64,000 nt of DNA from Catenisphaera adipataccumulans (lineage in GTDB: Bacteria > Bacillota_I > Bacilli_A > Erysipelotrichales > Erysipelotrichaceae): contig NZ_JACHHK010000008.1 in the NCBI RefSeq assembly GCF_014202755.1, forward strand, positions 1-64,000. Reading direction: 5' to 3'. Positions 1-64,000 of the stretch are shown piece after piece. Both the position numbers and the translations under genes were made by a program. The notes under the pieces are model-generated. The model did not search any database. It had not been told where the DNA came from and was given only the letters and a program-made list of their open reading frames with translations. Position 1 is the first letter of the stretch, and each line of letters opens with the position of its first letter.

Positions 1-14
1 TGTATATCTATTCG

Positions 15-25
15 GTTTTCAAAGA
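15..25 (-). promoter_or_regulatory. boxA-like antitermination element
   Basis: Read on the minus strand the sequence is TCTTTGAAAAC, followed by CGAATAG. This matches the boxA core found in Firmicute rRNA leaders and spacers. It lies downstream of the rRNA-type promoter at 57-85 and points out of the window, so a ribosomal RNA operon probably starts just left of base 1. Confidence 0.55.
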
Positions 26-56
26 TCGTTCCGCGCCCTCTTGCGAGCGCTCATTT

Positions 57-85
57 ATATTATCAAACTCTTCCCCTTCAGTCAA
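57..85 (-). promoter_or_regulatory. Strong promoter, probably of an rRNA operon leaving the window
   Basis: The minus strand shows TTGACT, 17 bases, then TAATAT, preceded by A/T tracts that could act as an UP element. A GC-rich segment and a boxA-like element follow, and no open reading frame starts before the window ends. This layout is typical of rRNA operon leaders. The rRNA itself is not visible. Confidence 0.5.
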
Positions 86-138
86 CTACTTTTTTTGAAA
101 AAATGAAAACTTTTATTCAATGTCCTTCCAAGATAAAA

Positions 139-158
139 AAGCGAATATTTATTCGCTT
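139..158 (-). terminator. Terminator of the AAC(3)-like gene
   Basis: A GCGAATA/TATTCGC hairpin flanked by AAA/TTT is followed on the minus strand by a T run, just past the stop codon of the acetyltransferase-like gene. Confidence 0.75.
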
Positions 159-171
159 TCTGCATTTCTAT

Positions 172-813
172 TTATTTGAAAAAATACAATCCTTTTCGTA
201 GTTTTTGCGCATCACATTCTTTGAAACAAAACATTCGGTCGGAATTGCTTAACTGAAAGTGCACAAAACTACGGAAACGAATTTGTTTGCCCCACTTTAT
301 CTTTGCCCGCTGCACAACAATCGTACCTATACTTTTTTGAAAGGCATCCTGATCCACTGCCAACGAACGCTCTGGATGAGTTCCAAGGTAAATAAACTTC
401 GCTCCTGGCGGCAGCACAGTCGGAAAATTTTGTACTGGCATTGCTTCAGGCAATGTGCCTGAGTAACCGAAACTATACACGGGATGACGCGTACGTTTGA
501 CTCCGGATAAAAAAAGCATACAGGATTCTGCACAGCCTGTTATTGTTTGTTTTTTATCAAATCCAGTGATTTGACGCCGGCTGGCTTCCCACCGATCGGC
601 ATCGATGCCCCGGCAGGCTGGATCCAACGTTTGAAGCGTAAACAACGGTACCATCATGCAGCCATTGTTTTCAACGATTTCTTGTATGCAGCGTAAAACC
701 ATTTGAAAATCAAAGCCAGGTTTGTCATTTTCACACTGTACACATACAATATCTTCTGGTGATAAGATCTCATGGAAGATCTTCATCCAGTCCTCTTTGA
801 TCAACAATTCCAT
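172..813 (-). CDS. AAC(3)-family-like acetyltransferase, short
   Basis: The 213-residue product resembles the aminoglycoside 3-N-acetyltransferase (Antibiotic_NAT, YokD-like) family, whose members transfer acetyl from acetyl-CoA to an amine. The best marks are the segment RTRHPVYSFGYSG near residue 108, which holds the conserved His-Pro and aromatic positions, and KFIYLGTHPERSLAVDQ near 138. Usual members have about 260-270 residues, so this one is compact, chiefly from a short N-terminal half. The first ATG lies exactly 6 bases after an extended -10 box, implying a leaderless mRNA. An internal ATG at 786 has an AGAGG five bases upstream and is an alternative start. The gene ends in its own terminator and stands alone. 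Substrate unknown, and resistance should not be assumed. Confidence 0.6.
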   Translation of the reverse strand: MELLIKEDWMKIFHEILSPEDIVCVQCENDKPGFDFQMVLRCIQEIVENNGCMMVPLFTLQTLDPACRGIDADRWEASRRQITGFDKKQTITGCAESCMLFLSGVKRTRHPVYSFGYSGTLPEAMPVQNFPTVLPPGAKFIYLGTHPERSLAVDQDAFQKSIGTIVVQRAKIKWGKQIRFRSFVHFQLSNSDRMFCFKECDAQKLRKGLYFFK

Positions 814-819
814 GGTCTT

Positions 820-828
820 ATTCTATCA
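820..828 (-). promoter_or_regulatory. Extended -10 promoter directly before the AAC(3)-like gene
   Basis: The minus strand reads TGATAGAAT, then six bases, then ATG. Transcription starting seven bases after the -10 box would begin at the A of the start codon. Confidence 0.45.
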
Positions 829-874
829 TAAAATGAATCACTTCTTATATAATAGGTGTGAAAGGAAGATCAAT

Positions 875-1720
875 ATGAATCGAATTCAAAAAATGGCTCG
901 GCGATATCCAGTTATATCTGTGAGTTTGGCGGCCACGCTTCTGATGATTCTATTTCATTTTCTGCCGGTGCTTTCGATTGACGGCATCTCAGTCGGCACT
1001 GAAGGACTGATGGCATTGATTTCATGCGGTGTGATCCTTCTTCTAGGCGGCCGTCAGGAAATGAAGTTTTCTGTATCCGGCAGGAGGCAGGCCATGCATG
1101 CAGCACGTTACTATTTAGGGATCACGTTTTTCATCTGTATCTGCAGTCTGATGCCGACCGGTCATGGAACGCTGCGTTCAGACTGGCTGGTGCGTATTCC
1201 AGTGCTGATGTTGTTTGTGCTGTTTGTCGGCATCTTTGAAGAAAGTGTTTTCCGCAGTCTTCTTCTGAATGGTTTCTTAGCGAAACATGGAAAAACATGG
1301 AAAGGCCTGCTGCTTAGTTTGATCCTTTCTTCTGTTTGTTTCGGGATCATACATGTTCTGTCTTCCTTTTTATCCGGTGCGGTCACTTCTGCCGATCAGG
1401 CAATACTAGGTCTCTTGAAAGTCGTTGCAATGACGGAAGTCGGTTTTTTCATCGGCGCTGTTTATATCCGCACACAAAATATATGGAATGCCATTTTGAT
1501 CCATATGTTAAATGACTTTATGGCCTTGCTTAGTTTCACGATCTATCATACCAATGTCGAATACTCCTATATCGGCACCTCTGATCATCAATATAATATG
1601 ATGTCGATCATCGTATATTTGATCATGGTTGCCATGTATATACCGCTGCTGCGTTCCGGATACAAGCTGCTGAAAGATACGCCGCTGCCTTGGTACGGAT
1701 ATCTATCCGATCGACCATAA
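875..1720 (+). CDS. CPBP-family intramembrane metalloprotease
   Basis: The product is a 281-residue multi-pass membrane protein of the CPBP (Abi, CAAX-like) protease family. It carries the EExxxR motif as FEESVFR, the second motif FGIIHVLS and a later HMLNDF, which supply the glutamate and histidine metal ligands in this family. About seven hydrophobic segments are visible. I chose the ATG at 875 because AAAGGAAG precedes it by a few bases; the longer frame upstream overlaps the divergent gene. Family members process prenylated or membrane proteins or give bacteriocin self-immunity. No bacteriocin precursor is seen nearby, so the substrate is unknown. Confidence 0.85.
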   Translation: MNRIQKMARRYPVISVSLAATLLMILFHFLPVLSIDGISVGTEGLMALISCGVILLLGGRQEMKFSVSGRRQAMHAARYYLGITFFICICSLMPTGHGTLRSDWLVRIPVLMLFVLFVGIFEESVFRSLLLNGFLAKHGKTWKGLLLSLILSSVCFGIIHVLSSFLSGAVTSADQAILGLLKVVAMTEVGFFIGAVYIRTQNIWNAILIHMLNDFMALLSFTIYHTNVEYSYIGTSDHQYNMMSIIVYLIMVAMYIPLLRSGYKLLKDTPLPWYGYLSDRP

Positions 1721-1730
1721 GTCCAATCCT

Positions 1731-2561
1731 TTACGAGAGAAAAACACAGTCACCAACTGCCAGATGGCAGTGCTGAATATGCGGATCCTGATCCAAATAT
1801 TGTTCGGCTTTTGTTCCCGTACAGTGACTGAATCCGAAGATCTGTATACCGGCGGCTTTCAGAAATGCGGCAGTCTGCTTGATTTGTGCATCAGCAGCAG
1901 CTTTTAAATGAATGCCGCCGAATATCGCATAAACCGGTTCTTGAAAACGGTCTTTGATCGTTCCTATCATGTTGACAATGCCTGGATGCGCACAGCCGAC
2001 CAGCACGATCATGCCTTTCGGACTGTGCAGCACAGCACAGATCTCATCAGAAAAGTCATCAGGAACAAGCCCTTGTGCGGTTTGCCGAACATAACAGTCC
2101 GGGATCTTTTCAAACGGTACCGAACGCGAAAATCCGCTTACCAGTTCAACTCCCTCTGCTATTTTTTCTGTACTTTGTACCTCGTGATATTCAATTCCAT
2201 GCTTTGAAATGAAAGAAGGTCCAAATCCACCGGATAGATCTGTGTATTTTATCCCTTCCTGCCGATACTTCTTGTAAAAGAAACCAGAGCCGGTATAAAG
2301 GACCGGAACGCAATGTTTCTTTTCAATCAGAGAACGATAACCGCCGGCATGATCAAAATGATCATGACTGAGTACGACCGCATCGATATGGTCTAAATTA
2401 CTTCCCAATTGTGCGGCATTCTGCCAGGTTTTCGAATCTGGACCGCAGTCAAATATGAAACGGAAGTTTGCCAGTTCAACCAAGTATGATAACCCATGCG
2501 CTGCCTGCAGTGCGGTTTGGTGCGAGGATACATCATCCATCAGTGTTGTGATCTTGATCAT
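1731..2561 (-). CDS. MBL-fold metallohydrolase (COG1237-like)
   Basis: The 276-residue protein has the metallo-beta-lactamase fold signature HxHxDH (LSHDHFDHAGGY, near residue 64), a later VGCAHPG histidine and a C-terminal GGIHL block. That arrangement is seen in the archaeal dihydropterin/beta-RFAP-synthase-like branch, COG1237. The start is preceded by AGAAAGGA. It follows the membrane protein gene by 12 bases on the same strand, so the two are probably co-transcribed. The reaction is unknown; methanopterin synthesis is not expected in a Firmicute. Confidence 0.8.
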   Translation of the reverse strand: MIKITTLMDDVSSHQTALQAAHGLSYLVELANFRFIFDCGPDSKTWQNAAQLGSNLDHIDAVVLSHDHFDHAGGYRSLIEKKHCVPVLYTGSGFFYKKYRQEGIKYTDLSGGFGPSFISKHGIEYHEVQSTEKIAEGVELVSGFSRSVPFEKIPDCYVRQTAQGLVPDDFSDEICAVLHSPKGMIVLVGCAHPGIVNMIGTIKDRFQEPVYAIFGGIHLKAAADAQIKQTAAFLKAAGIQIFGFSHCTGTKAEQYLDQDPHIQHCHLAVGDCVFLS

Positions 2562-2573
2562 TTCAAATCCTTT

Positions 2574-3152
2574 CTAGGCAAACCGTATCGATAAAATTGT
2601 AACGGCCATTGCCGCAGCTTCTGAAATCAAAGGAACCATCGCCAAATAGTATGCCGGCCATGGCTTCATGCGATAATACAAGATGTATAAGACCAGACTA
2701 AGAATACTTGCGGCAGCGATCACAACGATCAGACGTCCGAATGAATATTCCGACAGCACACCATATGCATTTAATGCGTTGATCGTCTGCAGCTGCAGAA
2801 CGGTCCATCCGGTAATCAGTACAAGTTCGGTCGTCACGGGTCGCTTGAAGCCGGCATACGTGATCAGCAGCAGGATAAAATAACTGGCAAGTCCGGCAAT
2901 ATTGATGACCGTACCGTTCCAATGTTCTGCAGCTGCCGGCGCCAGACGGATCCCATTCATATTTACCAGTGCCCCGATCACACCCGAAGCCGCAGTGATC
3001 AAAAGCAAGATCCCGCGTGCTCCGCCGATGCGGCTGACTGTTTCCCCCGGACGATAAGATACGCTCCACCAGATCAAATAAAAAATGCAGCACACGATCA
3101 ATAATATTTGTCCAAATACAATTTGATGTGCACCTGACCAAGATGAATGCAT
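2574..3152 (-). CDS. Multi-pass membrane protein of unknown function
   Basis: The 192-residue protein contains about six hydrophobic helices, starting with GQILLIVCCIFYLIWW near residue 14, and has few charged residues. I see no catalytic motif and do not recognise the family. AAGGGAG precedes the start, and a TGATACAAT extended -10 lies about 30 bases further upstream. It is the first gene of a likely two-gene unit with the MBL-fold hydrolase. Confidence 0.7.
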   Translation of the reverse strand: MHSSWSGAHQIVFGQILLIVCCIFYLIWWSVSYRPGETVSRIGGARGILLLITAASGVIGALVNMNGIRLAPAAAEHWNGTVINIAGLASYFILLLITYAGFKRPVTTELVLITGWTVLQLQTINALNAYGVLSEYSFGRLIVVIAAASILSLVLYILYYRMKPWPAYYLAMVPLISEAAAMAVTILSIRFA

Positions 3153-3264
3153 AGAACTCCCTTCTTTCTATGGCTGCCTACATTGTATCATACAGCCGAA
3201 TCGAGAACGGCTGCATTTGTTTCTTTAAATATGATAAACTGATAAAAATCGAAAGGAGAATATC

Positions 3265-3495
3265 ATGCTTGAGTTGATTTGTTTTTTGATTGCCCTATGG
3301 CTGTTCATTCGACTGATTGGTTTGATCCTGCGCTTAAGCTGGGGCTTGATCAAGATCCTGCTCATCATTCTGGCCGTGGCACTTTGGCCGGTTTCATTGA
3401 CGATTTTATTGTCAGCCGGCCTTATCGCTGCTTTTTTGCCTTTCATCCTCGTATGCGGCACAGCTTATTTGATTGGTCATTTGTTTGCCGCATAA
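3265..3495 (+). CDS. Small hydrophobic membrane protein
   Basis: This 76-residue protein is almost entirely hydrophobic, with about three potential membrane segments and no charged loop of note. GAAAGGAG lies a few bases before the ATG, and the upstream bases look promoter-like. It is transcribed alone and divergently from the membrane protein/MBL pair. I do not recognise it. A small membrane regulator or a toxin-like peptide is possible, but nothing shows this directly. Confidence 0.6.
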   Translation: MLELICFLIALWLFIRLIGLILRLSWGLIKILLIILAVALWPVSLTILLSAGLIAAFLPFILVCGTAYLIGHLFAA

Positions 3496-3498
3496 GAA

Positions 3499-3516
3499 AA
3501 AGCCCTTGCGGGCTTT
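3499..3516 (-). terminator. Terminator between the small membrane protein and the FAD oxidoreductase
   Basis: An AAAGCCC/GGGCTTT hairpin is followed by a T run on the minus strand. It should stop transcription from the FAD oxidoreductase and may also serve the convergent small gene. Confidence 0.7.
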
Positions 3517-3549
3517 AATAAATGTGTAAAGCGTTGTTTATTCTTTTTT

Positions 3550-5364
3550 CTATTTCGGATCATATTCACCAAACGGCTCAATAGCAGCCTTCAATTCAGC
3601 GAAGTGCTTCTGTCCCAGTTCACGAGGCGAGATGCCGTACTTCACACAGAGTGATGCAGCGATACCGGTCACCACACCATGATGACCGCCGTTGCCGATC
3701 AGTTTCACTGTTGAACTGGCAATATGTGTCGCACTGATATGCTTTCCGGCACAAAGGAGATTCTCTATATCCGCTGCATATAAACAACGGAAAGGCACCA
3801 TGTAAGGCTTAAAGTCCCGTTCAACCCACTTCCAATTACCAAGACGGAAATCGTACTTTTTATTTCCCGGATAATGCAGGCAGAAGGCGCCGGCATTTTC
3901 TACGACTGCATCCGGAAACTCTGTATGTTCGCGAATGTCATTTTCCGTAAGGATATAATCCCCCAGATAATTGCGGAAAGCACCGGTTGCCAGAACATTT
4001 CCAAGGTGCACCAGCTTCAGACAACTGTATTTCTCCGGATTTTTCTTCCGAACATTGACATAAGTTCCGATGATCGCACAAAACAGATGATCACGGATTT
4101 CTTCTTTGCACATATACGGATCCAGCCACTGTCCATATTCCCAGAAATGCGACTTTGGCAAATTCATCGCATGATCCCAGCCGCCGTCCGGCCTTCTTAA
4201 CGGACGAAGTTTCACTGGGCCGACATAGGGACCCGGCAAATTCTCATAGGGGCCTCTGCCGCAAAGACAAGTGACACGGCCGATCTGACCGCTCAGATCC
4301 GAATAATCTTTCGCAACTTTAACTGCCCAAGGGACATCCGGAAATTCGACTGGTTCCTTCTGCATTTCCGTACGGAAAAGGACGGTATCCCCATGATGCA
4401 TATCATCAGCCTTCTGCGGCGCCAGGCTCTCATTAAAATCCGAATTACTTTCCTGACCCTCCAGTGTCGCTGCACCGCTCAGTACACCAAGAATGGCCCG
4501 GCCGCTGCAGTCGATGAATGTCTTACCGCAAAATCGATGTTTTCGGTTGGTCTTTACGTTTACACTGTCGACAGAAACAATTTTTCCATTATTCAGATGC
4601 GTGTTATACACATGCTCCAGCAGGAAAACGTCGCAGTTTTCGGTTTCATTCAGAATACGGGCAGCCGCAATATCCCCGTCTTCCAAACGTTCAGAAAGAC
4701 GATCGACCAATCCGCCTGTTCGCCCTTCCGGCGTCAGCCCGACCTCCGCACTCGCATTTCCGCCAAGATAGGCCATCTCATGAAGCAAAGCAACACGGCA
4801 TCCGGAAGCTGCAGCGGTGTATGCGGCGCAACATCCAGGAATTCCGCCGCCGACCACGATCACATCATATTCATCCATTTTCTCCGGCTCTTCCGGAATC
4901 TGCAGCAGTCTTTCCCGCCATCTTCTGCCGGCCGGATCCGGCTGATCGATCGGTACGATTGTCGTATTTGTGATATAAATGGCATCGCAGCGTCCTTCAA
5001 AACCAGTCAGATCATGCAGTGAAATTTTGACTTTTCCTGCCGGCAATATCACATGTTCCGCAAGCTCCCAGCTCCAGCCTTTGCCGCTGGCGCCAAAGAT
5101 CTTATCCACCGGTTTGCCGTCCGCCAGGATCTGAAACGTTCCAGGATGTGCGTCCGGAACCCAGTCTTTTGTGCGGGCCCAAAGCCGGTATTCCCCTGTT
5201 GCCGGTATGTCCACTACCGTGACTGCATCTTCGACCGGTTCACCAATTCCATGAGCCAATAGATAAGCCGAGCCCATTTCATCGACAAACTGTGATTCCA
5301 AAATCCATCCGCCATACTGTTTGAAGCTCTCTGCTTCAATCAATATTTCAGTCCTCTTTTTCAT
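3550..5364 (-). CDS. FAD-dependent oxidoreductase with beta-rich N-terminal domain
   Basis: The 604-residue protein has two parts. Residues 1 to about 135 look like a beta-sandwich of the carbohydrate-binding or golvesin kind (EAESF opening, GEYRLWARTKDW, DAIYITN end). From about 165 runs an FAD_oxidored domain with the dinucleotide-binding motif GGGIPG at 172-177 and LGGNAS near 200. The C-terminal part holds GKHISATHIA and GNGGHHGVVTG, typical of this family. No signal peptide is seen, so it is probably cytoplasmic. GGAGGAG precedes the start. The gene stands alone with its own terminator, which gives no hint of substrate. Relatives oxidise diverse hydroxyl compounds. Confidence 0.8.
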   Translation of the reverse strand: MKKRTEILIEAESFKQYGGWILESQFVDEMGSAYLLAHGIGEPVEDAVTVVDIPATGEYRLWARTKDWVPDAHPGTFQILADGKPVDKIFGASGKGWSWELAEHVILPAGKVKISLHDLTGFEGRCDAIYITNTTIVPIDQPDPAGRRWRERLLQIPEEPEKMDEYDVIVVGGGIPGCCAAYTAAASGCRVALLHEMAYLGGNASAEVGLTPEGRTGGLVDRLSERLEDGDIAAARILNETENCDVFLLEHVYNTHLNNGKIVSVDSVNVKTNRKHRFCGKTFIDCSGRAILGVLSGAATLEGQESNSDFNESLAPQKADDMHHGDTVLFRTEMQKEPVEFPDVPWAVKVAKDYSDLSGQIGRVTCLCGRGPYENLPGPYVGPVKLRPLRRPDGGWDHAMNLPKSHFWEYGQWLDPYMCKEEIRDHLFCAIIGTYVNVRKKNPEKYSCLKLVHLGNVLATGAFRNYLGDYILTENDIREHTEFPDAVVENAGAFCLHYPGNKKYDFRLGNWKWVERDFKPYMVPFRCLYAADIENLLCAGKHISATHIASSTVKLIGNGGHHGVVTGIAASLCVKYGISPRELGQKHFAELKAAIEPFGEYDPK

Positions 5365-5450
5365 TGCTCCTCCTAACTAAAAATTCCAATTTTATCTTTA
5401 AATTGTTTCCGTTTTATTCCGCACACAATATTTATCAAATCGGTATTTAC

Positions 5451-5466
5451 ATTTTTCATGAAAAAT
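5451..5466. promoter_or_regulatory. 16-bp perfect palindrome upstream of the FAD oxidoreductase
   Basis: ATTTTTCATGAAAAAT is a perfect inverted repeat about 90 bases upstream of the FAD oxidoreductase start, between that gene and the end of rlmD. It could be an operator, but no regulator is identified. Confidence 0.3.
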
Positions 5467-5528
5467 CCGGCAAACATCAAACTTATGAAGTAATCTTTGA
5501 TCCTGTAACTAATTAAAATCTTTTATTA

Positions 5529-6821
5529 CTATCGGTCCTCTGCACGCGTCAGCAGACAAATGGTCTCCACATGCGGTGTCTGCGAAAATAAATCAAAAGG
5601 CCGCACCCGCTCGATCTGGTACTGCTGACTTAATTTTGAAATATTTTTCGCTAACGTGCTCGGGTTGCAGGAAATATATAAAATCGTGGCTGGTGCTTGT
5701 TCACGAATCGCAGTGAGCATCGTATCGGACAAGCCGCTGCGCGGCGGGTCCACGATCAGCGTATCGATGGTTTGATGGATTTCTTTCAGTTTCTCCGCTG
5801 CGTCGCCGCAAAGAAAATGAATATGATCACATCCGTTTCGTTTGGCATTCGCATTGGCATTTTCCACCGCATCCGGAATGGATTCGATCCCAATGATTTC
5901 CTTCCCTTTGCCGCGGACGAACAAACTGATCGCTCCGATACCGCTGTATGCTTCGACAATGCATCGGCTCTGCGGCGTCCATTCGGCTGCTGTCTGATAT
6001 AAACGTAAGGCCTGTTCCGTATTGAGCTGAAAGAACGAACGCGGCAGCAGGCTGCACGTGATGTCATTCAGATGTACCGTCATCTCTTTCTGTCCATAGA
6101 GATGGATCATCTCGCTTCCAAAAGGATCAATGGAAGAATCGGTTTTTATACTTTGCCAAATGGAAACGACCGGCTCGAGATGCGAGACGGCATCGATCCA
6201 CGCTTTGGCGATCTTGGTTTTCCCCGTCACGACGATCACCTGAACGTGGTGATCAAACGATTTTAAAACCAAGGTCTTGATTTCAGGAATTGGATATCGA
6301 TCGAAGATTTCCGTGATCTGCTGGCGGACCAATTCAAGATCTTTATCGTGCACATAACAGCGGTCAACGGCGCAGAAACGATTGGTATCAGGCGCATACA
6401 TCCCCGACTGCCATCGTCCGTTCACTTTGCGGACCGGCAGTTTGCACGCATTACGATAATTCAGCGGCTCTGAATTTTTTACGATCGGATCGATGCGTCC
6501 TTTGTAGCCGGCATATTTATGCAGTGCTTCTTTCAAGATTTGTTCCTTCATCCGACATTGATTTTTATAACGAACATGCATCAATGCACAGCCGCCGCAC
6601 TCTTTCTGATGCGGGCACAGGGGATACCGTCTGGCCGGCACGGATTCAAGGATGCGGATCAGCTCTGCTTTTTGATAGCGAGGCTTGGTTTCGATGATTT
6701 GTATTTCTGCAGTTTCTCCGGGAATGGCACCCGGTACAAAGACTGGTTTTCGTTTCATGAACGCAATTCCCTCACCGTTGATTCCCCATTTTTTGATATG
6801 TACAATTATATTTTTTTCCAT
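5529..6821 (-). CDS. rlmD: 23S rRNA (uracil-5-)-methyltransferase, RlmD/RlmCD type
   Basis: The 430-residue enzyme methylates uridine C5 in 23S rRNA using SAM. It has an N-terminal TRAM domain (residues 1-60), a CPHQKECGGC cluster giving iron-sulfur ligands at about C69, C75 and C78, a SAM-binding block (VEAYSGIGAIS), the DPPRSGL motif and the catalytic cysteine in YISCNP. Firmicute homologues (YefA/RlmCD) can modify both U747 and U1939, so the exact targets are inferred. Its start overlaps the end of rlmA by 16 bases with GGTGAG in front of the ATG, so the two are co-transcribed and probably translationally coupled. Confidence 0.92.
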   Translation of the reverse strand: MEKNIIVHIKKWGINGEGIAFMKRKPVFVPGAIPGETAEIQIIETKPRYQKAELIRILESVPARRYPLCPHQKECGGCALMHVRYKNQCRMKEQILKEALHKYAGYKGRIDPIVKNSEPLNYRNACKLPVRKVNGRWQSGMYAPDTNRFCAVDRCYVHDKDLELVRQQITEIFDRYPIPEIKTLVLKSFDHHVQVIVVTGKTKIAKAWIDAVSHLEPVVSIWQSIKTDSSIDPFGSEMIHLYGQKEMTVHLNDITCSLLPRSFFQLNTEQALRLYQTAAEWTPQSRCIVEAYSGIGAISLFVRGKGKEIIGIESIPDAVENANANAKRNGCDHIHFLCGDAAEKLKEIHQTIDTLIVDPPRSGLSDTMLTAIREQAPATILYISCNPSTLAKNISKLSQQYQIERVRPFDLFSQTPHVETICLLTRAEDR

Positions 6822-7579
6822 ATACTCACCATAAATTCAAATGTTACATCGCTTTCTTTCTGCTGCCGCACGCGTTCGATCCCGGCTTTCGGGCTCTTAT
6901 AACGATATGGGGTCATATCCAGCAGATTCATTAAATCTTCCACATGTTCCCGCTGACGAATGCATTCCTGCCGGATCAACAGATAACCGTCCCGCTGATT
7001 GGCTGGAGATGGATTTTCAATGACTGTTTCATACAATAGTTGTTTTAGTTCCAGACAATGGCGCGGTCCCGGTTCGGTCATGATCCAATATCCGCCTGGC
7101 TTCAATACGCGATGGATTTCCTCCGGTGCCGGCGGCACAAACGTCGACAAGACGCCGTCAAAGGTCCCGTCATAAAAGGGCAGCGCAAAGATGCTTGCCA
7201 CCGCATAAGATGTATGCGGATCATGGCGGGAAGCATAAGCGACGGCATACTTACTGAGATCCACCGCTGCCATGGTTTTGACGCAGGAACCAATCGCACC
7301 AGTATAGTATCCTTGTCCGCAGCCGGCATCCAGAACTGTGTTCAACGATAAATCGGAAACGGCGCTCATTAAGTACTGACGTAAAAAGTCATAGTATCCT
7401 TTTTCTAAAAAAGCCGTTCGGGCACGGACCATTTGCTTATTATCACCTTGATCTTTTTTCTGCTTACGCGACAAATTGACATATCCTTCTTTTGCCTGAT
7501 CAAAGGTATGATGATTAGCACATACAAAAGTACGATTTTGATGAAGCAGCTTCCCGCCGCATATTGGACATCGAAACAT
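6806..7579 (-). CDS. rlmA: 23S rRNA (guanine-N1)-methyltransferase, RlmA family
   Basis: The 257-residue protein begins with a zinc ribbon (MFRCPICGGK, then CANHH) and continues with a class I SAM methyltransferase fold (VLDAGCGQGYYTG, later VLKPGGYWIMTEPG). This is the RlmA I/II layout, methylating G745 or G748 in helix 35 of 23S rRNA. The zinc ribbon starts at residue 3, which fixes the start. There is no ribosome binding site. Instead TGCTATACT sits six bases before the ATG, so the mRNA is probably leaderless. It pairs with rlmD, which modifies the same rRNA region, in an overlapping operon. Confidence 0.9.
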   Translation of the reverse strand: MFRCPICGGKLLHQNRTFVCANHHTFDQAKEGYVNLSRKQKKDQGDNKQMVRARTAFLEKGYYDFLRQYLMSAVSDLSLNTVLDAGCGQGYYTGAIGSCVKTMAAVDLSKYAVAYASRHDPHTSYAVASIFALPFYDGTFDGVLSTFVPPAPEEIHRVLKPGGYWIMTEPGPRHCLELKQLLYETVIENPSPANQRDGYLLIRQECIRQREHVEDLMNLLDMTPYRYKSPKAGIERVRQQKESDVTFEFMVSIWKKI

Positions 7580-7585
7580 ATCAAC

Positions 7586-7594
7586 AGTATAGCA
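7586..7594 (-). promoter_or_regulatory. Extended -10 promoter giving a leaderless rlmA mRNA
   Basis: The minus strand reads TGCTATACT, GTTGAT, ATG. It follows directly after the thiI terminator. Initiation seven bases past the -10 box falls on the start codon. Confidence 0.6.
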
Positions 7595-7604
7595 CAAACA
7601 AAAA

Positions 7605-7625
7605 CAGGAGAACGTGTCTCTCCTG
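7605..7625 (-). terminator. thiI terminator
   Basis: A CAGGAGA/TCTCCTG hairpin is followed by TTTTTGTTTG on the minus strand, immediately after the thiI stop codon. Confidence 0.85.
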
Positions 7626-8816
7626 TTAAAATAAGTTTGTCTCTTCTTCCTGTACCTGTACACGGATATCTTCGCATTCATCAATGCATGTCTGCACCAT
7701 CGACTGCCAGTCCCAGCGCGCTTCATATTTTTCACAGCGTTCGATCTTCGGCTTGGTCGCCGGATTTTTGGGATCAAAAATGGTACAGCAGTCTTCATAT
7801 GGTAAGATCGATGTATCATAGGTACCAATGGCACGGGCCAGATCAATGATCTCTACTTTATCCATGCACACCAGCGGCCGGATGATCGGCATCGTCGTCA
7901 CCGCATTGATCGTCTGCATGCTTTGTAACGTCTGGCTGGCGACCTGACCGATGGATTCGCCGGTCGCAATGACCTGGCAGTTTCGCTTCTCCGCCAATCC
8001 TTGTGCGATCCGCATCATCATACGGCGCATCAATGTGATCGCATAACTTTCATCCGCGTGCTGATAGATGGCCAGCTGCAAATCGGTAAACGGCACGACA
8101 TGCACCAAAATATCACCTTGATAACCGCTGATCATCCGCGCCAGCGTTAATACTTTTTCTTTGGCATTTTCCGAAGTATACGGCGGTGCAGCAAAATGTA
8201 CACACTCGATCCGTACGCCGCGTTTCATCATCAGATAGGCAGCCACCGGCGAATCAATGCCGCCGCTCAGGCAGACCATTGCCTTGCCGCCGACCCCGAC
8301 CGGATAGCCGCCGGCTCCCTGCCGACGTTCCGTCATGATATAGGCAGCCTCTTGATGCACCTCCACGACGATCTTTACATCCGGATGATGCACATCGACT
8401 TTCCAGTCCGTATTCTTTAGAATTTTTCCAGCGACCATCCGGTTGATCTGATCGCTGATATACGGAAATTGTTTATCACTGCGCCGTGCTGCCACTTTGA
8501 ACGTTCCCGGCTTCTGTGTTTTCATCATTTGAAAACATGTCTGTACGATGGTCTCGATTTCCGGTTCAACTTTGACCGCCGGTGAAAATGAAGAAATGCC
8601 AAAAACGCCGGCAAGCACATCACTGACCGCATCACAATCTTCATCGTGCAGATAAATATACATACGGTCGTGCTGCTTTTCAAATTCCAGCGTCGGAAAA
8701 CCGTGCAGCGCATGCCGGACATTGTCATACAATTGTTTAATAAAGTTACTGCGGTTTTTTCCTTTCAGACTCAACTCGCCGTAACGAATCAAAATATGAT
8801 CATAACGATAATCCAT
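7626..8816 (-). CDS. thiI: tRNA uracil 4-sulfurtransferase ThiI
   Basis: The 396-residue protein makes 4-thiouridine at position 8 of tRNA, and in some bacteria also passes sulfur to ThiS. It shows an N-terminal ferredoxin-like plus THUMP region (about 1-165) and a PP-loop ATP-pyrophosphatase with SGGIDSP at about 184-190. A cysteine in PLVCMDKVE is the likely sulfur-relay residue. The rhodanese domain of the E. coli form is absent, as in most Firmicutes, where a dedicated cysteine desulfurase supplies sulfur. That partner is encoded directly upstream, overlapping by 17 bases. Confidence 0.93.
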   Translation of the reverse strand: MDYRYDHILIRYGELSLKGKNRSNFIKQLYDNVRHALHGFPTLEFEKQHDRMYIYLHDEDCDAVSDVLAGVFGISSFSPAVKVEPEIETIVQTCFQMMKTQKPGTFKVAARRSDKQFPYISDQINRMVAGKILKNTDWKVDVHHPDVKIVVEVHQEAAYIMTERRQGAGGYPVGVGGKAMVCLSGGIDSPVAAYLMMKRGVRIECVHFAAPPYTSENAKEKVLTLARMISGYQGDILVHVVPFTDLQLAIYQHADESYAITLMRRMMMRIAQGLAEKRNCQVIATGESIGQVASQTLQSMQTINAVTTMPIIRPLVCMDKVEIIDLARAIGTYDTSILPYEDCCTIFDPKNPATKPKIERCEKYEARWDWQSMVQTCIDECEDIRVQVQEEETNLF

Positions 8817-9930
8817 AAGCGTTTAAGATCTCCTTTACCGTTTTTATGAATTGAACTGCTTCATCCATCGTATTGTCCTTGCCAAATGACAAACGGATCA
8901 TATGTGTGCTTGCTTTTTTTGATTTTCCCATTGCTTTGAGGACTTCACTTTCATTCGCAGAATGAGAAGAGCATGTGCTTTTCGCCGAGACACAGATTCC
9001 TTTGGCATCCAGCGCGTTTAATAGCACTTCGCTGGTCATTTGATCGAAACCAATATTCAGAATATACGGCAGTGCGTCAGCCGGCGAATTGATCATCGCA
9101 CCGGGAATTTTCGCAAGTTCTCTCCGCAGATACTGATTGATCTGTTCAATCTTGCGATAGGTTTCTTTTTGTTCTTCCAATGCCAAACGAATCGTCTTGG
9201 CCAACGCGATGTTTGCCGGTGCGTTGGATGTGCCGCCCCGCAGACCGTTTTCCTGCTGACCGCCCTGTATGATCGGCACCATTTTCAGCTTTTGTTTTTT
9301 CATCAACAGGCCGCTGCCCTTCAGACCATGGATCTTATGGGCTGAAATGGTTGCCATATCCAGACGATCAAACGGAACGTCGATCTTGGAAAAGCTTTGG
9401 ACACAGTCGGCATGGAAAACACAGGTCGGATGGGTATGGACCACATCCGCAATTTCTCCGATTGGATTGATTGCCCCCATTTCATTGTTTACATGCATGC
9501 AGGAAACCAAGATGGTATCCGTTTTCATGTGCTGCCGGACACACTCCGGGGTCACAATTCCCTGATCATTGATGGGCAGAAATTCGACGTCGAAATCAAG
9601 TTCTGCCAAGGCTTCGGCGGCATGCCGTACGGAGGGATGCTCCGCATTGCTTACAAGGATATGACGGCCGCGGTTTATATTCGCCAATGCATAACCGATG
9701 ATCGCCATCGTGTTTGATTCGCTGGCACAGCCGGTAAAAATGATTTCCGAAGGCTTGACGCCCAGCAGACGGGCAATATTCTTCCGGCTTTCTTCCATCA
9801 ATGTCCTGGCTTTGCGTCCGGCCTGGTGCAGACTGTCCGGATTGCCGCAGACAGTTTCCAGCACCTGTTCATAAACATGAAGGACCTCTGGGCGTACAGA
9901 GGTCGTAGATGAGTTATCAAAATAAATCAT
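8800..9930 (-). CDS. Cysteine desulfurase (NifS/IscS family, ThiI partner)
   Basis: The 376-residue PLP enzyme takes sulfur from cysteine and hands it to ThiI as persulfide. Visible marks are NAEHPSV (the PLP-ring-stacking His), SAHKIHGLKGSG with the Schiff-base lysine, and the active-site cysteine loop STCSSHS. Placement between ezrA and thiI matches the NifZ-type desulfurase of Bacillus. Its start lies two bases from the ezrA stop, and its end overlaps thiI by 17 bases, so ezrA, this gene and thiI form one transcript. Confidence 0.92.
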   Translation of the reverse strand: MIYFDNSSTTSVRPEVLHVYEQVLETVCGNPDSLHQAGRKARTLMEESRKNIARLLGVKPSEIIFTGCASESNTMAIIGYALANINRGRHILVSNAEHPSVRHAAEALAELDFDVEFLPINDQGIVTPECVRQHMKTDTILVSCMHVNNEMGAINPIGEIADVVHTHPTCVFHADCVQSFSKIDVPFDRLDMATISAHKIHGLKGSGLLMKKQKLKMVPIIQGGQQENGLRGGTSNAPANIALAKTIRLALEEQKETYRKIEQINQYLRRELAKIPGAMINSPADALPYILNIGFDQMTSEVLLNALDAKGICVSAKSTCSSHSANESEVLKAMGKSKKASTHMIRLSFGKDNTMDEAVQFIKTVKEILNAYGLSL

Positions 9931-9932
9931 GA

Positions 9933-11660
9933 TCAGTCCTGATTCATGACTGCCGGGTCTTTACGGGCAATCAATTTTTCGTAAACTCCCGGATGGACAT
10001 TTTCAATCGCCTGAATGGCAATCTTCAGCGCACGGGTATACTCCCCATTCTGGAAGCAAAGCTCCGCGCGGGTCAGATCCGAATCCATGGACGGATACGA
10101 GCTGCGGAACCGATTGCCGAAGACAATCGCATTTTCCACCATGACCGCCACACCAATCAGGTTCTTCGCGTTGTTATAGAGTTTATACACAAAGTCGATC
10201 GCATCCTGCAGATCTGCATTCAGCGACTTCACATCCAGCGGCGAATGGGACAGTACGACCTGTACCCGCTGGATCAGACGTTCACCTTGTTTGATATCTT
10301 TTTCAAACTGGCTGGATACATTCGGCAGCTGATGGGTCGCGGCATTCAAACGAACTTCGTTTAAGATCAATTCTAGTTTTACCAACTGTTTCTTTGCGCG
10401 TTCCTCGTCGCTGCTGGCACCGACCAGCCGCTGCTTCATTTCCTGGATCTGCTGACGGAAACCTTGGGTATCTTCATGAAATTCATGATAATAATTGATG
10501 ATATCGACACGCGGCAGGTCTTTCTTTTTCAGCTGATTATTGATCAAATCAGCCGCTTCCTTTAAATCGACAATTTGTTCATCCGATAAAGTAAAGCGCT
10601 GTGACCAATCTTCCAGACCAAACCGATCTTTGACCCCTGCATACAATGTCTTGATTTCCTGCAGTTCGGTTTCTGTTTCTTTGATCGTTTCAATATCGCT
10701 GCTGAATCCTTCGTTGATTTCTTTTACCGCATTCTGTTCTTTGGCAATTTCATCCTGCAGCTTCAGAACTTCATCCGCAATTTCATTCAGATCATCGTTT
10801 GCGGCAGCAATGCTTCCGGCATCCAGTTTCTTGATGGCCAGATCCAGTGCTTCTTTGTTTTCGTTCAGACGATTTTCCACGTTTATATAATCAAAGTTGA
10901 TTCCATCGGCTTCGGACTCTTCGACATGCTCCATGACCTCAGTCATCGCCTGCGGAATGATGGCTTTCGCTTTTCCATACAATCCCGGACATGCCGCAAT
11001 CTGCGAACTAAGAATATCGACTTCATGGGCGATCTTTTCGCCTTCTTCACGTGCTTTATCAAATTCGCTGGCATTCATCCATTCTTCAAATCCGCTGAAA
11101 TCATTCTCGATTTCCTGCAGACGGGAATCAAAATAGATCTTTGATGTATAGAACGACATACGATTATCCGTATAGACTGTTTTTACATTGCGGAAACGTT
11201 CTTTCAGCGCATTCGCAAATTCACGGGTCTTGGTTTCCTTCTCAAGGATCCGATCCAGTGTCTTGCCGACCAAACGGATCCGTTCATCCGTTTCCTGCAC
11301 ACTGACTTCCAGATGATCCATCGCTTCCATATTCTTTTTATATTTTCCGTGCTTCAATTGCGCTTCCGTATCCGCCTGTTCTTTTTTGCAGGCTTCGATG
11401 CCTTCAAAGCACTTTTTATATTGAGGTGTGATTTCGTTTACTTTATCCATAATGTCCGTATTGGACTTAGAAAAGGCAGACGCTTTATTATACTTGTACT
11501 CCAGTGAGTTGCTGCTTAATTCATCAATATCCTTTTTTAATTCTTCCATTCGTTCGGCCGCTTTCTTTTGATGGATGCGACCGGTCAGAATCAAAACCAG
11601 GATCAGCACCAATACGGCAATACAAATATATATATAAATTACATCTTGTCCGAAACCCAT
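9933..11660 (-). CDS. ezrA: Septation ring formation regulator EzrA
   Basis: The 575-residue protein has one N-terminal membrane helix (VIYIYICIAVLVLILVLIL, residues 7-25) followed by a long coiled-coil, spectrin-like cytoplasmic region. This is the layout of EzrA, which tunes FtsZ ring assembly at the membrane and links division to wall synthesis. GGAGG precedes the start, and a TGATATAAT extended -10 lies in the 57-base gap upstream. It leads the ezrA-desulfurase-thiI unit, an order conserved in Bacilli. A shorter EzrA-like protein is encoded just upstream. Confidence 0.92.
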   Translation of the reverse strand: MGFGQDVIYIYICIAVLVLILVLILTGRIHQKKAAERMEELKKDIDELSSNSLEYKYNKASAFSKSNTDIMDKVNEITPQYKKCFEGIEACKKEQADTEAQLKHGKYKKNMEAMDHLEVSVQETDERIRLVGKTLDRILEKETKTREFANALKERFRNVKTVYTDNRMSFYTSKIYFDSRLQEIENDFSGFEEWMNASEFDKAREEGEKIAHEVDILSSQIAACPGLYGKAKAIIPQAMTEVMEHVEESEADGINFDYINVENRLNENKEALDLAIKKLDAGSIAAANDDLNEIADEVLKLQDEIAKEQNAVKEINEGFSSDIETIKETETELQEIKTLYAGVKDRFGLEDWSQRFTLSDEQIVDLKEAADLINNQLKKKDLPRVDIINYYHEFHEDTQGFRQQIQEMKQRLVGASSDEERAKKQLVKLELILNEVRLNAATHQLPNVSSQFEKDIKQGERLIQRVQVVLSHSPLDVKSLNADLQDAIDFVYKLYNNAKNLIGVAVMVENAIVFGNRFRSSYPSMDSDLTRAELCFQNGEYTRALKIAIQAIENVHPGVYEKLIARKDPAVMNQD

Positions 11661-11685
11661 GAACGTGCCTCCTTAAATCATTGTC

Positions 11686-11694
11686 ATTATATCA
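11686..11694 (-). promoter_or_regulatory. ezrA promoter (extended -10)
   Basis: TGATATAAT on the minus strand lies between the upstream EzrA-like gene and ezrA. A leader of about 20 bases with AAGGAGG follows. Confidence 0.6.
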
Positions 11695-11717
11695 AAACTT
11701 GTCTCCGCTTGCACTTG

Positions 11718-12260
11718 TTATTCATAATATTTAGCGCGGCGGGCCCGACGCGAGAGTTTCGGACGCTGCTCGACCATTTCCTGCGTCACTTCCGGCTCAA
11801 ACATCGGCTTTTGTGCCTTTTTCTTTTCATATTTCTGTTCTGTTGAATCCAGTGAGCTGTTCACAATACGGATGCGCTTTGCGGTTTGATCAATTTTCTC
11901 TTCCAGTGCATCCATCTCCGGCATGGCTTTTTTGTATTCCATTTCACCGGCTAGCTTTTCAATATGACTGCGCATTTCCCTGCAGGCATGAATATCTTCG
12001 ACACAAGTCTTATAACGCGGCGTGACATCTTCTTTCAGCCAGCTGCGTACATCGTCATCATCAATTTCCTTCAATTTCTTGTAATGTTTGCGCATTGGAT
12101 TCTGGCTTAATTCTTTGACCCGCATTTTCAGATCATGGAACCGTGTGTTCATCCGTTTTACATTAATATATGTGTTGCTTAACCAAACCACGATCAAAAT
12201 TAAAACGGCAATACAAATCAAAATCACGACAGCTGCATTTTCCTGTACAAACGTATGCAT
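11718..12260 (-). CDS. Short EzrA-like membrane coiled-coil protein
   Basis: The 180-residue protein has one N-terminal membrane helix (AAVVILICIAVLILIVVWLS) and then charged, coiled-coil-like sequence. It resembles the first ~150 residues of the adjacent EzrA: both have an R/K-x-x-E-L linker, then NPMRKHYKK versus NSLEYKYNK, then TPRYKTCVEDIHAC versus TPQYKKCFEGIEAC. The spectrin repeats are missing and the tail is basic (SRRARRAKYYE). I chose the ATG at 12260 because GGGGGG lies eight bases upstream. It looks like a duplicated and trimmed EzrA, possibly a regulator or partner of it; that role is inferred. Confidence 0.75.
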   Translation of the reverse strand: MHTFVQENAAVVILICIAVLILIVVWLSNTYINVKRMNTRFHDLKMRVKELSQNPMRKHYKKLKEIDDDDVRSWLKEDVTPRYKTCVEDIHACREMRSHIEKLAGEMEYKKAMPEMDALEEKIDQTAKRIRIVNSSLDSTEQKYEKKKAQKPMFEPEVTQEMVEQRPKLSRRARRAKYYE

Positions 12261-12297
12261 TCCCGGATCCCCCCTAAAACTTTTTATCAGTAGTTCT

Positions 12298-12325
12298 ATT
12301 ATAATCGATATCGCACGAAACTCAA
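12298..12325 (-). promoter_or_regulatory. Promoter of the short EzrA-like gene
   Basis: TTGAGT, 16 bases, TATAAT on the minus strand, about 35 bases before the start. The divergent rpsD promoter begins 32 bases away. Confidence 0.65.
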
Positions 12326-12356
12326 GCATACGAATATTCGATCGTCGATTCTTTTC

Positions 12357-12385
12357 TTGATTTTGATAAAGGGATTTGGTATGAT
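12357..12385 (+). promoter_or_regulatory. rpsD promoter
   Basis: TTGATT, 17 bases, then TATGAT preceded by TGG (extended -10). Transcription should begin near 12392 and produce a leader of about 157 bases. Confidence 0.65.
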
Positions 12386-12391
12386 TGTAAA

Positions 12392-12548
12392 GCGTGAATC
12401 ATAGCAGCAAACAAAGCTTGCTGAAAGGCGTTGCAGGCTTCAGGCGATACGAGTAACTAGAAGCTGGTAGCAGAAAGTATCTTCTGCAACACCGCAGCGG
12501 GTGATTTGTTTTGCTATTGTTTTGCAAAAGACAATAGGAGGAAAAGAA
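12392..12548 (+). promoter_or_regulatory. Structured rpsD mRNA leader, probable S4 autoregulatory site
   Basis: The leader contains CAGCAA/TTGCTG, GCTTC/GAAGC and GCAGAA/TTCTGC hairpins, plus a longer-range GTTGCAG/CTGCAAC pairing that excludes the last of these. A CTATTGT/ACAATAG stem runs into the GGAGG of rpsD and could hide it. S4 is known to repress its own mRNA in Firmicutes through a leader fold, and this leader is suited to that. The exact fold was drawn by eye. Confidence 0.6.
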
Positions 12549-13157
12549 ATGTCAAGAAACACAGGCAGTGTCTGGAAGAAGTCACGTCGTTTGGGTTTCT
12601 CCGTTCTGGAAACAGGACAGGAATTATCCCGTCGTAACTATGCCCCAGGCCAACACGGCAACAACCGCCGTCAGAAATTAACAAACTACGGTTTACAGTT
12701 GCAGGAAAAGCAGCGGATCCGCCACACGTATCAGCTGAGCGAGAAACAATTCGTCAACACATATAAGAAAGCCAGCAAGAAAGCCGGCGCTTCCGGTGAG
12801 AACTTCCTGATCATGTTGGAGTCCCGTCTGGACAACCTGGTATACCGTATGGGATTTGCCCGTACCCGCCGCGCTGCACGTCAGCTGGTCAACCACGGAC
12901 ACATCATGGTCGACGGCAAGAAAGTCGACATCCCGAGCTTCCAAGTAAAACCGGGACAAGTTTTGGAAGTCCGCGAACGTTCCAAAAACTTAGCAGTCAT
13001 CAATGAAGCATTGGAAGCCGCTACTTCACAGGTTGCATTTGTCGAAGTCGACAAAGACAACAAAAAAGGAACTTACGTTCGTTATCCGGAGCGCAGTGAA
13101 TTGTTCACTGTTCAGGAAATCAACGAACTGTTGGTTGTTGAGTACTACAATCGTTAA
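12549..13157 (+). CDS. rpsD: 30S ribosomal protein S4
   Basis: The 202-residue primary assembly protein binds 16S rRNA early in 30S formation. It has the N-terminal S4 domain and the S4 RNA-binding fold ([19 protein letters not shown], then [17 protein letters not shown] near 115). I chose the ATG at 12549 because AGGAGG lies just upstream and the protein then opens with [16 protein letters not shown] as usual. N-terminal zinc-binding cysteines are absent, so this is the zinc-free form. It is monocistronic, with its own leader and terminator. It is the main plus-strand gene in the first 27 kb. Confidence 0.97.
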
Positions 13158-13163
13158 GAAAAA

Positions 13164-13185
13164 AGCGAACCTACAAAGGTTCGCT
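13164..13185. terminator. Bidirectional terminator between rpsD and ssb
   Basis: A GCGAACC/GGTTCGC hairpin has an A run on its left and a T run on its right, so it can serve both convergent genes. Confidence 0.9.
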
Positions 13186-13190
13186 TTTTT

Positions 13191-13514
13191 TCATGCAGCT
13201 TTTGGAATGTGCACGAAATCGATTTTTTCCGCAACCATCACGTAGTTGTAAAACGTACGATCTTCTTTTTGGTAGATGCGTGAAGCCAATCGGCCTTTGA
13301 CAGCCAATACGGTATCTACGGTGCAGGTATCGCATAACGTCTCGGCGAGTCCGCGCCACACTTCAATATTGAAAAAATCGCTTTCATAGATTCCTTCACT
13401 GTTCGGATACGCGCGCTGTACTTTTAATAATACGCTCGTGGTTTTTAATCCTGACGGTGTTTCTTTTAATTCGGGCAAGGCTTGGATCTTGCCGACTACA
13501 CAAAATACATTCAT
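13191..13514 (-). CDS. ssb: Short single-stranded DNA-binding protein
   Basis: The 107-residue protein is one OB fold of the SSB family (MNVFCVVGKIQ opening, then VLLKVQRAYPN, FFNIEVWRGLAE and VKGRLASRIYQ). It lacks the acidic C-terminal tail that recruits repair proteins, ending in HIPKAA. That matches short SsbB-like proteins of Firmicutes, which often act in DNA uptake or as accessory SSBs, rather than the essential SsbA. I chose the ATG at 13514 because GGAGG precedes it. It has its own promoter and shares the rpsD terminator. Confidence 0.85.
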   Translation of the reverse strand: MNVFCVVGKIQALPELKETPSGLKTTSVLLKVQRAYPNSEGIYESDFFNIEVWRGLAETLCDTCTVDTVLAVKGRLASRIYQKEDRTFYNYVMVAEKIDFVHIPKAA

Positions 13515-13566
13515 TGCTACCTCCGGTATAAGCTTTTGCTCATCTTCATCACCTGCCTTCGGTGCT

Positions 13567-13595
13567 ATTGTAAAAAAAGCGCAGGTCTTTCTCAA
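13567..13595 (-). promoter_or_regulatory. ssb promoter
   Basis: TTGAGA, 17 bases, TACAAT on the minus strand, giving a leader of about 45 bases before the ssb start. Confidence 0.6.
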
Positions 13596-13688
13596 ATGAG
13601 CTATTCTATGTAAATGGCTTATTTTTTTATCAATCAGAGAATGTAATTCGGTAGTTTTCTATTCATTCAGATGATTTAGGTTAAATCG

Positions 13689-14945
13689 TTACTTTTTCGG
13701 ACGCATCACCGTCACGCATTTTTGATCATAATTCAATCCATGAACGATTTCTTCCGCTTCCGTCTTTGTCATCGTCTTCAAGACATTCAGATTTTCCCAG
13801 AACGACACATGGTCGGTTTTCACCCGGATCCAGTCCAGGGCCAAACTTTCATAATGATCAGTACTGCGGATATTGGAAGCAATTCCCATCGAACGCAGCG
13901 ATCGAAAAGCCGCTTCATCCAATGGTTTTGTCTTCATATCCTCAATGATTCCTTCGACAATTTTTATAAATGCATCGACTTCCTGTGTCTGTGCAAAGAA
14001 GAACAAGAAAGCATGATCTTTTGAAAATTCACACTCTGCGCCGGCGGCTGAGGTCAGGATGCGGCGGTCCAGCCATGTTTGGTACTCTGGATTCAGCGGA
14101 CTCATCCATGTATCCAAATACATCTGCACCGCAGCATCCATGCGGACATTCTTCTTCTCATCCGGTTCAACAGGCAATTTATAGCCCACCGCAACAAACG
14201 GAATACGAATATCCATCTGATCTTCATAGTACGGCCGGACGACCTCTGCAGGTTCCGGATCGATCAGACGTTCGATCCGACCCGGTAAGTGCGATGGCAC
14301 GGCAGACTGATTTTCGCGGACATACGTCAGCAATGGTGCTGTTTCTTTACCGGTGATGCCAATAAAAATCAAGCGGCTCGGATCATAGTTATTTCGATAA
14401 AAACGGGAAAGTTGTTCAACGGTCATATTCTGAATATCTTCCCGGCTGCCTAAAATATCGGTACGCAGCGGATGATTTTTATACATTGAGCGCCAAGTCT
14501 CTTTCATCAAACGTTGTTCGACATTTTCCTTGTACATGTCGTACTCACTGAGGATAATGCCTTTTTCTTTGGCAACGGTCTGCGGTGTGATTTCGAGGTG
14601 TTCGACAAAGTCAAACAATAAATCGATCGGTTTTTTCACGTCGGATGTTGTCTGAAAATAATAAGCTGTCTCGTTGAACGAGGTAAAAGCGTTGGTCTGC
14701 GCCTGCAGTGCCGCAAAGCGGTCCGTCACGTCGCCGCCTTTATAATGGAACATCTGATGTTCCAGAAAATGCGCACACCCGCTTGGATATGTGATCGGCT
14801 GCCCATTGAGGGTCTGCTTGATATCAAAACCGCCGGCCTGTGTCGCCAGCATGCCGAGTGATTTATGAAAGCCCGGTTTTCTGACTAAAATGACCTGACA
14901 GCCATTGGGCAATGTTTCCTGCTTTACATTCAGTTCATTCTTCAT
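13689..14945 (-). CDS. ymfH: M16-family zinc peptidase (YmfH type)
   Basis: The 418-residue protein has the inverted zinc motif HxxEH (HFLEHQMF near residue 60), the mark of the catalytic member of an M16 pair. The family also gives the name EF-P 5-aminopentanol modification-associated protein YfmH to such proteins, but a direct role there is not established. Its start overlaps the upstream partner by 11 bases. No pgsA or rodZ follows as in Bacillus, so the pair stands alone here. No signal peptide is seen; a cytoplasmic peptidase is expected. Confidence 0.85.
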   Translation of the reverse strand: MKNELNVKQETLPNGCQVILVRKPGFHKSLGMLATQAGGFDIKQTLNGQPITYPSGCAHFLEHQMFHYKGGDVTDRFAALQAQTNAFTSFNETAYYFQTTSDVKKPIDLLFDFVEHLEITPQTVAKEKGIILSEYDMYKENVEQRLMKETWRSMYKNHPLRTDILGSREDIQNMTVEQLSRFYRNNYDPSRLIFIGITGKETAPLLTYVRENQSAVPSHLPGRIERLIDPEPAEVVRPYYEDQMDIRIPFVAVGYKLPVEPDEKKNVRMDAAVQMYLDTWMSPLNPEYQTWLDRRILTSAAGAECEFSKDHAFLFFFAQTQEVDAFIKIVEGIIEDMKTKPLDEAAFRSLRSMGIASNIRSTDHYESLALDWIRVKTDHVSFWENLNVLKTMTKTEAEEIVHGLNYDQKCVTVMRPKK

Positions 14946-16134
14946 CCGTTTCTTCCTCCAAATAAAATGCAGATAATAATTTCATGTGCTTGGCACAGGT
15001 ACTGACATCCGCCTTGGTCACGTTTCGGATCTTTTCGATGCGGTCAGACAACGTCTGCTGACGATGCAGCAGTTCATCTAAAAACATCTGTTCCGTGATG
15101 CTGAATGGATGATCTTGTGCCGTGATGATACCGTCAATATAATCGCTTTTGGAAACTTCCAGCAGGCGGTCTTCATAGTCCTGCTCTGAGATCCTGCGGA
15201 TTTGCTCCTCAACCAGAGACAAGACATCTTGTATGTATTTTTTTCGTGTACCTAAATGAATCACGACCGCGCCGTCGAAACGGATCATGGTCGAATGCAC
15301 GCTGTAGCAATAGCTGCGCTTTTCACGGATCTCTTCAAACAACAAACTGTTAGGTCCGGCCCCCAGGACCGCATTGGTGATGATCATCGGAAAATACAAC
15401 GGTGTATCGGCCGTAATCTGATCCTGATAGACCAAGGTCATATTTGTCTGGGCAATATCGCGCTGCTGCGTTTTCGTAAAAAAACGATCACTGCAGACAG
15501 CTTCATAGTCCGCCTGCAGTTCGGCATCTGAATCGATCGATCCTAAATACTGCAGCACCGGCGGTTCCGGCTGCCCGACAACATACACATGATGCGGCAG
15601 GCTTTTTACCAAGGCATCCAATTGTTCCATATCCTGCAAAGTGATCCGATCCAGATCCTCCGGATAGCCCTGTACTCGTAAACGGATATTATGCGGCAGA
15701 TCAATGATCTCCATTGCCTGGGTCACGGAATAGGCTGCCGGATCATCCATTTGTTGGATGATCCGTGTCCGATAAAGATATTTTGCTTCCTGCAGGCTTT
15801 CTTCATTAAAGACGGAATGATTCATGATCTGATCCATGATCGTGATCACTTCCTTGAGATAGTCTCTCGATTGGATCCACTGTGAACGAATATACTGAAA
15901 CCGGCATTCAAAAACGATTTGCCGGCCGTATGCGCTGACCCGAAAAGAACTGCGCAGTCCATACGCATTGTTTAAAGCCAAGGCCAGCGCCTGCTTATCG
16001 GGAAATGCCTCGGTCTGCGCTTTCATCATGTAGACCAACAAATTCACACTGGTGATCGTTTTTCGTTCAAATGGGATCACTGTACGAACGGAAATACTAT
16101 TATCGACAAATTGCGTCGTTTGTTTGATTTTCAT
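14935..16134 (-). CDS. ymfF: M16-family peptidase-like protein, non-catalytic partner (YmfF type)
   Basis: The 399-residue protein shows the M16 fold (TVIPFERKTITSVNLLVYM opening, a later LFEEIREKRSYCYSVHS segment) but has no HxxEH motif, so it should be the inactive half of a two-chain M16 peptidase with the overlapping downstream gene. I chose the ATG at 16134, preceded by AAGGTGGGTGAG. A TATAAT box lies directly upstream, after the terminator of the wall enzyme. Confidence 0.85.
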   Translation of the reverse strand: MKIKQTTQFVDNSISVRTVIPFERKTITSVNLLVYMMKAQTEAFPDKQALALALNNAYGLRSSFRVSAYGRQIVFECRFQYIRSQWIQSRDYLKEVITIMDQIMNHSVFNEESLQEAKYLYRTRIIQQMDDPAAYSVTQAMEIIDLPHNIRLRVQGYPEDLDRITLQDMEQLDALVKSLPHHVYVVGQPEPPVLQYLGSIDSDAELQADYEAVCSDRFFTKTQQRDIAQTNMTLVYQDQITADTPLYFPMIITNAVLGAGPNSLLFEEIREKRSYCYSVHSTMIRFDGAVVIHLGTRKKYIQDVLSLVEEQIRRISEQDYEDRLLEVSKSDYIDGIITAQDHPFSITEQMFLDELLHRQQTLSDRIEKIRNVTKADVSTCAKHMKLLSAFYLEEETDEE

Positions 16135-16172
16135 TTTCTCACCCACCTTATTATAACGAATCGGCATAAAAA

Positions 16173-16192
16173 AAGAAGGCCGAAGCCTTCTT
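16173..16192 (-). terminator. Terminator of the NlpC/P60 wall enzyme
   Basis: An AAGAAGGC/GCCTTCTT hairpin with a CGAA-type loop is followed by a T run on the minus strand. Confidence 0.85.
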
Positions 16193-16196
16193 GTGA

Positions 16197-17801
16197 TTAC
16201 GAAATATGAACGTAAGCAATGAGTGTATTTGAACAGTTAACTGAATAAATAACAGTTGTCGTTCCGTTCCAGCCGCCGTGTACAGCTTGCCCATTTCCAA
16301 TGTATACAGCTACGTGTCCGGAATAAACAATAATATCACCTGGAACTGGATTCGAAGTTACAGTACCCAAAGACAGGTAATCTTCCGGCCAGCCATGGAA
16401 GTAAATTCCGGCAGCTTTCAATGAATTGGTTACCAGCATCGTGCAGTCCTGATTGACACCGACTTGTGCCAATGCAGCAGCGGCAATCAATGAAGACTTC
16501 GACGTATCCGTTGAAGTGGTTGTGGATGTCGTCGTTGTCGACGTATCTGCAGCCGTTGTCGTATCGGTTGTCGTCGTCGTATTTGCGGCTGTCGTGTCTG
16601 CCGTCGTCGTTGTTGTATCGGTTGTTGTGGTATCCGTTGCTGCGGCGGTCGTATCTGTCGTCGTTGCAGCCGTCGTATCTGTTGCAGCAGTTGTATCCGT
16701 TGTCGTTGCTGCCGCCGTTGTATCGATTGCAGCCGTTGTATCGGTTGTTGCTGCAGCGGTCGTATCTACAGTGGCTGTCGTATCAACAGCAGTTGTCTCT
16801 GTTGCTGCAGTCGCTGTTGTATCGGCAGTCGTCGTGTCCGCAGTTGTTGTTTCAACAACCGGGATCAATGTAGCGACACCATTGGCATCAATGGAATAAC
16901 CATTGTAGTTTTCCTGATTCGTGATCAGAGCGCCGGTTTCATCAAAGAAGTATGTTGCACCATCGATCGTCTGCTGACCGGTTACCACATTACCGTACTG
17001 ATCATAATAATAAGTTCCGGTCTCTGCAGCGATCCAGCCGGTACGCAGTACGCCGTCACTGCCTAAATTATAGGTCTGACCGTCGATTTCCTGTACGCCC
17101 GTCAGTAATTGACCGTCCGCATTGAAGTAATAGACAGCACCGTCGATCGTCTGCCATCCGCTCATCATTTTGCCGTCGGCATCAAAATAATACGTAACGC
17201 CGTCGACATCCTGCCAGCCGGTCGTCTTCTTGCCGTCTGTGCCTAAATAATAAGTAGCGCCTTCGATCGTCTGCTTTCCGGTCATCATTTTACCGTCAGC
17301 ATCAAAATAATACGTAGCACCGTCAATGGTCTGCCAGCCGATCTGCTTGTTGCCGTCGGCATCAAAATGATAGGTCACACCATCGATGGTCATCCATGTA
17401 TTGGTTTTCTTAAAGCCCTGCTCATCATAATAGGAAGAACCGTCTTTCGACCATCCTGTTAATAACTTGCCGGCCTTCCGGAAGTTGTATTTCTTTCCGT
17501 TTACCTTTGTCGTGCCAGTTGCAGCCGTTCCGTCATCAGTGAAGTAATACTTCGTACCGCCGACTGTCTGCCATCCAAACTGCATATCTCCGTCATTATC
17601 AAAATAATATAACTTATCATTGATTTCAGTTAATCCTGTTGCTTCTTGTCGGTTGGATTTAAGGATGTAATAGCGGTTGTCTCCGTCTTCATGCCATCCT
17701 GGTTTCAATTCGTAAGCCTGAATAGTAGAAGCGACCGGAGCTGCTGCTGCAGCACATAACGCCATAGCTAATAATTTGTTATGTTTTTCTACAAATTTCA
17801 T
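16197..17801 (-). CDS. Secreted wall-binding NlpC/P60-type hydrolase with Thr-rich linker
   Basis: The 534-residue protein has a signal peptide (basic start, LLAMALCAAAAAPVAST, cleavage near residue 29), then about 13 cell-wall-binding repeats of some 20 residues (for example WQTIDGATYYFDADGKMMTG) to about residue 310. A linker of roughly 115 residues built from TTADT, TTAAT and similar units follows, then a C-terminal NlpC/P60 domain with catalytic Cys near 453 (QDCTMLV) and His near 496 (SGHVAVYIG). It should bind choline-like or glycan decorations and cut peptidoglycan stems. GAGAGGTG precedes the ATG. The gene is monocistronic. The linker DNA is a low-complexity tract open to length change in steps of three bases. 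Confidence 0.88.
   Translation of the reverse strand: MKFVEKHNKLLAMALCAAAAAPVASTIQAYELKPGWHEDGDNRYYILKSNRQEATGLTEINDKLYYFDNDGDMQFGWQTVGGTKYYFTDDGTAATGTTKVNGKKYNFRKAGKLLTGWSKDGSSYYDEQGFKKTNTWMTIDGVTYHFDADGNKQIGWQTIDGATYYFDADGKMMTGKQTIEGATYYLGTDGKKTTGWQDVDGVTYYFDADGKMMSGWQTIDGAVYYFNADGQLLTGVQEIDGQTYNLGSDGVLRTGWIAAETGTYYYDQYGNVVTGQQTIDGATYFFDETGALITNQENYNGYSIDANGVATLIPVVETTTADTTTADTTATAATETTAVDTTATVDTTAAATTDTTAAIDTTAAATTTDTTAATDTTAATTTDTTAAATDTTTTDTTTTTADTTAANTTTTTDTTTAADTSTTTTSTTTSTDTSKSSLIAAAALAQVGVNQDCTMLVTNSLKAAGIYFHGWPEDYLSLGTVTSNPVPGDIIVYSGHVAVYIGNGQAVHGGWNGTTTVIYSVNCSNTLIAYVHIS
16500..16860. repeat. Low-complexity coding repeat (Thr/Ala/Asp linker)
   Basis: The tract is built of units such as GTATCTGTTGCAGC and GTCGTCGTTGTATC, with T/G-rich plus-strand and A/C-rich minus-strand sequence. 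It encodes the TTA/DT-rich linker of the wall enzyme. Repeat length changes by slippage would keep the frame if in multiples of three. Confidence 0.75.
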
Positions 17802-18126
17802 CTTTTCACCTCTCGAACTGCTAAAAAAATACCATGATTCAGAAATGAACGCAAATTTTGGCGGGTTTTAAAGGTGACAGAAGATGTCTAAATGAATTTT
17901 TTCTTAAAAATGGTTCCCTTTATTTAAAGGAAATTAAAATAAATTATGGAATAATATGTGATATTTTCGAAAATTATAAAAATTTAAGAATTCTTTAAAA
18001 AATCAGCAGTAGTGTTATAGGCAAACTGCAAATTGACAGATTATTCCTTTTTTATAACTATTTCTTCCAGAACGCTTTCCCAATATAGAATGTTTCTATA
18101 TACTGCTGTACAAAATTTTGATCGTA
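17802..18126. other. AT-rich intergenic region
   Basis: This 325-base stretch separates the wall enzyme from trmL. The part next to 17802 holds the wall enzyme promoter. The rest is AT-rich, with no reading frame that has a credible start and ribosome binding site, no tRNA and no clear hairpin. A separate regulatory RNA cannot be excluded. Confidence 0.5.
17826..17854 (-). promoter_or_regulatory. Promoter of the wall enzyme
   Basis: TTGCGT, 17 bases, then TATTTT preceded by TGG (extended -10) on the minus strand, about 25 bases before the ATG. Confidence 0.5.
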
Positions 18127-18648
18127 TTATTCGTCTGGATAATTTTCCAAAAAATCCGGACCTTTTAATTGCTCTGTCCTGGATAAATTCGGATAATCCA
18201 GCTGACGCAGCACTTCGTAAACAACGATCGCTGCACAGTTGGATAAATTCAGACTGCGGGCATCCGCTTTCATCGGCAGCCGCATGCACGTATCCATATG
18301 CTGCTTGAGAATGTGCTTATCGATGCCGGTGCTCTCTTTGCCTAAGATCAAGTAAATATCCCCTTGCTCTTTGGTAAAGTCAAATTCACTGGGAGCTTTC
18401 TTACCATAACGCGTCATGCAGTAATAGTGATCAGCTGGATTTTTATTGACAAAATCTTCCCAGTTTGGATGAATCTCAATATCGGTTTCTTTAATATAAT
18501 CCATGCCGGCCCGACGTAAATGTTTCTCGTCCAGTAAAAATCCCAGCGGCTCGATTAGATGCAGCTTCGAACACGTAGCCATGCAGGTCCGGATGATATT
18601 CCCGGTATTGCCCGGGATTTCCGGTTCATACAATACGACATGGATCAT
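18127..18648 (-). CDS. trmL: tRNA (cytidine/uridine-34-2'-O)-methyltransferase TrmL
   Basis: The 173-residue SPOUT enzyme methylates the ribose of the wobble nucleotide in certain leucine tRNAs. It has the usual opening MIHVVLYEPEIPGNTGNIIR, the SAM-binding knot segment LILGKESTGI and the C-terminal RSLNLSNCAAIVVYE. Its ATG overlaps the rdgB stop by four bases, with GGAG upstream, so translation is coupled to rdgB. Length is normal for the family. Confidence 0.95.
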   Translation of the reverse strand: MIHVVLYEPEIPGNTGNIIRTCMATCSKLHLIEPLGFLLDEKHLRRAGMDYIKETDIEIHPNWEDFVNKNPADHYYCMTRYGKKAPSEFDFTKEQGDIYLILGKESTGIDKHILKQHMDTCMRLPMKADARSLNLSNCAAIVVYEVLRQLDYPNLSRTEQLKGPDFLENYPDE

Positions 18649-19229
18649 AAGAGCTCAGCTCCTTTATCCGCCATGAACATCTGCAGCGCTTTGGCCCGAT
18701 GACTGATAGTGTTTTTCTTTGCTTCGCTGACATTGGCCAAGGTTGTTTGAAACGGCGGATAATAGAAGATCGGATCATAGCCGAATCCATTGGTACCGAC
18801 GGCTTGATCGTTGATCTGGCCTTCACAGGTCGCACGATAGGTCGATTCATGGCCGTTTTCATCAATATAAGCGATCACGCATACATACCGTGCACTGCGG
18901 GTCTTCCCTTTGACTGCATCCATGATGGCCTGATTCTTGATCGTATAACTGGTATCCTCGCCCATAAAACGCGCTGAGTAGACGCCTGGACCGCCGTCCA
19001 TGGCATCGACCTCCAGTCCCGAATCATCGCTGATGACGGGTTCATGCAGCACGTTGTACAAGGCTCTGGCTTTGATCAGCGCATTGGCTTCAAATGTCGT
19101 CCCATTTTCAATAATTTCGATGGGTTCTTTTAAATCTTTCATGCTTTTTACCTGGACCTGATCACCGAACATGTTCTGGAATTCTTCGGCTTTATTCGGG
19201 TTTCCGGTTGCGATCCATATTGTTTTCAT
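18645..19229 (-). CDS. rdgB: XTP/dITP pyrophosphatase (RdgB/HAM1)
   Basis: The 194-residue house-cleaning enzyme hydrolyses non-canonical purine triphosphates (XTP, dITP, ITP). It shows the opening IATGNPNKAEEF, the DDSGLEVDAMDGGPGVYSAR block with metal-binding acids, and the FGYDPIF motif. GGTGA lies before the start, and a good promoter sits 18 bases further upstream. It is first in a two-gene operon with trmL. Confidence 0.95.
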   Translation of the reverse strand: MKTIWIATGNPNKAEEFQNMFGDQVQVKSMKDLKEPIEIIENGTTFEANALIKARALYNVLHEPVISDDSGLEVDAMDGGPGVYSARFMGEDTSYTIKNQAIMDAVKGKTRSARYVCVIAYIDENGHESTYRATCEGQINDQAVGTNGFGYDPIFYYPPFQTTLANVSEAKKNTISHRAKALQMFMADKGAELL

Positions 19230-19246
19230 TTATATCACCGTGTTTC

Positions 19247-19275
19247 ATTATAGTGAATTGTTTTCTGATACGCAA
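19247..19275 (-). promoter_or_regulatory. rdgB-trmL promoter
   Basis: TTGCGT, 17 bases, TATAAT on the minus strand. It lies immediately downstream of the groEL terminator. Confidence 0.7.
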
Positions 19276-19279
19276 AAAA

Positions 19280-19301
19280 AATCACCGCAGTTGCGGTGAT
19301 T
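19280..19301 (-). terminator. groEL terminator
   Basis: An AATCACCGCA/TGCGGTGATT hairpin is followed by a long T run on the minus strand. Confidence 0.92.
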
Positions 19302-19311
19302 CATTCATCTA

Positions 19312-20955
<1,644 letters not shown>

Positions 20956-21219
20956 TTACTCAGCTACCGCAATGACATCTTCATCTTTGATCACGATAAA
21001 TTCGTCATCGCCGATTTTTACATTTGTCCCGGCATATTCTTTAAACAAAACACGATCGCCGGCTTTGTATCCGGCATCTTTCACACCGGATCCGACAGCT
21101 TCCACAACAGCCAGTTTGCTAGGCTCCTTACTGGTCGTCAGGATAATGCCGCTGGCGGTCGTCTTTTCTTCTTCTTTTTCTTTTTTCAGTAATACATAGT
21201 CATGTAAAGGTTTCAACAT
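20956..21219 (-). CDS. groES: Co-chaperonin GroES
   Basis: The 87-residue protein caps GroEL rings. It has the typical opening MLKPLHDYVLLKKEKEEE, the mobile loop region around TASGIILTTS, and the DRVLFKEYAGT segment. AGGAGG precedes the start. It is the first gene of the groES-groEL operon. The two CIRCE-like repeats in its leader indicate HrcA-controlled heat induction. Confidence 0.97.
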   Translation of the reverse strand: MLKPLHDYVLLKKEKEEEKTTASGIILTTSKEPSKLAVVEAVGSGVKDAGYKAGDRVLFKEYAGTNVKIGDDEFIVIKDEDVIAVAE

Positions 21220-21237
21220 AACATCATTCCTCCTTGT

Positions 21238-21264
21238 TTAGCACTTCTTACTTTCAACTGCTAA
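21238..21264 (-). promoter_or_regulatory. CIRCE-like element 1 (HrcA operator)
   Basis: A 9-9-9 inverted repeat has left arm TTAGCACTT and right arm AACTGCTAA on the plus strand. It differs slightly from the consensus TTAGCACTC/GAGTGCTAA. It lies between the -10 box and the groES ribosome binding site. Confidence 0.75.
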
Positions 21265-21268
21265 ATAC

Positions 21269-21296
21269 ATTATACACATTTTTAGCACTTATGCAA
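21269..21296 (-). promoter_or_regulatory. groES-groEL promoter
   Basis: TTGCAT, 16 bases, TATAAT on the minus strand. The -35 box lies inside the second CIRCE-like repeat. Confidence 0.75.
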
Positions 21297-21308
21297 CAGG
21301 TTTGCTAA
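21282..21308 (-). promoter_or_regulatory. CIRCE-like element 2 (HrcA operator)
   Basis: A second 9-9-9 repeat has left arm TTAGCACTT and right arm GTTTGCTAA, with fewer matches in the right arm. It overlaps the -35 box, so HrcA binding here would block RNA polymerase. Confidence 0.6.
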
Positions 21309-21327
21309 AAAAAGTAAAAAAAATAAA

Positions 21328-21347
21328 AACTGCCCTTTCAGGCAGTT
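21328..21347 (-). terminator. thrS terminator
   Basis: An AACTGCC/GGCAGTT hairpin is followed by TTTATTTTTTTT on the minus strand, just past the thrS stop. Confidence 0.88.
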
Positions 21348-21352
21348 CAAAT

Positions 21353-23110
21353 TTACTCGTTGATCTCAAACAAAGCCTTGGTGTCGACTTCATTGACAAA
21401 ACGACGTGCAGCATCATCCAGTTTCAGCGTTTCGCTCTGACGGGAACCGCTGCGGCGGATCGTGACCGTACCGTTCTCCTCTTCGCCGTCACCGACAACG
21501 ATTTGATACGGCACCTTCTGCATCTGTGCTTCACGGACACGATAACCCAGTTTCTCATTGCGGTCATCCAGATCGACACGCAGACCGGAAGCTTCCAGCG
21601 TCTCCTTGACTTTCTGGGCATAAGCCAGATGTTTTCCCTGATGGACCGGGATCACCACGATCTGATGCGGTGCCAGCCACAGCGGGAAGTGACCGCCGAA
21701 GTGCTCGATCAGAATACCGATGAAACGTTCAATAGAACCGTACACAACACGGTGCAGCATCAGCGGCATTTTCTTTTGACCGTCTTTATCGACATACGTG
21801 CAGCCAAAGCGTGCCGGTAAGTTGATATCCAGCTGGATCGTACCGCACTGCCATACTCGTCCTAAACTATCCTGAATGTGGAAGTCCAGCTTCGGTCCGT
21901 AGAATGCGCCGTCGCCCGGGTTGATATCAAAATCTTTTCCGGCTGCCTTGCAGGCATCGGCCAAGGCTTTTTCGCTCTGGTCCCACATTTCGATCTCCCC
22001 CATATATCCTTTTTCCGGACGCGTAGAGAGCTCGATCTTGTAGCTTAAACCAAAAACGGAATACATCCGGTCGATCAGCGAAATGATGCGTTTGACTTCA
22101 TCCGCCAGCTGATCTTCGGTAATAAAGATGTGGGCATCATCCTGCGTGAAGGTACGGACACGGAACAAACCATTCAGTGCCCCGCTGGCTTCATGACGGT
22201 GAACCTGTCCCATTTCAGCCAAACGATACGGCAGATCTTTATACGAATGCAGCGAGGAGTTGTACACCAACAGAGCGCCCGGGCAGTTCATCGGCTTGAT
22301 CGCATAATCCCGGCCGTCTACTTTGGTCGTATACATATTTTCCTTATAATGTTCCCAGTGACCGCTGGTCTCCCATAGTTCACGGGACATGATGATCGGA
22401 GTCTTGATCATGTTATAGCCGGCTTTCGTATGCTCCTGCAGCCAGTACTGTTCCAGGATATTGCGCAGGATCATGCCGTTCGGTAAAAAGATCGGCATGC
22501 CGGCGGCATATTCCGTGATCGTAAACAAACCCATTTCCCTGCCGAGTTTCTTGTGGTCACGTTTCTTCGCTTCCTCCAGCGCTTCTAAGTATTCTGCCAG
22601 ATCTTCTTTCGTATCAAAGCAGACACCGTAGATCCGCTGCAGCATTTTATTGTTTTTATCGCCCTTCCAGTAAGCACCAGAATGTTTCATCAATTTAAAG
22701 TTGCGGCATTGTTTGACGGTTTCCACATGCGGGCCGCGGCACAGATCAGTATAATCGCCCTGCGTATACATGGAAATCTGCGTACCATCCGGGAAGCGGT
22801 TGATCAAGTCCAATTTATATGGATCGTCTTTGAACTGTTCCAAAGCTTCTTCTTTGGAAATTTCATGGCGGACGATGCGTTTGCCGTCTTTGCAGATTTT
22901 CTTCATTTCTTTTTCGATCTTCGGCAGGTCATCATCCTTCAGGGAATAATCCCCTAAATCGATATCATAGTAGAATCCTTCCTGCACGACCGGTCCGACC
23001 CAGAACTTCGCCTGCGGGTACAGATGCTTGACGGCCTGCGCCATGACATGCGCGCATGAATGATTCAGCGTCTTCAAATGTTCGTCTTCCGTAAAGTCCA
23101 CTAGTTTCAT
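21353..23110 (-). CDS. thrS: Threonyl-tRNA synthetase lacking the TGS domain
   Basis: The 585-residue class II synthetase charges tRNA-Thr. It begins with MKLVDFTEDEH and goes straight into the N2 editing domain (HSCAHVMAQAVKHLYP near residue 16). The catalytic core follows from about 185 (motif 2 near FRVRTFTQDDAH, motif 3 ending GSIERFIGILIEH), then the anticodon-binding domain. Typical bacterial enzymes have about 640 residues with an N-terminal TGS domain of some 60, which is missing here. The start is secure because AGGAGG lies just before it. Expression is controlled by a T-box in its leader. Confidence 0.95.
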   Translation of the reverse strand: MKLVDFTEDEHLKTLNHSCAHVMAQAVKHLYPQAKFWVGPVVQEGFYYDIDLGDYSLKDDDLPKIEKEMKKICKDGKRIVRHEISKEEALEQFKDDPYKLDLINRFPDGTQISMYTQGDYTDLCRGPHVETVKQCRNFKLMKHSGAYWKGDKNNKMLQRIYGVCFDTKEDLAEYLEALEEAKKRDHKKLGREMGLFTITEYAAGMPIFLPNGMILRNILEQYWLQEHTKAGYNMIKTPIIMSRELWETSGHWEHYKENMYTTKVDGRDYAIKPMNCPGALLVYNSSLHSYKDLPYRLAEMGQVHRHEASGALNGLFRVRTFTQDDAHIFITEDQLADEVKRIISLIDRMYSVFGLSYKIELSTRPEKGYMGEIEMWDQSEKALADACKAAGKDFDINPGDGAFYGPKLDFHIQDSLGRVWQCGTIQLDINLPARFGCTYVDKDGQKKMPLMLHRVVYGSIERFIGILIEHFGGHFPLWLAPHQIVVIPVHQGKHLAYAQKVKETLEASGLRVDLDDRNEKLGYRVREAQMQKVPYQIVVGDGEEENGTVTIRRSGSRQSETLKLDDAARRFVNEVDTKALFEINE

Positions 23111-23136
23111 AATTTTTCCTCCTATATATACAAAAA

Positions 23137-23350
23137 GCGACAGACATCAAAGGACGTCTGTCGCACGCGGTACCACCTTTGTTTATACAAAACAATTTTG
23201 TATACACTCAATTTTCTTTTAACGCAAGAATACGGCACACTCTTTCGAGGGCGATTCAAAGGGAGTAATTTCTCAGCACTTCAAAAAGCTTTCACCAGCC
23301 GCTCTTCTCTCTGCATGATGCTTTCGAAATCATATCCTTATCAACATCGA
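23137..23350 (-). promoter_or_regulatory. Threonine T-box riboswitch of thrS
   Basis: The leader carries the T-box sequence AAAGGTGGTACCGCG (minus strand of 23166-23180), followed by a terminator stem GCGACAGAC/GTCTGTCGC at 23137-23164 with a T run. An AAAGCTTT-flanked stem I with GGCTGGTGAAAGC lies near 23290. The likely specifier is ACT (Thr) at 23264-23266. Uncharged tRNA-Thr should favour the antiterminator and switch thrS on. Confidence 0.92.
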
Positions 23351-23357
23351 TACACCG

Positions 23358-23386
23358 ATTATAGACCGTTCCGCCTGCCTTGTCAA
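23358..23386 (-). promoter_or_regulatory. thrS promoter, perfect consensus
   Basis: TTGACA, 17 bases, TATAAT on the minus strand, about 10 bases before the T-box leader. Confidence 0.9.
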
Positions 23387-23397
23387 AGAAAATGAAT

Positions 23398-25245
23398 CTA
23401 TGCTTTCAAACACCACATTGCGTTCAAAACACACAGGCAGGCAACACCGGAATCGGCAAACACTGCGGCCCACATACCGGCAATTCCCAGTGCGCCTAAA
23501 ATCAGCACGAGCACTTTCACGCCGATCGCAAATACAATGTTCTGCCGGGCGATCTTTAAAGTTTTCTTGCTGATGTGGATCGCCTTGGGAATATCCTTCA
23601 GCGAATCATTCATCAAAACAACATCCGCCGCTTCAATGGCCGCATCGCTTCCCAGCGCGCCCATCGCAATTCCAACATCGGCCCGCGTCAGCACCGGCGC
23701 ATCATTGATGCCGTCGCCGACAAAAGCCAGCGTTCCCTCTGTTTCATTGGTCATCATCGATTCCAGACAATCCACTTTATCCCCCGGCAGAAGCTGCGCA
23801 TGGACTTCATCAATACCGACATTGGCAGCGACAGCTTCGGCAACGCTTTGTGAATCGCCCGTTAACATCACGGTTTTGGCTATGCCGGCTGCCTTCATTT
23901 CCTGGATCGCATCTTTGGAGTCCGGTTTGATCGTATCAGCAATTTCCGCATATCCAATGTACCTGCCGTCTTGGGCAGCATAAACCATCGTTCCCATACC
24001 GGTACCAGCCGGAACGTTCAGGCCAAGCTGCTGCATCAGTTTTTGATTGCCGACAGCATACGTATGACCGGCAATCACTGCTTTGACACCATGACCGGCA
24101 ATTTCTTCCACTGAATCGACATCGGATTCATGGATGGGTTCTTTGTTTGCCTCTAAGATGGACTTGGCAATTGGATGGCTGGAATGGGATTCCGCCAATG
24201 CCAGAAGATGTAAGAAGGTCTTACGATCATATTGATCCGACTGTACATCTGTCACGGTGAAGGTTCCTTTGGTCAGGGTCCCTGTTTTATCAAATACGAT
24301 ACGGGTCACATCGCTCAACGTTTCCATATAGTTGGATCCCTTGATCAAAATGCCATGCTTGCTTGCGGCACCGATCCCGCCGAAGAAACTTAACGGGACG
24401 GAGATCACCAACGCACACGGACAAGAGATAACCAAAAACGTCAGGGCCCGGTAGACCCACGTATGCCACTGGCCGGTGATCAAAGACGGGATCAAGCCCA
24501 GTGCCAAAGCACTGAACACGACAATTGGTGTATAATAACGAGCAAATTTTGTGATGAAGTCTTCGCTCTTGCTTTTACGGTCGCTGGCATTTTCCACGAG
24601 TTCCAAGATCTTCGCCACCGTGGAGTCATCAAATCCCTTGGTTACCTGCACTTTCAGCAGACCGCTCTGATTGATGCAGCCGCTGTAGATCTGGTCACCT
24701 TCCCGGATCGTCCGCGGCACGGATTCACCCGTCAGCGCCGAAGTATCCAGGGAAGATGTACCATCGGTCACAATGCCGTCCAACGGTACTTTTTCCCCTG
24801 GCTGGACCACAATACGGTCTCCGACCGAAATTTCATAAGGATCGACCTGGACAAGCGTGCCGTCTCGTTCAATGTTGGCATGATCCGGACGCAGATCCAT
24901 CATCGCAGAGATGGAACGACGGGAACGTTCCACGGCGTAGGACTGAAACCATTCGCCGATTTGATAAAACAACATGACGGCAACCGCCTCAGAGAATGCG
25001 CTTAAACACATTGCCCCAATGCTGGCAACCGCCATTAAGAAGTTTTCATCAAACACCTGTCCATGTCCGATATTTTTGACTGCCCGAAGGATGACATCAT
25101 AAGCAATGATGATATAAGTGGCCAGAAACAGAATGGCTTCGCTCCACGTTCCGTTCGGTGCAAAAAAAGCACAGACATAAAGGATGACGGAAAGGATGAT
25201 CCGCTTCAGCATTTTCTGCTGTTTTTTGGTCATTGTATTACGCAT
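23398..25245 (-). CDS. P1B-type heavy-metal ATPase (Zn/Cd/Co efflux type), HMA domain split off
   Basis: The 615-residue pump has the transmembrane metal site CPC (SCPCALVISVP near residue 315), the phosphorylation motif DKTGTLTKG, TGDS, and GDGINDAPVL. The sequence pattern is closest to Zn/Cd/Pb exporters (ZntA/CadA). There is no N-terminal HMA domain. It is encoded as a separate 71-residue protein whose stop codon overlaps this start. I chose the ATG at 25245; a TTG at 25266 and an ATG at 25233 are alternatives. The operator upstream of the pair suggests induction by zinc-like metals. Confidence 0.88.
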   Translation of the reverse strand: MRNTMTKKQQKMLKRIILSVILYVCAFFAPNGTWSEAILFLATYIIIAYDVILRAVKNIGHGQVFDENFLMAVASIGAMCLSAFSEAVAVMLFYQIGEWFQSYAVERSRRSISAMMDLRPDHANIERDGTLVQVDPYEISVGDRIVVQPGEKVPLDGIVTDGTSSLDTSALTGESVPRTIREGDQIYSGCINQSGLLKVQVTKGFDDSTVAKILELVENASDRKSKSEDFITKFARYYTPIVVFSALALGLIPSLITGQWHTWVYRALTFLVISCPCALVISVPLSFFGGIGAASKHGILIKGSNYMETLSDVTRIVFDKTGTLTKGTFTVTDVQSDQYDRKTFLHLLALAESHSSHPIAKSILEANKEPIHESDVDSVEEIAGHGVKAVIAGHTYAVGNQKLMQQLGLNVPAGTGMGTMVYAAQDGRYIGYAEIADTIKPDSKDAIQEMKAAGIAKTVMLTGDSQSVAEAVAANVGIDEVHAQLLPGDKVDCLESMMTNETEGTLAFVGDGINDAPVLTRADVGIAMGALGSDAAIEAADVVLMNDSLKDIPKAIHISKKTLKIARQNIVFAIGVKVLVLILGALGIAGMWAAVFADSGVACLCVLNAMWCLKA

Positions 25246-25453
25246 TGAGCTCAAAATCCGAATCAACTTTCTTTCCCGTTTTTTTAACTTCTTCTAAAAT
25301 ATCGTTCCAACGATCCGTGTCAGCATCCAGGATCAATTTCTGGGTCATAAAATTGACACGTGCTGAATGAACGCCGTCGATCTTCGAAACAGCATCTTCG
25401 ATCTTTGCTGCGCAGTTGGCACAGTCGACTTCTATTTTCATGGCTCGTTTCAT
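25238..25453 (-). CDS. Stand-alone heavy-metal-associated (HMA) protein
   Basis: The 71-residue ferredoxin-like protein carries the metal-binding motif CxxC as CANCAAKIE, near residue 11. It is followed by a DGVHSARVNF block typical of Atx1/HMA domains, and its tail is acidic (DSDFELNA). GAGGAGG precedes the start. It probably delivers metal to, or regulates, the adjacent HMA-less ATPase, replacing the usual fused N-terminal domain. It is the first gene of the two-gene unit. Confidence 0.88.
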   Translation of the reverse strand: MKRAMKIEVDCANCAAKIEDAVSKIDGVHSARVNFMTQKLILDADTDRWNDILEEVKKTGKKVDSDFELNA

Positions 25454-25468
25454 GGTGTTCCTCCTCTA

Positions 25469-25484
25469 TTGAATAATTGTTCAA
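25469..25484 (-). promoter_or_regulatory. ArsR/SmtB-type operator
   Basis: The minus strand reads TTGAACAATTATTCAA, an inverted repeat with the core TGAACA-n-TATTCA known from SmtB/CzrA operators. It sits between the transcription start and the ribosome binding site of the HMA protein gene, so a bound repressor would block elongation or initiation. Confidence 0.7.
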
Positions 25485-25497
25485 CTATTACACTGAT

Positions 25498-25526
25498 AAT
25501 ATACAACAGATCTCTTCGCCCGTCAA
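25498..25526 (-). promoter_or_regulatory. Promoter of the HMA-ATPase unit
   Basis: TTGACG, 17 bases, TATATT on the minus strand, with transcription expected near 25491, just upstream of the operator. Confidence 0.7.
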
Positions 25527-25531
25527 TAAAA

Positions 25532-25555
25532 AACAGGAAGATTTCTCCTCCTGTT
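25532..25555 (-). terminator. feoB terminator
   Basis: An AACAGGA/TCCTGTT hairpin followed by a T run on the minus strand. It begins inside the feoB stop codon region. Confidence 0.8.
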
Positions 25556-27590
25556 ATAAACGAATACCAACCTGATAGACGATTGCCGTCAATGCCCAGG
25601 CCAGAACCAGTTGGAACGCCATATTTTTTACTAAATAGGCTGTCGATCCAGATTCTCGGCGAATGGTTGCCATCGATGCAATACACGGCACATATAATAA
25701 GCAGAACAACATCAGGCAATAAGCATTTAAAGGGCCGAAACCCAGGGCGGCCAACGCCGAACGCAAGGTCTCCATGCCGAAAGCCGAATTGATGTTGGAA
25801 ATATTGAACAAGACCGCCGTTGAACTGACGACCACTTCCTTTGCGGAAATACCGGCTAATAAGGCCACTGCGATCTGCCAGATGCCTAAGCCGCAAGGAG
25901 CCAGGATCGGAACCAGGGCGTTGCCGATGATCGCCGCAAAGCTTTCTGTCACTTCGACCGTATATCCGTTCGTGCCAAAATGCATCAGGATCCAAATAAT
26001 GATCGAAGCCGCAAAAATTGTTGTTCCGGCTTTGCTTAAGAAATCTTTGACCTTATCCCAAACATAAACATATACCGTATAAGCGCTCGGCATTTTATAC
26101 AGCGGCAGTTCGATCAGCAGCGGATTCTCATCCGGTTCATCACCGAAGCGATGCAGCAGATAGGCCGTAAGCAAAGCGACCGCGATGCCGATCACATACA
26201 TAGAATAAGCGGCCAGCCAGGCATTCTTCCCAAAGAAGATTCCCGAAAACAAGATGTATACCGGCAGTTTTGCGTTGCACGACATAAACGGTGTGATCAA
26301 CATGACCCGCCGCCGGTCTTTTTCTGATTCCAGCGTCCGGCTGGACATGATGGCCGGCACGGTACAGCCAAATCCTAATACCATTGGGATAAACGCACGG
26401 CCGGACAAGCCTAGATGCGACATGATCTCATTCATCACATATGCCACGCGGGCCATATAACCGCTGTCTTCCAAAAAAGCCAGCGCAATAAACAAGATCG
26501 CGATATTTGGTAAAAAAGTTAAAATACTGCCGACACCGCCGATGACGCCCTGCGTGATCAAATTTCGCAGCCAGGCAGCCACATTCATACCGGCCAGCCA
26601 GCTGTTGACGCCGTTGATCAGCGCGTCGACCAACATTTCCACATATCCCTGGATCCAGTCGCCGACGATAAAGGTCAGCGCAAAAATACAGACCATGATC
26701 AGCAGGAAGATCAATACGCCCCAAAATGGTTTCGTTACGACATTATCGATCCGGTCCGTCAGTTCATCGCTCTTTTGGATCCCCATCAGGATCTCCGGGA
26801 TCAATTCCTGGATAAAGCCGTATTTTTCATTGATGATTTCTGTTTCATCATCCGGATCCCGGACATCATCAAGATCCAGCGGATATTTTTCACAATACTC
26901 ACTATCATTCTGCAGCAGCAGGATCGAGGCCAGACGGATATTTTTCTCCTGCGGATAGTGCTGATACATCCGCTTTTCTACGACAGCGATCTTATGCTCC
27001 ACCGCATCTGAATATTCCATCACATGTTCACGAATCGTATCTTCGTGAATATTCAGACGGACATGGTGGTATGCCGTCATTGGATCTTCCGTATCAATGT
27101 GCTGATGGACCGCCGCATGCATCAATGTCTGAATGCCTTCTTTTTTGCGGGCCACCACCGGTACGACCGGAATTCCTAAGATCTCGGACATACGATGCAA
27201 GTCAATTTCGATGCCGCGCTTGCGCACGATATCCATCATATTCAACGCGATGACCATTGGTTTATTTAATTCCAGCAGCTGCAGCGTCAAATACAGACTG
27301 CGCTCCAGACTGGATGCATCGACCACATCGATGATGACATCGACCTGATCGCTCATGATAAACTGGCGCGAAACCTGTTCCTCCATCGTGTACGAAGACA
27401 GACTGTAAGTTCCCGGCAGATCGACCACATGGATCAAATGGTTGTGTTCCTGGACAGCGCCTTCCATGCGCTCGACGGTCACCCCAGGCCAGTTGGCTAC
27501 TTTCAAATTCGCACCGGTGTACGCATTAAATAAAGTCGTTTTGCCGCAGTTCGGATTACCGATAAAAGCGACCGTCATCTCCTCTTTCAT
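25554..27590 (-). CDS. feoB: Ferrous iron transporter FeoB
   Basis: The 678-residue membrane protein takes up Fe(II). Its N-terminal GTPase domain has the G1 motif GNPNCGKTT at about 11-19, DLPGTYSL as G3, and NMMD as G4. The membrane region follows from about 285 with repeated gate blocks, including the conserved cysteine segment GFGCTVPAI. The ATG overlaps the feoA stop by four bases. Length is near the family norm. No separate FeoC is seen. Confidence 0.95.
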   Translation of the reverse strand: MKEEMTVAFIGNPNCGKTTLFNAYTGANLKVANWPGVTVERMEGAVQEHNHLIHVVDLPGTYSLSSYTMEEQVSRQFIMSDQVDVIIDVVDASSLERSLYLTLQLLELNKPMVIALNMMDIVRKRGIEIDLHRMSEILGIPVVPVVARKKEGIQTLMHAAVHQHIDTEDPMTAYHHVRLNIHEDTIREHVMEYSDAVEHKIAVVEKRMYQHYPQEKNIRLASILLLQNDSEYCEKYPLDLDDVRDPDDETEIINEKYGFIQELIPEILMGIQKSDELTDRIDNVVTKPFWGVLIFLLIMVCIFALTFIVGDWIQGYVEMLVDALINGVNSWLAGMNVAAWLRNLITQGVIGGVGSILTFLPNIAILFIALAFLEDSGYMARVAYVMNEIMSHLGLSGRAFIPMVLGFGCTVPAIMSSRTLESEKDRRRVMLITPFMSCNAKLPVYILFSGIFFGKNAWLAAYSMYVIGIAVALLTAYLLHRFGDEPDENPLLIELPLYKMPSAYTVYVYVWDKVKDFLSKAGTTIFAASIIIWILMHFGTNGYTVEVTESFAAIIGNALVPILAPCGLGIWQIAVALLAGISAKEVVVSSTAVLFNISNINSAFGMETLRSALAALGFGPLNAYCLMLFCLLYVPCIASMATIRRESGSTAYLVKNMAFQLVLAWALTAIVYQVGIRL

Positions 27591-27805
27591 GCTTCCACCT
27601 CAATTCGTTCCGTCAGTTTGCTTCCTAACGCAAAACGAGTGCCCCGCAAATCAATGATCATGGTCCCGGTGCGTTTGCGGTGCAGAATGGCAACCGGTGT
27701 ACCAATCATCATACCCAGCGCTTCCAGCCGGTGCTCGGTTTGTTCGTTCACCGAGATCGACACGACGCGGTATGTTGTTCCTTCTTTTCCTTCACTCAAT
27801 TTCAT
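27587..27805 (-). CDS. feoA: Ferrous iron transport protein FeoA
   Basis: The 72-residue SH3-like protein supports FeoB. It shows the typical pattern LEALGMMIGTPVAILHR and ends ALGSKLTERIEVEA. GGGAG precedes the start. It is translationally coupled to feoB by a four-base overlap. The promoter region faces the divergent SmtB-like regulator gene, but no clear iron-repressor box is seen. Confidence 0.92.
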   Translation of the reverse strand: MKLSEGKEGTTYRVVSISVNEQTEHRLEALGMMIGTPVAILHRKRTGTMIIDLRGTRFALGSKLTERIEVEA

Positions 27806-27822
27806 TTTGTTCTCCCTTTTTT

Positions 27823-27850
27823 ATTGTATCGGAATTACTTGTGGTTTCAA
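27823..27850 (-). promoter_or_regulatory. feoAB promoter
   Basis: TTGAAA, 16 bases, TACAAT on the minus strand, about 17 bases before the ATG. Confidence 0.55.
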
Positions 27851-27917
27851 GGACAAAAGTAGTTGTATGATTGTTCTGTCCTCGGCAGTCCTATGTCCTT
27901 TATACCGGTGTACTGAT

Positions 27918-27946
27918 TCGACATTCAAAACGGATTTGTTTATAAT
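27918..27946 (+). promoter_or_regulatory. Promoter of the SmtB-like regulator, leaderless type
   Basis: TCGACA, 17 bases, TATAAT, then exactly six bases before the ATG at 27953. There is no ribosome binding site. Confidence 0.7.
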
Positions 27947-27952
27947 AATCGT

Positions 27953-28306
27953 ATGGAAAAGAAAGATTTTTTGTATGAACCGCAAAATGAAGCACAAGTC
28001 CTGCAGGCCGTTCAGACGACACCGTCGATCGATCATATCGAACGCCTGGCCGACTTTTATAAAGTCATGGGCGATGCGACCCGTTTAAAATTATTGATTG
28101 CGATGGAAAACGGCGAATTCTGTGTCAGTGATCTGGCCAATGTCGTCCACATGACCCGTTCTGCCGTCAGTCATCAGCTGAAAGCTCTGAAAAATGCCAA
28201 ACTCGTGAAATCCCGCCGCGACGGCAAGATCGTCTATTATTCACTGGATGACGAGCATATTCATTCCGTTCTGAAAGTCAGCATGGAACATATTTTGGAG
28301 GAATAA
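27953..28306 (+). CDS. ArsR/SmtB-family metal-sensing repressor
   Basis: The 117-residue winged-helix regulator has a DNA-binding segment MTRSAVSHQLKALKNAKLV. Its C-terminal helix carries D-E-H, ten residues, H-I-L-E, which matches the alpha5 zinc site DxHx10Hx2E of SmtB/CzrA sensors. A cysteine in EFCVSDLA matches the alpha3 position. It probably represses the HMA-ATPase unit through the operator at 25469-25484, some 2.5 kb away beyond feoAB; its own promoter shows no such operator. The mRNA looks leaderless. It overlaps the start region of yaaA (one base between), so the two are co-transcribed. Confidence 0.88.
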   Translation: MEKKDFLYEPQNEAQVLQAVQTTPSIDHIERLADFYKVMGDATRLKLLIAMENGEFCVSDLANVVHMTRSAVSHQLKALKNAKLVKSRRDGKIVYYSLDDEHIHSVLKVSMEHILEE

Positions 28307-28307
28307 G

Positions 28308-29006
28308 ATGCAGATCATCATTGCGCCCGCCAAACAGATCAAAACCAGCGAAGACGTCCTGCCGATGTCTTCGCCGATTTTTCTTCAAGAAGCAAAATAT
28401 CTCGCTGAACAGATCCGCCGCCTGGATGACGGCCAGCTGAAAAAACTGCTGAAATGTTCAGATGCGCTGGTACAGAAGACCAAACGCCAGTATCAAAACA
28501 TAGATGCGGAACATTCACCGGCGATCATGGCCTACAGCGGTATTCAGTATCAGTATATGGCCCCGGATGTGATGACCGATGAACAGCTGCAGTATCTGCA
28601 GGATCATCTGCGGATCCTCTCCGGTTTATACGGGATCCTGCGGCCGTTCGATGCGATCGTCCCCTACCGTCTGGAAATGCAGGCAAAATTCGAACACAAA
28701 AACTTATATGCATTCTGGGGCCGGAAACTAGCCGATACACTGGAAGGACCCATCCTGAATCTGGCCAGCGAGGAATATGCTAAATGCATCCGACCGTATA
28801 AAGAACTCATTGATGTGCGGTTTCTTGAAAGTACGCACAAAGAAAAAGGGGTCTATGTTAAGATGGCGCGCGGACGTATGGTCCGATTCCTGGCTGAGGA
28901 ACAAATCGAAACCCCAGAAGACATCAAAAAATTCCGTGAATTGGATTATCGTTACGATCCATCCGAAAGTTCACGGAATCAATTCGTGTTTATTCGAAAC
29001 TCATAG
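28308..29006 (+). CDS. yaaA: YaaA-family peroxide stress protein (DUF328/UPF0246)
   Basis: The 232-residue protein has the family opening MQIIIAPAKQI, the AYSGIQYQYM block, LSGLYGILRPFDAIVPYRLEM, and LYAFWGRKL. In E. coli YaaA limits free iron damage during peroxide stress and binds DNA. It follows the zinc-sensing regulator directly, and GGAGG is present in the 3' end of that gene. Its 3' end overlaps the convergent histidine kinase gene by six bases. Proximity to feoAB fits an iron/oxidative role, but that is inference. Confidence 0.9.
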   Translation: MQIIIAPAKQIKTSEDVLPMSSPIFLQEAKYLAEQIRRLDDGQLKKLLKCSDALVQKTKRQYQNIDAEHSPAIMAYSGIQYQYMAPDVMTDEQLQYLQDHLRILSGLYGILRPFDAIVPYRLEMQAKFEHKNLYAFWGRKLADTLEGPILNLASEEYAKCIRPYKELIDVRFLESTHKEKGVYVKMARGRMVRFLAEEQIETPEDIKKFRELDYRYDPSESSRNQFVFIRNS

Positions 29007-30410
29007 TTTACGCGAGCGGCGACGCTCGTTTTTCTTTTTCGGTTTCGGTTTTGGTTTTCGATAAATCTCGAAGCATACTCCATCGTCGGTGTTAAAGCCC
29101 CGAACCAGATATTTATTGGCTTTGCAGACTTTCGCAACGATCGACAGTCCCAAACCAAAACGGCCGCCTTCGCCTTTTTCATACGGGCGGAACAGCACCT
29201 CGATGCGGTCTTCCTGCATTTTCGGACCATCATTGCTGATTTTCAAATTGTCCTCATGCAGTTCAATTTTAATGTATGACTTCGCATAGCGGAACGCATT
29301 TTCCATAATGTTTTCGATGACCACCCGCCATGCCTCCAGCAGTCCGTCGAAGAACACCTCTTCGATTTCCATCTCGATGCGGATCTCCGGCCGGATGACC
29401 TTCGTATTCAGGACCACCTGTTCGATGACTTCCTTCATATTCGTGACGACACCTTCCGCATCACTGGTCAGCAGATATTCGACCCGGTTCAGATAAAGCA
29501 GATTGTGTACTTTATCTTCCAGCCGCTGCGCATTTTCAATGATCACATCCACGCTCTTATCCAATGTCCCATAAGGATAGATCCCGTCCTTGATGGATTC
29601 CGCATAAGACTTGATGGTTGCGATCGGCGTCTTCAAATCGTGCGAAATGTTATGGATCATTTCCTCTTTGGCGGTTTCCTGCTTCTTCAGTTCATCTTTC
29701 ATCGTGACCAGGGCGTCGGCCACCTCACCGATCTCATCTTCCCGATTGATATGCAGTTCGACTTCCTTGCCCATTTTGATTTCTTCGATATATGCTTTGA
29801 TCTGATGCAGCGGATGGATGATCGAATACACCCAAAGCATCAGTGCTACGAACATCACAAAATAAGCCAGGATGACCACATCGATCGTCGAGTCGACCAG
29901 CGATTTACGCACCTGCTGCGGATAGTCGCTGTTCATAAAGCTCACAATGATCACATCATCGGAGTTGATCTTGACATACTGCAGGCGATAATAATAGTAA
30001 ACCGTATCGCTCTTTTGATACATGGCCTCATAGACCGGGTTGTCCTTGTTTAAGCCGCCGGCATCCACAAGCATTTTTTGATACAGACCTTTGGTGCCGC
30101 TGTTCTGATCCGATTTGTCAAAGAAATAAAGCGTACCATCCTGAATATAGCCATTGGTCTGCAGCGTATCGCCGACCAGTTCCCGGGCTGCCTGGCTTTC
30201 CAGCACATCTTCGTCATCTTTTAAAGCTTCCGCGATCGATTCCTGCCGGCTGGCCATCGTATCGTACATCTGGTTTGCGATCGTACGGTCGATGTTATTG
30301 GTGACAAACAGGAAAAAGAATCCGAAGAAGAATGCCACAAAGAGAAAGACCACCAGCAGGACCTGCTGTGTCAGGGAAAGTTTCTTAAATCCTTCTACGA
30401 TCTTATGCAT
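29001..30410 (-). CDS. Sensor histidine kinase
   Basis: The 469-residue membrane kinase has a first helix at about 16-37, an extracytoplasmic sensor region to about 170, and a second helix (VVILAYFVMFVALMLW). A HAMP segment follows, then an H-box HNISHDLKTPIATIKSY, an N-box VVIENIMENAF, and the G2 motif FGLGLSI. The C-terminus is rich in Lys/Arg (KPKPKPKKK). It starts one base after the response regulator stop. The signal is unknown. Position at the end of the cdaA-glmM gene string suggests an envelope input. Confidence 0.93.
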   Translation of the reverse strand: MHKIVEGFKKLSLTQQVLLVVFLFVAFFFGFFFLFVTNNIDRTIANQMYDTMASRQESIAEALKDDEDVLESQAARELVGDTLQTNGYIQDGTLYFFDKSDQNSGTKGLYQKMLVDAGGLNKDNPVYEAMYQKSDTVYYYYRLQYVKINSDDVIIVSFMNSDYPQQVRKSLVDSTIDVVILAYFVMFVALMLWVYSIIHPLHQIKAYIEEIKMGKEVELHINREDEIGEVADALVTMKDELKKQETAKEEMIHNISHDLKTPIATIKSYAESIKDGIYPYGTLDKSVDVIIENAQRLEDKVHNLLYLNRVEYLLTSDAEGVVTNMKEVIEQVVLNTKVIRPEIRIEMEIEEVFFDGLLEAWRVVIENIMENAFRYAKSYIKIELHEDNLKISNDGPKMQEDRIEVLFRPYEKGEGGRFGLGLSIVAKVCKANKYLVRGFNTDDGVCFEIYRKPKPKPKKKNERRRSRKL

Positions 30411-30411
30411 A

Positions 30412-31071
30412 TCAACCTAAACGATAGCCATAGCCATAAATCGTATGAATGTTCAAATTCGGCAGTTTCTTACGCAGACGGCGCAGCGTATCATCGACGA
30501 CGCGGTCGGAACCAAAATAGTTCTCATCCCAGACATTTTCCAGGATCTTATCCCGGCTGAACGCAATGCCCTTGTTTTTAATGAACATCATCAACAGATC
30601 AAATTCTTTGGTCGTCAGTTCAATTTCCTGATCTTCATAGAAGATCTTGCGCTGTTCTTCATCCAATTCATATCCATCGATGGAAATCCGATTGTTCTCA
30701 TCACGATAGGCCCGCTTGATGATATTGTTGACGCGCAGGACCAGTTCTTTCGGTGAGAACGGTTTTGTGATGTAGTCATCGCAGCCTTTCTCCAGTCCGA
30801 TGATCCGGTCAAATTCTTTATCGCGCGCCGACATAAAGATGACCGGGATCTCTGGTCCCTGCAGACGGATCTCTTCCAGCAGATCGAAGCCGGATTTGTC
30901 ATCAAGCATGATATCCAGGATCCATAAATGAACATCATCATCGGTCACATGTGCACTCGCTTCCTCATATGTATAATACGAGCGGACTTCATATCCTTCC
31001 TTACGAAGATATTGTGCAACTAGATTGTTCTGATCTTTTTCATCCTCAACGACACAAATAACTCGTTTCAT
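30412..31071 (-). CDS. OmpR-family response regulator
   Basis: The 219-residue regulator has a receiver domain with the acidic pocket VVEDE, phosphoacceptor Asp near 53 (ILDIMLDD), Thr/Ser MSA and Lys in TKPFSPKEL. A winged-helix Trans_Reg_C domain follows (TTKEFDLLMMF, DDTLRRLRKKL, TIYGYGYRLG). AAGGAACG precedes the start. It begins 18 bases after glmM on the same strand without a terminator between, so it is likely part of the cda-glm transcript, and it forms a pair with the following kinase. Confidence 0.95.
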   Translation of the reverse strand: MKRVICVVEDEKDQNNLVAQYLRKEGYEVRSYYTYEEASAHVTDDDVHLWILDIMLDDKSGFDLLEEIRLQGPEIPVIFMSARDKEFDRIIGLEKGCDDYITKPFSPKELVLRVNNIIKRAYRDENNRISIDGYELDEEQRKIFYEDQEIELTTKEFDLLMMFIKNKGIAFSRDKILENVWDENYFGSDRVVDDTLRRLRKKLPNLNIHTIYGYGYRLG

Positions 31072-31089
31072 ACACGTTCCTTCTTTCTT

Positions 31090-32424
31090 CTAAAAATCGT
31101 GTTCGTTCATATAATTGACCACACGGCCGACATACTGCCGGCATAATTCATCCGTGCGGGCTTCGACCATCACACGAATCAGCGGTTCCGTACCGCTCGG
31201 GCGGACCAAGATCCGACCTTCATTTCCCAATTCATCCGCAACACCTTGGATCACTTCTTTCAGTGCTTCATCATCCAGGGCGTGCTGTTTGTCTTTCACG
31301 GTCACATTTTCAAGCAGCTGCGGATAAATAAACAAGCCTTCGCTCAGCTCCTGGATCGTTTTCCCCGTTGCCTTCATGATCTGCAGAAGCATCAACGCGG
31401 TAAACAAACCATCGCCGGTTTTCTCGTATTCATAGAAAATAATATGTCCGCTTTGTTCCCCGCCGATATAATAATCGTTTTTCTGCATTTCTTCAAATAC
31501 ATACTTATCACCGACCGGCGTCTGGATATAGTCGATCTTATTTGCATCCAATGCTTTATATAAACCTAAATTGGCCATGGCCGTGGTCACGCACATATTT
31601 TTATTCAGTTTATTGACCGACTTTAAATAACGTGATCCAATATACAAGATATAATCACCATTGATCAAGTTGCCGTCGCTGTCGGCCGCGATCAGACGGT
31701 CCGCATCGCCGTCAAACGCAAAACCAATATCGTAATCGTTTTCCCGCATCATCCGCTGCAAACTTTCCGGATGTGTGGAGCCGCATTTATTGTTGATGTT
31801 CAGACCGTTCGGTGAATTGTTGATGGCTTCCACCGTGGCCCCGAGCGAATCCAATGTTTCCAAAGCGGTGCTGGTCGCACTGCCGTTGGCCAGATCACAG
31901 GCGATCTTCATGCCGGTCAGATCAACCGGTACATTTTCCTTCAGCCAGGACATATAGATTTCCAGACCGTCTTCCCAGGAAACAAATTCACCAAGATCCG
32001 ATCCGGTCGCCAGATCCAGGGAAATCTCTCCGTCCATGTATTTTTCAATTTCCAGCAGCACGTTTTCTTCCATCTTTTCACCGCGATGGTTAAAAACTTT
32101 GATGCCATTATCATAATACGGATTGTGACTGGCACTGACCATGATCCCGCAGTCGAAGCGCTCCTTCTGCACCAGGTAACTGATCGAGGGCGTCGGGCAG
32201 ACACCTAATAAATACACCTGGGCTCCCATGCTCGTGGCACCGGATGCCAAACCCAGTTCAAACATATCACCGGACAGGCGGGTGTCTTTGCCAATTAAAA
32301 TCTTGGCATGCTTGCCCTTGCTGTAATACCAGCCCAGATATTGTCCGATCTTGATGGACATATCCAGGGTCAGGCCCTCATTGGCACGTCCCCGGACACC
32401 GTCGGTTCCAAAATATTTCCCCAT
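31090..32424 (-). CDS. glmM: Phosphoglucosamine mutase GlmM
   Basis: The 444-residue enzyme converts glucosamine-6-phosphate to glucosamine-1-phosphate for UDP-GlcNAc and peptidoglycan. It shows the opening GKYFGTDGVRGRAN, the phosphoserine loop VSASHNPYYDNGIK near 100, the metal loop AFDGDADRLI and the sugar/phosphate loop RPSGTEPLIRVM. It follows cdaR by 12 bases. In other Firmicutes GlmM binds and inhibits CdaA, so this cluster couples c-di-AMP to wall synthesis. Confidence 0.97.
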   Translation of the reverse strand: MGKYFGTDGVRGRANEGLTLDMSIKIGQYLGWYYSKGKHAKILIGKDTRLSGDMFELGLASGATSMGAQVYLLGVCPTPSISYLVQKERFDCGIMVSASHNPYYDNGIKVFNHRGEKMEENVLLEIEKYMDGEISLDLATGSDLGEFVSWEDGLEIYMSWLKENVPVDLTGMKIACDLANGSATSTALETLDSLGATVEAINNSPNGLNINNKCGSTHPESLQRMMRENDYDIGFAFDGDADRLIAADSDGNLINGDYILYIGSRYLKSVNKLNKNMCVTTAMANLGLYKALDANKIDYIQTPVGDKYVFEEMQKNDYYIGGEQSGHIIFYEYEKTGDGLFTALMLLQIMKATGKTIQELSEGLFIYPQLLENVTVKDKQHALDDEALKEVIQGVADELGNEGRILVRPSGTEPLIRVMVEARTDELCRQYVGRVVNYMNEHDF

Positions 32425-32436
32425 TTTATTGCTCCT

Positions 32437-33207
32437 CTATTCATCTGATTTGGCCGAAACGGTCACATGGATCGTTTTCGGCGAAAAATCCACATTGACT
32501 GTGTTGCCGTCTGAATCATAGGCAACCAGTTTTGCATCTGTTTCAAAGCTTCCTGTCTGGCCGGTCGCATCCACCAATGCCTTGACCGTCCGGATAGAAT
32601 TGATCTGATCCGTGCTGCCGGTCACCTTGACCGTACTGCGTTTTAATTTCGGTGATTCAAAATCCGAAGACTTCTGTCCCGAACTTAACAACAGTTCAGC
32701 AGTGACCGTAAATTGCTTGGTGACTTTTTTCTGTATATCTGCCGTCACCGAAGACGGACTGATCGACGCATCAATATCGTTCGGCAGATTTTCAACGCTC
32801 AGCTCGACTTCCGTCTGACCGACACCGTAGCTTCGCAGATCGGCCGTCACTTTTACATCATTTTGTTTACGGAATACATCAATATCCGTCGCATTGCCGG
32901 TCAGTGTAACAGTTACGACATCCGGCACACCGCTGACCTCGTATTCATCCGAGTCGTACAGCGTTTCCACCGGTACATTGCTGAGTTCTACCGACGTCTG
33001 CGAACTTTTTGTCAGGCGCATATTGATGTCCTGATAGTTCACCGCAGCACAAATGCCGATGGCTGCTACCAACGATACAATAATGGAACCGGATTTTGAA
33101 AAAATGATCCGGTCAAACAATTTGCTTAATTTATCAAACAAAAAGCGCAGGAATTCCTGAAGTTTCTGCAGGGATCCGGCTGAAGAATGATCATCGGGTC
33201 TTGCCAT
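32437..33207 (-). CDS. cdaR: CdaA regulator CdaR (YbbR-domain protein)
   Basis: The 256-residue protein has a single N-terminal membrane anchor (SGSIIVSLVAAIGICAAVNY, about 40-59) and an extracellular part with two to three YbbR repeats (NVPVETLYD, VPDVVTVTLTGNATDID, and a second PSSVTADIQKKV unit). CdaR binds and modulates CdaA at the membrane. I chose the ATG at 33207 because GGGAGGGAAG lies just before it; the longer frame runs into cdaA. It overlaps cdaA by 17 bases. Confidence 0.92.
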   Translation of the reverse strand: MARPDDHSSAGSLQKLQEFLRFLFDKLSKLFDRIIFSKSGSIIVSLVAAIGICAAVNYQDINMRLTKSSQTSVELSNVPVETLYDSDEYEVSGVPDVVTVTLTGNATDIDVFRKQNDVKVTADLRSYGVGQTEVELSVENLPNDIDASISPSSVTADIQKKVTKQFTVTAELLLSSGQKSSDFESPKLKRSTVKVTGSTDQINSIRTVKALVDATGQTGSFETDAKLVAYDSDGNTVNVDFSPKTIHVTVSAKSDE

Positions 33208-34126
33208 TTTTCTTCCCTCCCTGCTTGTCATTATAGAGATCCACCACACTGATCGGCAGGATACGATCATCCGGTTTGGATTTTTTATCCGTCTTTTTCG
33301 ATCGGCTGATGGAAAAATTTCTTGCTGTTTTAAAGAACGTATTATCGACGACCGGCACGGTATCATCAATGAGCATATTCTTTAAATAACGGCGCAGACC
33401 TTCGGCCGGATATTGAATCAACTGTCCCTTGACAGCGACCGAGATTGCGCCGGTTTCTTCACTGACGACGATCGTGATAGAATCGGTAATTTCACTAATG
33501 CCGACGGCTGCCCGATGGCGGGCACCGTATTTGCTCGGCAGATCTTTGGTGGTCGGCGGAAAATAGGCCGCCGCACAGGCAATTTTATTTCCCTGAATAA
33601 TGACAGCACCATCATGCATCGGTGTGCCGTATTGAAAAATCGTCTGCAGCAGTTCTGCCGAGACCACTGAATCCATACGGATCCCCGTGTTGACATAATC
33701 CGTCAGCTGCTGGGTCTGCTGGATCGTAATTAAAGCGCCGGTTTTCGTGCGCGACATTTCATCGCACGCTTCCACCAGCTCATTGATCATATGTTCATAT
33801 TCTCCGTTGGTCAGCTCTGCCCAATGCAGCGGGGATGAGGTCCGTCCGAGCTTTTCCAAGACGCCGCGGATCTCCGGCTGAAAGACGATGATGATGGCCA
33901 CCACGCCCCACTGGAGAAATAGATTCATAATGTAACTCAAGGCGTTCAATCCAAGCAGGACCGAGAGTCCTTTCACGATCAATAAGATAATGACCCCTTT
34001 AAAAATTTGGATCGTCCGCGTGTTGTTCCGGACCAGGCGCAGTCCGGCATAAATCAAACCCCATAATACAAGAATATCAACGATCCATCGAATAATATAG
34101 GGCACGTCGGAAATCGAAAGTTCCAT
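33191..34126 (-). CDS. cdaA: Diadenylate cyclase CdaA (c-di-AMP synthase)
   Basis: The 311-residue enzyme makes cyclic di-AMP from two ATP. Three N-terminal membrane helices (about residues 10-90) are followed by a DAC domain with the catalytic MHDGAVII motif and GARHRAAVGISE, holding the RHR ATP-binding motif. The C-terminal tail after residue 270 is basic. AAGGGGGCTGAG precedes the start. The gene comes 18 bases after the HAD gene and heads the conserved cdaA-cdaR-glmM set. c-di-AMP controls potassium and osmolyte uptake and wall stress. Confidence 0.96.
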   Translation of the reverse strand: MELSISDVPYIIRWIVDILVLWGLIYAGLRLVRNNTRTIQIFKGVIILLIVKGLSVLLGLNALSYIMNLFLQWGVVAIIIVFQPEIRGVLEKLGRTSSPLHWAELTNGEYEHMINELVEACDEMSRTKTGALITIQQTQQLTDYVNTGIRMDSVVSAELLQTIFQYGTPMHDGAVIIQGNKIACAAAYFPPTTKDLPSKYGARHRAAVGISEITDSITIVVSEETGAISVAVKGQLIQYPAEGLRRYLKNMLIDDTVPVVDNTFFKTARNFSISRSKKTDKKSKPDDRILPISVVDLYNDKQGGKKNGKTR

Positions 34127-34144
34127 AGCTCAGCCCCCTTTGTA

Positions 34145-34912
34145 TTATTCGATATGACTCAAAAATTCACTGACAGAAATAAATGTCTGCTTTGCATGTG
34201 AAATGACTTCTTCCGGCGCTGTAGAAAGCACCGCACTGTTTTCGACCATATCCAGCATCGGAATATCATTGTACGAATCACCCATCGCATACATGTCTTC
34301 ATCATCAACATCTGTATACAGCTGCAAAAACTGCAGACTGGTCGCCTTTGATACATAAGACGGAACCACATCGACGAATACTTCGTTCGGATATGCGTTG
34401 ACCAGACCGGCAAAATGGTGATTCATTTCTTTCGCAAAACGCAGCGCGGCATCTTCGCTTTCCAGCGTAATGCTGATCTGCGTATATTCGCCCAGATCCA
34501 TCACTTCTTCTTCCGTCATATCCGGTGCCAGATGCATATTGTCATAATCATAAATTTCCGGATTCACGACCACTTTATGGCGGTGAATTCCGTCATCGGC
34601 CACAAAGGCAGCGATGCCGTCGGTGACTTTGGCAATATACATGATGTCCAGACTGGTCACATAATCCAGGTAGTTGGACTGCAGGATATGTCCGGTCTCA
34701 TCAAAGATCATACCGCCGTTATTGGTGATCAAATAATCAACAGGGATATTAAATTTTTCTATTTCTTTATCGATGGAATCTTTGGACCGTCCCGTATCGA
34801 TCACATAAAGATTGCCTTCGCTTCGCCATTTTTCAATAGCTTTTAAATCTTCTTCCATGACGTTGCCTCCGTATTGCAGGATTCCGTCATAGCCGGTAAC
34901 TAATAATTTCAT
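34145..34912 (-). CDS. HAD-superfamily (Cof-like) protein with missing nucleophile
   Basis: The 255-residue protein has the Cof-type HAD layout. Motif II (VIDTGRS, Thr40), the motif III lysine (SKATSLQF) and motif IV (AMGDSYNDIPML) are intact. Motif I reads VTGYDGIL instead of the usual DxDGT, so residue 7, the phosphate-accepting Asp, is Gly (codon GGC; GAC would restore it). It may be inactive as a phosphatase or act as a sensor. AGGAG precedes the start, and a good promoter lies upstream. It heads a same-strand run with cdaA, cdaR, glmM and a two-component system, without visible internal terminators. Confidence 0.88.
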   Translation of the reverse strand: MKLLVTGYDGILQYGGNVMEEDLKAIEKWRSEGNLYVIDTGRSKDSIDKEIEKFNIPVDYLITNNGGMIFDETGHILQSNYLDYVTSLDIMYIAKVTDGIAAFVADDGIHRHKVVVNPEIYDYDNMHLAPDMTEEEVMDLGEYTQISITLESEDAALRFAKEMNHHFAGLVNAYPNEVFVDVVPSYVSKATSLQFLQLYTDVDDEDMYAMGDSYNDIPMLDMVENSAVLSTAPEEVISHAKQTFISVSEFLSHIE

Positions 34913-34934
34913 ATGGTGTCTCCTATTCTATTTT

Positions 34935-34963
34935 ATTTTAGCACATCATCTAAGTGATTCCAA
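34935..34963 (-). promoter_or_regulatory. Promoter of the HAD-cdaA-cdaR-glmM run
   Basis: TTGGAA, 17 bases, then TAAAAT preceded by TGC (extended -10), about 22 bases before the HAD start. The terminator of the next unit upstream lies directly behind it. Confidence 0.65.
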
Positions 34964-34981
34964 TAAGACCGGTCTATATGA

Positions 34982-35004
34982 AAAGCGGGCATTCCGCCCG
35001 CTTT
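34982..35004 (-). terminator. Terminator of the cryptic unit upstream
   Basis: An AAAGCGGGC/GCCCGCTTT hairpin followed by TTTTCATAT on the minus strand. No recognisable gene ends here, so it marks the end of the unexplained transcript from 35457. Confidence 0.8.
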
Positions 35005-35224
35005 CCCTAAAATATTCAATTGTAAGAATAACTTTTCCACCTTATTCTCTTTCCAAAACATCTTTATTGATTCCTATGAGCTGTAGCTTTCCGATTGCTT
35101 CACTTCATTATATCCGACGGAGCGTCACTTATAGGATAGATGGTCCTTGATATTCTGCCCGGATGATTTAATCGTGAAATCCATCACCTGTCCTGTCACA
35201 GAACATCTTCTCATCCTTCGAACA

Positions 35225-35452
35225 TCAAGTCTCAAGGAATGTTTCTTCCGGATCAATCAGAACGAAATGGTTCTTTTTTGTTCCAGCCTCACATTTGGAG
35301 CCTTCTCTCCATAGCTTCAGAATCACCGGAGTCCCCGGCATTATGATATTGTCATGCTCCCACCGCTTTCTTACGTATAGAACGTATGATTTCTTTGAAA
35401 AGGAATGACCTTCTTTTTCGCCTTCTTTATGAAGCCTCATCCTTTTCTTCAT
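35225..35452 (-). CDS. Possible small protein at the start of the cryptic unit
   Basis: A 75-codon frame starts at an ATG four bases after the -10 box and ends ETFLET. The product is basic at its start (MKKRMRLHKEGEKEG), and I do not recognise it. No ribosome binding site precedes the ATG, and a second in-frame ATG at 35440 is equally weak. It could be a real leaderless small protein, a peptide linked to the neighbouring LytTR regulator, or the remains of a longer gene. Confidence 0.3.
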   Translation of the reverse strand: MKKRMRLHKEGEKEGHSFSKKSYVLYVRKRWEHDNIIMPGTPVILKLWREGSKCEAGTKKNHFVLIDPEETFLET

Positions 35453-35456
35453 CTTC

Positions 35457-35484
35457 ATTATAACGGATATACAGAACATTTCAA
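35457..35484 (-). promoter_or_regulatory. Promoter of the cryptic unit
   Basis: TTGAAA, 16 bases, TATAAT on the minus strand, 35-60 bases downstream of the LytTR gene stop. Confidence 0.6.
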
Positions 35485-35518
35485 TGAAGCTGGAAAAAAC
35501 TGTTTGGATTTCGGCATC

Positions 35519-36196
35519 TTACGCTTCCCGACGCATCCTTGCCGCTAATTTTCGCTTCTGCGCCCGCGACATGGGGATCCTCTCCCCGGTATCCAGCTCG
35601 ACTTCATCTTTAAACCAGGCGGTGACATGCTTCTCGTTGACCAGATAAGAGACATGCACGCGCAGAAAACCGTAATCCGCCATTTCTTTTTCCGTCTCGC
35701 TCATATTCATGCGTTTGTGAAAAACTCCTTTTTTTGTATGGAAATAAACCATCTTTTCCATCTTCTCAACATAAAAAATTTCTTCATACGGCAAGTTCAC
35801 ATGCACACCGTCATAAATCAGTGTGTATACATCCGTCTGTGCGCATTGTTCGGCGATAATATCCTTCAGGTCACGGATATCCTCGACCAGACGGTCTTTG
35901 GCCACATAACGCACCCGGCCGCGCTGGTCATCCCCTTTGACCGCTGCCGGGTCCTGGCAGACATAGATAAAAATCGCATTTGGATTATCATGCACAAAGG
36001 CGCTTTCCAGACGCGGGGTCTTAAACATTTCATCAAAGACAAACAATTGATAATTTTCTTCCTTCATTGAACGGGCCAGTTCGCTCGCTTTATAAAAATG
36101 GCGGAACGTCCAGTCGGTGTTCCGGAAGATCTTAGCCAGTTCAAAAACGACGTCTTTGGTTTCTTTTTCATATTCTAAAAAAGCAACTCGTATCAT
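35519..36196 (-). CDS. LytTR-domain response regulator, leaderless mRNA
   Basis: The 225-residue protein has a receiver-like N-terminal half with a possible phosphoacceptor in LFVFDEMFKTP near 54. The usual acidic pair after strand 1 is weak (FLEYEKE) and the Thr/Lys positions are not clear, so it is degenerate. Residues from about 120 form a LytTR DNA-binding domain (EEIFYVEKMEKMVYFHT, then FLRVHVSYLVNEKHV). The tail is basic. The ATG comes eight bases after a TATAAT with a good -35, and no ribosome binding site is present. No kinase lies beside it. Targets unknown; the cryptic unit next to it is one candidate. Confidence 0.85.
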   Translation of the reverse strand: MIRVAFLEYEKETKDVVFELAKIFRNTDWTFRHFYKASELARSMKEENYQLFVFDEMFKTPRLESAFVHDNPNAIFIYVCQDPAAVKGDDQRGRVRYVAKDRLVEDIRDLKDIIAEQCAQTDVYTLIYDGVHVNLPYEEIFYVEKMEKMVYFHTKKGVFHKRMNMSETEKEMADYGFLRVHVSYLVNEKHVTAWFKDEVELDTGERIPMSRAQKRKLAARMRREA

Positions 36197-36204
36197 ATAT
36201 GTCC

Positions 36205-36233
36205 ATTATAAAAGTTTCTGAATTTTCCGTCAA
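36205..36233 (-). promoter_or_regulatory. Promoter of the LytTR regulator
   Basis: TTGACG, 17 bases, TATAAT on the minus strand, with the start codon eight bases downstream, leaving a leader of about two bases. Confidence 0.75.
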
Positions 36234-36240
36234 AAAATAA

Positions 36241-36258
36241 AGACCGGAAATCCGGTCT
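36241..36258 (-). terminator. murA terminator
   Basis: An AGACCGG/CCGGTCT hairpin followed by TTATTTTTTG on the minus strand. It begins in the murA stop codon, and its T run leads into the -35 box of the LytTR gene. Confidence 0.85.
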
Positions 36259-37519
36259 ATACTTCTTCCCGCCATAACTTGGCCCCCAAACGGTTCAGTT
36301 TGCGGTCCAAATGGTCATAGCCGCGGTCAATATGATAAATATCGTGGATCTCGGTCACACCATCTGCCATCAAGCCGGCGACAACTAATGCAGCCCCGCA
36401 GCGCAGGTCTGTTGCCTTGACACGGGCACCGTATAATTTTGTTTTGCCGTGAATGAATGCGCTCGGGATACGGACATCGATATCGGCCCCCATCCGTTTC
36501 AGTTCATCACAATGCTTGAAACGCTCGGCATAAATCGTTTCCGTCACCGTCGACTGACCGACTGCCTGCGTCAGCAGCACCGAGAATGGCTGCTGAACAT
36601 CGGTCGCAAAGCCGGGATACGGCTTGGTCAGGATCTCGGTCGGTTTCAGATCATTTTCTGTTCGGAATACATGGACAGAATCTGTACCAATTTGTAAATT
36701 GATGCCGATTTCTTTTAATTTCATCAAAATGGCATCCAGGTGCTGCGGGATGACATTTTCAATCAGCATATCATCCGCCATGGCTGCGGCCATGATGATA
36801 TAGGTAGCTGCTTCGATCCGGTCCGGGATAATTTCATGGGAGCATCCGCCTAAATGCTCGACACCATCGATGACCAGCGAACTGGTTCCCATGCCATGAA
36901 TGCGGGCGCCCATTTTATTTAATAAAGTCGCAATATCGATAATTTCCGGTTCCCGTGCCGCATTTTCGATCACCGTGCGGCCTTTGGCAAAGACAGCTGC
37001 CATCATGATATTGATGGTCGCACCGACACTGGAAATATCCAGGAAAATATTGGTGCCTGTCAGCTGGTCAGCATCCAGAATATAACAGCCATTATCATAC
37101 TGCACATCGGCACCGAGTGCTTCGAAGCCTTTGATATGCAGATCGATCGGCCGCGGGCCTAAATAACAGCCGCCCGGCATACGGATCTCCGCATGACCAA
37201 ATTTGCCTAACAGCGCCCCCATAAAATAGTAACTGGCACGCAGTTTTGTGGCTGCTTCTGAAACCAGCGGCACATTTTCCATATGAGTCGGATCAATGTA
37301 TAAAGTATCTTCATCACGTTCTTCAACGTTTACCCCTAATTCGTTCAACAACGTGATCAATGAACGGACATCCGAAATATCCGGTACTCCATAAATCGTA
37401 ACTGGTTCACTTGCTAAAACACATGCAGGTATCAAAGCCACCGTTGAATTTTTCGATCCGCTGATCCGGACCGAACCGTTCAGCCGATGACCGCCTTCGA
37501 TTTTAATGACAGTTTCCAT
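36257..37519 (-). CDS. murA: UDP-N-acetylglucosamine 1-carboxyvinyltransferase MurA
   Basis: The 420-residue enzyme transfers enolpyruvate from PEP to UDP-GlcNAc, the first committed step of peptidoglycan synthesis. It shows the opening IEGGHRLNGSVRISGSKNS and the active-site loop MPGGCYLGPRPIDLH with the fosfomycin-sensitive cysteine in place. Motifs near the C-terminus (CGAALVVAGL, HIDRGYD) are intact. GGGGGGAG precedes the start. It is transcribed alone. Low-GC Gram-positives often carry a second copy (MurZ); only one is seen here. Confidence 0.96.
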   Translation of the reverse strand: METVIKIEGGHRLNGSVRISGSKNSTVALIPACVLASEPVTIYGVPDISDVRSLITLLNELGVNVEERDEDTLYIDPTHMENVPLVSEAATKLRASYYFMGALLGKFGHAEIRMPGGCYLGPRPIDLHIKGFEALGADVQYDNGCYILDADQLTGTNIFLDISSVGATINIMMAAVFAKGRTVIENAAREPEIIDIATLLNKMGARIHGMGTSSLVIDGVEHLGGCSHEIIPDRIEAATYIIMAAAMADDMLIENVIPQHLDAILMKLKEIGINLQIGTDSVHVFRTENDLKPTEILTKPYPGFATDVQQPFSVLLTQAVGQSTVTETIYAERFKHCDELKRMGADIDVRIPSAFIHGKTKLYGARVKATDLRCGAALVVAGLMADGVTEIHDIYHIDRGYDHLDRKLNRLGAKLWREEV

Positions 37520-37600
37520 TTTTCTCCCCCCAAAGCTTGCGCTATCATCTTACACTAATTTGCTGAATATTTCATTAAAAATAATCATAACATAGAAAAA

Positions 37601-37622
37601 GGAGCAAGGTACTCCTTGCTCC
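37601..37622 (-). terminator. fba terminator
   Basis: A GGAGCAAG/CTTGCTCC hairpin followed by TTTTT on the minus strand. Confidence 0.88.
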
Positions 37623-37634
37623 CGAAAATTCCAA

Positions 37635-38504
37635 TTATTCAGCTTTTCCTGCCGAACCGAAGAAGTTTTCAACCATTTCTTCAACCAGTGCCTGGATTGC
37701 ATCCGTACCTGGTTTCAGCAATTTACGCGGGTCGTAACCTTTGCCTTCCTGGTCTTTTCCAGCTTCGATATATTTACGTGTTGCGTCTGCGAATACCAAC
37801 TGGCACTCTGTGTTGACGTTGACTTTGGAAACACCTAACGTGATGGCTTTCTGAACCTGCTCACGCGGAATTCCGGATCCGCCGTGCAGTACTAACGGTT
37901 TACCGTTCGTAGCTTCCTGGATCTCTTTCAGCAGATCAAAGTTCAAACCTGCCCAGTCAGCCGGATATTTTCCGTGGATGTTACCAATACCGCAAGCTAA
38001 GAAATCTACTCCTAAGCCGGCGATCGTTGCGCATTCCTGCGGATCTGCCTGCTCACCTGCAGAAGTGACACCATCTTCGGTACCGCCGATACCGCCGACT
38101 TCGCACTCAACGGACAAACCTTTTGAATGTGCCAATGCGATGATTTCCTGCGATTTTGCTTTATTTTCTTCGAAATCGTAGTGGCTTCCGTCAAACATAA
38201 CGGATGTAAATCCGGCAGCGATCGCTGCTTTTGCACCTTCGTAAGAACCATGATCCAAGTGGATAGCTACTGGAACGGTGATTCCTAAATTATCGTGAAT
38301 GTGCTTTACCATTCCGACTACGTTGTCAAAGCCGCACATGTATTTGCCGGCACCTTCGCTGACACCTAACATGACCGGAGACTTCTTTGCTTCACATCCC
38401 AGCAGGATGGCTTTGATCCATTCCATGTTGTTGATGTTGAAAGCACCGATCGCATAATGTCCGTCATGGGCTTTGTTGATCATTTCTGTAGCAGATACTA
38501 ACAT
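37635..38504 (-). CDS. fba: Class II fructose-bisphosphate aldolase
   Basis: The 289-residue zinc enzyme splits fructose-1,6-bisphosphate into dihydroxyacetone phosphate and glyceraldehyde-3-phosphate. Zinc-binding histidines lie in AIHLDHGSYEG and LVLHGGSGIP, and the SVMFDGSHYDFEEN block is typical. It opens LVSATEMINKAHDGHYAIGAFN, close to the Bacillus FbaA type. AGGAGG lies upstream, and it is transcribed alone. High expression is expected of this glycolytic gene. Confidence 0.97.
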   Translation of the reverse strand: MLVSATEMINKAHDGHYAIGAFNINNMEWIKAILLGCEAKKSPVMLGVSEGAGKYMCGFDNVVGMVKHIHDNLGITVPVAIHLDHGSYEGAKAAIAAGFTSVMFDGSHYDFEENKAKSQEIIALAHSKGLSVECEVGGIGGTEDGVTSAGEQADPQECATIAGLGVDFLACGIGNIHGKYPADWAGLNFDLLKEIQEATNGKPLVLHGGSGIPREQVQKAITLGVSKVNVNTECQLVFADATRKYIEAGKDQEGKGYDPRKLLKPGTDAIQALVEEMVENFFGSAGKAE

Positions 38505-38573
38505 AACATTATTCCTCCTATTTTTGTTAACCTACGATCATATTTTACAACGTTTCTATCATTTTGGAAAGAA

Positions 38574-39479
38574 CTATCGAAGCGACTTTCCTTTCAGCTC
38601 AGCCACATCGCATAAAGTACGGATCCTTTCCATCAGCCGGTCCGTCGCAATTTTGGGATTCTGACCGGCGCCTGCCATGTATTCATTCTGCAGGCTGTTC
38701 AGATCATAGTTGCTGGTCATGTACGTTTTCCGGCGGTTGTTCATCCGTTCTTCCAAAAGCGGAAACAGCACTTCATCACGTGTCCAGGAGGTAATGTGTT
38801 CCCCGCCGATGTCATCCAGAAAAAGGATATCGGCCCGGTTCATCTGCCGGATGGTTTCATGGATCCGTCCAAATTCATAGGCCCGGCTGGCCGGGATCAG
38901 TTTTGGCAAGTTGACGAATGCCACTGTCTTTCCGCTTTTGGTATAGTAATTGGCCGCGCCTTTCATCAAATAACTTTTACCGACACCCGGCTGACCATAA
39001 AGGTAGATCCCTTTCGGGTCTTCAAAAGAATCAATGATCCGGGAATATGCCCGGACATAGGCTTCATTACGGCCGACAAAATTAAAATCAATCTTCTGCA
39101 GATCAATCGCGTAATCTTCCTCAGAAAAATCCGCATAAAGGAACTGACGGCGCGGTTTCATCAGACGGTCATGTTCTGTCTGGTAGCGGCATGGTTCATA
39201 CTGCTCATCCAAAAAGCCATCCGCATCCACACGGATATTCAAGATACGGCCTTTAAACGGCTGCGTACAGAAGTCCAGCCCGGCACAGCGGTCACAGTTA
39301 AACAGTTGTGTGAGCCATTTATGCAGATCGGCATAATTTCTGCGGACAAATTGTTCATCCAGATGGTTCTTGGCAAGAAAGCGCTGCACGCGTGCATCTT
39401 CGCAAAGAAGTCTGACATTTCGTTCAGCCGTTAAATGGTCTTCTGTCGTTTTTGATACTTTAATCTTCATTCGTTCCAT
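38574..39479 (-). CDS. dnaI: Helicase loader DnaI (DnaC-like AAA+ ATPase)
   Basis: The 301-residue AAA+ protein loads the replicative helicase at origins and stalled forks. An N-terminal helicase-interaction domain holds zinc ligands (CDRCAGLDFC near 62-71). The ATPase follows with Walker A GQPGVGKS at about 162-169, Walker B ILFLDDIGGEH and an R-finger region. GGAGAC precedes the ATG, and it overlaps dnaB by 20 bases at the end of the polA-mutM-coaE-dnaB-dnaI operon. Confidence 0.95.
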   Translation of the reverse strand: MERMKIKVSKTTEDHLTAERNVRLLCEDARVQRFLAKNHLDEQFVRRNYADLHKWLTQLFNCDRCAGLDFCTQPFKGRILNIRVDADGFLDEQYEPCRYQTEHDRLMKPRRQFLYADFSEEDYAIDLQKIDFNFVGRNEAYVRAYSRIIDSFEDPKGIYLYGQPGVGKSYLMKGAANYYTKSGKTVAFVNLPKLIPASRAYEFGRIHETIRQMNRADILFLDDIGGEHITSWTRDEVLFPLLEERMNNRRKTYMTSNYDLNSLQNEYMAGAGQNPKIATDRLMERIRTLCDVAELKGKSLR

Positions 39480-40590
39480 TGCCGTCTCCTTTCAGTTTCT
39501 GCTGCTGGCGGCGGACTTTCGCCATCAAGTCCTCTCCGGCTTGTTCCGTTTCAACATCATTGTACCAATCCGGGACCGAGGCTGTATTCTGCTTCTGCGG
39601 CCGCGGATCGCTGCGCACCGCAGCCAGCGCATCCTCCCGGTTCTGCACATGCAGTCGTTTCCATGTGCCGGCCACTTTCTCGACATATGCGGTCGGAAAC
39701 TTCTGATTGGTCATTTTCAGCACATATTCGATCAGCGTGTTGATCACATCATTACCGAAACCATATTCATCAGCAAGACGCTGGATCAGTAATTTGTCCG
39801 CATAAGAGACCGGTGCATCTCCTTGCTTTTCCTGCAGGAAAGCAACCGGTGCCATCGCATAGCGATCTGTTACAGGCTGAACCTTCGGCCGGCTGGCATA
39901 AATTTGATGTTTCAGTTTTTCCGCATCAAATGTCTGCTTGTTAGGGTTGATGGCGCGATTGACAAATTTGCGCATGTCGGTTTCAGAAATGCCGTTCAGC
40001 GATGCGAGTTCTGCGATCAACGTCAGATTCTCCGGGGTCCGCAGTTTCTGCGGAAAGATGCCGTCCATATTTTGAAAGAACACATCAAACCGGAACGATT
40101 CGATCCGCTGCCGGCGGGCCGGTCGCATGGTTTCATAGGCATCTTCTTTTTTCTGATTCCAACGATTGAGCATCGTCGTATCAATGTGTTCGCTGATTTC
40201 CTTCATTCCTTTAGCTGGATCAGGCTGCTGCAGGCGGGCTTTCATGGTTTCGAATCGTTTGGATCCGACTGCTTCCATATACATGCGTCCGAACGTATCG
40301 TGACGCAGAAAATCTGCCGGGGACAACGGTGCCTGGATCATCAGAACCATATCATCCTGCTTGACAAAGGTCCGCAGCAGGCGGTATTGTTCCAATTTTT
40401 TGCGTGCCTGTACAAAACGGGAACCTCGTAAATCGCAAAGTGTTTCCAGATCAGATGAACGGATTTCTTCCGGGCAGCACTGCAGGATCTCATATAAAAT
40501 ACACGCATCTTTGCCGATGAGCGGATAATAATATAGATACAGAGATTCCCGCTGAATCGCTGCCTGCGCCCGTACGATGCGGCACTTCAT
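39460..40590 (-). CDS. dnaB: Replication initiation protein DnaB (DnaD-like helicase loading)
   Basis: The 376-residue protein corresponds to Bacillus DnaB, the membrane-associated partner of DnaD and DnaI, not the helicase. It has a winged-helix-like N-terminal half (IGKDACILYEILQC) and a DnaD-like C-terminal domain near 275-325 (DEYGFGNDVINTLIEYVLKM, then YVEKVAGTWKR). It overlaps coaE by four bases and dnaI by 20. The usual nrdR between coaE and dnaB is absent here. Confidence 0.9.
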   Translation of the reverse strand: MKCRIVRAQAAIQRESLYLYYYPLIGKDACILYEILQCCPEEIRSSDLETLCDLRGSRFVQARKKLEQYRLLRTFVKQDDMVLMIQAPLSPADFLRHDTFGRMYMEAVGSKRFETMKARLQQPDPAKGMKEISEHIDTTMLNRWNQKKEDAYETMRPARRQRIESFRFDVFFQNMDGIFPQKLRTPENLTLIAELASLNGISETDMRKFVNRAINPNKQTFDAEKLKHQIYASRPKVQPVTDRYAMAPVAFLQEKQGDAPVSYADKLLIQRLADEYGFGNDVINTLIEYVLKMTNQKFPTAYVEKVAGTWKRLHVQNREDALAAVRSDPRPQKQNTASVPDWYNDVETEQAGEDLMAKVRRQQQKLKGDGNGTNED

Positions 40591-41177
40591 GCCTGCTCCT
40601 TTCGCAGTGCTTCTTCCACTGCTTTGCGCAGTTCCGCCTTGGTCCCGTTGTTCCAGAGGATCACATCGCTCTGCCGGCGTTTGCTTGCGGGATCGCTCTG
40701 CGTCCGGATCCGTGCTCTGGCATCCTCTTCGGATATATGCCGGTACGTTTTCAGACGGTACAGAGCCAAATCATCATCCACACAAACACACCAGATTTCA
40801 TCAAAAAGATCCTGGGAGCCGGTTTCAAATAAAAGCGGCATTTCGATGAAGACCAAGCGGCCGTTCTGCTGATCGATCCATGCCAGGATCCGTTGTCGGA
40901 TCAGCGGGTGAAGGATCGCTTCGATTTCCGCTTTGCACTGCGGATCATTAAACATGGCAGCAGCCATTCTGCGCTTATCTATGCGGCCGTCGGCACCTGT
41001 AAAACCATATGGTGCCAGCGCTTTGTATCCTGCTTCGCCCGGTTCCAACAGGCGGGCATTGACCCGGTCGCAGTCCAGCACTGGATAGTGTTCCCGTACG
41101 ATGCGGGCTGCCTCGCTTTTCCCGGCGCCCATGGTACCGGTGATCCCGATTATTTTCTTTTCTGACAATTCCGACAT
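40587..41177 (-). CDS. coaE: Dephospho-CoA kinase CoaE
   Basis: The 196-residue kinase phosphorylates dephospho-CoA in the last step of coenzyme A synthesis. Its Walker A is GITGTMGAGKSEA near residue 10, followed by the DCDRVNARLLEPG block and the lid RIRTQSDPASKRRQSD. I chose the ATG at 41177, which gives a normal length; a GGGGGA tract lies just upstream. It overlaps the mutM end by 28 bases and dnaB by four, so expression is coupled to the replication genes. Confidence 0.94.
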   Translation of the reverse strand: MSELSEKKIIGITGTMGAGKSEAARIVREHYPVLDCDRVNARLLEPGEAGYKALAPYGFTGADGRIDKRRMAAAMFNDPQCKAEIEAILHPLIRQRILAWIDQQNGRLVFIEMPLLFETGSQDLFDEIWCVCVDDDLALYRLKTYRHISEEDARARIRTQSDPASKRRQSDVILWNNGTKAELRKAVEEALRKEQA

Positions 41178-41968
41178 AAATAGGTCCCCCTGTTTTGAAC
41201 CATGATCTTTTCGATCGTATGTCCGCAGCGCGGGCAAGGTTTGCCGTCCTGCATATGGACTTGAAGATGCTGCTGAAAACGGCCCGTCACACCGAAACCG
41301 GATGCAAAGGAATGTACGGTCGTCCCGCCTAACGCATCTGCTTCATTCAAAATTCGGCGCGTGACATCTACGATCAAGGCACAGTCTTTTTTGGACAGCC
41401 GCGTGCAGCGGGAACGCGGATCAAGTCCGCAGGCAAAACAAATTTCATTGGCATAAATGTTGCCGATGCCGGCGATGATCCGTTGATCCAACAATGCCAT
41501 TTTCAAGCACCGCCGGCTGTGATGAATTTCTTGATACAAGTAATCACCCGTGACATGCGGGTCGGTGTAATCGTAGCCGACATTCTTTAACATCGGCAGG
41601 CTGTGCAGATCTTCGGTCTTCGGATAAACGCTCATCCGCCCGAATTTCCGGGTATCGTGATAACACAAGTAACGGCCGTCGTCCAAATGAAAGATCGCAT
41701 GGATGTGACGCCTGTCCTCCGGTGCAGAGAAAAACACGTAGAATTTTCCTTCCATCCGCATATGCGCGATCCAGTCATAATCATCCGTCTCAAAGATCAT
41801 GTACTTACCCAGACGGCTGAACTTTCGAATTCTTTGTCCGATCAGATCCGTCAGATGGCCGTCTTCTTCCAGTTTCGGATAAAAAACTTCAACATCTGTG
41901 ATCAATGCATCCTGCAGTTTTTCCTGCAGCGTGCGGATGACCACTTGTACTTCCGGTCCTTCCGGCAT
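41150..41968 (-). CDS. mutM: Formamidopyrimidine-DNA glycosylase MutM (Fpg)
   Basis: The 272-residue glycosylase/AP lyase removes 8-oxoguanine and formamidopyrimidines. The catalytic N-terminus is intact (MPEGPEV, with Pro2 and Glu3 after Met removal), as is the helix-two-turn-helix region (AGIGNIYANEI). The C-terminal zinc finger (CPRCGHTIEK, then YLCRNCQ) is present. Its ATG overlaps the polA stop as TAATG, and it pairs with polymerase I in repair. Confidence 0.96.
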   Translation of the reverse strand: MPEGPEVQVVIRTLQEKLQDALITDVEVFYPKLEEDGHLTDLIGQRIRKFSRLGKYMIFETDDYDWIAHMRMEGKFYVFFSAPEDRRHIHAIFHLDDGRYLCYHDTRKFGRMSVYPKTEDLHSLPMLKNVGYDYTDPHVTGDYLYQEIHHSRRCLKMALLDQRIIAGIGNIYANEICFACGLDPRSRCTRLSKKDCALIVDVTRRILNEADALGGTTVHSFASGFGVTGRFQQHLQVHMQDGKPCPRCGHTIEKIMVQNRGTYLCRNCQKRK

Positions 41969-44523
41969 TATTTTGCCTCATACCAGCTCTGTCCGTAGGC
42001 AATTTCTGCCTTCAGCGGCACTTTCAGCTTCATCGCATGCTCCATCGTGTCCTTGACCAGCTTTTTCATCGTTTCCAGTTCTTCCTGCGGAATCAGAAAG
42101 ATCAGTTCATCATGGATCTGCAGCAGCATCTTTGACTGCAGATCGGCTTCTTTCATGGCTCGGTCGACCTGGATCATCGCGATCTTGATCAGATCGGCTG
42201 CCGATCCCTGGATCGGTGCATTCATGGCTGCCCGTTTGCCGAATTCACGGGTCATATAATTTTTATCGTTGATTTCCGGGATGTAACGGCGGCGTTTAAA
42301 CAACGTCTGCACATAACCATGTTCTTTGCAGAAATCAACCAAACTGTTCATATATTGATGAATCTGAGTATATTTCGAAAAATACGAATTCATAAATTCC
42401 CGTGCTTCCAGCCGGCTGATGCCCAGCTGTTCGGCCAGTCCAAATTCTGTCTGTCCGTAAACGATGCCGAAGTTCACAGTCTTGGCGGTCCGCCGCATAT
42501 TCGGCGTCACATCTTCCTTATCACAGTCAAAGATCAACGTAGCGGTTCGATTGTGAATATCTTCATCGTTGTTGAATGCTTCGATCATATGGGTCTCATC
42601 GGCCATATGCGCCAGCATCCGCAGTTCGATCTGCGAGTAATCAGCTGAAAGTAAAACATAACCTTCCGGCGCAGTGAACGCCTTGCGGATTTCTTTGCCC
42701 TGTTCATCGCGGATGCTGATGTTCTGCAGGTTCGGTTCGCTGCTGGAAAGACGTCCGGTCTGGGTCATGGTCTGATGAAAAGTGGTGTGGATCTTGGCAT
42801 CCGGCTGGATGTGTTTTTTCAGACCGTCGATGTAGGTGGACTGGATCTTGGCGTATTTCCGATACTCCAGCAGTGCTGGGATGATCGGATCCTGATCCTG
42901 CATTTTCTTCAGTACATCCGCGCTGGTCGACCGTTTGCGGCCCGGATGTTTCAGTTTCATGTCATCATACAAAACACCAGCCAGCTGTTTCGGGGAATTG
43001 ATATTGAATTCTTTGCCGGCACGTTCATAAATCATAGCGGCAGATTCTTCCATGTGTTTATGGATCTCATCCCCAATTTCATCCAGGATCTGTTCGTCAA
43101 TATGAATGCCCTGGGTTTCCATCTCATACAGCACAGAGGAAAGCGGCTTTTCGATCTTCGTATACAGGTCCCATAATTCTTCCTTGCGGCATTCTTCAAA
43201 GATCTTGTCCGCCTTGCGGGCAATCTGTTCGATCAAGGCCCGGTAAAAATTGATCAGGCGCTGTTCCGGATCGGTTTTTGATTTTTTCGCCAGATCATGA
43301 AACGTTTCAGGCGTCTGAATATGCATCGCTTCCAACAGTGCATCGACAGATGTTGCCTGGGAATGCAGAAGGAAGGCCGCTAAATGCAGATCATGATGAT
43401 ACGTGCCTTCCGGCAGACCGTACCGATTCAGCAGATGCATGCACTCTTTCTGGTTCCAGGTTGAAAATCCTTCGGTCAGCGCATGCCGGAATGCCGGATC
43501 GTTCTGTGCATCTTCGGTTTTAATATAATAAACGGTATGATCTTCCAGCCCTATAAAGCCGAAGCATTGCTGCTTCAGATATGGTTCCGGCGTGCAGACC
43601 GGCAATATCCACTCCGAGTGCACATCCCAAACATGGACGGTTTTGAATTTATACGTTACGGCTGGTTCCTGTTTCTGTGCTTTCATCAGCGAACGCATTT
43701 CGTATTTTGAAAAGAAGGCATTCAGTTCATCGTCGTTTGCTTCATACCCGCAGTCTTCGACCGTAAACGGCAGATCGACATCCCGGTAGATCGTAGCCAG
43801 ATGTTTCGATAAAAATGCATTGTCTTTGTCTTTTTCCAGTTTTTCTTTCAGTTTTCCTTTGATGCCGTCAAGATGGGCATAGACTTCTTCAACGCTCGGA
43901 TATTGTTTAAGCAGACGGATCGCTGTCTTTTCCCCGACACCGGCTACACCAGGAATATTATCGCTGGCATCGCCCATCAATCCTTTCATATCAATAATTT
44001 GAACAGGCTCCAATCCATAGGTTTCCCGAAAAGCCGCTTCATCCATCAGCTGCATTTCCGATAAGCCTTTTTTCATCAACAGTACGTTGGTACTGGCATC
44101 GATCAGCTGAAGCAAGTCGCGGTCACTGGTCAGAATAGTGGTTTGGATATCAGCCGTCTGTTTGGCCATCGTGCCGATGATGTCATCTGCTTCATAGCCA
44201 TGGATCTCATAGCGCTTCATGCCTGCAGCATCCAGATATTCCCGGACGATCGGAAACTGTACTTTCAGTTCATCATCCAGCGGTTTCCGCGTTCCTTTAT
44301 AGGGTTCGTACTCCTGTTTGCGGAATGTCTGGCTGTCCGCATCCCAGGCGACAAGAATGGCATCGGGATGAAGCAAGTCGATGGCTTTATTGAGCATCAT
44401 CACAAATCCGTATACCGCATTGGTCGGGATGCCGTTGGATGTCGACATTCGATGGCTGTATAAAGTAGCATAGTAGGCCCGGAACAGCATGCTGTTGCCG
44501 TCCAACAATAATAAATGGTTCAT
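41968..44523 (-). CDS. polA: DNA polymerase I
   Basis: The 851-residue polymerase has an N-terminal 5' nuclease domain to about 290 (MNHLLLLDGNSMLFRAYYA opening, DASDNIPGVAGVGEKTA). The middle 3'-5' exonuclease-like domain lacks the DxE-type metal residues, as in Bacillus, so proofreading is probably absent. The polymerase core has motif A LLSADYSQIELRMLAHM and motif C LLQIHDELIF. GAGAGGTG precedes the ATG at 44523. It opens the overlapping polA-mutM-coaE-dnaB-dnaI run and starts just after the mreD terminator. Confidence 0.96.
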   Translation of the reverse strand: MNHLLLLDGNSMLFRAYYATLYSHRMSTSNGIPTNAVYGFVMMLNKAIDLLHPDAILVAWDADSQTFRKQEYEPYKGTRKPLDDELKVQFPIVREYLDAAGMKRYEIHGYEADDIIGTMAKQTADIQTTILTSDRDLLQLIDASTNVLLMKKGLSEMQLMDEAAFRETYGLEPVQIIDMKGLMGDASDNIPGVAGVGEKTAIRLLKQYPSVEEVYAHLDGIKGKLKEKLEKDKDNAFLSKHLATIYRDVDLPFTVEDCGYEANDDELNAFFSKYEMRSLMKAQKQEPAVTYKFKTVHVWDVHSEWILPVCTPEPYLKQQCFGFIGLEDHTVYYIKTEDAQNDPAFRHALTEGFSTWNQKECMHLLNRYGLPEGTYHHDLHLAAFLLHSQATSVDALLEAMHIQTPETFHDLAKKSKTDPEQRLINFYRALIEQIARKADKIFEECRKEELWDLYTKIEKPLSSVLYEMETQGIHIDEQILDEIGDEIHKHMEESAAMIYERAGKEFNINSPKQLAGVLYDDMKLKHPGRKRSTSADVLKKMQDQDPIIPALLEYRKYAKIQSTYIDGLKKHIQPDAKIHTTFHQTMTQTGRLSSSEPNLQNISIRDEQGKEIRKAFTAPEGYVLLSADYSQIELRMLAHMADETHMIEAFNNDEDIHNRTATLIFDCDKEDVTPNMRRTAKTVNFGIVYGQTEFGLAEQLGISRLEAREFMNSYFSKYTQIHQYMNSLVDFCKEHGYVQTLFKRRRYIPEINDKNYMTREFGKRAAMNAPIQGSAADLIKIAMIQVDRAMKEADLQSKMLLQIHDELIFLIPQEELETMKKLVKDTMEHAMKLKVPLKAEIAYGQSWYEAK

Positions 44524-44549
44524 GGTTTCACCTCTCATATATAAGAAAA

Positions 44550-44569
44550 AAGAAGGAAGGCTCCTTCTT
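44550..44569 (-). terminator. Terminator after mreD
   Basis: An AAGAAGGA/TCCTTCTT hairpin followed by a T run on the minus strand, beginning inside the mreD stop codon. It separates mreCD from polA. Confidence 0.82.
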
Positions 44570-45122
44570 ATTCTGCGTCTCGATAGCTATTGCGGCGCTG
44601 CTGATCGCGCTTTTCCTCACGGCGGGCAGCCCAGGCATCGACAGCGTCCAGCACATACATCAGACCATAGATCACAGCGATATGGATGGCCACCGTCAGC
44701 AGTTCCATATGAAGCAGCCACGTGCCGACATTCACATGCATCGTGCCGATGATCTTACAGAACAGAAACGGCAATGTATCCAGAAGGAAAACTTCTGCAC
44801 TTAAAACGACAAACAGGAGCCGCATATCCTTGTCGTAATTTTCTTTAAATAAACCGGTCGTATAGCCGAACGCCGCAAACAGCAGAAACGATACGGGAAA
44901 TGTTGATCCGAAAAAGAAGTCATAAAGGATCCCGCATAAAGCACCGATCAATACACGATCGATGGGTTTACGGTCATAAATTGCCATCATGCAGACCAGA
45001 AAACAAATATGCGGAATGAATGACAGTTTCTGATAGGTATAGTCCGGCGGGAAAACAAAAGTCAGCCAGACATCCAGACACGCCGCCACAAACATACAGA
45101 CGGCATAAGCACGCCAGCGCAT
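44568..45122 (-). CDS. mreD: Rod-shape-determining protein MreD
   Basis: The 184-residue protein has about five to six membrane helices. It shows the DYTYQKLSFIPHICFLVCM region and the family pattern GALCGILYDFFFGSTF. MreD works with MreC, RodA and PBP2 in lateral wall elongation. It shares one base with the mreC stop and closes the radC-mreC-mreD group. An acidic/basic tail (REEKRDQQRRNSY) follows the last helix. Confidence 0.88.
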   Translation of the reverse strand: MRWRAYAVCMFVAACLDVWLTFVFPPDYTYQKLSFIPHICFLVCMMAIYDRKPIDRVLIGALCGILYDFFFGSTFPVSFLLFAAFGYTTGLFKENYDKDMRLLFVVLSAEVFLLDTLPFLFCKIIGTMHVNVGTWLLHMELLTVAIHIAVIYGLMYVLDAVDAWAARREEKRDQQRRNSYRDAE

Positions 45123-45961
45123 TATTCACTGACCTTTCCGTTGCCTAACACGATCACATAGTTGAAACTGGAAATATTCGAAACCGGTGTCACATAGATC
45201 GTCGAAACGATGGAATTATCATTTTGTTCCACACTGCGGACCGTACCAATATAAATGCCGCTCGGATAATTTCCGCCCTTGCCGCTGGTGGCAACTTCCA
45301 TGCCGGCGGACACGTCGACACTGCTGTCAAACAGCGACATGCGGTAAGCCTTCTTGTCCGGATCATAAGAATCGATCAAACCTTCAGCGGTACTGCCGTC
45401 TTCCATGGAAATCTTCACGGAAATATCGTTTTCGAGATCTTCATCCGTCAGCAGCTGGACCTTGCTGGTGTTGGTCTGCGTATCCTGAACCAAACCGACG
45501 GCTCCTTCACTGGTGACAACGATCATATTTTCTTTGACGCCTTGAGCGCTGCCGGCAGAAATCGTCACATATTGATCCCATGAGCTGCTGCTGCGTTTGA
45601 TGACGCGGGCGCTGATCTGTGTGGAATTGCCGAGTTCATTTTTCATATTCAGCAGGTCCTGCAGTTCTTTATTTTCGTTGCGCTCATTGTCATAAAGCGT
45701 TTTGTAGCTTTTTTGTTCTGCCAGTTCCTGTGTTAAATACTGATTGTCATCGTATTGATGCCATAGGTTGGCAACATCATTGACAAAATTACCGATCGAA
45801 GTCAGCGGATACTCAAAGAGGCCGTACTGGATATAGGTCCAGGCGCTGTATCCCATATCTGATAAGGCATTCTGCCGCAGACCGATCATGACGCAGCCGA
45901 AAATTGCGATTCCGATGATCCATCCGATCAATACTTTTTGAAGGTGGTTGAATTTTCGCAT
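45122..45961 (-). CDS. mreC: Rod-shape-determining protein MreC
   Basis: The 279-residue protein has one N-terminal membrane helix (VLIGWIIGIAIFGCVMIG, about 9-26), a coiled coil (about 65-105) and two beta-barrel domains with the typical patterns WDQYVTISAGSAQGVKENM and GAVGLVQDTQTNTSKVQLL. It scaffolds the elongation machinery outside the membrane. I chose the ATG at 45961 because GAGGGA lies just before it. The mreB gene usually found upstream is not in this window. Confidence 0.93.
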   Translation of the reverse strand: MRKFNHLQKVLIGWIIGIAIFGCVMIGLRQNALSDMGYSAWTYIQYGLFEYPLTSIGNFVNDVANLWHQYDDNQYLTQELAEQKSYKTLYDNERNENKELQDLLNMKNELGNSTQISARVIKRSSSSWDQYVTISAGSAQGVKENMIVVTSEGAVGLVQDTQTNTSKVQLLTDEDLENDISVKISMEDGSTAEGLIDSYDPDKKAYRMSLFDSSVDVSAGMEVATSGKGGNYPSGIYIGTVRSVEQNDNSIVSTIYVTPVSNISSFNYVIVLGNGKVSE

Positions 45962-46008
45962 AAAATCCCTCATATCTGTCAGTATTATAACGAGATTTTC
46001 GAAGGGTT

Positions 46009-46683
46009 TCAATCCAGATATCCAGCTTGTCGAAAAGAAAACCACGCATTATGCCCGACAATAATATGATCCAGCAGCTGCACACCCATCATCTTTGCGA
46101 CTTCTTTTAACTGCGCCGTGCACTGAAGATCAGCCTTTGACGGACTCGGATCGCCGCTGGGATGATTATGCGTCACCAATACAGCATTAGCATTTTTTTC
46201 AAACGCTTCTTTAAAAATGTTGCGCGGATGCATGCAGCTTTCATTCAACGTACCGACAAACAAGACGCGGTGACTGATGATCTTGCCTTTGGTATCAAGA
46301 TAGACCGCCACAAAATGTTCCTGTTCCAGATGTCCGTATTCCGCTTCAAACCATTCTGCCAGATCATCCGGATGCTCAATTTTCTTTTGATAGACATCCA
46401 CGCGCAGTGCCCGTTTGCACAATTCGATCGCAGCGACCATCTGCAGTGCTTTCACTTCACGGATTCCTTGAATCTGCATCAAATCGTACACATTCATTTC
46501 AAATAATTTGGCTAAATGATCCGATGTGTCCACGATATCCGAGGCGATCTTCATCACATCACGGTTCTTACTGCCGCTGGAGATCAATAAAGCAACCAAT
46601 TCTTGGTCGGTCAGGCTGCCCAGCCCGAAGCGCAGCGCTTTTTCCCGAGGGCGCTGATCCTCTTTCATTTCTTTTACTTTCAT
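46009..46683 (-). CDS. radC: RadC-family JAB-domain protein
   Basis: The 224-residue protein has an N-terminal helix-hairpin-helix region (FEMNVYDLMQIQGIREVKA) and a C-terminal JAB1/MPN metalloprotease-like domain with HNHPSGDPSPSKAD, holding the zinc ligands. The family name implies DNA repair, but its function is unproven. No ribosome binding site is evident at the first ATG, so leaderless or weak initiation is possible. It sits 47 bases upstream of mreC, as in many Firmicutes. Confidence 0.9.
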   Translation of the reverse strand: MKVKEMKEDQRPREKALRFGLGSLTDQELVALLISSGSKNRDVMKIASDIVDTSDHLAKLFEMNVYDLMQIQGIREVKALQMVAAIELCKRALRVDVYQKKIEHPDDLAEWFEAEYGHLEQEHFVAVYLDTKGKIISHRVLFVGTLNESCMHPRNIFKEAFEKNANAVLVTHNHPSGDPSPSKADLQCTAQLKEVAKMMGVQLLDHIIVGHNAWFSFRQAGYLD

Positions 46684-46711
46684 ATACTCTAATACGAGCC
46701 AATCAAAAAAA

Positions 46712-46734
46712 CTGACGGAATCTTATTCCGTCAG
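46712..46734 (-). terminator. Terminator of the thioredoxin-like lipoprotein gene
   Basis: A ten-base stem CTGACGGAAT/ATTCCGTCAG is followed by seven T on the minus strand, overlapping the gene's 3' end. Confidence 0.9.
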
Positions 46735-47289
46735 CACTCTCTTATAGATTTTCTTGAGCTTCTTTTTTTGTTTGGCTGTCAGTTTTTCTTTTTCTGCATT
46801 GTGCCCTTTCAGCGTGCCTTCGTGGCCGTCAACTGCTTTCCCATCTTTGACATTGATCACCAGCGGCACATAAAGCCAGAGTTTATTGTCCTGATCTTTA
46901 TTGACCGACATGTAATCGCCGATATACTGCGACAGCTCTTCCCGTTGTTCATCGGAGTATGTTAAGTTTCCGTCTTCGTCACGTACCTTGATATAGTAAA
47001 CAGGTACACCGGTTTCGGCAGATACTTTTTTCAATATTGGACGGGCTTGTTTACACCACGGACAGCTGGTAAAGCCGAAAAATAAGACACCGGATTTCCC
47101 CTGCCGGAAATAATCCAGCGCGTCTTCCATCGAGATCTCGGTAAACTCTGCTGTTTCGGTTTCATTGTCATCTGTACATTCACTGGAAGCATCACAGGCA
47201 GCCGGAGCATCGGTTTCCTGGTTGGCCGTTTCTGTCGCTGAGCAGGCACAAAGAGAAAACAACAGACATAAGATCATAAATTTTTTCAT
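46723..47289 (-). CDS. Thioredoxin-like lipoprotein with CPWC motif
   Basis: The 188-residue precursor has a lipoprotein signal (MKKFMILCLLFSLCACSAT, lipobox LCAC with the lipidated Cys near residue 16), an acidic Asp/Glu/Thr-rich spacer, and a thioredoxin fold with the redox motif CPWC in FGFTSCPWCKQARPILKK. It should act on the outer face of the membrane as a disulfide reductase or isomerase. A later cis-Pro position (YVPLVINVKDG) fits the fold. It has no ribosome binding site: TATAAT lies six bases before the ATG, so the mRNA looks leaderless. It has its own terminator. Confidence 0.87.
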   Translation of the reverse strand: MKKFMILCLLFSLCACSATETANQETDAPAACDASSECTDDNETETAEFTEISMEDALDYFRQGKSGVLFFGFTSCPWCKQARPILKKVSAETGVPVYYIKVRDEDGNLTYSDEQREELSQYIGDYMSVNKDQDNKLWLYVPLVINVKDGKAVDGHEGTLKGHNAEKEKLTAKQKKKLKKIYKRVLTE

Positions 47290-47295
47290 AAACGT

Positions 47296-47304
47296 ATTAT
47301 AACA
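47296..47304 (-). promoter_or_regulatory. Extended -10 promoter giving a leaderless lipoprotein mRNA
   Basis: The minus strand reads TGTTATAAT, then ACGTTT, then the ATG. Initiation seven bases past the -10 falls on the start codon. Confidence 0.65.
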
Positions 47305-47382
47305 CAAAAAATCACTTTCACCGGGGACGGAGAATATGCGTGTTTCAAAGATCTGTCCGGATTAATTCTTTTCAGAAATTTG

Positions 47383-48162
47383 TTAATCTGCGATCAATAT
47401 CTGCACTCCCATATCTTTCAGCGGTTTTAAATCGAAGTCTCGTATTTGTTTATCAATAATAAAATATTCACAATCTTTCGCTTTTGCAAATGAACTAAAT
47501 GTTTTTTCGTTCACTTTCGTATGGTCACACATGAATATCCGGCATTTTGATATATTAATCAGACTCTTTTTAATTTCTGCCGTTTCAAAATTCGGTGTTG
47601 AAAAGCCAAAATCAATATCAAATGCGGTCGTTGCAAGAAAAGCTTTATCGACACTAAAATTCCGAATTTCTCCCACAATTGAGCCGCTGGAAACATAAGG
47701 ATATCCATTCCGGATCAATCCGCCAAGTACTTGTACACGGTAATCCGTCTGTGAACTAATCCTCATGGCAATCTTCAAATCATAGGTCAGTATCGTTAAT
47801 CCTTTTTTTTCTGAACGAATCAGCTCATGCGCAAACGCATCACAGGTTGTCCCGGTATCAATTGCGATCGCATCAAAATCATCCACAAGGGTCACGGCTT
47901 TCTGTGCAATTGCCAATTTTTCTTCAGAATTCATACGATTTTTAGGGATATCTTCTGACATGACTTTCGAGTCCAAACGAATGGCTCCCCCATACGTTCT
48001 CATTAACAGACCTTCTTCTTCCAAGTACTTTAAATCAGAACGAATCGTAGAGCCAGTGACGTGAAAGTATTCTGATAATTCAAGGACGCTTACTTTATCC
48101 TGTTTTTTGATCAACTCAGCAATTTTATTCCGACGTTCCTGCACAAATAAATGATCTTTCAT
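47383..48162 (-). CDS. DeoR-family transcriptional repressor of the sugar locus
   Basis: The 259-residue repressor has an N-terminal DeoR winged helix (YFHVTGSTIRSDLKYLEEEG, with MRTYGGAI) and a C-terminal sugar-phosphate-sensing domain (AIDTGTTCDAFAHEL, VLGGLIRNG, CDHTKVN). I chose the ATG at 48162 because AAGGATGG lies upstream; an ATG at 48171 is in frame but too close to the site. It has its own extended -10 promoter and lies after the PTS operon terminator. It most likely controls the deoC operon. Confidence 0.9.
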   Translation of the reverse strand: MKDHLFVQERRNKIAELIKKQDKVSVLELSEYFHVTGSTIRSDLKYLEEEGLLMRTYGGAIRLDSKVMSEDIPKNRMNSEEKLAIAQKAVTLVDDFDAIAIDTGTTCDAFAHELIRSEKKGLTILTYDLKIAMRISSQTDYRVQVLGGLIRNGYPYVSSGSIVGEIRNFSVDKAFLATTAFDIDFGFSTPNFETAEIKKSLINISKCRIFMCDHTKVNEKTFSSFAKAKDCEYFIIDKQIRDFDLKPLKDMGVQILIAD

Positions 48163-48186
48163 ATTATCCATCCTTTATACATGTTT

Positions 48187-48195
48187 ATTATATCA
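48187..48195 (-). promoter_or_regulatory. deoR-family gene promoter
   Basis: TGATATAAT on the minus strand (extended -10), about 25 bases before the ATG. Confidence 0.5.
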
Positions 48196-48228
48196 ACAAT
48201 TCCAAAAATCTAGCATCAAACTTAAAAA

Positions 48229-48250
48229 AGAGGGAGCATATCGTCCCTCT
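48229..48250 (-). terminator. Terminator of the deoC-PTS operon
   Basis: An AGAGGGA/TCCCTCT hairpin followed by a T run on the minus strand, after the EIIA gene. Confidence 0.85.
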
Positions 48251-48258
48251 AAAATTGT

Positions 48259-48696
48259 TTAGATTTTTAAGATATCATAAATTTCATCTACGCTGCCATG
48301 GACTATTTTCTCCACGATTTCCATATCATACAGCGTTTCTGCAATATGACTCAGGATCGGCATATGTTCATCACCTTTTGCAGCGATACCTATTACGACG
48401 CGGGCTTTATTTCCGTGCCAATCAAGACCTTCCGGATAGATCATAACGCCAATTCCTGTATATAGAATACTATCAAAATACTCAATTTCTCCATGCGGAA
48501 TCGCGATATCATTTCCAATATAAACACTTAAGTTATGATCTCTCTCCAGCATGCCTTGAATATATCCATCCGTGATATAGCCGGAATTCTTCAAGAGGTT
48601 TCCCATCTGCAGGATCGCGTCGTCACTTGTCGTAACCGGACAATCCGTAATGATATTATCTTTCGTTAAAATTCTTTTTTTCTTATGAAATAGCAT
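48259..48696 (-). CDS. PTS EIIA component (mannitol/fructose type)
   Basis: The 145-residue protein receives phosphate from HPr and passes it to EIIB. The active histidine lies in NDIAIPHGE near 78, typical of the mannitol/fructose EIIA family, and GIGVMIYPEGLDWHGNKAR follows. It is encoded 11 bases after the EIICB gene. It forms one phosphorelay with the neighbouring EIICB. The true sugar is not known, so no mtl name is given. Confidence 0.9.
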   Translation of the reverse strand: MLFHKKKRILTKDNIITDCPVTTSDDAILQMGNLLKNSGYITDGYIQGMLERDHNLSVYIGNDIAIPHGEIEYFDSILYTGIGVMIYPEGLDWHGNKARVVIGIAAKGDEHMPILSHIAETLYDMEIVEKIVHGSVDEIYDILKI

Positions 48697-48707
48697 ATCC
48701 TCCCCTA

Positions 48708-50180
48708 TTATGATGACTTTTTGGCCTGTTTGAACTTGTTTACAATTTCATCGTATGTTGGACTGCTCATGAAATTATCAACTGTTTCATGCACACAGTC
48801 CGGCGTTTTGGACATGGCTCTGTCCAACAAGGATTCTTGTGTAACGATCAATTTTTTCGGATCATTGGTAAGATTATTTATAGCAGAGTGCGTGACCGGC
48901 ACATCGATTCCAGCTTCTTTTAGTTTTTTCTTTAAAATTGAAGATCCCATTGCACTGGAACCCATACCGGCATCGCAAGCAAAGATAATTCCGTCAAAAT
49001 TTGCATAACTTGCTGCATCAGCTGCAGCTGTCGTATTAACACTGTTGATACCATTTCCAACGCCTTCCAGCTGTAATACACTGCCGGCTTCTTTCATAGT
49101 ATTTTTCTGGTTCATTGCTTCTTCAAACGATTCATCTTCATCTGTATCTTTGGATAATTTTAAAATAATTGAAGCAACAACAAACGATACACCAGCCGAA
49201 GCAAAAATGCCAATTAAAATTGGAATCCAGTCAGACCGCGGCGCAACCGCAAGGATCGAGAAGAAGGATCCAGGAGAAGCCGTAGAGACCAGACCGCAGT
49301 TGAATAAGGAGAACAGAGATGTACCAGTTACACCACCTGCAATCAGTGCAAGCAGCATCGACGGTTTCATCAATACAAATGGGAAGTACGGTTCATGAAT
49401 ACCGCCAATGCTTGTAATGATGGCAACGCTCGGGGCAGATGCTTTGGCAGTACCTTTTCCGAAAATCGCAAAAGCAATCAGCATTCCTAAACTTGGACCT
49501 GGATTTGGTTCCAGTAAGAATAGGATCGATTTACCTGTCTTCGATGCCTCAACCATTCCAATTGGCGACAGAATGCCATGGTTAATTGCATTGTTAAGAA
49601 ATAACACTTTGCCAGGTTCTATAAATACATTCGCCAGCGGAATTAAATTGTGATCGATGATCCATTCAACACCAACTGTTAATATATTCGTTATCGCTTC
49701 AAAAAATGGGCCGGCAATCACATATGCAATAAGTGCTAAGATCAATCCCAATATACCGGCTGAAAAATTATTTACGAGCATTTCCAAACCAGCAGGCGTT
49801 TTATCCTCCAATACTTTATCTAATTTTTTCAAAAGGATGGCTGATGTAGGGCCAATAACCATTGCACCCATAAACATCGCAATATCCGTACCAATGATCG
49901 CTCCCATCGTACCTACTGCACCTATCACGCCTCCGCGAATTCCATATTGATTATATCCGCCCATGAAGGCAATCAGCATTGGAAGCATGTAAATCTTCAT
50001 CGGATCAATTAATTTAGCAAATTCCTCATTTGGGATCCATCCGGTGCTGAGGAACAGTGCAGTAATTAACCCCCACGCAATAAAAGCACCAATAATGGGC
50101 ATGACCATATTGCTTAAGACTCCGCCCATTTTTTGGATACGTACTCTTAACGTTTCAGCATTTCCTGATTGATTATTCAT
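48708..50180 (-). CDS. PTS EIICB component (mannitol-type)
   Basis: The 490-residue permease has an EIIC domain with multiple helices to about 340 (LFLNNAINHGILSPIGMVEA, EPNPGPSLGMLIAF), a linker, and a C-terminal EIIB domain with the phosphocysteine in ACDAGMGSSAMG near 405. It belongs to the mannitol-type glucose superfamily. I chose the ATG at 50180 with AGGTGG upstream; a GTG at 50189 is in frame. Its neighbours, an aldolase and a dehydrogenase, suggest the cargo is not plain mannitol. Confidence 0.9.
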   Translation of the reverse strand: MNNQSGNAETLRVRIQKMGGVLSNMVMPIIGAFIAWGLITALFLSTGWIPNEEFAKLIDPMKIYMLPMLIAFMGGYNQYGIRGGVIGAVGTMGAIIGTDIAMFMGAMVIGPTSAILLKKLDKVLEDKTPAGLEMLVNNFSAGILGLILALIAYVIAGPFFEAITNILTVGVEWIIDHNLIPLANVFIEPGKVLFLNNAINHGILSPIGMVEASKTGKSILFLLEPNPGPSLGMLIAFAIFGKGTAKASAPSVAIITSIGGIHEPYFPFVLMKPSMLLALIAGGVTGTSLFSLFNCGLVSTASPGSFFSILAVAPRSDWIPILIGIFASAGVSFVVASIILKLSKDTDEDESFEEAMNQKNTMKEAGSVLQLEGVGNGINSVNTTAAADAASYANFDGIIFACDAGMGSSAMGSSILKKKLKEAGIDVPVTHSAINNLTNDPKKLIVTQESLLDRAMSKTPDCVHETVDNFMSSPTYDEIVNKFKQAKKSS

Positions 50181-50213
50181 ATTATCCACCTATTATTATC
50201 TATTTCTCTTTTA

Positions 50214-51230
50214 CTACTCGACTTTAACTACTCTGTTTTCTAACAATGACTTTAATCCACATCGAACCGCTTTTATAGCCATTAACCCATCATGACCGGT
50301 CACTAAAGGTGTTTCATCATTCGTAATAGAATCTATAAAAGCTTGGTCCTCACGAATGTATGCATCATGAAACAAATAGCGCCACGAAGGCATGGCAGGC
50401 TTTGAGATTTGTTGGTCAGAATTTGCGACTGTGACAGAACATTTTCCTTGATCTCCAACAAGAATACTGCCTTTTGTTCCTAAAATTTCCATTCTTGCAT
50501 CATAACCATATTGCACATATTGAGCACCGTCGATCATTCCTAGTTTTCCATCCTCAAATTCTATGACCATCGCAACCGTATCATAGTAGTCCGGATACTC
50601 TTCTTTTACTTCTGGTGATCGGAAATTATTACCGATCGCATAAATTGATTTTATTTCGCTTCCTGCCATCCAGCGCAACGAATCAAAATCATGACTGTTC
50701 ACCTCACCGATCGGGCCACTGCTGTTTCGAATATCAAACATCCATTTTTTTGGTTCGCTCGGTCCATGGGTCAATGATTTTATTAAAGTTACTTCCCCAA
50801 TGGCTCCAGAATCAACAATTGATTTTGCTTCTTGAAAACTTGCATCAAATCGGCGCATAAATCCAACTTGTAATTTAACATTATTCTTAGCGCATGCATC
50901 AATAATTTCCTGAGCCTCTTCTTCATTTTTGGCTAATGGTTTTTCACAAAATACATGTTTATGCGCATTTGCTGCTGCAATCGCTATTTCTTTATGAAAC
51001 TTTGTCGGCGCAACAATGATCACAGCATCAATTTGTTCATTTTTTATTGCATCTTTATAATCTGAATATAGATATTCAGCATTCACTTCTTCGCTGGCTG
51101 CCGTCAATGCTTCAGGGTTTGCATCGCACATCGCCAGCAATTTTGCCCCTCTTATCCTTCCATTATAGTTTCGGGCATGGATCATACCCGCTCGGCCTGT
51201 TCCGATTAAGCAACAATTAATTGTTTTCAT
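50214..51230 (-). CDS. Gfo/Idh/MocA-family oxidoreductase
   Basis: The 338-residue NAD(P)-dependent enzyme has the Rossmann motif GTGRAGMIHARNY near 10 and the EKPLA motif (VFCEKPLAKNEEEA near 94), followed by the usual GGGI-less C-terminal half with NSSGPIGEVNSHDFDSLR. This family oxidises or reduces sugars, inositols and sugar phosphates. Its start overlaps deoC by 14 bases, and AGGAAAG is present. In this operon it should act between PTS uptake and DeoC cleavage. Confidence 0.88.
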   Translation of the reverse strand: MKTINCCLIGTGRAGMIHARNYNGRIRGAKLLAMCDANPEALTAASEEVNAEYLYSDYKDAIKNEQIDAVIIVAPTKFHKEIAIAAANAHKHVFCEKPLAKNEEEAQEIIDACAKNNVKLQVGFMRRFDASFQEAKSIVDSGAIGEVTLIKSLTHGPSEPKKWMFDIRNSSGPIGEVNSHDFDSLRWMAGSEIKSIYAIGNNFRSPEVKEEYPDYYDTVAMVIEFEDGKLGMIDGAQYVQYGYDARMEILGTKGSILVGDQGKCSVTVANSDQQISKPAMPSWRYLFHDAYIREDQAFIDSITNDETPLVTGHDGLMAIKAVRCGLKSLLENRVVKVE

Positions 51231-51909
51231 AGTTTCTTTCCTGTAATTCTTTAATGATTTTAATGCCTGAACTTGTGCCGATCCGAGTCGCGCCCGCTTC
51301 GATCATGGCTTTCATCTTATCCAAACTGCGAATACCGCCTGCGGCTTTTACCTCCACAGAATCACCAACGACTTGTTTCATTAATTTTACATTTTCTGCC
51401 GTTGCACCTTCGGCGCCGAAGCCAGTCGAAGTTTTAACGAAATTTGGTTTAATTTCTTTTGCTATTTCACAAACTGAAATAATTTCCTCTTTTGTTAAAT
51501 AACATGTTTCTAAAATGACTTTTAAGATGATTCCTTTCGGTTCACATAAATTTTTTATTGAACGCATTTCTTTACGAATATAGTCCAGATCACCATCCTT
51601 TAACTTGCTGATGTTAATGACATAATCGATTTCATCCGCCCCATGATTAATTGCTTCATTCGTTTCAAAGCATTTACATTCAATTGTGGTTTGTCCCAGC
51701 GGAAATCCGATAGCGGCCCCGACATGTACATCAGAACCTTTCAAAAATTCTTTACACATCTTCACTGGATATGAGTTGATCGCTACCATTTTAAAATGGT
51801 ATTCACGCGCTTCGCTGCATAATTGCTTCAAATCCGAAGAGCTTGCATAAGGCTTCAGCAGCGTGTGATCGATCATTTGGCAAATCTTTTCTTTTTCATT
51901 TTCAATCAT
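51217..51909 (-). CDS. deoC: Deoxyribose-phosphate aldolase DeoC
   Basis: The 230-residue class I aldolase splits 2-deoxyribose-5-phosphate into acetaldehyde and glyceraldehyde-3-phosphate. The Schiff-base lysine lies in FVKTSTGFG near 162, and the catalytic KAAGGIRS follows. GADEIDYVINIS holds the proton-relay Asp. AAGGGAG precedes the ATG. It is the first gene of the operon and is controlled by the promoter with direct repeats upstream. No thymidine phosphorylase or deoB is linked, so a nucleoside role is unlikely here. Confidence 0.95.
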   Translation of the reverse strand: MIENEKEKICQMIDHTLLKPYASSSDLKQLCSEAREYHFKMVAINSYPVKMCKEFLKGSDVHVGAAIGFPLGQTTIECKCFETNEAINHGADEIDYVINISKLKDGDLDYIRKEMRSIKNLCEPKGIILKVILETCYLTKEEIISVCEIAKEIKPNFVKTSTGFGAEGATAENVKLMKQVVGDSVEVKAAGGIRSLDKMKAMIEAGATRIGTSSGIKIIKELQERNYENN

Positions 51910-51940
51910 TTGCTTGTACTCCCTTCTTTTTCATAAACTA

Positions 51941-51968
51941 ATTATACAAATATATTTTTATTTTGCAA
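51941..51968 (-). promoter_or_regulatory. deoC operon promoter
   Basis: TTGCAA, 16 bases, TATAAT on the minus strand, about 30 bases before the deoC start. Confidence 0.6.
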
Positions 51969-51973
51969 ATATA
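51941..51973 (-). repeat. Direct repeat over the deoC promoter, candidate DeoR operator
   Basis: TATATTTGCAAAAT and TATATTTGTATAAT lie with a 19-base period on the minus strand, over the -35 and -10 boxes. The spacing suits a regulator binding one face of the helix. Confidence 0.4.
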
Positions 51974-52081
51974 ATTTTGTTTTATTTTTGTTTTTCTTTT
52001 AGCTTAAAAATATAATTGCCCTTTTGTTTTTTCTATTTAAAAAATATGGTTCTTTTTAATAAGTTAAATTTCCAAATAAAA

Positions 52082-52114
52082 AATCTCTTTGTACAAATAT
52101 GTAACAAAGAGATT
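52082..52114 (-). terminator. Hairpin terminator after the decayed gene
   Basis: An 11-base perfect stem AATCTCTTTGT/ACAAAGAGATT is followed by TTTTTATTTGG on the minus strand, downstream of the pseudogene at 52161-52340. Confidence 0.75.
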
Positions 52115-52160
52115 CATCGGGAATTCACACAATATATTTTAGAACACTTACTAAATGGCC

Positions 52161-52340
52161 TTATCCATCTCGTTTTATACAGAAAACACTAGCTGCAGCA
52201 TCTACAATATAGATTCGTTCATCACATTTTCATTGCCCAAAATCCGGCTCTGATATCAAAACGATGACGGCATCAGTGCCTTCCAGCACATGATGTTGGC
52301 TGTTCTTCACCGATCGAGCCGCGTAAATGCTTTTAAGCAT
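52161..52340 (-). pseudogene. Decayed gene fragment with in-frame stop
   Basis: A 60-codon frame opens at an ATG at 52340 and reads MLKSIYAARSVKNSQHHVLE, then EGTDAVIVLISEPDFGQ. A TGA interrupts at codon 37, and the same frame continues as KCDERIYIVDAAASVFCIKRDG to a TAA. Both halves look protein-like and a terminator follows, so this looks like the decayed 3' end of a gene. There is no clear ribosome binding site. The family is not recognised. A real 36-residue protein ending at the TGA is the alternative. Confidence 0.4.
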
Positions 52341-52380
52341 TAATTGTATTTATTATTCATTTTCCCTATAATAAAATGAA

Positions 52381-52402
52381 CTCGGATTTACCGAGCTTTT
52401 TT
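52381..52402 (+). terminator. Plus-strand terminator-like hairpin without an upstream gene
   Basis: CTCGG, loop, CCGAG, then CTTTTTT on the plus strand. No plus-strand gene is seen before it. It may end an unseen small RNA or be a relic. Confidence 0.55.
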
Positions 52403-52427
52403 CTGTATTTGTATGGAAATAAAAAAC

Positions 52428-52450
52428 ACCGACTAAATCAATTAATCGGT
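52428..52450 (-). terminator. Terminator of the tRNA Ser-Asp-Gly-His operon
   Basis: ACCGATTAA/TTAGTCGGT (one G-U pair) followed by GTTTTTT on the minus strand, downstream of tRNA-His. Confidence 0.75.
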
Positions 52451-52481
52451 ATCTGAACTGGAAATTCCAGCAAAATATTCA

Positions 52482-52559
52482 TGGGGCGGCTGACCCGATT
52501 CGAACGGGCGCATGACGGAGCCACAATCCGTTGTGTTAACCAGCTTCACCACAACCGCC
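52482..52559 (-). tRNA. tRNA-His (GTG)
   Basis: A cloverleaf with anticodon GTG in the loop TTGTGGC, the T-loop GTTCGAATC, and the His-specific extra G at position -1 paired with C73. CCA is encoded. It is last in the four-tRNA array. Confidence 0.95.
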
Positions 52560-52571
52560 GGATAAAAAAAA

Positions 52572-52645
52572 TGGAGCAGATGAGGGGAATTGAACCCCCG
52601 TATCAGCCTTGGCAAGGCTGTGTTCTACCATTGAACTACATCTGC
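52572..52645 (-). tRNA. tRNA-Gly (GCC)
   Basis: A cloverleaf with GCAGATG/CATCTGC acceptor stem, anticodon GCC in CAGCCTTGCCAAGGCTG, T-loop GTTCAATTC, and encoded CCA. Confidence 0.95.
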
Positions 52646-52646
52646 A

Positions 52647-52723
52647 TGGCGGTCCAGAAGGGACTTGAACCCTCGATCTCCTCCGTGACAGGGAGGCATG
52701 TTAAACCACTACACCACTGGACC
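52647..52723 (-). tRNA. tRNA-Asp (GTC)
   Basis: A cloverleaf with GGTCCAG/CTGGACC acceptor stem, anticodon GTC in CCTCCCTGTCACGGAGG, T-loop GTTCAAGTC, discriminator G and encoded CCA. Confidence 0.95.
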
Positions 52724-52738
52724 ATGTGCTTAAAAAAA

Positions 52739-52830
52739 TGGCGGAGAAGGAGAGATTTGAACTCTCGCGCCAGTTTACCCGACCTATGCCCTTAGCAGGG
52801 GCACCTCTTCAACCACTTGAGTACTTCTCC
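52739..52830 (-). tRNA. tRNA-Ser (GCT)
   Basis: A class II tRNA of 92 bases with a long variable arm, anticodon GCT in CCCCTGCTAAGGG, GGAGAAG/CTTCTCC acceptor stem and encoded CCA. It is first in the array. Confidence 0.95.
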
Positions 52831-52870
52831 AAGATCTATAGGTCAGAACGCAACTCATCAGTGCCTACTC

Positions 52871-52899
52871 ATAATAGCATGACTGAATTTGAATTGCAA
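52871..52899 (-). promoter_or_regulatory. Promoter of the tRNA array
   Basis: TTGCAA, 17 bases, then TATTAT preceded by TGC (extended -10) on the minus strand, some 40 bases before tRNA-Ser. Confidence 0.65.
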
Positions 52900-52929
52900 G
52901 CAAATTTTTATTAATTTTCATAGAATCAA

Positions 52930-52959
52930 AGTCCGATCCTCATAGCAGAGAATCGGACT
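52930..52959 (-). terminator. Terminator after the SNF2 helicase gene
   Basis: AGTCCGAT/ATCGGACT hairpin with a short TT run on the minus strand. The T run is weak, so readthrough into the tRNA promoter region is possible. Confidence 0.55.
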
Positions 52960-53000
52960 GATTAGGACAAGAAAATTTTAATAATAATGCAAAATTAAAG

Positions 53001-55913
53001 CTACTGAATTCCTCTTTCCTGATGAACTTGTATCATTTCTTTATTTACAATTCCTTTAAAATTCTTATCGTCGATTTCTAAATTTTCTTTTTCTGGCGCA
53101 GATTCATCCGACGATGCATTAAAGCTTTTCTGTTTTTCAAGCAATTTCTCCTTTTTGATCCGTTTAATCTCTTCCTCAATAATATCTTTGAAATTCTTAT
53201 CGTCGATTTCAAGGTTCGCTTTTGCCGCCACCGACTCATCCGCAAACGCATTAAATTCTTTTTGCTTTGTAAGTAATTTTTCTCTGATTTTTTCGTCAAC
53301 CGTATGTTCACATAGCAATCTGTATACTAATACATTTCTTGTCTGTCCCATTCTGTATGCCCTGGAAATTGCTTGATTCTCTACAGAAGGCTTAAACTGT
53401 GGTTCTGTGATCACAACAACACTTGCAGCTTGTATATTTAATCCTGTTCCTGCAGCCGTTATTTGTCCCAATAGAACAGTTCCATCCGGAGCTTGGTTAA
53501 ATTCATCAACAATATCCTGCCTTATCTGAGGGTTTACTGCTCCAGTAATTGGCTGTAAACATATTGAACCTAAATAATTTTGTATTTTTTTAATTGTATC
53601 TAAGAAAAAGGAAAATACAATTACTTTTCGATTCTGCTCTTTTGCCTGTTTAATAATTTCTAGAAGTCGATCTGCTTTTGATGATTGTTTTAAATCATCT
53701 ACCTGCCAGGATACTCTGCGAATATATTGATAGTTATTCCTGGTTTTCTTTTCTTCTTTTTCAGTTTCATCAGAGGATAAAATCGATTCCTCATATAATT
53801 CTTTTTCATAAGGCTTTAAACTGCACCATGCATCTTTTTCAATCAAGTCGGGTAATTCTGTTAAAACATCTTCTCGTTTTCTACGATAATAGACGGGCGC
53901 CACTTTTTGCCGAAAAACTTCCGCTTGCGACAGATAAGTGTAATTGCTTATTTCTAATGCAACTTGATGATTTAGCTGATCAACTAATTGAACCATCTCG
54001 TCAACTTTATTTTCTAGCGGAGTACCAGTTAAATACAATTTTCTTTCCGTTCTCTTTCCTAGTGCAATGACATTTTTTGTTCTTTTCGCATTGGGATTTT
54101 TTACATAATGCGCCTCATCGACAACTAACAAATCAATCTTGAAATTCTCGTTTGAATTAATGAATTTTGTTGTTTCATAAGTGGTCACACCTACTCCTCC
54201 GGTTTTGATCCAGTGTTCCAGTTCAGCTTTTTTCCCAGGACCATGAATCTTGATCGCTTTCAGTTTGCTGTGTTGTTCAATTTCCCGGCACCAATTGACA
54301 ATGACCGCAGCTGGACATATCACAAGAAACCAATTACATCCAACATTCTTCAAAGACACCATTGTAGCTATGGACTGTATGGTTTTTCCAAGCCCCATTT
54401 CATCGCCCAATAATACAGATTTTTGGTGAAGGATATATTTCACTCCCCATTCTTGATATCGACGTAAAGTAACAAGTAATCCGTCTGGGAAAATGCATTC
54501 ATTTTGGATTTCCTGAGCTAATTCTTCCGGTAATCCATAGAATAAATCATCATTACCGAACAGTCCAGGACACAGTTCATCTAAAATTGCATAAAGATGA
54601 GCGGAGTTTTGATTAAAGTATTTCCATAAATCATCATTGCTCAGCGGATCTCCTTCTACCTGTTTTACCAATTCTGGATCCGAAATTTCATTTAGATAAG
54701 CTTGTGTCTCGTCATTTAAAAGAGTATTGCCGGCATCTACTATGCGCCGTTTGGTCTGAACATCGCTCTGTATCCAATCTAAGGATGTTTGCCGCGTTTT
54801 TAAATATTCATAACTTTTCTTTATTTTATGTTTATAGGTTTGATTCCAACGGTTTACATTTTGAATGAATTTCAGGTTCGTATCATAACTATATAATGCG
54901 CTTAAAAGATTCATCATTTCCGGCGATTGTTTATCTTGGTTTATTTTGATCTTCGTTACTTGTTGCGTTTCTTCTTCAATTTTTTTAGCCGCTTTTTTGA
55001 TTGCTCGTGCTCCGTTTTCACTTATTCCCCGAATACTGCTTAATTCCCAAATTGAATCCTTTAATACATCAAACACTGAATTGATCCCTTCTGTTTTCAA
55101 AGCGCTGAAACTGATTCGTTTGACGTACTTTTTTATCTCCTCTACATCAATATCTTTTAAGCATTCATTCACTTCGTTGATAAAAAGAATATCCGCTTTC
55201 TTTTTAACATTCTTTTTATACTGATCAGCCAGCGACACTTCCTTTTCAACAAACTCATTCGCTTTCGATATTTTATCAAAGATCTTTTGTATGGAAGAGA
55301 AATCTGGCTTTTCAGGGTCATTATCAATATATAATTCTGCCCTTTTTAACTTGTTTAATGTTTCTAGATAACTATTTTTATTTAAAGAAAAATCATGAAC
55401 TACATTTTCTTTGTCAATTTTTTTTAGCTTTTCTTCTATCTCAGAAATAACCGTATCGTGAGATTTTGATAAATAATCTTCTATCGCGTTTGCACTGTTG
55501 ATTGCTTCATTTTTCTTTTTCTTTCTTGTTAGAAACCAAAACGCCGAAAAAATTGGTTGAACAGACTTTAAATTTTCTTCAAGATTCTTCTGCTCATCGT
55601 ATAAGGAGTTGATCGTTGGATATAAGGAATCATACAATTTCAACCGATACACCGCTTTTAAAGTATTCATGTCATAATTTGATTCATTAAAAGACAGTTT
55701 TGGTTTTATTGAAACATCTCTTTCAATGTTTTGATGAGGAAGATAATTGTGAATTTGTTTTTTTATGTAGGTATTGAAACAACTCTTTACGCCAAAAACA
55801 TAATCTTCTCTTTTGTTTTTCAAATTTTCCGTTCTTTTTATCTCAGATTTACAATTTCTGAACTGTTCATTTATTTTCGATTTATTCTCTTTCACATTAT
55901 CAAATGTATACAT
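53001..55913 (-). CDS. SNF2-family DEAH helicase with HhH and coiled-coil N-terminus
   Basis: The 970-residue protein has a charged, partly coiled-coil N-terminal half and a helix-hairpin-helix-like segment near 280-315 (SVFDVL, LSSIRGISENGARAIKKAA). The SNF2 ATPase follows from about 480 (Walker A GDEMGLGKTIQS, DEAH box LVVDEAHYVK) and a helicase C domain (QAISRAYRMGQTRNVLVYRL). Its C-terminus contains a 44-residue unit in tandem (KQKEFNAFADESVAAKANLE / KQKSFNASSDESAPEKENLE). GAGG precedes the ATG. It is far richer in AT than its neighbours and lies within a tRNA array, which suggests horizontal gain. Nuclease or methyltransferase partners are not seen. Roles in repair, chromatin-like remodelling or phage defence are all possible. 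Confidence 0.88.
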   Translation of the reverse strand: MYTFDNVKENKSKINEQFRNCKSEIKRTENLKNKREDYVFGVKSCFNTYIKKQIHNYLPHQNIERDVSIKPKLSFNESNYDMNTLKAVYRLKLYDSLYPTINSLYDEQKNLEENLKSVQPIFSAFWFLTRKKKKNEAINSANAIEDYLSKSHDTVISEIEEKLKKIDKENVVHDFSLNKNSYLETLNKLKRAELYIDNDPEKPDFSSIQKIFDKISKANEFVEKEVSLADQYKKNVKKKADILFINEVNECLKDIDVEEIKKYVKRISFSALKTEGINSVFDVLKDSIWELSSIRGISENGARAIKKAAKKIEEETQQVTKIKINQDKQSPEMMNLLSALYSYDTNLKFIQNVNRWNQTYKHKIKKSYEYLKTRQTSLDWIQSDVQTKRRIVDAGNTLLNDETQAYLNEISDPELVKQVEGDPLSNDDLWKYFNQNSAHLYAILDELCPGLFGNDDLFYGLPEELAQEIQNECIFPDGLLVTLRRYQEWGVKYILHQKSVLLGDEMGLGKTIQSIATMVSLKNVGCNWFLVICPAAVIVNWCREIEQHSKLKAIKIHGPGKKAELEHWIKTGGVGVTTYETTKFINSNENFKIDLLVVDEAHYVKNPNAKRTKNVIALGKRTERKLYLTGTPLENKVDEMVQLVDQLNHQVALEISNYTYLSQAEVFRQKVAPVYYRRKREDVLTELPDLIEKDAWCSLKPYEKELYEESILSSDETEKEEKKTRNNYQYIRRVSWQVDDLKQSSKADRLLEIIKQAKEQNRKVIVFSFFLDTIKKIQNYLGSICLQPITGAVNPQIRQDIVDEFNQAPDGTVLLGQITAAGTGLNIQAASVVVITEPQFKPSVENQAISRAYRMGQTRNVLVYRLLCEHTVDEKIREKLLTKQKEFNAFADESVAAKANLEIDDKNFKDIIEEEIKRIKKEKLLEKQKSFNASSDESAPEKENLEIDDKNFKGIVNKEMIQVHQERGIQ
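53055..53310. repeat. In-frame tandem duplication in the SNF2 gene
   Basis: Two copies with a period of 132 bases share blocks such as ATTCTTATCGTCGATTTC at 53061 and 53193. They encode the repeated 44-residue unit near the C-terminus. Divergence shows the duplication is not recent. Confidence 0.85.
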
Positions 55914-56219
55914 AAAAACCTCACATCAACTTTTCTTTGTTGGAATCAAAAACTGCAAAATGATCAAAAAAGTATTGTGGTGTTTAAAAACATTTGTATA
56001 TTAACAAAATACGTTCAACACTACTCTTCATTGATTGATTTAAAAGCAATGATTCTTCTTTAAATAATGCAGCATCCTAAACCATTCTATACCAAATAAA
56101 TGAAAATAATAATAGAAATGCATAATATAAATAGAATCTATTTTTTACTTAATAGATCTATTTGATCATTGCAATACAACTTTCTTTTTGTGTTTAACCA
56201 TAATTTGCATATAAAAAAA
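55914..56219. other. AT-rich intergenic region before the SNF2 gene
   Basis: This region lies between the SNF2 gene and the tRNA-Trp terminator. It contains the probable SNF2 promoter, though no single pair of boxes stands out, and a TATAGAAT-like stretch near 56085. Frames are short and lack ribosome binding sites. I see no gene. Confidence 0.5.
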
Positions 56220-56247
56220 CCGAAACAAGCTTTCTCGCTTATTTCGG
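56220..56247 (-). terminator. Terminator of tRNA-Trp
   Basis: CCGAAATAAGC/GCTTGTTTCGG stem followed by seven T on the minus strand. Confidence 0.88.
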
Positions 56248-56258
56248 ACTTTTTTTCC

Positions 56259-56332
56259 TGGCAGGGGTAGCAGGAGTTGAACCCACATCAACGGTTTTGG
56301 AGACCGTTGTTCTACCATTGAACTATACCCCT
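56259..56332 (-). tRNA. tRNA-Trp (CCA)
   Basis: A cloverleaf with AGGGGTA/TACCCCT acceptor stem, anticodon CCA in CGGTCTCCAAAACCG, T-loop GTTCAACTC and encoded CCA. It has its own promoter and terminator. Confidence 0.95.
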
Positions 56333-56344
56333 AAGCGCTTGTTT

Positions 56345-56373
56345 ATTTTATCATAAGTAGAATCGGCATGCAA
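56345..56373 (-). promoter_or_regulatory. tRNA-Trp promoter
   Basis: TTGCAT, 17 bases, then TAAAAT preceded by TGA (extended -10) on the minus strand, just before the tRNA. Confidence 0.6.
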
Positions 56374-56420
56374 ATAAAATATCCGATCATGCAAAAAAAG
56401 AAAAAAATTCTATTTTCCTA

Positions 56421-56448
56421 TTGACTTACTAGGATTAATGGGTATTAT
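56421..56448 (+). promoter_or_regulatory. cysK promoter
   Basis: TTGACT, 16 bases including TACTAGGATTA, then TATTAT. The spacer sequence resembles sites bound by Rrf2-family (CymR/IscR) regulators, which often control cysteine genes. This reading is tentative. Confidence 0.5.
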
Positions 56449-56483
56449 ATAGTTAACCCGCAGGGGAACAGGAGGAAGTAAAT

Positions 56484-57413
56484 ATGGCATATTATACAAG
56501 TGCAAGTCAATTGATCGGTCATACTCCATTATTGGAGCTGACTCATATTGAAAAGAAACATGAATTAAACGCGAAACTGTTCGCTAAAGTCGAATATTTC
56601 AACCCATCCGGCAGTGTCAAAGACCGCATTGCCCTGTCCATGATCGAAGATGCGGAAAAATCCGGCAAGATCAATCAGGATACAGTCCTGATCGAACCGA
56701 CCAGCGGCAACACAGGCATTGGTTTGGCATCGATTGCCGCCGCTAAGGGCTATCATTTAATTATCGTAATGCCGGAAACGATGAGTGTTGAGCGCCGTGC
56801 CATCATCAAGGCCTATGGTGCTGAGATCGTGCTCAGCGACGGCTCTAAGGGCATGAAAGGAGCCATTGCCAAAGCCGAAGAACTCGCAAAAGAAAAAGGT
56901 AATGCCTTCATCCCAAGCCAGTTTACCAACCCGGCCAACCCAAAGATCCATTATGAAACAACAGGTCCGGAAATCTATGAAGATCTGGACGGCAATGTCG
57001 ATGTGTTCATCGCTGGTGTCGGAACCGGCGGTACGGTTACCGGAGTCGGTAAATATCTGAAAGAAAAGAATGGCACCAAAGTGGTTGCGGTTGAGCCGGC
57101 GACTTCTCCAGTATTATCCGAAGGACACGGCGGATCGCATAAGATCCAAGGAATCGGTGCCGGATTTGTGCCGGATACACTGGATACGAATGTATACGAT
57201 GAAGTGGCAGCCATCAGTAATGAGGATGCCTTCAAGTATGCCAAAGAAATTGCTAAGAATGAAGGCATTTCAGTAGGTATTTCTTCTGGTGCTGCCTTAG
57301 CGGCAGGTCTGCAGGAAGCGGCAAAACCGGAAAATGCCGGTAAGAACATTGTCATTCTGCTGCCGGACAGCGGCGACCGCTATTATTCGACCGCATTGTT
57401 CCAGGACGAATAA
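56484..57413 (+). CDS. cysK: Cysteine synthase A (O-acetylserine sulfhydrylase)
   Basis: The 309-residue PLP enzyme makes cysteine from O-acetylserine and sulfide. The PLP lysine lies in NPSGSVKDRIA near 43, the substrate loop is TSGNTGIGLA near 72, and the phosphate-cradle motif is GTGGTVTG near 178. GGAGG lies before the ATG. It is one of the few plus-strand genes, transcribed alone, and ends in a strong terminator. It has the length and motifs of CysK rather than CysM or cystathionine beta-synthase. Confidence 0.95.
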   Translation: MAYYTSASQLIGHTPLLELTHIEKKHELNAKLFAKVEYFNPSGSVKDRIALSMIEDAEKSGKINQDTVLIEPTSGNTGIGLASIAAAKGYHLIIVMPETMSVERRAIIKAYGAEIVLSDGSKGMKGAIAKAEELAKEKGNAFIPSQFTNPANPKIHYETTGPEIYEDLDGNVDVFIAGVGTGGTVTGVGKYLKEKNGTKVVAVEPATSPVLSEGHGGSHKIQGIGAGFVPDTLDTNVYDEVAAISNEDAFKYAKEIAKNEGISVGISSGAALAAGLQEAAKPENAGKNIVILLPDSGDRYYSTALFQDE

Positions 57414-57418
57414 GAAAA

Positions 57419-57441
57419 AACCGGGAAATATTTTCCCGGTT
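57419..57441 (+). terminator. cysK terminator
   Basis: A CCGGGAAA/TTTCCCGG hairpin with AA/TT flanks, followed by TTCTT on the plus strand. Confidence 0.85.
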
Positions 57442-57509
57442 TTCTTGTGCCTCAGGCACAACGCAAACTGAATCAGCATTCCTGCCAACCATCTATAGAA
57501 TAAAAAGAA

Positions 57510-57532
57510 AACCGACAGTAAATCTGTCGGTT
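57510..57532. terminator. pyk terminator, possibly bidirectional
   Basis: An AACCGACAG/CTGTCGGTT hairpin is followed by a T run on both strands. It serves pyk on the minus strand and may back up the cysK terminator. Confidence 0.85.
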
Positions 57533-57539
57533 TTTTCAT

Positions 57540-58952
57540 CTATTCTACTTCGATGACTCGAATCATATTTGTATTTCCGCTGACGCCTAACGGAACACCA
57601 GCTGCCAACACAACTTTGTCGCCAGATTCCACAAAGCCTGCTTTCTTCGCCGCAGATACGGCAGCTGTAAACAGCAGTTCGGCTTTTTCTTCCTGCGGGA
57701 TCACCAACGGATACACACCGAACAACACGTTCATCTGCGCTGCGACCGATTCACGTACCGTGCAGGCAACGATCGGTTTGTTCGGATGATAACTGGAAAT
57801 CCGTTCTCCTGTCATACCGGACATAGAAACACCGATGATGACTTTCGCATCGATATCATCCGCAATATCGCAGACCGCATGGGAAATGGCACGGGTCGTG
57901 CTGGTCTGGCGGGTGAAACGGTCACGCATCTGCTTTGTATAATTGATATCGTATTCGATGCGTTCGGCAATTCTCGCCATCGTGTGGCAGGCCTGTACCG
58001 GATATTTACCGGCGGCTGTCTCCCCGGAAAGCATGATCGCTGTCGTTCCCTGGTAAATGGCGTTGGCCACATCGGTTGCCTCAGCACGGGTCGGGCGTGG
58101 GTTGTGGATCATAGAATCAAGCATTTGGGTCGCTGTGACAACGATCTTGCCCATTTCATTGGCTTTACGGATGATGCACTTTTGAATGATCGGAACATCT
58201 TCCAGCGGAACTTCAACACCTAAATCACCGCGGGCGACCATGACCCCGTCAGCTTCTTCCAGGATCTCATCAATATTCTTGACGCCCTGCATGCTTTCGA
58301 TCTTCGCAATGATCTTCATGTTGCCGTCGTTTTCTTTGATGATCTTGCGGATATCCTTGATATCCTGTGCGGTCCGGGTAAAAGAAGCGGCTAATAATTC
58401 AAATCCCATTTCACAGCCAAACACGATATCATCGTGGTCTTTCTGGCTGATAAACGGCATCGACACATCAACGTTCGGAATGTTGACGCCTTTTTTATTC
58501 GAAATGGTACCTCCATTCATCACTTTACAATGAATGTTCGATCCTTCGATTTTTTCTACACTTAGAGCAACCAAGCCATCGTCAATCAGAATCGTACCGC
58601 CTTCGCTGACATCATTGGCAATACCATCATATGTTACAGAGACGCGTTCTTCGTTCCCTAATACATCGTCCGTTGTCAATGTGAACGGCTGGCCTTCCTT
58701 TAGATCGACACTGCCGTTTTCAAAATCTTTCAATCGGATCTCTGGTCCTTTTGTATCCAGCAGCGTTGCCACTGGCTTTCCTAATTCACGGCGGATGCGG
58801 ATAACACGCTCAAACCGTGCTTTGTGTTCTTCATGAGAACCGTGCGAAAAATTGAAACGAGCAACATTCATGCCGGCATCCATCAAATCGCGAATTTTCT
58901 CTTCCGAATCACTGGCAGGACCCAGTGTACAAATAATTTTCGTTCTTCTCAT
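57540..58952 (-). CDS. pyk: Pyruvate kinase
   Basis: The 470-residue enzyme transfers phosphate from PEP to ADP, ending glycolysis. It shows the opening MRRTKIICTLGPAS, the NFSHG metal/substrate block near 36, the active-site MVARGDLGVEVP and the ATQMLDSMI motif near 283. It lacks the extra C-terminal PEP-utiliser-like domain of Bacillus Pyk. I chose the ATG at 58952, preceded by AAGGAAGG. It is transcribed alone. Confidence 0.96.
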   Translation of the reverse strand: MRRTKIICTLGPASDSEEKIRDLMDAGMNVARFNFSHGSHEEHKARFERVIRIRRELGKPVATLLDTKGPEIRLKDFENGSVDLKEGQPFTLTTDDVLGNEERVSVTYDGIANDVSEGGTILIDDGLVALSVEKIEGSNIHCKVMNGGTISNKKGVNIPNVDVSMPFISQKDHDDIVFGCEMGFELLAASFTRTAQDIKDIRKIIKENDGNMKIIAKIESMQGVKNIDEILEEADGVMVARGDLGVEVPLEDVPIIQKCIIRKANEMGKIVVTATQMLDSMIHNPRPTRAEATDVANAIYQGTTAIMLSGETAAGKYPVQACHTMARIAERIEYDINYTKQMRDRFTRQTSTTRAISHAVCDIADDIDAKVIIGVSMSGMTGERISSYHPNKPIVACTVRESVAAQMNVLFGVYPLVIPQEEKAELLFTAAVSAAKKAGFVESGDKVVLAAGVPLGVSGNTNMIRVIEVE

Positions 58953-59100
58953 CTTTTTTCCTTCCTTTTTACCAAAAAAGCTCAAATTTCGTTTGGGTAC
59001 TCATCCCCGCAAAATATTATGCCATTGATTTTTGAATTTTCAATACGAAATATCCTGTAACCTCTTTCAACTTTATACAAGCTTTATCATCTTATAAAAA

Positions 59101-59126
59101 AAAGCGGAAAATTTAACTTCCGCTTT
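59101..59126 (-). terminator. Terminator of the ABC exporter operon
   Basis: AAGCGGAA/TTCCGCTT hairpin followed by eight T on the minus strand. Confidence 0.88.
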
Positions 59127-61263
59127 ACATAGAAAACTGCGAATTGTACAAATCGGCATAAAAACCGTTCTGTTTCATCAGTTCTTCATGATTTCCCTGC
59201 TCAATGATATCGCCGTGATTCATGACCAAGATCAAATCCGCGTTCCGAATCGTTGACAGCCGGTGTGCAATGATAAACGAGGTCTTATCTGCAGCCAGGC
59301 GGTCCATCGCTTTCTGTACCAGTTCTTCGGTCCGCGTATCCACATTGGACGTTGCTTCATCCAGAATCAAAAACGGCGTTTCTTCCATCATACCGCGGGC
59401 AATGGTCAGCAGCTGTTTCTGCCCGACTGAGACAGAATTTTCATCGCTCAGCTCTGTATCCAGCCCATTGGGCAGCGAGTGAATGAAGTGGCTCAGTCCG
59501 ATCGTATCACAGATCTGCCAAATTTTTTCATCGCTGACATTTTCATGATTGAAAGCAATGTTTTCACGGACCGTTCCGCGCAGCAGCCAGGTATCCTGCA
59601 GGACCATGGTAAACAGTTCATGCACGTTCTCCCGGGTCAGATCTTTCGTCGAATGACCATCGATGCGGATATCACCGTCCTGCAGCGGATAGAACTTCAT
59701 CAACAAATTGACCATGGCCGTTTTACCGGCACCGGTCGGTCCGACGATGGCAATTTTCTGCCCCGGTTCCACATGGGCATTGAAATCATGAATGACGATT
59801 TTCTCCGGATCGTAACCAAAGCGGACATGATCGAAATCCACAACGCCTTTCACCTCTTCTTTCGGCAGCGTTATTGTCGCTGTTTCCGCGGCCATCTCCG
59901 GCTCATCCAACAATTTGAAGACACGCTCTGCCGCGGCAGCTGAAGACTGCAGGGAGGTAAACGCCTGTGCCAGCTGGCTCAACGGATTGGTAAACAGCCG
60001 GACATACATGATAAAGGAAATGATGACGCCGAACGTGATCACATCGTCCATCGTCAGCATAGCACCGACAATGCAGACTGCGGCATAACTGAAGTTGCCG
60101 ACAAAGGTCATGATATTCGGCATCAAACCAGAAAAGAATTGGCTGTAGCGATTGGCGGTATAGACATCGCGATTGTACATATCAAAGCGCTGATCAGCAT
60201 GACCCATGGCATGATAAGACTTCAGGACCGGGATGCCGGCATAGACTTCTTCCACATGACCGTTTAATTTACCTAAGGCACTTTGACGGCGGCGGAAATA
60301 TTTCTGTGACCGATTCATGATCACAATGATCAGCACAAAGCCGAGCAGACTGGACAGCACCGCCGTATTGGCCATGGTGACATTGGTCACATACATCATG
60401 ATCAGCGAACCGACTAACAAGGTGACCGAGCTGACCAGCATGCCTAACGACTGATTCAATGTCTGGGCAATGGTATCGACATCATTTGTGACCAACGACA
60501 GGATATCGCCAGTCTGGCTGCGGTCGAAATAAGCCAGCGGCAGACAATTGATCTTGCGGTCGATGCGGCTGCGCAGCGAACGGGAAAAACGGTTCGATAC
60601 CACGGCCATGATCCGTCCCTGCAGATACATCAGCACCGCACTGGCCAGATAGATAACGGCCAGGATCTGGGCCATGTGTTTGATGGCATCCATGTCCATA
60701 TGCGGACGGACCACTGTCTGGACGGAAGACGGCATCTGGTCGATCTTCTTATACAGCTGTTTGGCCGATGGGTCCTTGCCGATGGTCGTGCTGATTTTCA
60801 AGAATTTGATCTGATCTGCCGTCGAGATCTTCTGATTTTGTACAGTGATCGTCGGCAGCAGCGTTTCTTTTTCATGATCGGACAAGGTGTCCAGCTGCTC
60901 GATCATTGCCGATCGATCGGATGTGTCCGAAAAAGCCGCCATGACTTCCTGTTTTTCCTGTATGGTCAGCGCATCCGATGTCATCACCGTCTGTAAGCGC
61001 TCCTGACTCATGTTTTTCTGAATTTTCGTGGAAATTTCCTTTAAGCCGTCAGCATCAACGACCAAGCCGTCAGAGATTTCATCCGTCAGATCGGACAGTC
61101 GGCTTGGGGCTGAGATCGACAGCACCGAGCTGGCAATCGCAAAACAAATTGCTGCTGCCAATAAAATATAGTAGGTATTCAATTCTTTGAATAAACGGCC
61201 GATCGATCCCTTAAAATCGGAGGATCTCGCATCGGTATTTGGTCTTCTATGCATGGCTGGCAT
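59125..61263 (-). CDS. ABC exporter half-transporter B (consensus ATPase site)
   Basis: The 712-residue protein has a type IV exporter membrane domain and a nucleotide-binding domain with Walker A GPTGAGKTAM, Walker B FLILDEATSNVD with catalytic Glu, and a normal H-loop IIAHRLST. The signature is altered to SVSVGQKQ. Between helices 1 and 2 lies a long extracytoplasmic insertion of about 140 residues, as in BmrD/LmrD-like proteins. I chose the ATG at 61263 with GGAGG nine bases upstream. It overlaps the partner gene by 17 bases. Confidence 0.93.
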   Translation of the reverse strand: MPAMHRRPNTDARSSDFKGSIGRLFKELNTYYILLAAAICFAIASSVLSISAPSRLSDLTDEISDGLVVDADGLKEISTKIQKNMSQERLQTVMTSDALTIQEKQEVMAAFSDTSDRSAMIEQLDTLSDHEKETLLPTITVQNQKISTADQIKFLKISTTIGKDPSAKQLYKKIDQMPSSVQTVVRPHMDMDAIKHMAQILAVIYLASAVLMYLQGRIMAVVSNRFSRSLRSRIDRKINCLPLAYFDRSQTGDILSLVTNDVDTIAQTLNQSLGMLVSSVTLLVGSLIMMYVTNVTMANTAVLSSLLGFVLIIVIMNRSQKYFRRRQSALGKLNGHVEEVYAGIPVLKSYHAMGHADQRFDMYNRDVYTANRYSQFFSGLMPNIMTFVGNFSYAAVCIVGAMLTMDDVITFGVIISFIMYVRLFTNPLSQLAQAFTSLQSSAAAAERVFKLLDEPEMAAETATITLPKEEVKGVVDFDHVRFGYDPEKIVIHDFNAHVEPGQKIAIVGPTGAGKTAMVNLLMKFYPLQDGDIRIDGHSTKDLTRENVHELFTMVLQDTWLLRGTVRENIAFNHENVSDEKIWQICDTIGLSHFIHSLPNGLDTELSDENSVSVGQKQLLTIARGMMEETPFLILDEATSNVDTRTEELVQKAMDRLAADKTSFIIAHRLSTIRNADLILVMNHGDIIEQGNHEELMKQNGFYADLYNSQFSM

Positions 61264-63004
61264 GTTCCAATTCCTCCTTTGACAATTGGGACAGAGCGAT
61301 TTCCCGATAGACATCGCACGTTTCCATTAATTCTTTGTGCGTGCCGATACCGACACATTCTCCTTGTTCCAAAACAACGATCTGATCGGCATTCAGGACC
61401 GTACCGATGCGCTGTGCTACGATCAATACCGTTGCCGAACTGCAGTTTTCTTTCAGTGCTCTGCGCAGAGCAGCATCTGTCTGATAATCCAAAGCAGAAA
61501 AGGAATCATCGAAAACATAGATCTCTGGATCTTTTGCGACCGCCCGTGCAATGGCCAGACGCTGTTTCTGGCCGCCGGAGAAATTTGCGCCGCGTTGTGC
61601 GACCGGCGTGTCCAGACCGGATTTACGGGCGACAAAATCATCGGCTTGGGCGATCTTGAGCGCTCTTTGTATTTGTTCGTCGGAACAAGGTTTTTCACCG
61701 ATCGCAATGTTCTCCCGGATGGTGCCGTTAAACAGCATCGATTTCTGGAATACATAGCCGATCTTATCATAGAGCGCATTCTGCCGATACGAGCGGACAT
61801 CAACGCCGTCAACCAGGACCTGGCCTTCCGTAACATCGTAAAAACGCGGGATCAGCTGGATCAGCGTGCTTTTGCCAGAACCAGTGGAGCCGACAAACGC
61901 AAATGTCTGGCCTTTTTTGATCTTAAAACTAATATTTTTCAGAATTGGTTCCTCCGCGCCTGGATAACGGAAGGTGACATTTTTGAATTCTACGGTCCCC
62001 TTTTCATCGGTTTCCCCGTCAAAGTCGTCTTCCTGGATGCTAAGCGGCATATCGATCACTTCCTTGATCCGGGCAGCGGATACCTGCGCACGCGGCATCA
62101 TCATGAAAACCGCCGCAAGCATCAAAAATGCGAAAATGATCTGCAGCGCATAACTCGAGAACACGACCATATCGCCGAATAAAGACAGCTTATCCGCCAT
62201 CATGGCCGACTGGATCAAGTTTGCACCGATCAAATAAATTCCTAAGGTCAGAAAATACATGACCAGATACATGATGGGCTGCAGCGTGGCCAGCGCTTTC
62301 TGGGTAAACATCTGCACATTGGTCACATCTTCGTTTGAATGTTCAAACTTCTTTTCCTGATACGCTTCGGCATTGAAGGCCCGGATCACACGCAGGCCGA
62401 TCAGGTTTTCGCGGGTATTTTGATTCAGCGCATCGGTCAGTTTCTGGATGATCTTGAATTTAGGCACAACAAATTTCATCAGGATGATGATGACCGCCAG
62501 TAAGATCACGACTGCCAATCCGGTCAATGCGGACCATTCCCAGCTTTTATTCCAGATTTTCGTGACCGCCCAGATCGCGGTCACCGGCGCAAGCATCATC
62601 AGCTGCATGCCCATGGACAAAAACAGCTGGATCTGTGTAATGTCATTGGTCGAACGCGTCAGCAGGCTGCTTTCCGAAAAGTGATTCATTTCAGCCATGC
62701 CGAATTTTGTGATGTGTTCATACAACTGTCTGCGGACCCGGTACGTCAACGTTGCCGAGAGCTTGGTCACGATGTAGCTGGAAATGACTGCCATCATCAA
62801 GGCTGCAAATGCACATTTGATCATCTCCCAGCCATTGGCACGAATATCGGCCATCCGGCTGCCTTCCGTTTCCACCAACTGCGTGATTTCCGACATATAA
62901 TCAGGTAACTTTAAATTAAAATAGACCTGAAAGAACACAAAAACCAAGGCTGCCAGCAGCCAGAAATATTCCTTCGGCCGGTAATATCGAAACAACTGTC
63001 GCAT
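61247..63004 (-). CDS. ABC exporter half-transporter A (degenerate ATPase site)
   Basis: The 585-residue partner has six membrane helices and a nucleotide-binding domain with Walker A GSTGSGKST and a canonical signature FSGGQKQR. Walker B reads YVFDDSFSALD with Asp instead of the catalytic Glu, and the H-loop reads VAQRIGT with Gln for His. These changes mark the degenerate site of heterodimeric multidrug exporters such as BmrCD or TM287/288. AAAGGAA precedes the ATG at 63004. Cargo unknown; drugs or lipids are typical. Confidence 0.93.
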   Translation of the reverse strand: MRQLFRYYRPKEYFWLLAALVFVFFQVYFNLKLPDYMSEITQLVETEGSRMADIRANGWEMIKCAFAALMMAVISSYIVTKLSATLTYRVRRQLYEHITKFGMAEMNHFSESSLLTRSTNDITQIQLFLSMGMQLMMLAPVTAIWAVTKIWNKSWEWSALTGLAVVILLAVIIILMKFVVPKFKIIQKLTDALNQNTRENLIGLRVIRAFNAEAYQEKKFEHSNEDVTNVQMFTQKALATLQPIMYLVMYFLTLGIYLIGANLIQSAMMADKLSLFGDMVVFSSYALQIIFAFLMLAAVFMMMPRAQVSAARIKEVIDMPLSIQEDDFDGETDEKGTVEFKNVTFRYPGAEEPILKNISFKIKKGQTFAFVGSTGSGKSTLIQLIPRFYDVTEGQVLVDGVDVRSYRQNALYDKIGYVFQKSMLFNGTIRENIAIGEKPCSDEQIQRALKIAQADDFVARKSGLDTPVAQRGANFSGGQKQRLAIARAVAKDPEIYVFDDSFSALDYQTDAALRRALKENCSSATVLIVAQRIGTVLNADQIVVLEQGECVGIGTHKELMETCDVYREIALSQLSKEELEHASHA

Positions 63005-63072
63005 AAAAAGTTCCTTTCCAAAAATAATCGTTGCCTTGATTGTACCCAAACAGGTATCCTTACGCAATAAAA

Positions 63073-63099
63073 AAGCCCCATTTTCAGTTAATGAGACTT
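63073..63099 (-). terminator. Terminator of the SDR gene
   Basis: AAGTCTCATT/AATGGGGCTT (with G-U pairs) followed by TTTTATT on the minus strand. It overlaps the 3' end of the SDR gene. Confidence 0.75.
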
Positions 63100-63975
63100 C
63101 TCTAACTTCGTTTGTTTGTGGATCAATGATTTCTGCCAGACAGAACTCAGCACCGCCCGAAGCTTGACCGGCAGACAGCGGAAGAAAACCATACCGGCTT
63201 TCAGCGTCCCGGACGGCACGATGACCAGCTGTCCTTTCTGCATGCCTTCAAATCCGGCCAGTGCGACATCGTACGGATCCGCCGCAAAGTGACTGTCCGC
63301 CTTGCCGGCCCTTCTCGCCCATTGGGTCTTGGTCGGTCCCGGACACAGGGCGGAAACCGAAACACCCGTTCCGAACAGTTCCCCGTACATGGTCTCGCTC
63401 AGGCGCAGTTCAAACGCTTTGGACGGGCCGTAGACATTGAACTGCGGATCCGGTCCGAAAGCACCGATGGAAGAAACGTTCAAAATACGGCCGCTGCCGC
63501 GCTTGACCATATCCTGTCCGAACAAGCGGCATAAGCGGGTCACGCTGCCGACATTCAGTTCCAGCAGCCGGTCCATTGCAGCTGGATCGGTATCGGTCGT
63601 CGTACCGTGCAGACCGGCCCCCGCATTGTTGACGAGCTGATCGATGACCAGACCTTTTTCCTTGACAGCATCATACAGCTGTTCTGCCCCGTACGCGTCG
63701 GACAAGTCCGCAGGGATGACCCAGGTTTGTATGCCGGATCCTTGTTCCAGTTCATAAGCCAAGGCATCGAGCTTATCTTGATTGCGGGCCGTCAAAACGA
63801 TATCAAAGCCATGCTGCGCAAAGATCCGCGCAAATTCGGTTCCCAATCCGCTGGAAGCGCCGGTGATCAGAACCGTCTTTCTGCGGTGATCGGGCTGCTT
63901 TCGGGTCCGGGAATAAAGATAACAGCCGGCAGCCGTGAGAGCTGCGGCCCCGATGATCAAAGTTGATTTTTTCAT
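63088..63975 (-). CDS. Membrane-anchored short-chain dehydrogenase/reductase
   Basis: The 295-residue protein has an N-terminal hydrophobic helix (STLIIGAAALTAAGCYL) followed by an SDR Rossmann domain with TGASSGLG near 40, NNAGAG, catalytic Ser (NVSSIG) and YxxxK (YGPSK). It is of the DltE/YqjQ-like classical type and uses NAD(P)H on an unknown carbonyl or alcohol. I chose the ATG at 63975 with AAGGA upstream; an ATG at 63984 is in frame. The promoter lies at or past the window edge. Confidence 0.88.
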   Translation of the reverse strand: MKKSTLIIGAAALTAAGCYLYSRTRKQPDHRRKTVLITGASSGLGTEFARIFAQHGFDIVLTARNQDKLDALAYELEQGSGIQTWVIPADLSDAYGAEQLYDAVKEKGLVIDQLVNNAGAGLHGTTTDTDPAAMDRLLELNVGSVTRLCRLFGQDMVKRGSGRILNVSSIGAFGPDPQFNVYGPSKAFELRLSETMYGELFGTGVSVSALCPGPTKTQWARRAGKADSHFAADPYDVALAGFEGMQKGQLVIVPSGTLKAGMVFFRCLPVKLRAVLSSVWQKSLIHKQTKLEKSH

Positions 63976-64000
63976 AGTCTTCATCCTTATAATTGTTTTC

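Follow-up and report, generated by a model that had tools for sequence, protein, structure and literature searches.

A Cof-type HAD protein with glycine in place of the nucleophilic aspartate, encoded directly upstream of cdaA in Catenisphaera adipataccumulans

Enzyme superfamilies commonly include inactive members. The first aspartate of motif I in HAD phosphatases serves both as the nucleophile and as a metal ligand, and its replacement normally abolishes turnover, as has been established for the superfamily. A phosphatase-like protein may nevertheless be kept in a non-catalytic role, for which Tps3 and Tsl1 of yeast, without the TPP catalytic residues, provide an analogy. These HAD/TPP-like polypeptides are described as putative regulatory proteins (PMC9635654). 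In the Firmicutes, the genes for the diadenylate cyclase CdaA, for CdaR and for the phosphoglucosamine mutase GlmM form a cdaA-cdaR-glmM operon, and GlmM acts as an inhibitor of CdaA (PMC8573169). The window analysed here, a stretch of 64,000 nucleotides of C. adipataccumulans (positions 1 to 64,000 of contig NZ_JACHHK010000008.1, assembly GCF_014202755.1), contains the same three genes in the same order, but with an additional gene for a HAD protein directly upstream of cdaA (Table 1). No description of a HAD gene next to cdaA was found in the limited library of literature searched, nor did a search of it on pseudo-HADs return anything on this gene.

The HAD gene is the first of a minus-strand string, HAD-cdaA-cdaR-glmM, which is followed by the genes for an OmpR-type regulator and a HAMP kinase. 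A gap of 18 nt separates it from cdaA, which follows on the same strand; its cdaA-linked orthologues likewise stand immediately before cdaA. The placement at the head of the cda genes, made in the original prediction without mention of the strand, is correct. An AGGAG Shine-Dalgarno sequence lies 5' of the ATG, and the plus strand over the same interval contains no open frame. It is plausible that the transcript begins with the HAD gene, the promoter matches upstream of it being barely above those in shuffled sequences. The GC-rich inverted repeat further upstream, which is absent from the output of the scan that yielded the promoter candidate, would separate the HAD operon from a LytTR gene, judging by eye. 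Between the LytTR and HAD genes, an 84-aa ORF (35225-35479, minus strand), close to which an 11/12 promoter match is found (35484-35457), has no relative in the neighbouring loci and is probably not a gene. At the other end of the string, the response regulator displays 81-95% identity across genera, compared with about 43-63% (77% in one case) for the kinase, and is far more conserved than the kinase or cdaA, which marks it as a regulator under tight constraint and in linkage with the cda operon. Elsewhere in the window, a T-box leader (RF00230, 99.6 bits) is located at 23147-23353 on the minus strand.

Table 1. Features of the HAD-cda locus, with positions in the 64,000-nucleotide window
Feature	Position	Strand	Evidence or remark
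HAD-IIB (Cof-type) protein gene	34145-34912	minus	255-aa open frame, Pfam Hydrolase_3, alignment, AlphaFold2 model
Codons 5-13 with motif I	34874-34900	minus	GTT ACC GGC TAT GAC GGA ATC CTG CAA; Gly7 is GGC
cdaA, diadenylate cyclase	33191-34126	minus	Pfam DAC 1.7e-41, CdaA_N 1.2e-7; DGA and RHR motifs present
cdaR (YbbR repeats)	32437-33300	minus	Pfam YbbR 3.4e-18; start codon provisional
glmM, phosphoglucosamine mutase	31090-32424	minus	Pfam PGM_PMM I-IV
OmpR-type response regulator	30412-31071	minus	adjoins glmM in nearly all loci with a readable flank
HAMP histidine kinase, paired with the OmpR-type regulator	29001-30410	minus	
Candidate extended -10 promoter TTGGAA-17-TAAAAT, just 5' of the HAD gene	34935-34963	minus	consensus match only
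GC-rich inverted repeat AAAGCGGGC-GGAAT-GCCCGCTTTTC, terminator-like	34978-35003	minus	by eye; short T run

The HAD protein (N-terminus MKLLVTGYDGIL) carries a motif I that reads VTGYDGIL (V-T-G7-Y-D9-G-I11-L), in which Gly7 (D7G) occupies the place of the HAD nucleophile in the alignment, so that G7-Y8-D9 replaces the D-Y-D form of the DxD signature of an active phosphatase. The remaining motifs are present in the alignment, with motif II as T40-G41-R42, motif III as S188-K189 and motif IV as G211-D212-S-Y-N215-D216; the serine or threonine, the lysine and the acidic pair of an active enzyme are thus provided by Thr40, Lys189, Asp212 and Asp216. The pocket residues D9, T40, R42, N64, N65, D107, G108, R111, Q145, N176, D181, K189, D212, N215 and D216 are retained. 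While the reading of motif I, of the second aspartate and of motifs II to IV given by the original prediction was accurate, its proposal that the nucleophile alone had been lost was not, since A5V and T11I also alter motif I, and conserved cap positions carry S102A, N106D, Y125N and V147S. Deprived of Asp7, the protein cannot form the aspartyl-phosphate and, by the chemistry of the superfamily, would almost certainly not be a working phosphatase; it is predicted to be catalytically dead.

The fold appears to be kept. The protein matches Pfam PF08282 (Hydrolase_3) over its full length (2.7e-32, 112.9 bits against a threshold of 20.9) and exceeds the cut-off of HAD-SF-IIB (TIGR01484; 50.4 against 41.8). 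Its score for the Cof subfamily (TIGR00099) is 107.3 bits, below the cut-off of 137; five orthologues that keep the aspartate, including that of G012, also score below it (111-133), and for this reason the cut-off says nothing on inactivation. The AlphaFold2 model has a mean pLDDT of 95.8 and matches HAD-IIB structures over residues 1-255 in Foldseek and VIA-align, displaying the Rossmann-like core with a C2B cap. Its closest folds are Cof-type sugar phosphatases, with which it shares the whole-chain architecture (BT4131, 1ymq; PfHAD1, 4qjb and 4zev; YidA, 1rkq; VIA Z 29.6-29.9, rmsd 1.9-2.4) as well as motifs II-IV and the cap, and from which it differs in the glycine at the nucleophile position and in the Cof score. 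Since the alignment underlying the model consisted of orthologues whose motifs are intact, a mildly damaged protein would also be given a good model. The best PDB match in a phmmer search is chain 4zev of PfHAD1, which has alanine at the nucleophile position and the title of which names bound mannose-6-phosphate, indicating that a HAD protein without the aspartate can in principle hold a sugar phosphate.

The distribution of the substitution was examined in 272 genomes of the same GTDB family, in which the genus is represented by this species only, with a single genome. Positions of HAD and cdaA genes were compared and the loci (L097-L135 among them) then read, which revealed a HAD gene immediately before cdaA, with a readable N-terminus, in 43 further genomes belonging to 22 other genera; an additional linked orthologue (G105), cut off by a contig end, is not included. 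Asp7 and Thr11 are present in all 43 and Ala5 in 42. The aspartate is also found in the unlinked HAD relatives checked, mainly of genus g31, and in all 15 remaining full-length HAD-IIB genes of the genome. One unlinked relative (L094, G084:C92:2087-2823) is split into two frames, of 156 aa and the remainder, and is possibly a pseudogene. In the genomes examined with flanks, cdaR and glmM follow HAD and cdaA; many cdaA frames in the family span 400-550 aa compared with about 310 (for example in G037, G042 and G110), which suggests cdaA-cdaR fusions or long extensions. In an order-wide profile search, the orthologue group scored at least 300 bits, the next relatives at most 225 and the protein studied here 350.

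On this sequence evidence, the loss of Asp7 is private to this species, and the protein is probably not a conserved sensor but an enzyme that is dead or has taken on another use. A conserved pseudoenzyme is ruled out by the aspartate of all orthologues, and misplacement of the gene or a wrong start by the agreement of start and synteny with them. The original prediction, which itself held that orthologues with the aspartate would refute it, had proposed that the protein may sense a phosphorylated metabolite or nucleotide and modulate c-di-AMP synthesis. As a conserved property of the family, a non-catalytic sensor is excluded by the 43 linked orthologues, and all that is left of the proposal is a novelty confined to this species. 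The best other relative in the genome is only 27% identical, which indicates that the HAD gene has no recent duplicate, and no takeover by an in-genome paralogue was detected. A scan of genome contigs with the HAD protein returned distant HAD proteins only and no other strain.

Whether the protein as a whole has diverged was assessed at conserved columns and slow sites. Among the columns with at least 93% conservation in the 43 orthologues, it has nine changes (A5V, D7G, T11I, F36Y, S102A, N106D, Y125N, V147S and G192S), the orthologue of a related genus (G012) has 12 and the next highest count is six. Site rates were then estimated without the tested sequence, and the slowest 20% (51 sites) were compared in 12 lineages with uncorrected P values. 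The present species (G000 in trees and rate tests) has ten changes against 4.6 expected (Poisson P 0.019), G012 nine against 5.0 and G037 ten against 6.0; the other nine lineages all gave P > 0.3. On the other hand, 41 of the 51 sites are unchanged in the present species, among them almost all of the metal and phosphate pocket, compared with roughly 26 expected under full neutrality for a branch of that length. A gross pseudogene is ruled out by this retention, together with the intact frame, the ribosome-binding site and the high-confidence fold.

The slow-site changes of G012 fall in another part of the active site (G10R, N64G, N65C, D107E, G108E and R111S). Its protein (L095:2250-3014) keeps Asp7, yet reads DFDRTL in motif I, GCGS in place of NNGG and NEETGS in place of NDGxxR, a second case of an active site altered independently. 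In G050, these places are intact except for S43A and G67A. In trees with a FastTree topology and branch lengths fitted on it, the present species, G050 and G012 form one clade, both in the concatenated and in the HAD tree, its inner order being weakly supported in the former. Their terminal HAD branches measure 0.66, 0.25 and 0.71, respectively, and their cdaA branches are alike (0.36, 0.31 and 0.32). Tajima relative-rate tests of the present species against G050 are weak and not consistently significant (chi2 0 to 5.3), and a simple relative-rate test is significant for G012. The HAD branches of G053 and G037 are similarly long, with the nucleophile kept.

The reading that we favour, with a probability of about 0.55, is that of a Cof-type HAD-IIB phosphatase that has lost its catalytic function under relaxed constraint and has been kept folded at the head of the operon. 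The ancestor would have been an active phosphatase heading the cdaA-cdaR-glmM operon in part of the family; the linkage to cdaA is observed, and the activity of the orthologues is suggested by their intact motifs. Catalysis would have become dispensable in this clade, and constraint on the active site would have relaxed in this part of the tree, with motif I and the cap altered further in this species and other active-site positions in G012; the change of the aspartate codon to GGC has removed the phosphate-accepting residue in this species. That the frame is open and the fold intact may reflect a fairly recent loss of catalysis. Alternatively, the first gene of an essential operon, 18 nt before cdaA, may tolerate missense mutations but not nonsense or frameshift mutations, since truncation of the HAD gene would be expected to harm expression of cdaA and glmM. 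The retention of most slow sites counts against relaxed loss and also fits selection for ligand binding; the weak Tajima tests and the long G053 and G037 branches with the nucleophile kept are further points against it.

Selection for binding is the essence of a less likely explanation, according to which the dead protein still binds either a phosphorylated metabolite or, by direct contact, CdaA or GlmM, and adjusts the synthesis of c-di-AMP in this species only. The retained fold and pocket residues, the conserved operon position, the PfHAD1 precedent and the role of GlmM, encoded in the same operon, as a known protein inhibitor of CdaA (PMC8573169) are all compatible with it, and a sensor is conceivable in view of the otherwise retained phosphate and metal pocket. 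However, the aspartate of all orthologues gives no sign of sensing as an ancestral role, the cap signature is changed at four positions and the slow sites show an excess of change; moreover, the text of the paper on the S. mutans DacA interactome contains no Cof, haloacid or phosphatase protein, although S. mutans need not have the gene. Tps3 and Tsl1 have a conserved role, whereas the loss described here is private to one species, with no partner in evidence. The suggestion of the original prediction that ligand binding is kept without turnover is therefore allowed by the fold and by the metal and phosphate residues, while the cap changes make it less likely that the ancestral ligand has simply been retained. 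In sum, a pseudoenzyme that senses a ligand and acts on CdaA or GlmM is possible but unsupported. It is quite unlikely that codon 7 reflects a sequencing or assembly error, or a mutation confined to the one isolate sequenced, in a species with a normal phosphatase: the genus is represented here by one genome, the draft assembly comprises 14 contigs and GAC to GGC is a single transition, but A5V and T11I lie within four codons of codon 7 and the cap is altered too, which a lone error would not produce. Least likely of all is residual activity by another route, with Asp9 or water as the nucleophile; Asp9 and the motif IV metal ligands do remain, but Asp9 is the sole other acidic residue near position 7 in motif I, and HAD enzymes do not normally survive replacement of the first aspartate.

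By itself, a single residue lost in a single species makes a modest finding, and the better-supported novelty lies in the conserved pairing of an intact HAD phosphatase gene with cdaA rather than in the dead copy. A more far-reaching proposal, which we consider unlikely, is that the HAD protein, co-inherited with cdaA in about 23 genera, is an uncharacterised component of c-di-AMP or amino-sugar control that has become, in this species, a regulator of CdaA or GlmM that only binds ligand and does not catalyse. Should the substrate of the intact orthologues be an amino-sugar phosphate or a nucleotide phosphate, their linkage to cdaA would add an enzyme to the few proteins around CdaA, namely CdaR and GlmM, and the dead copy would then represent a natural catalysis-null allele that separates binding or scaffolding from turnover.
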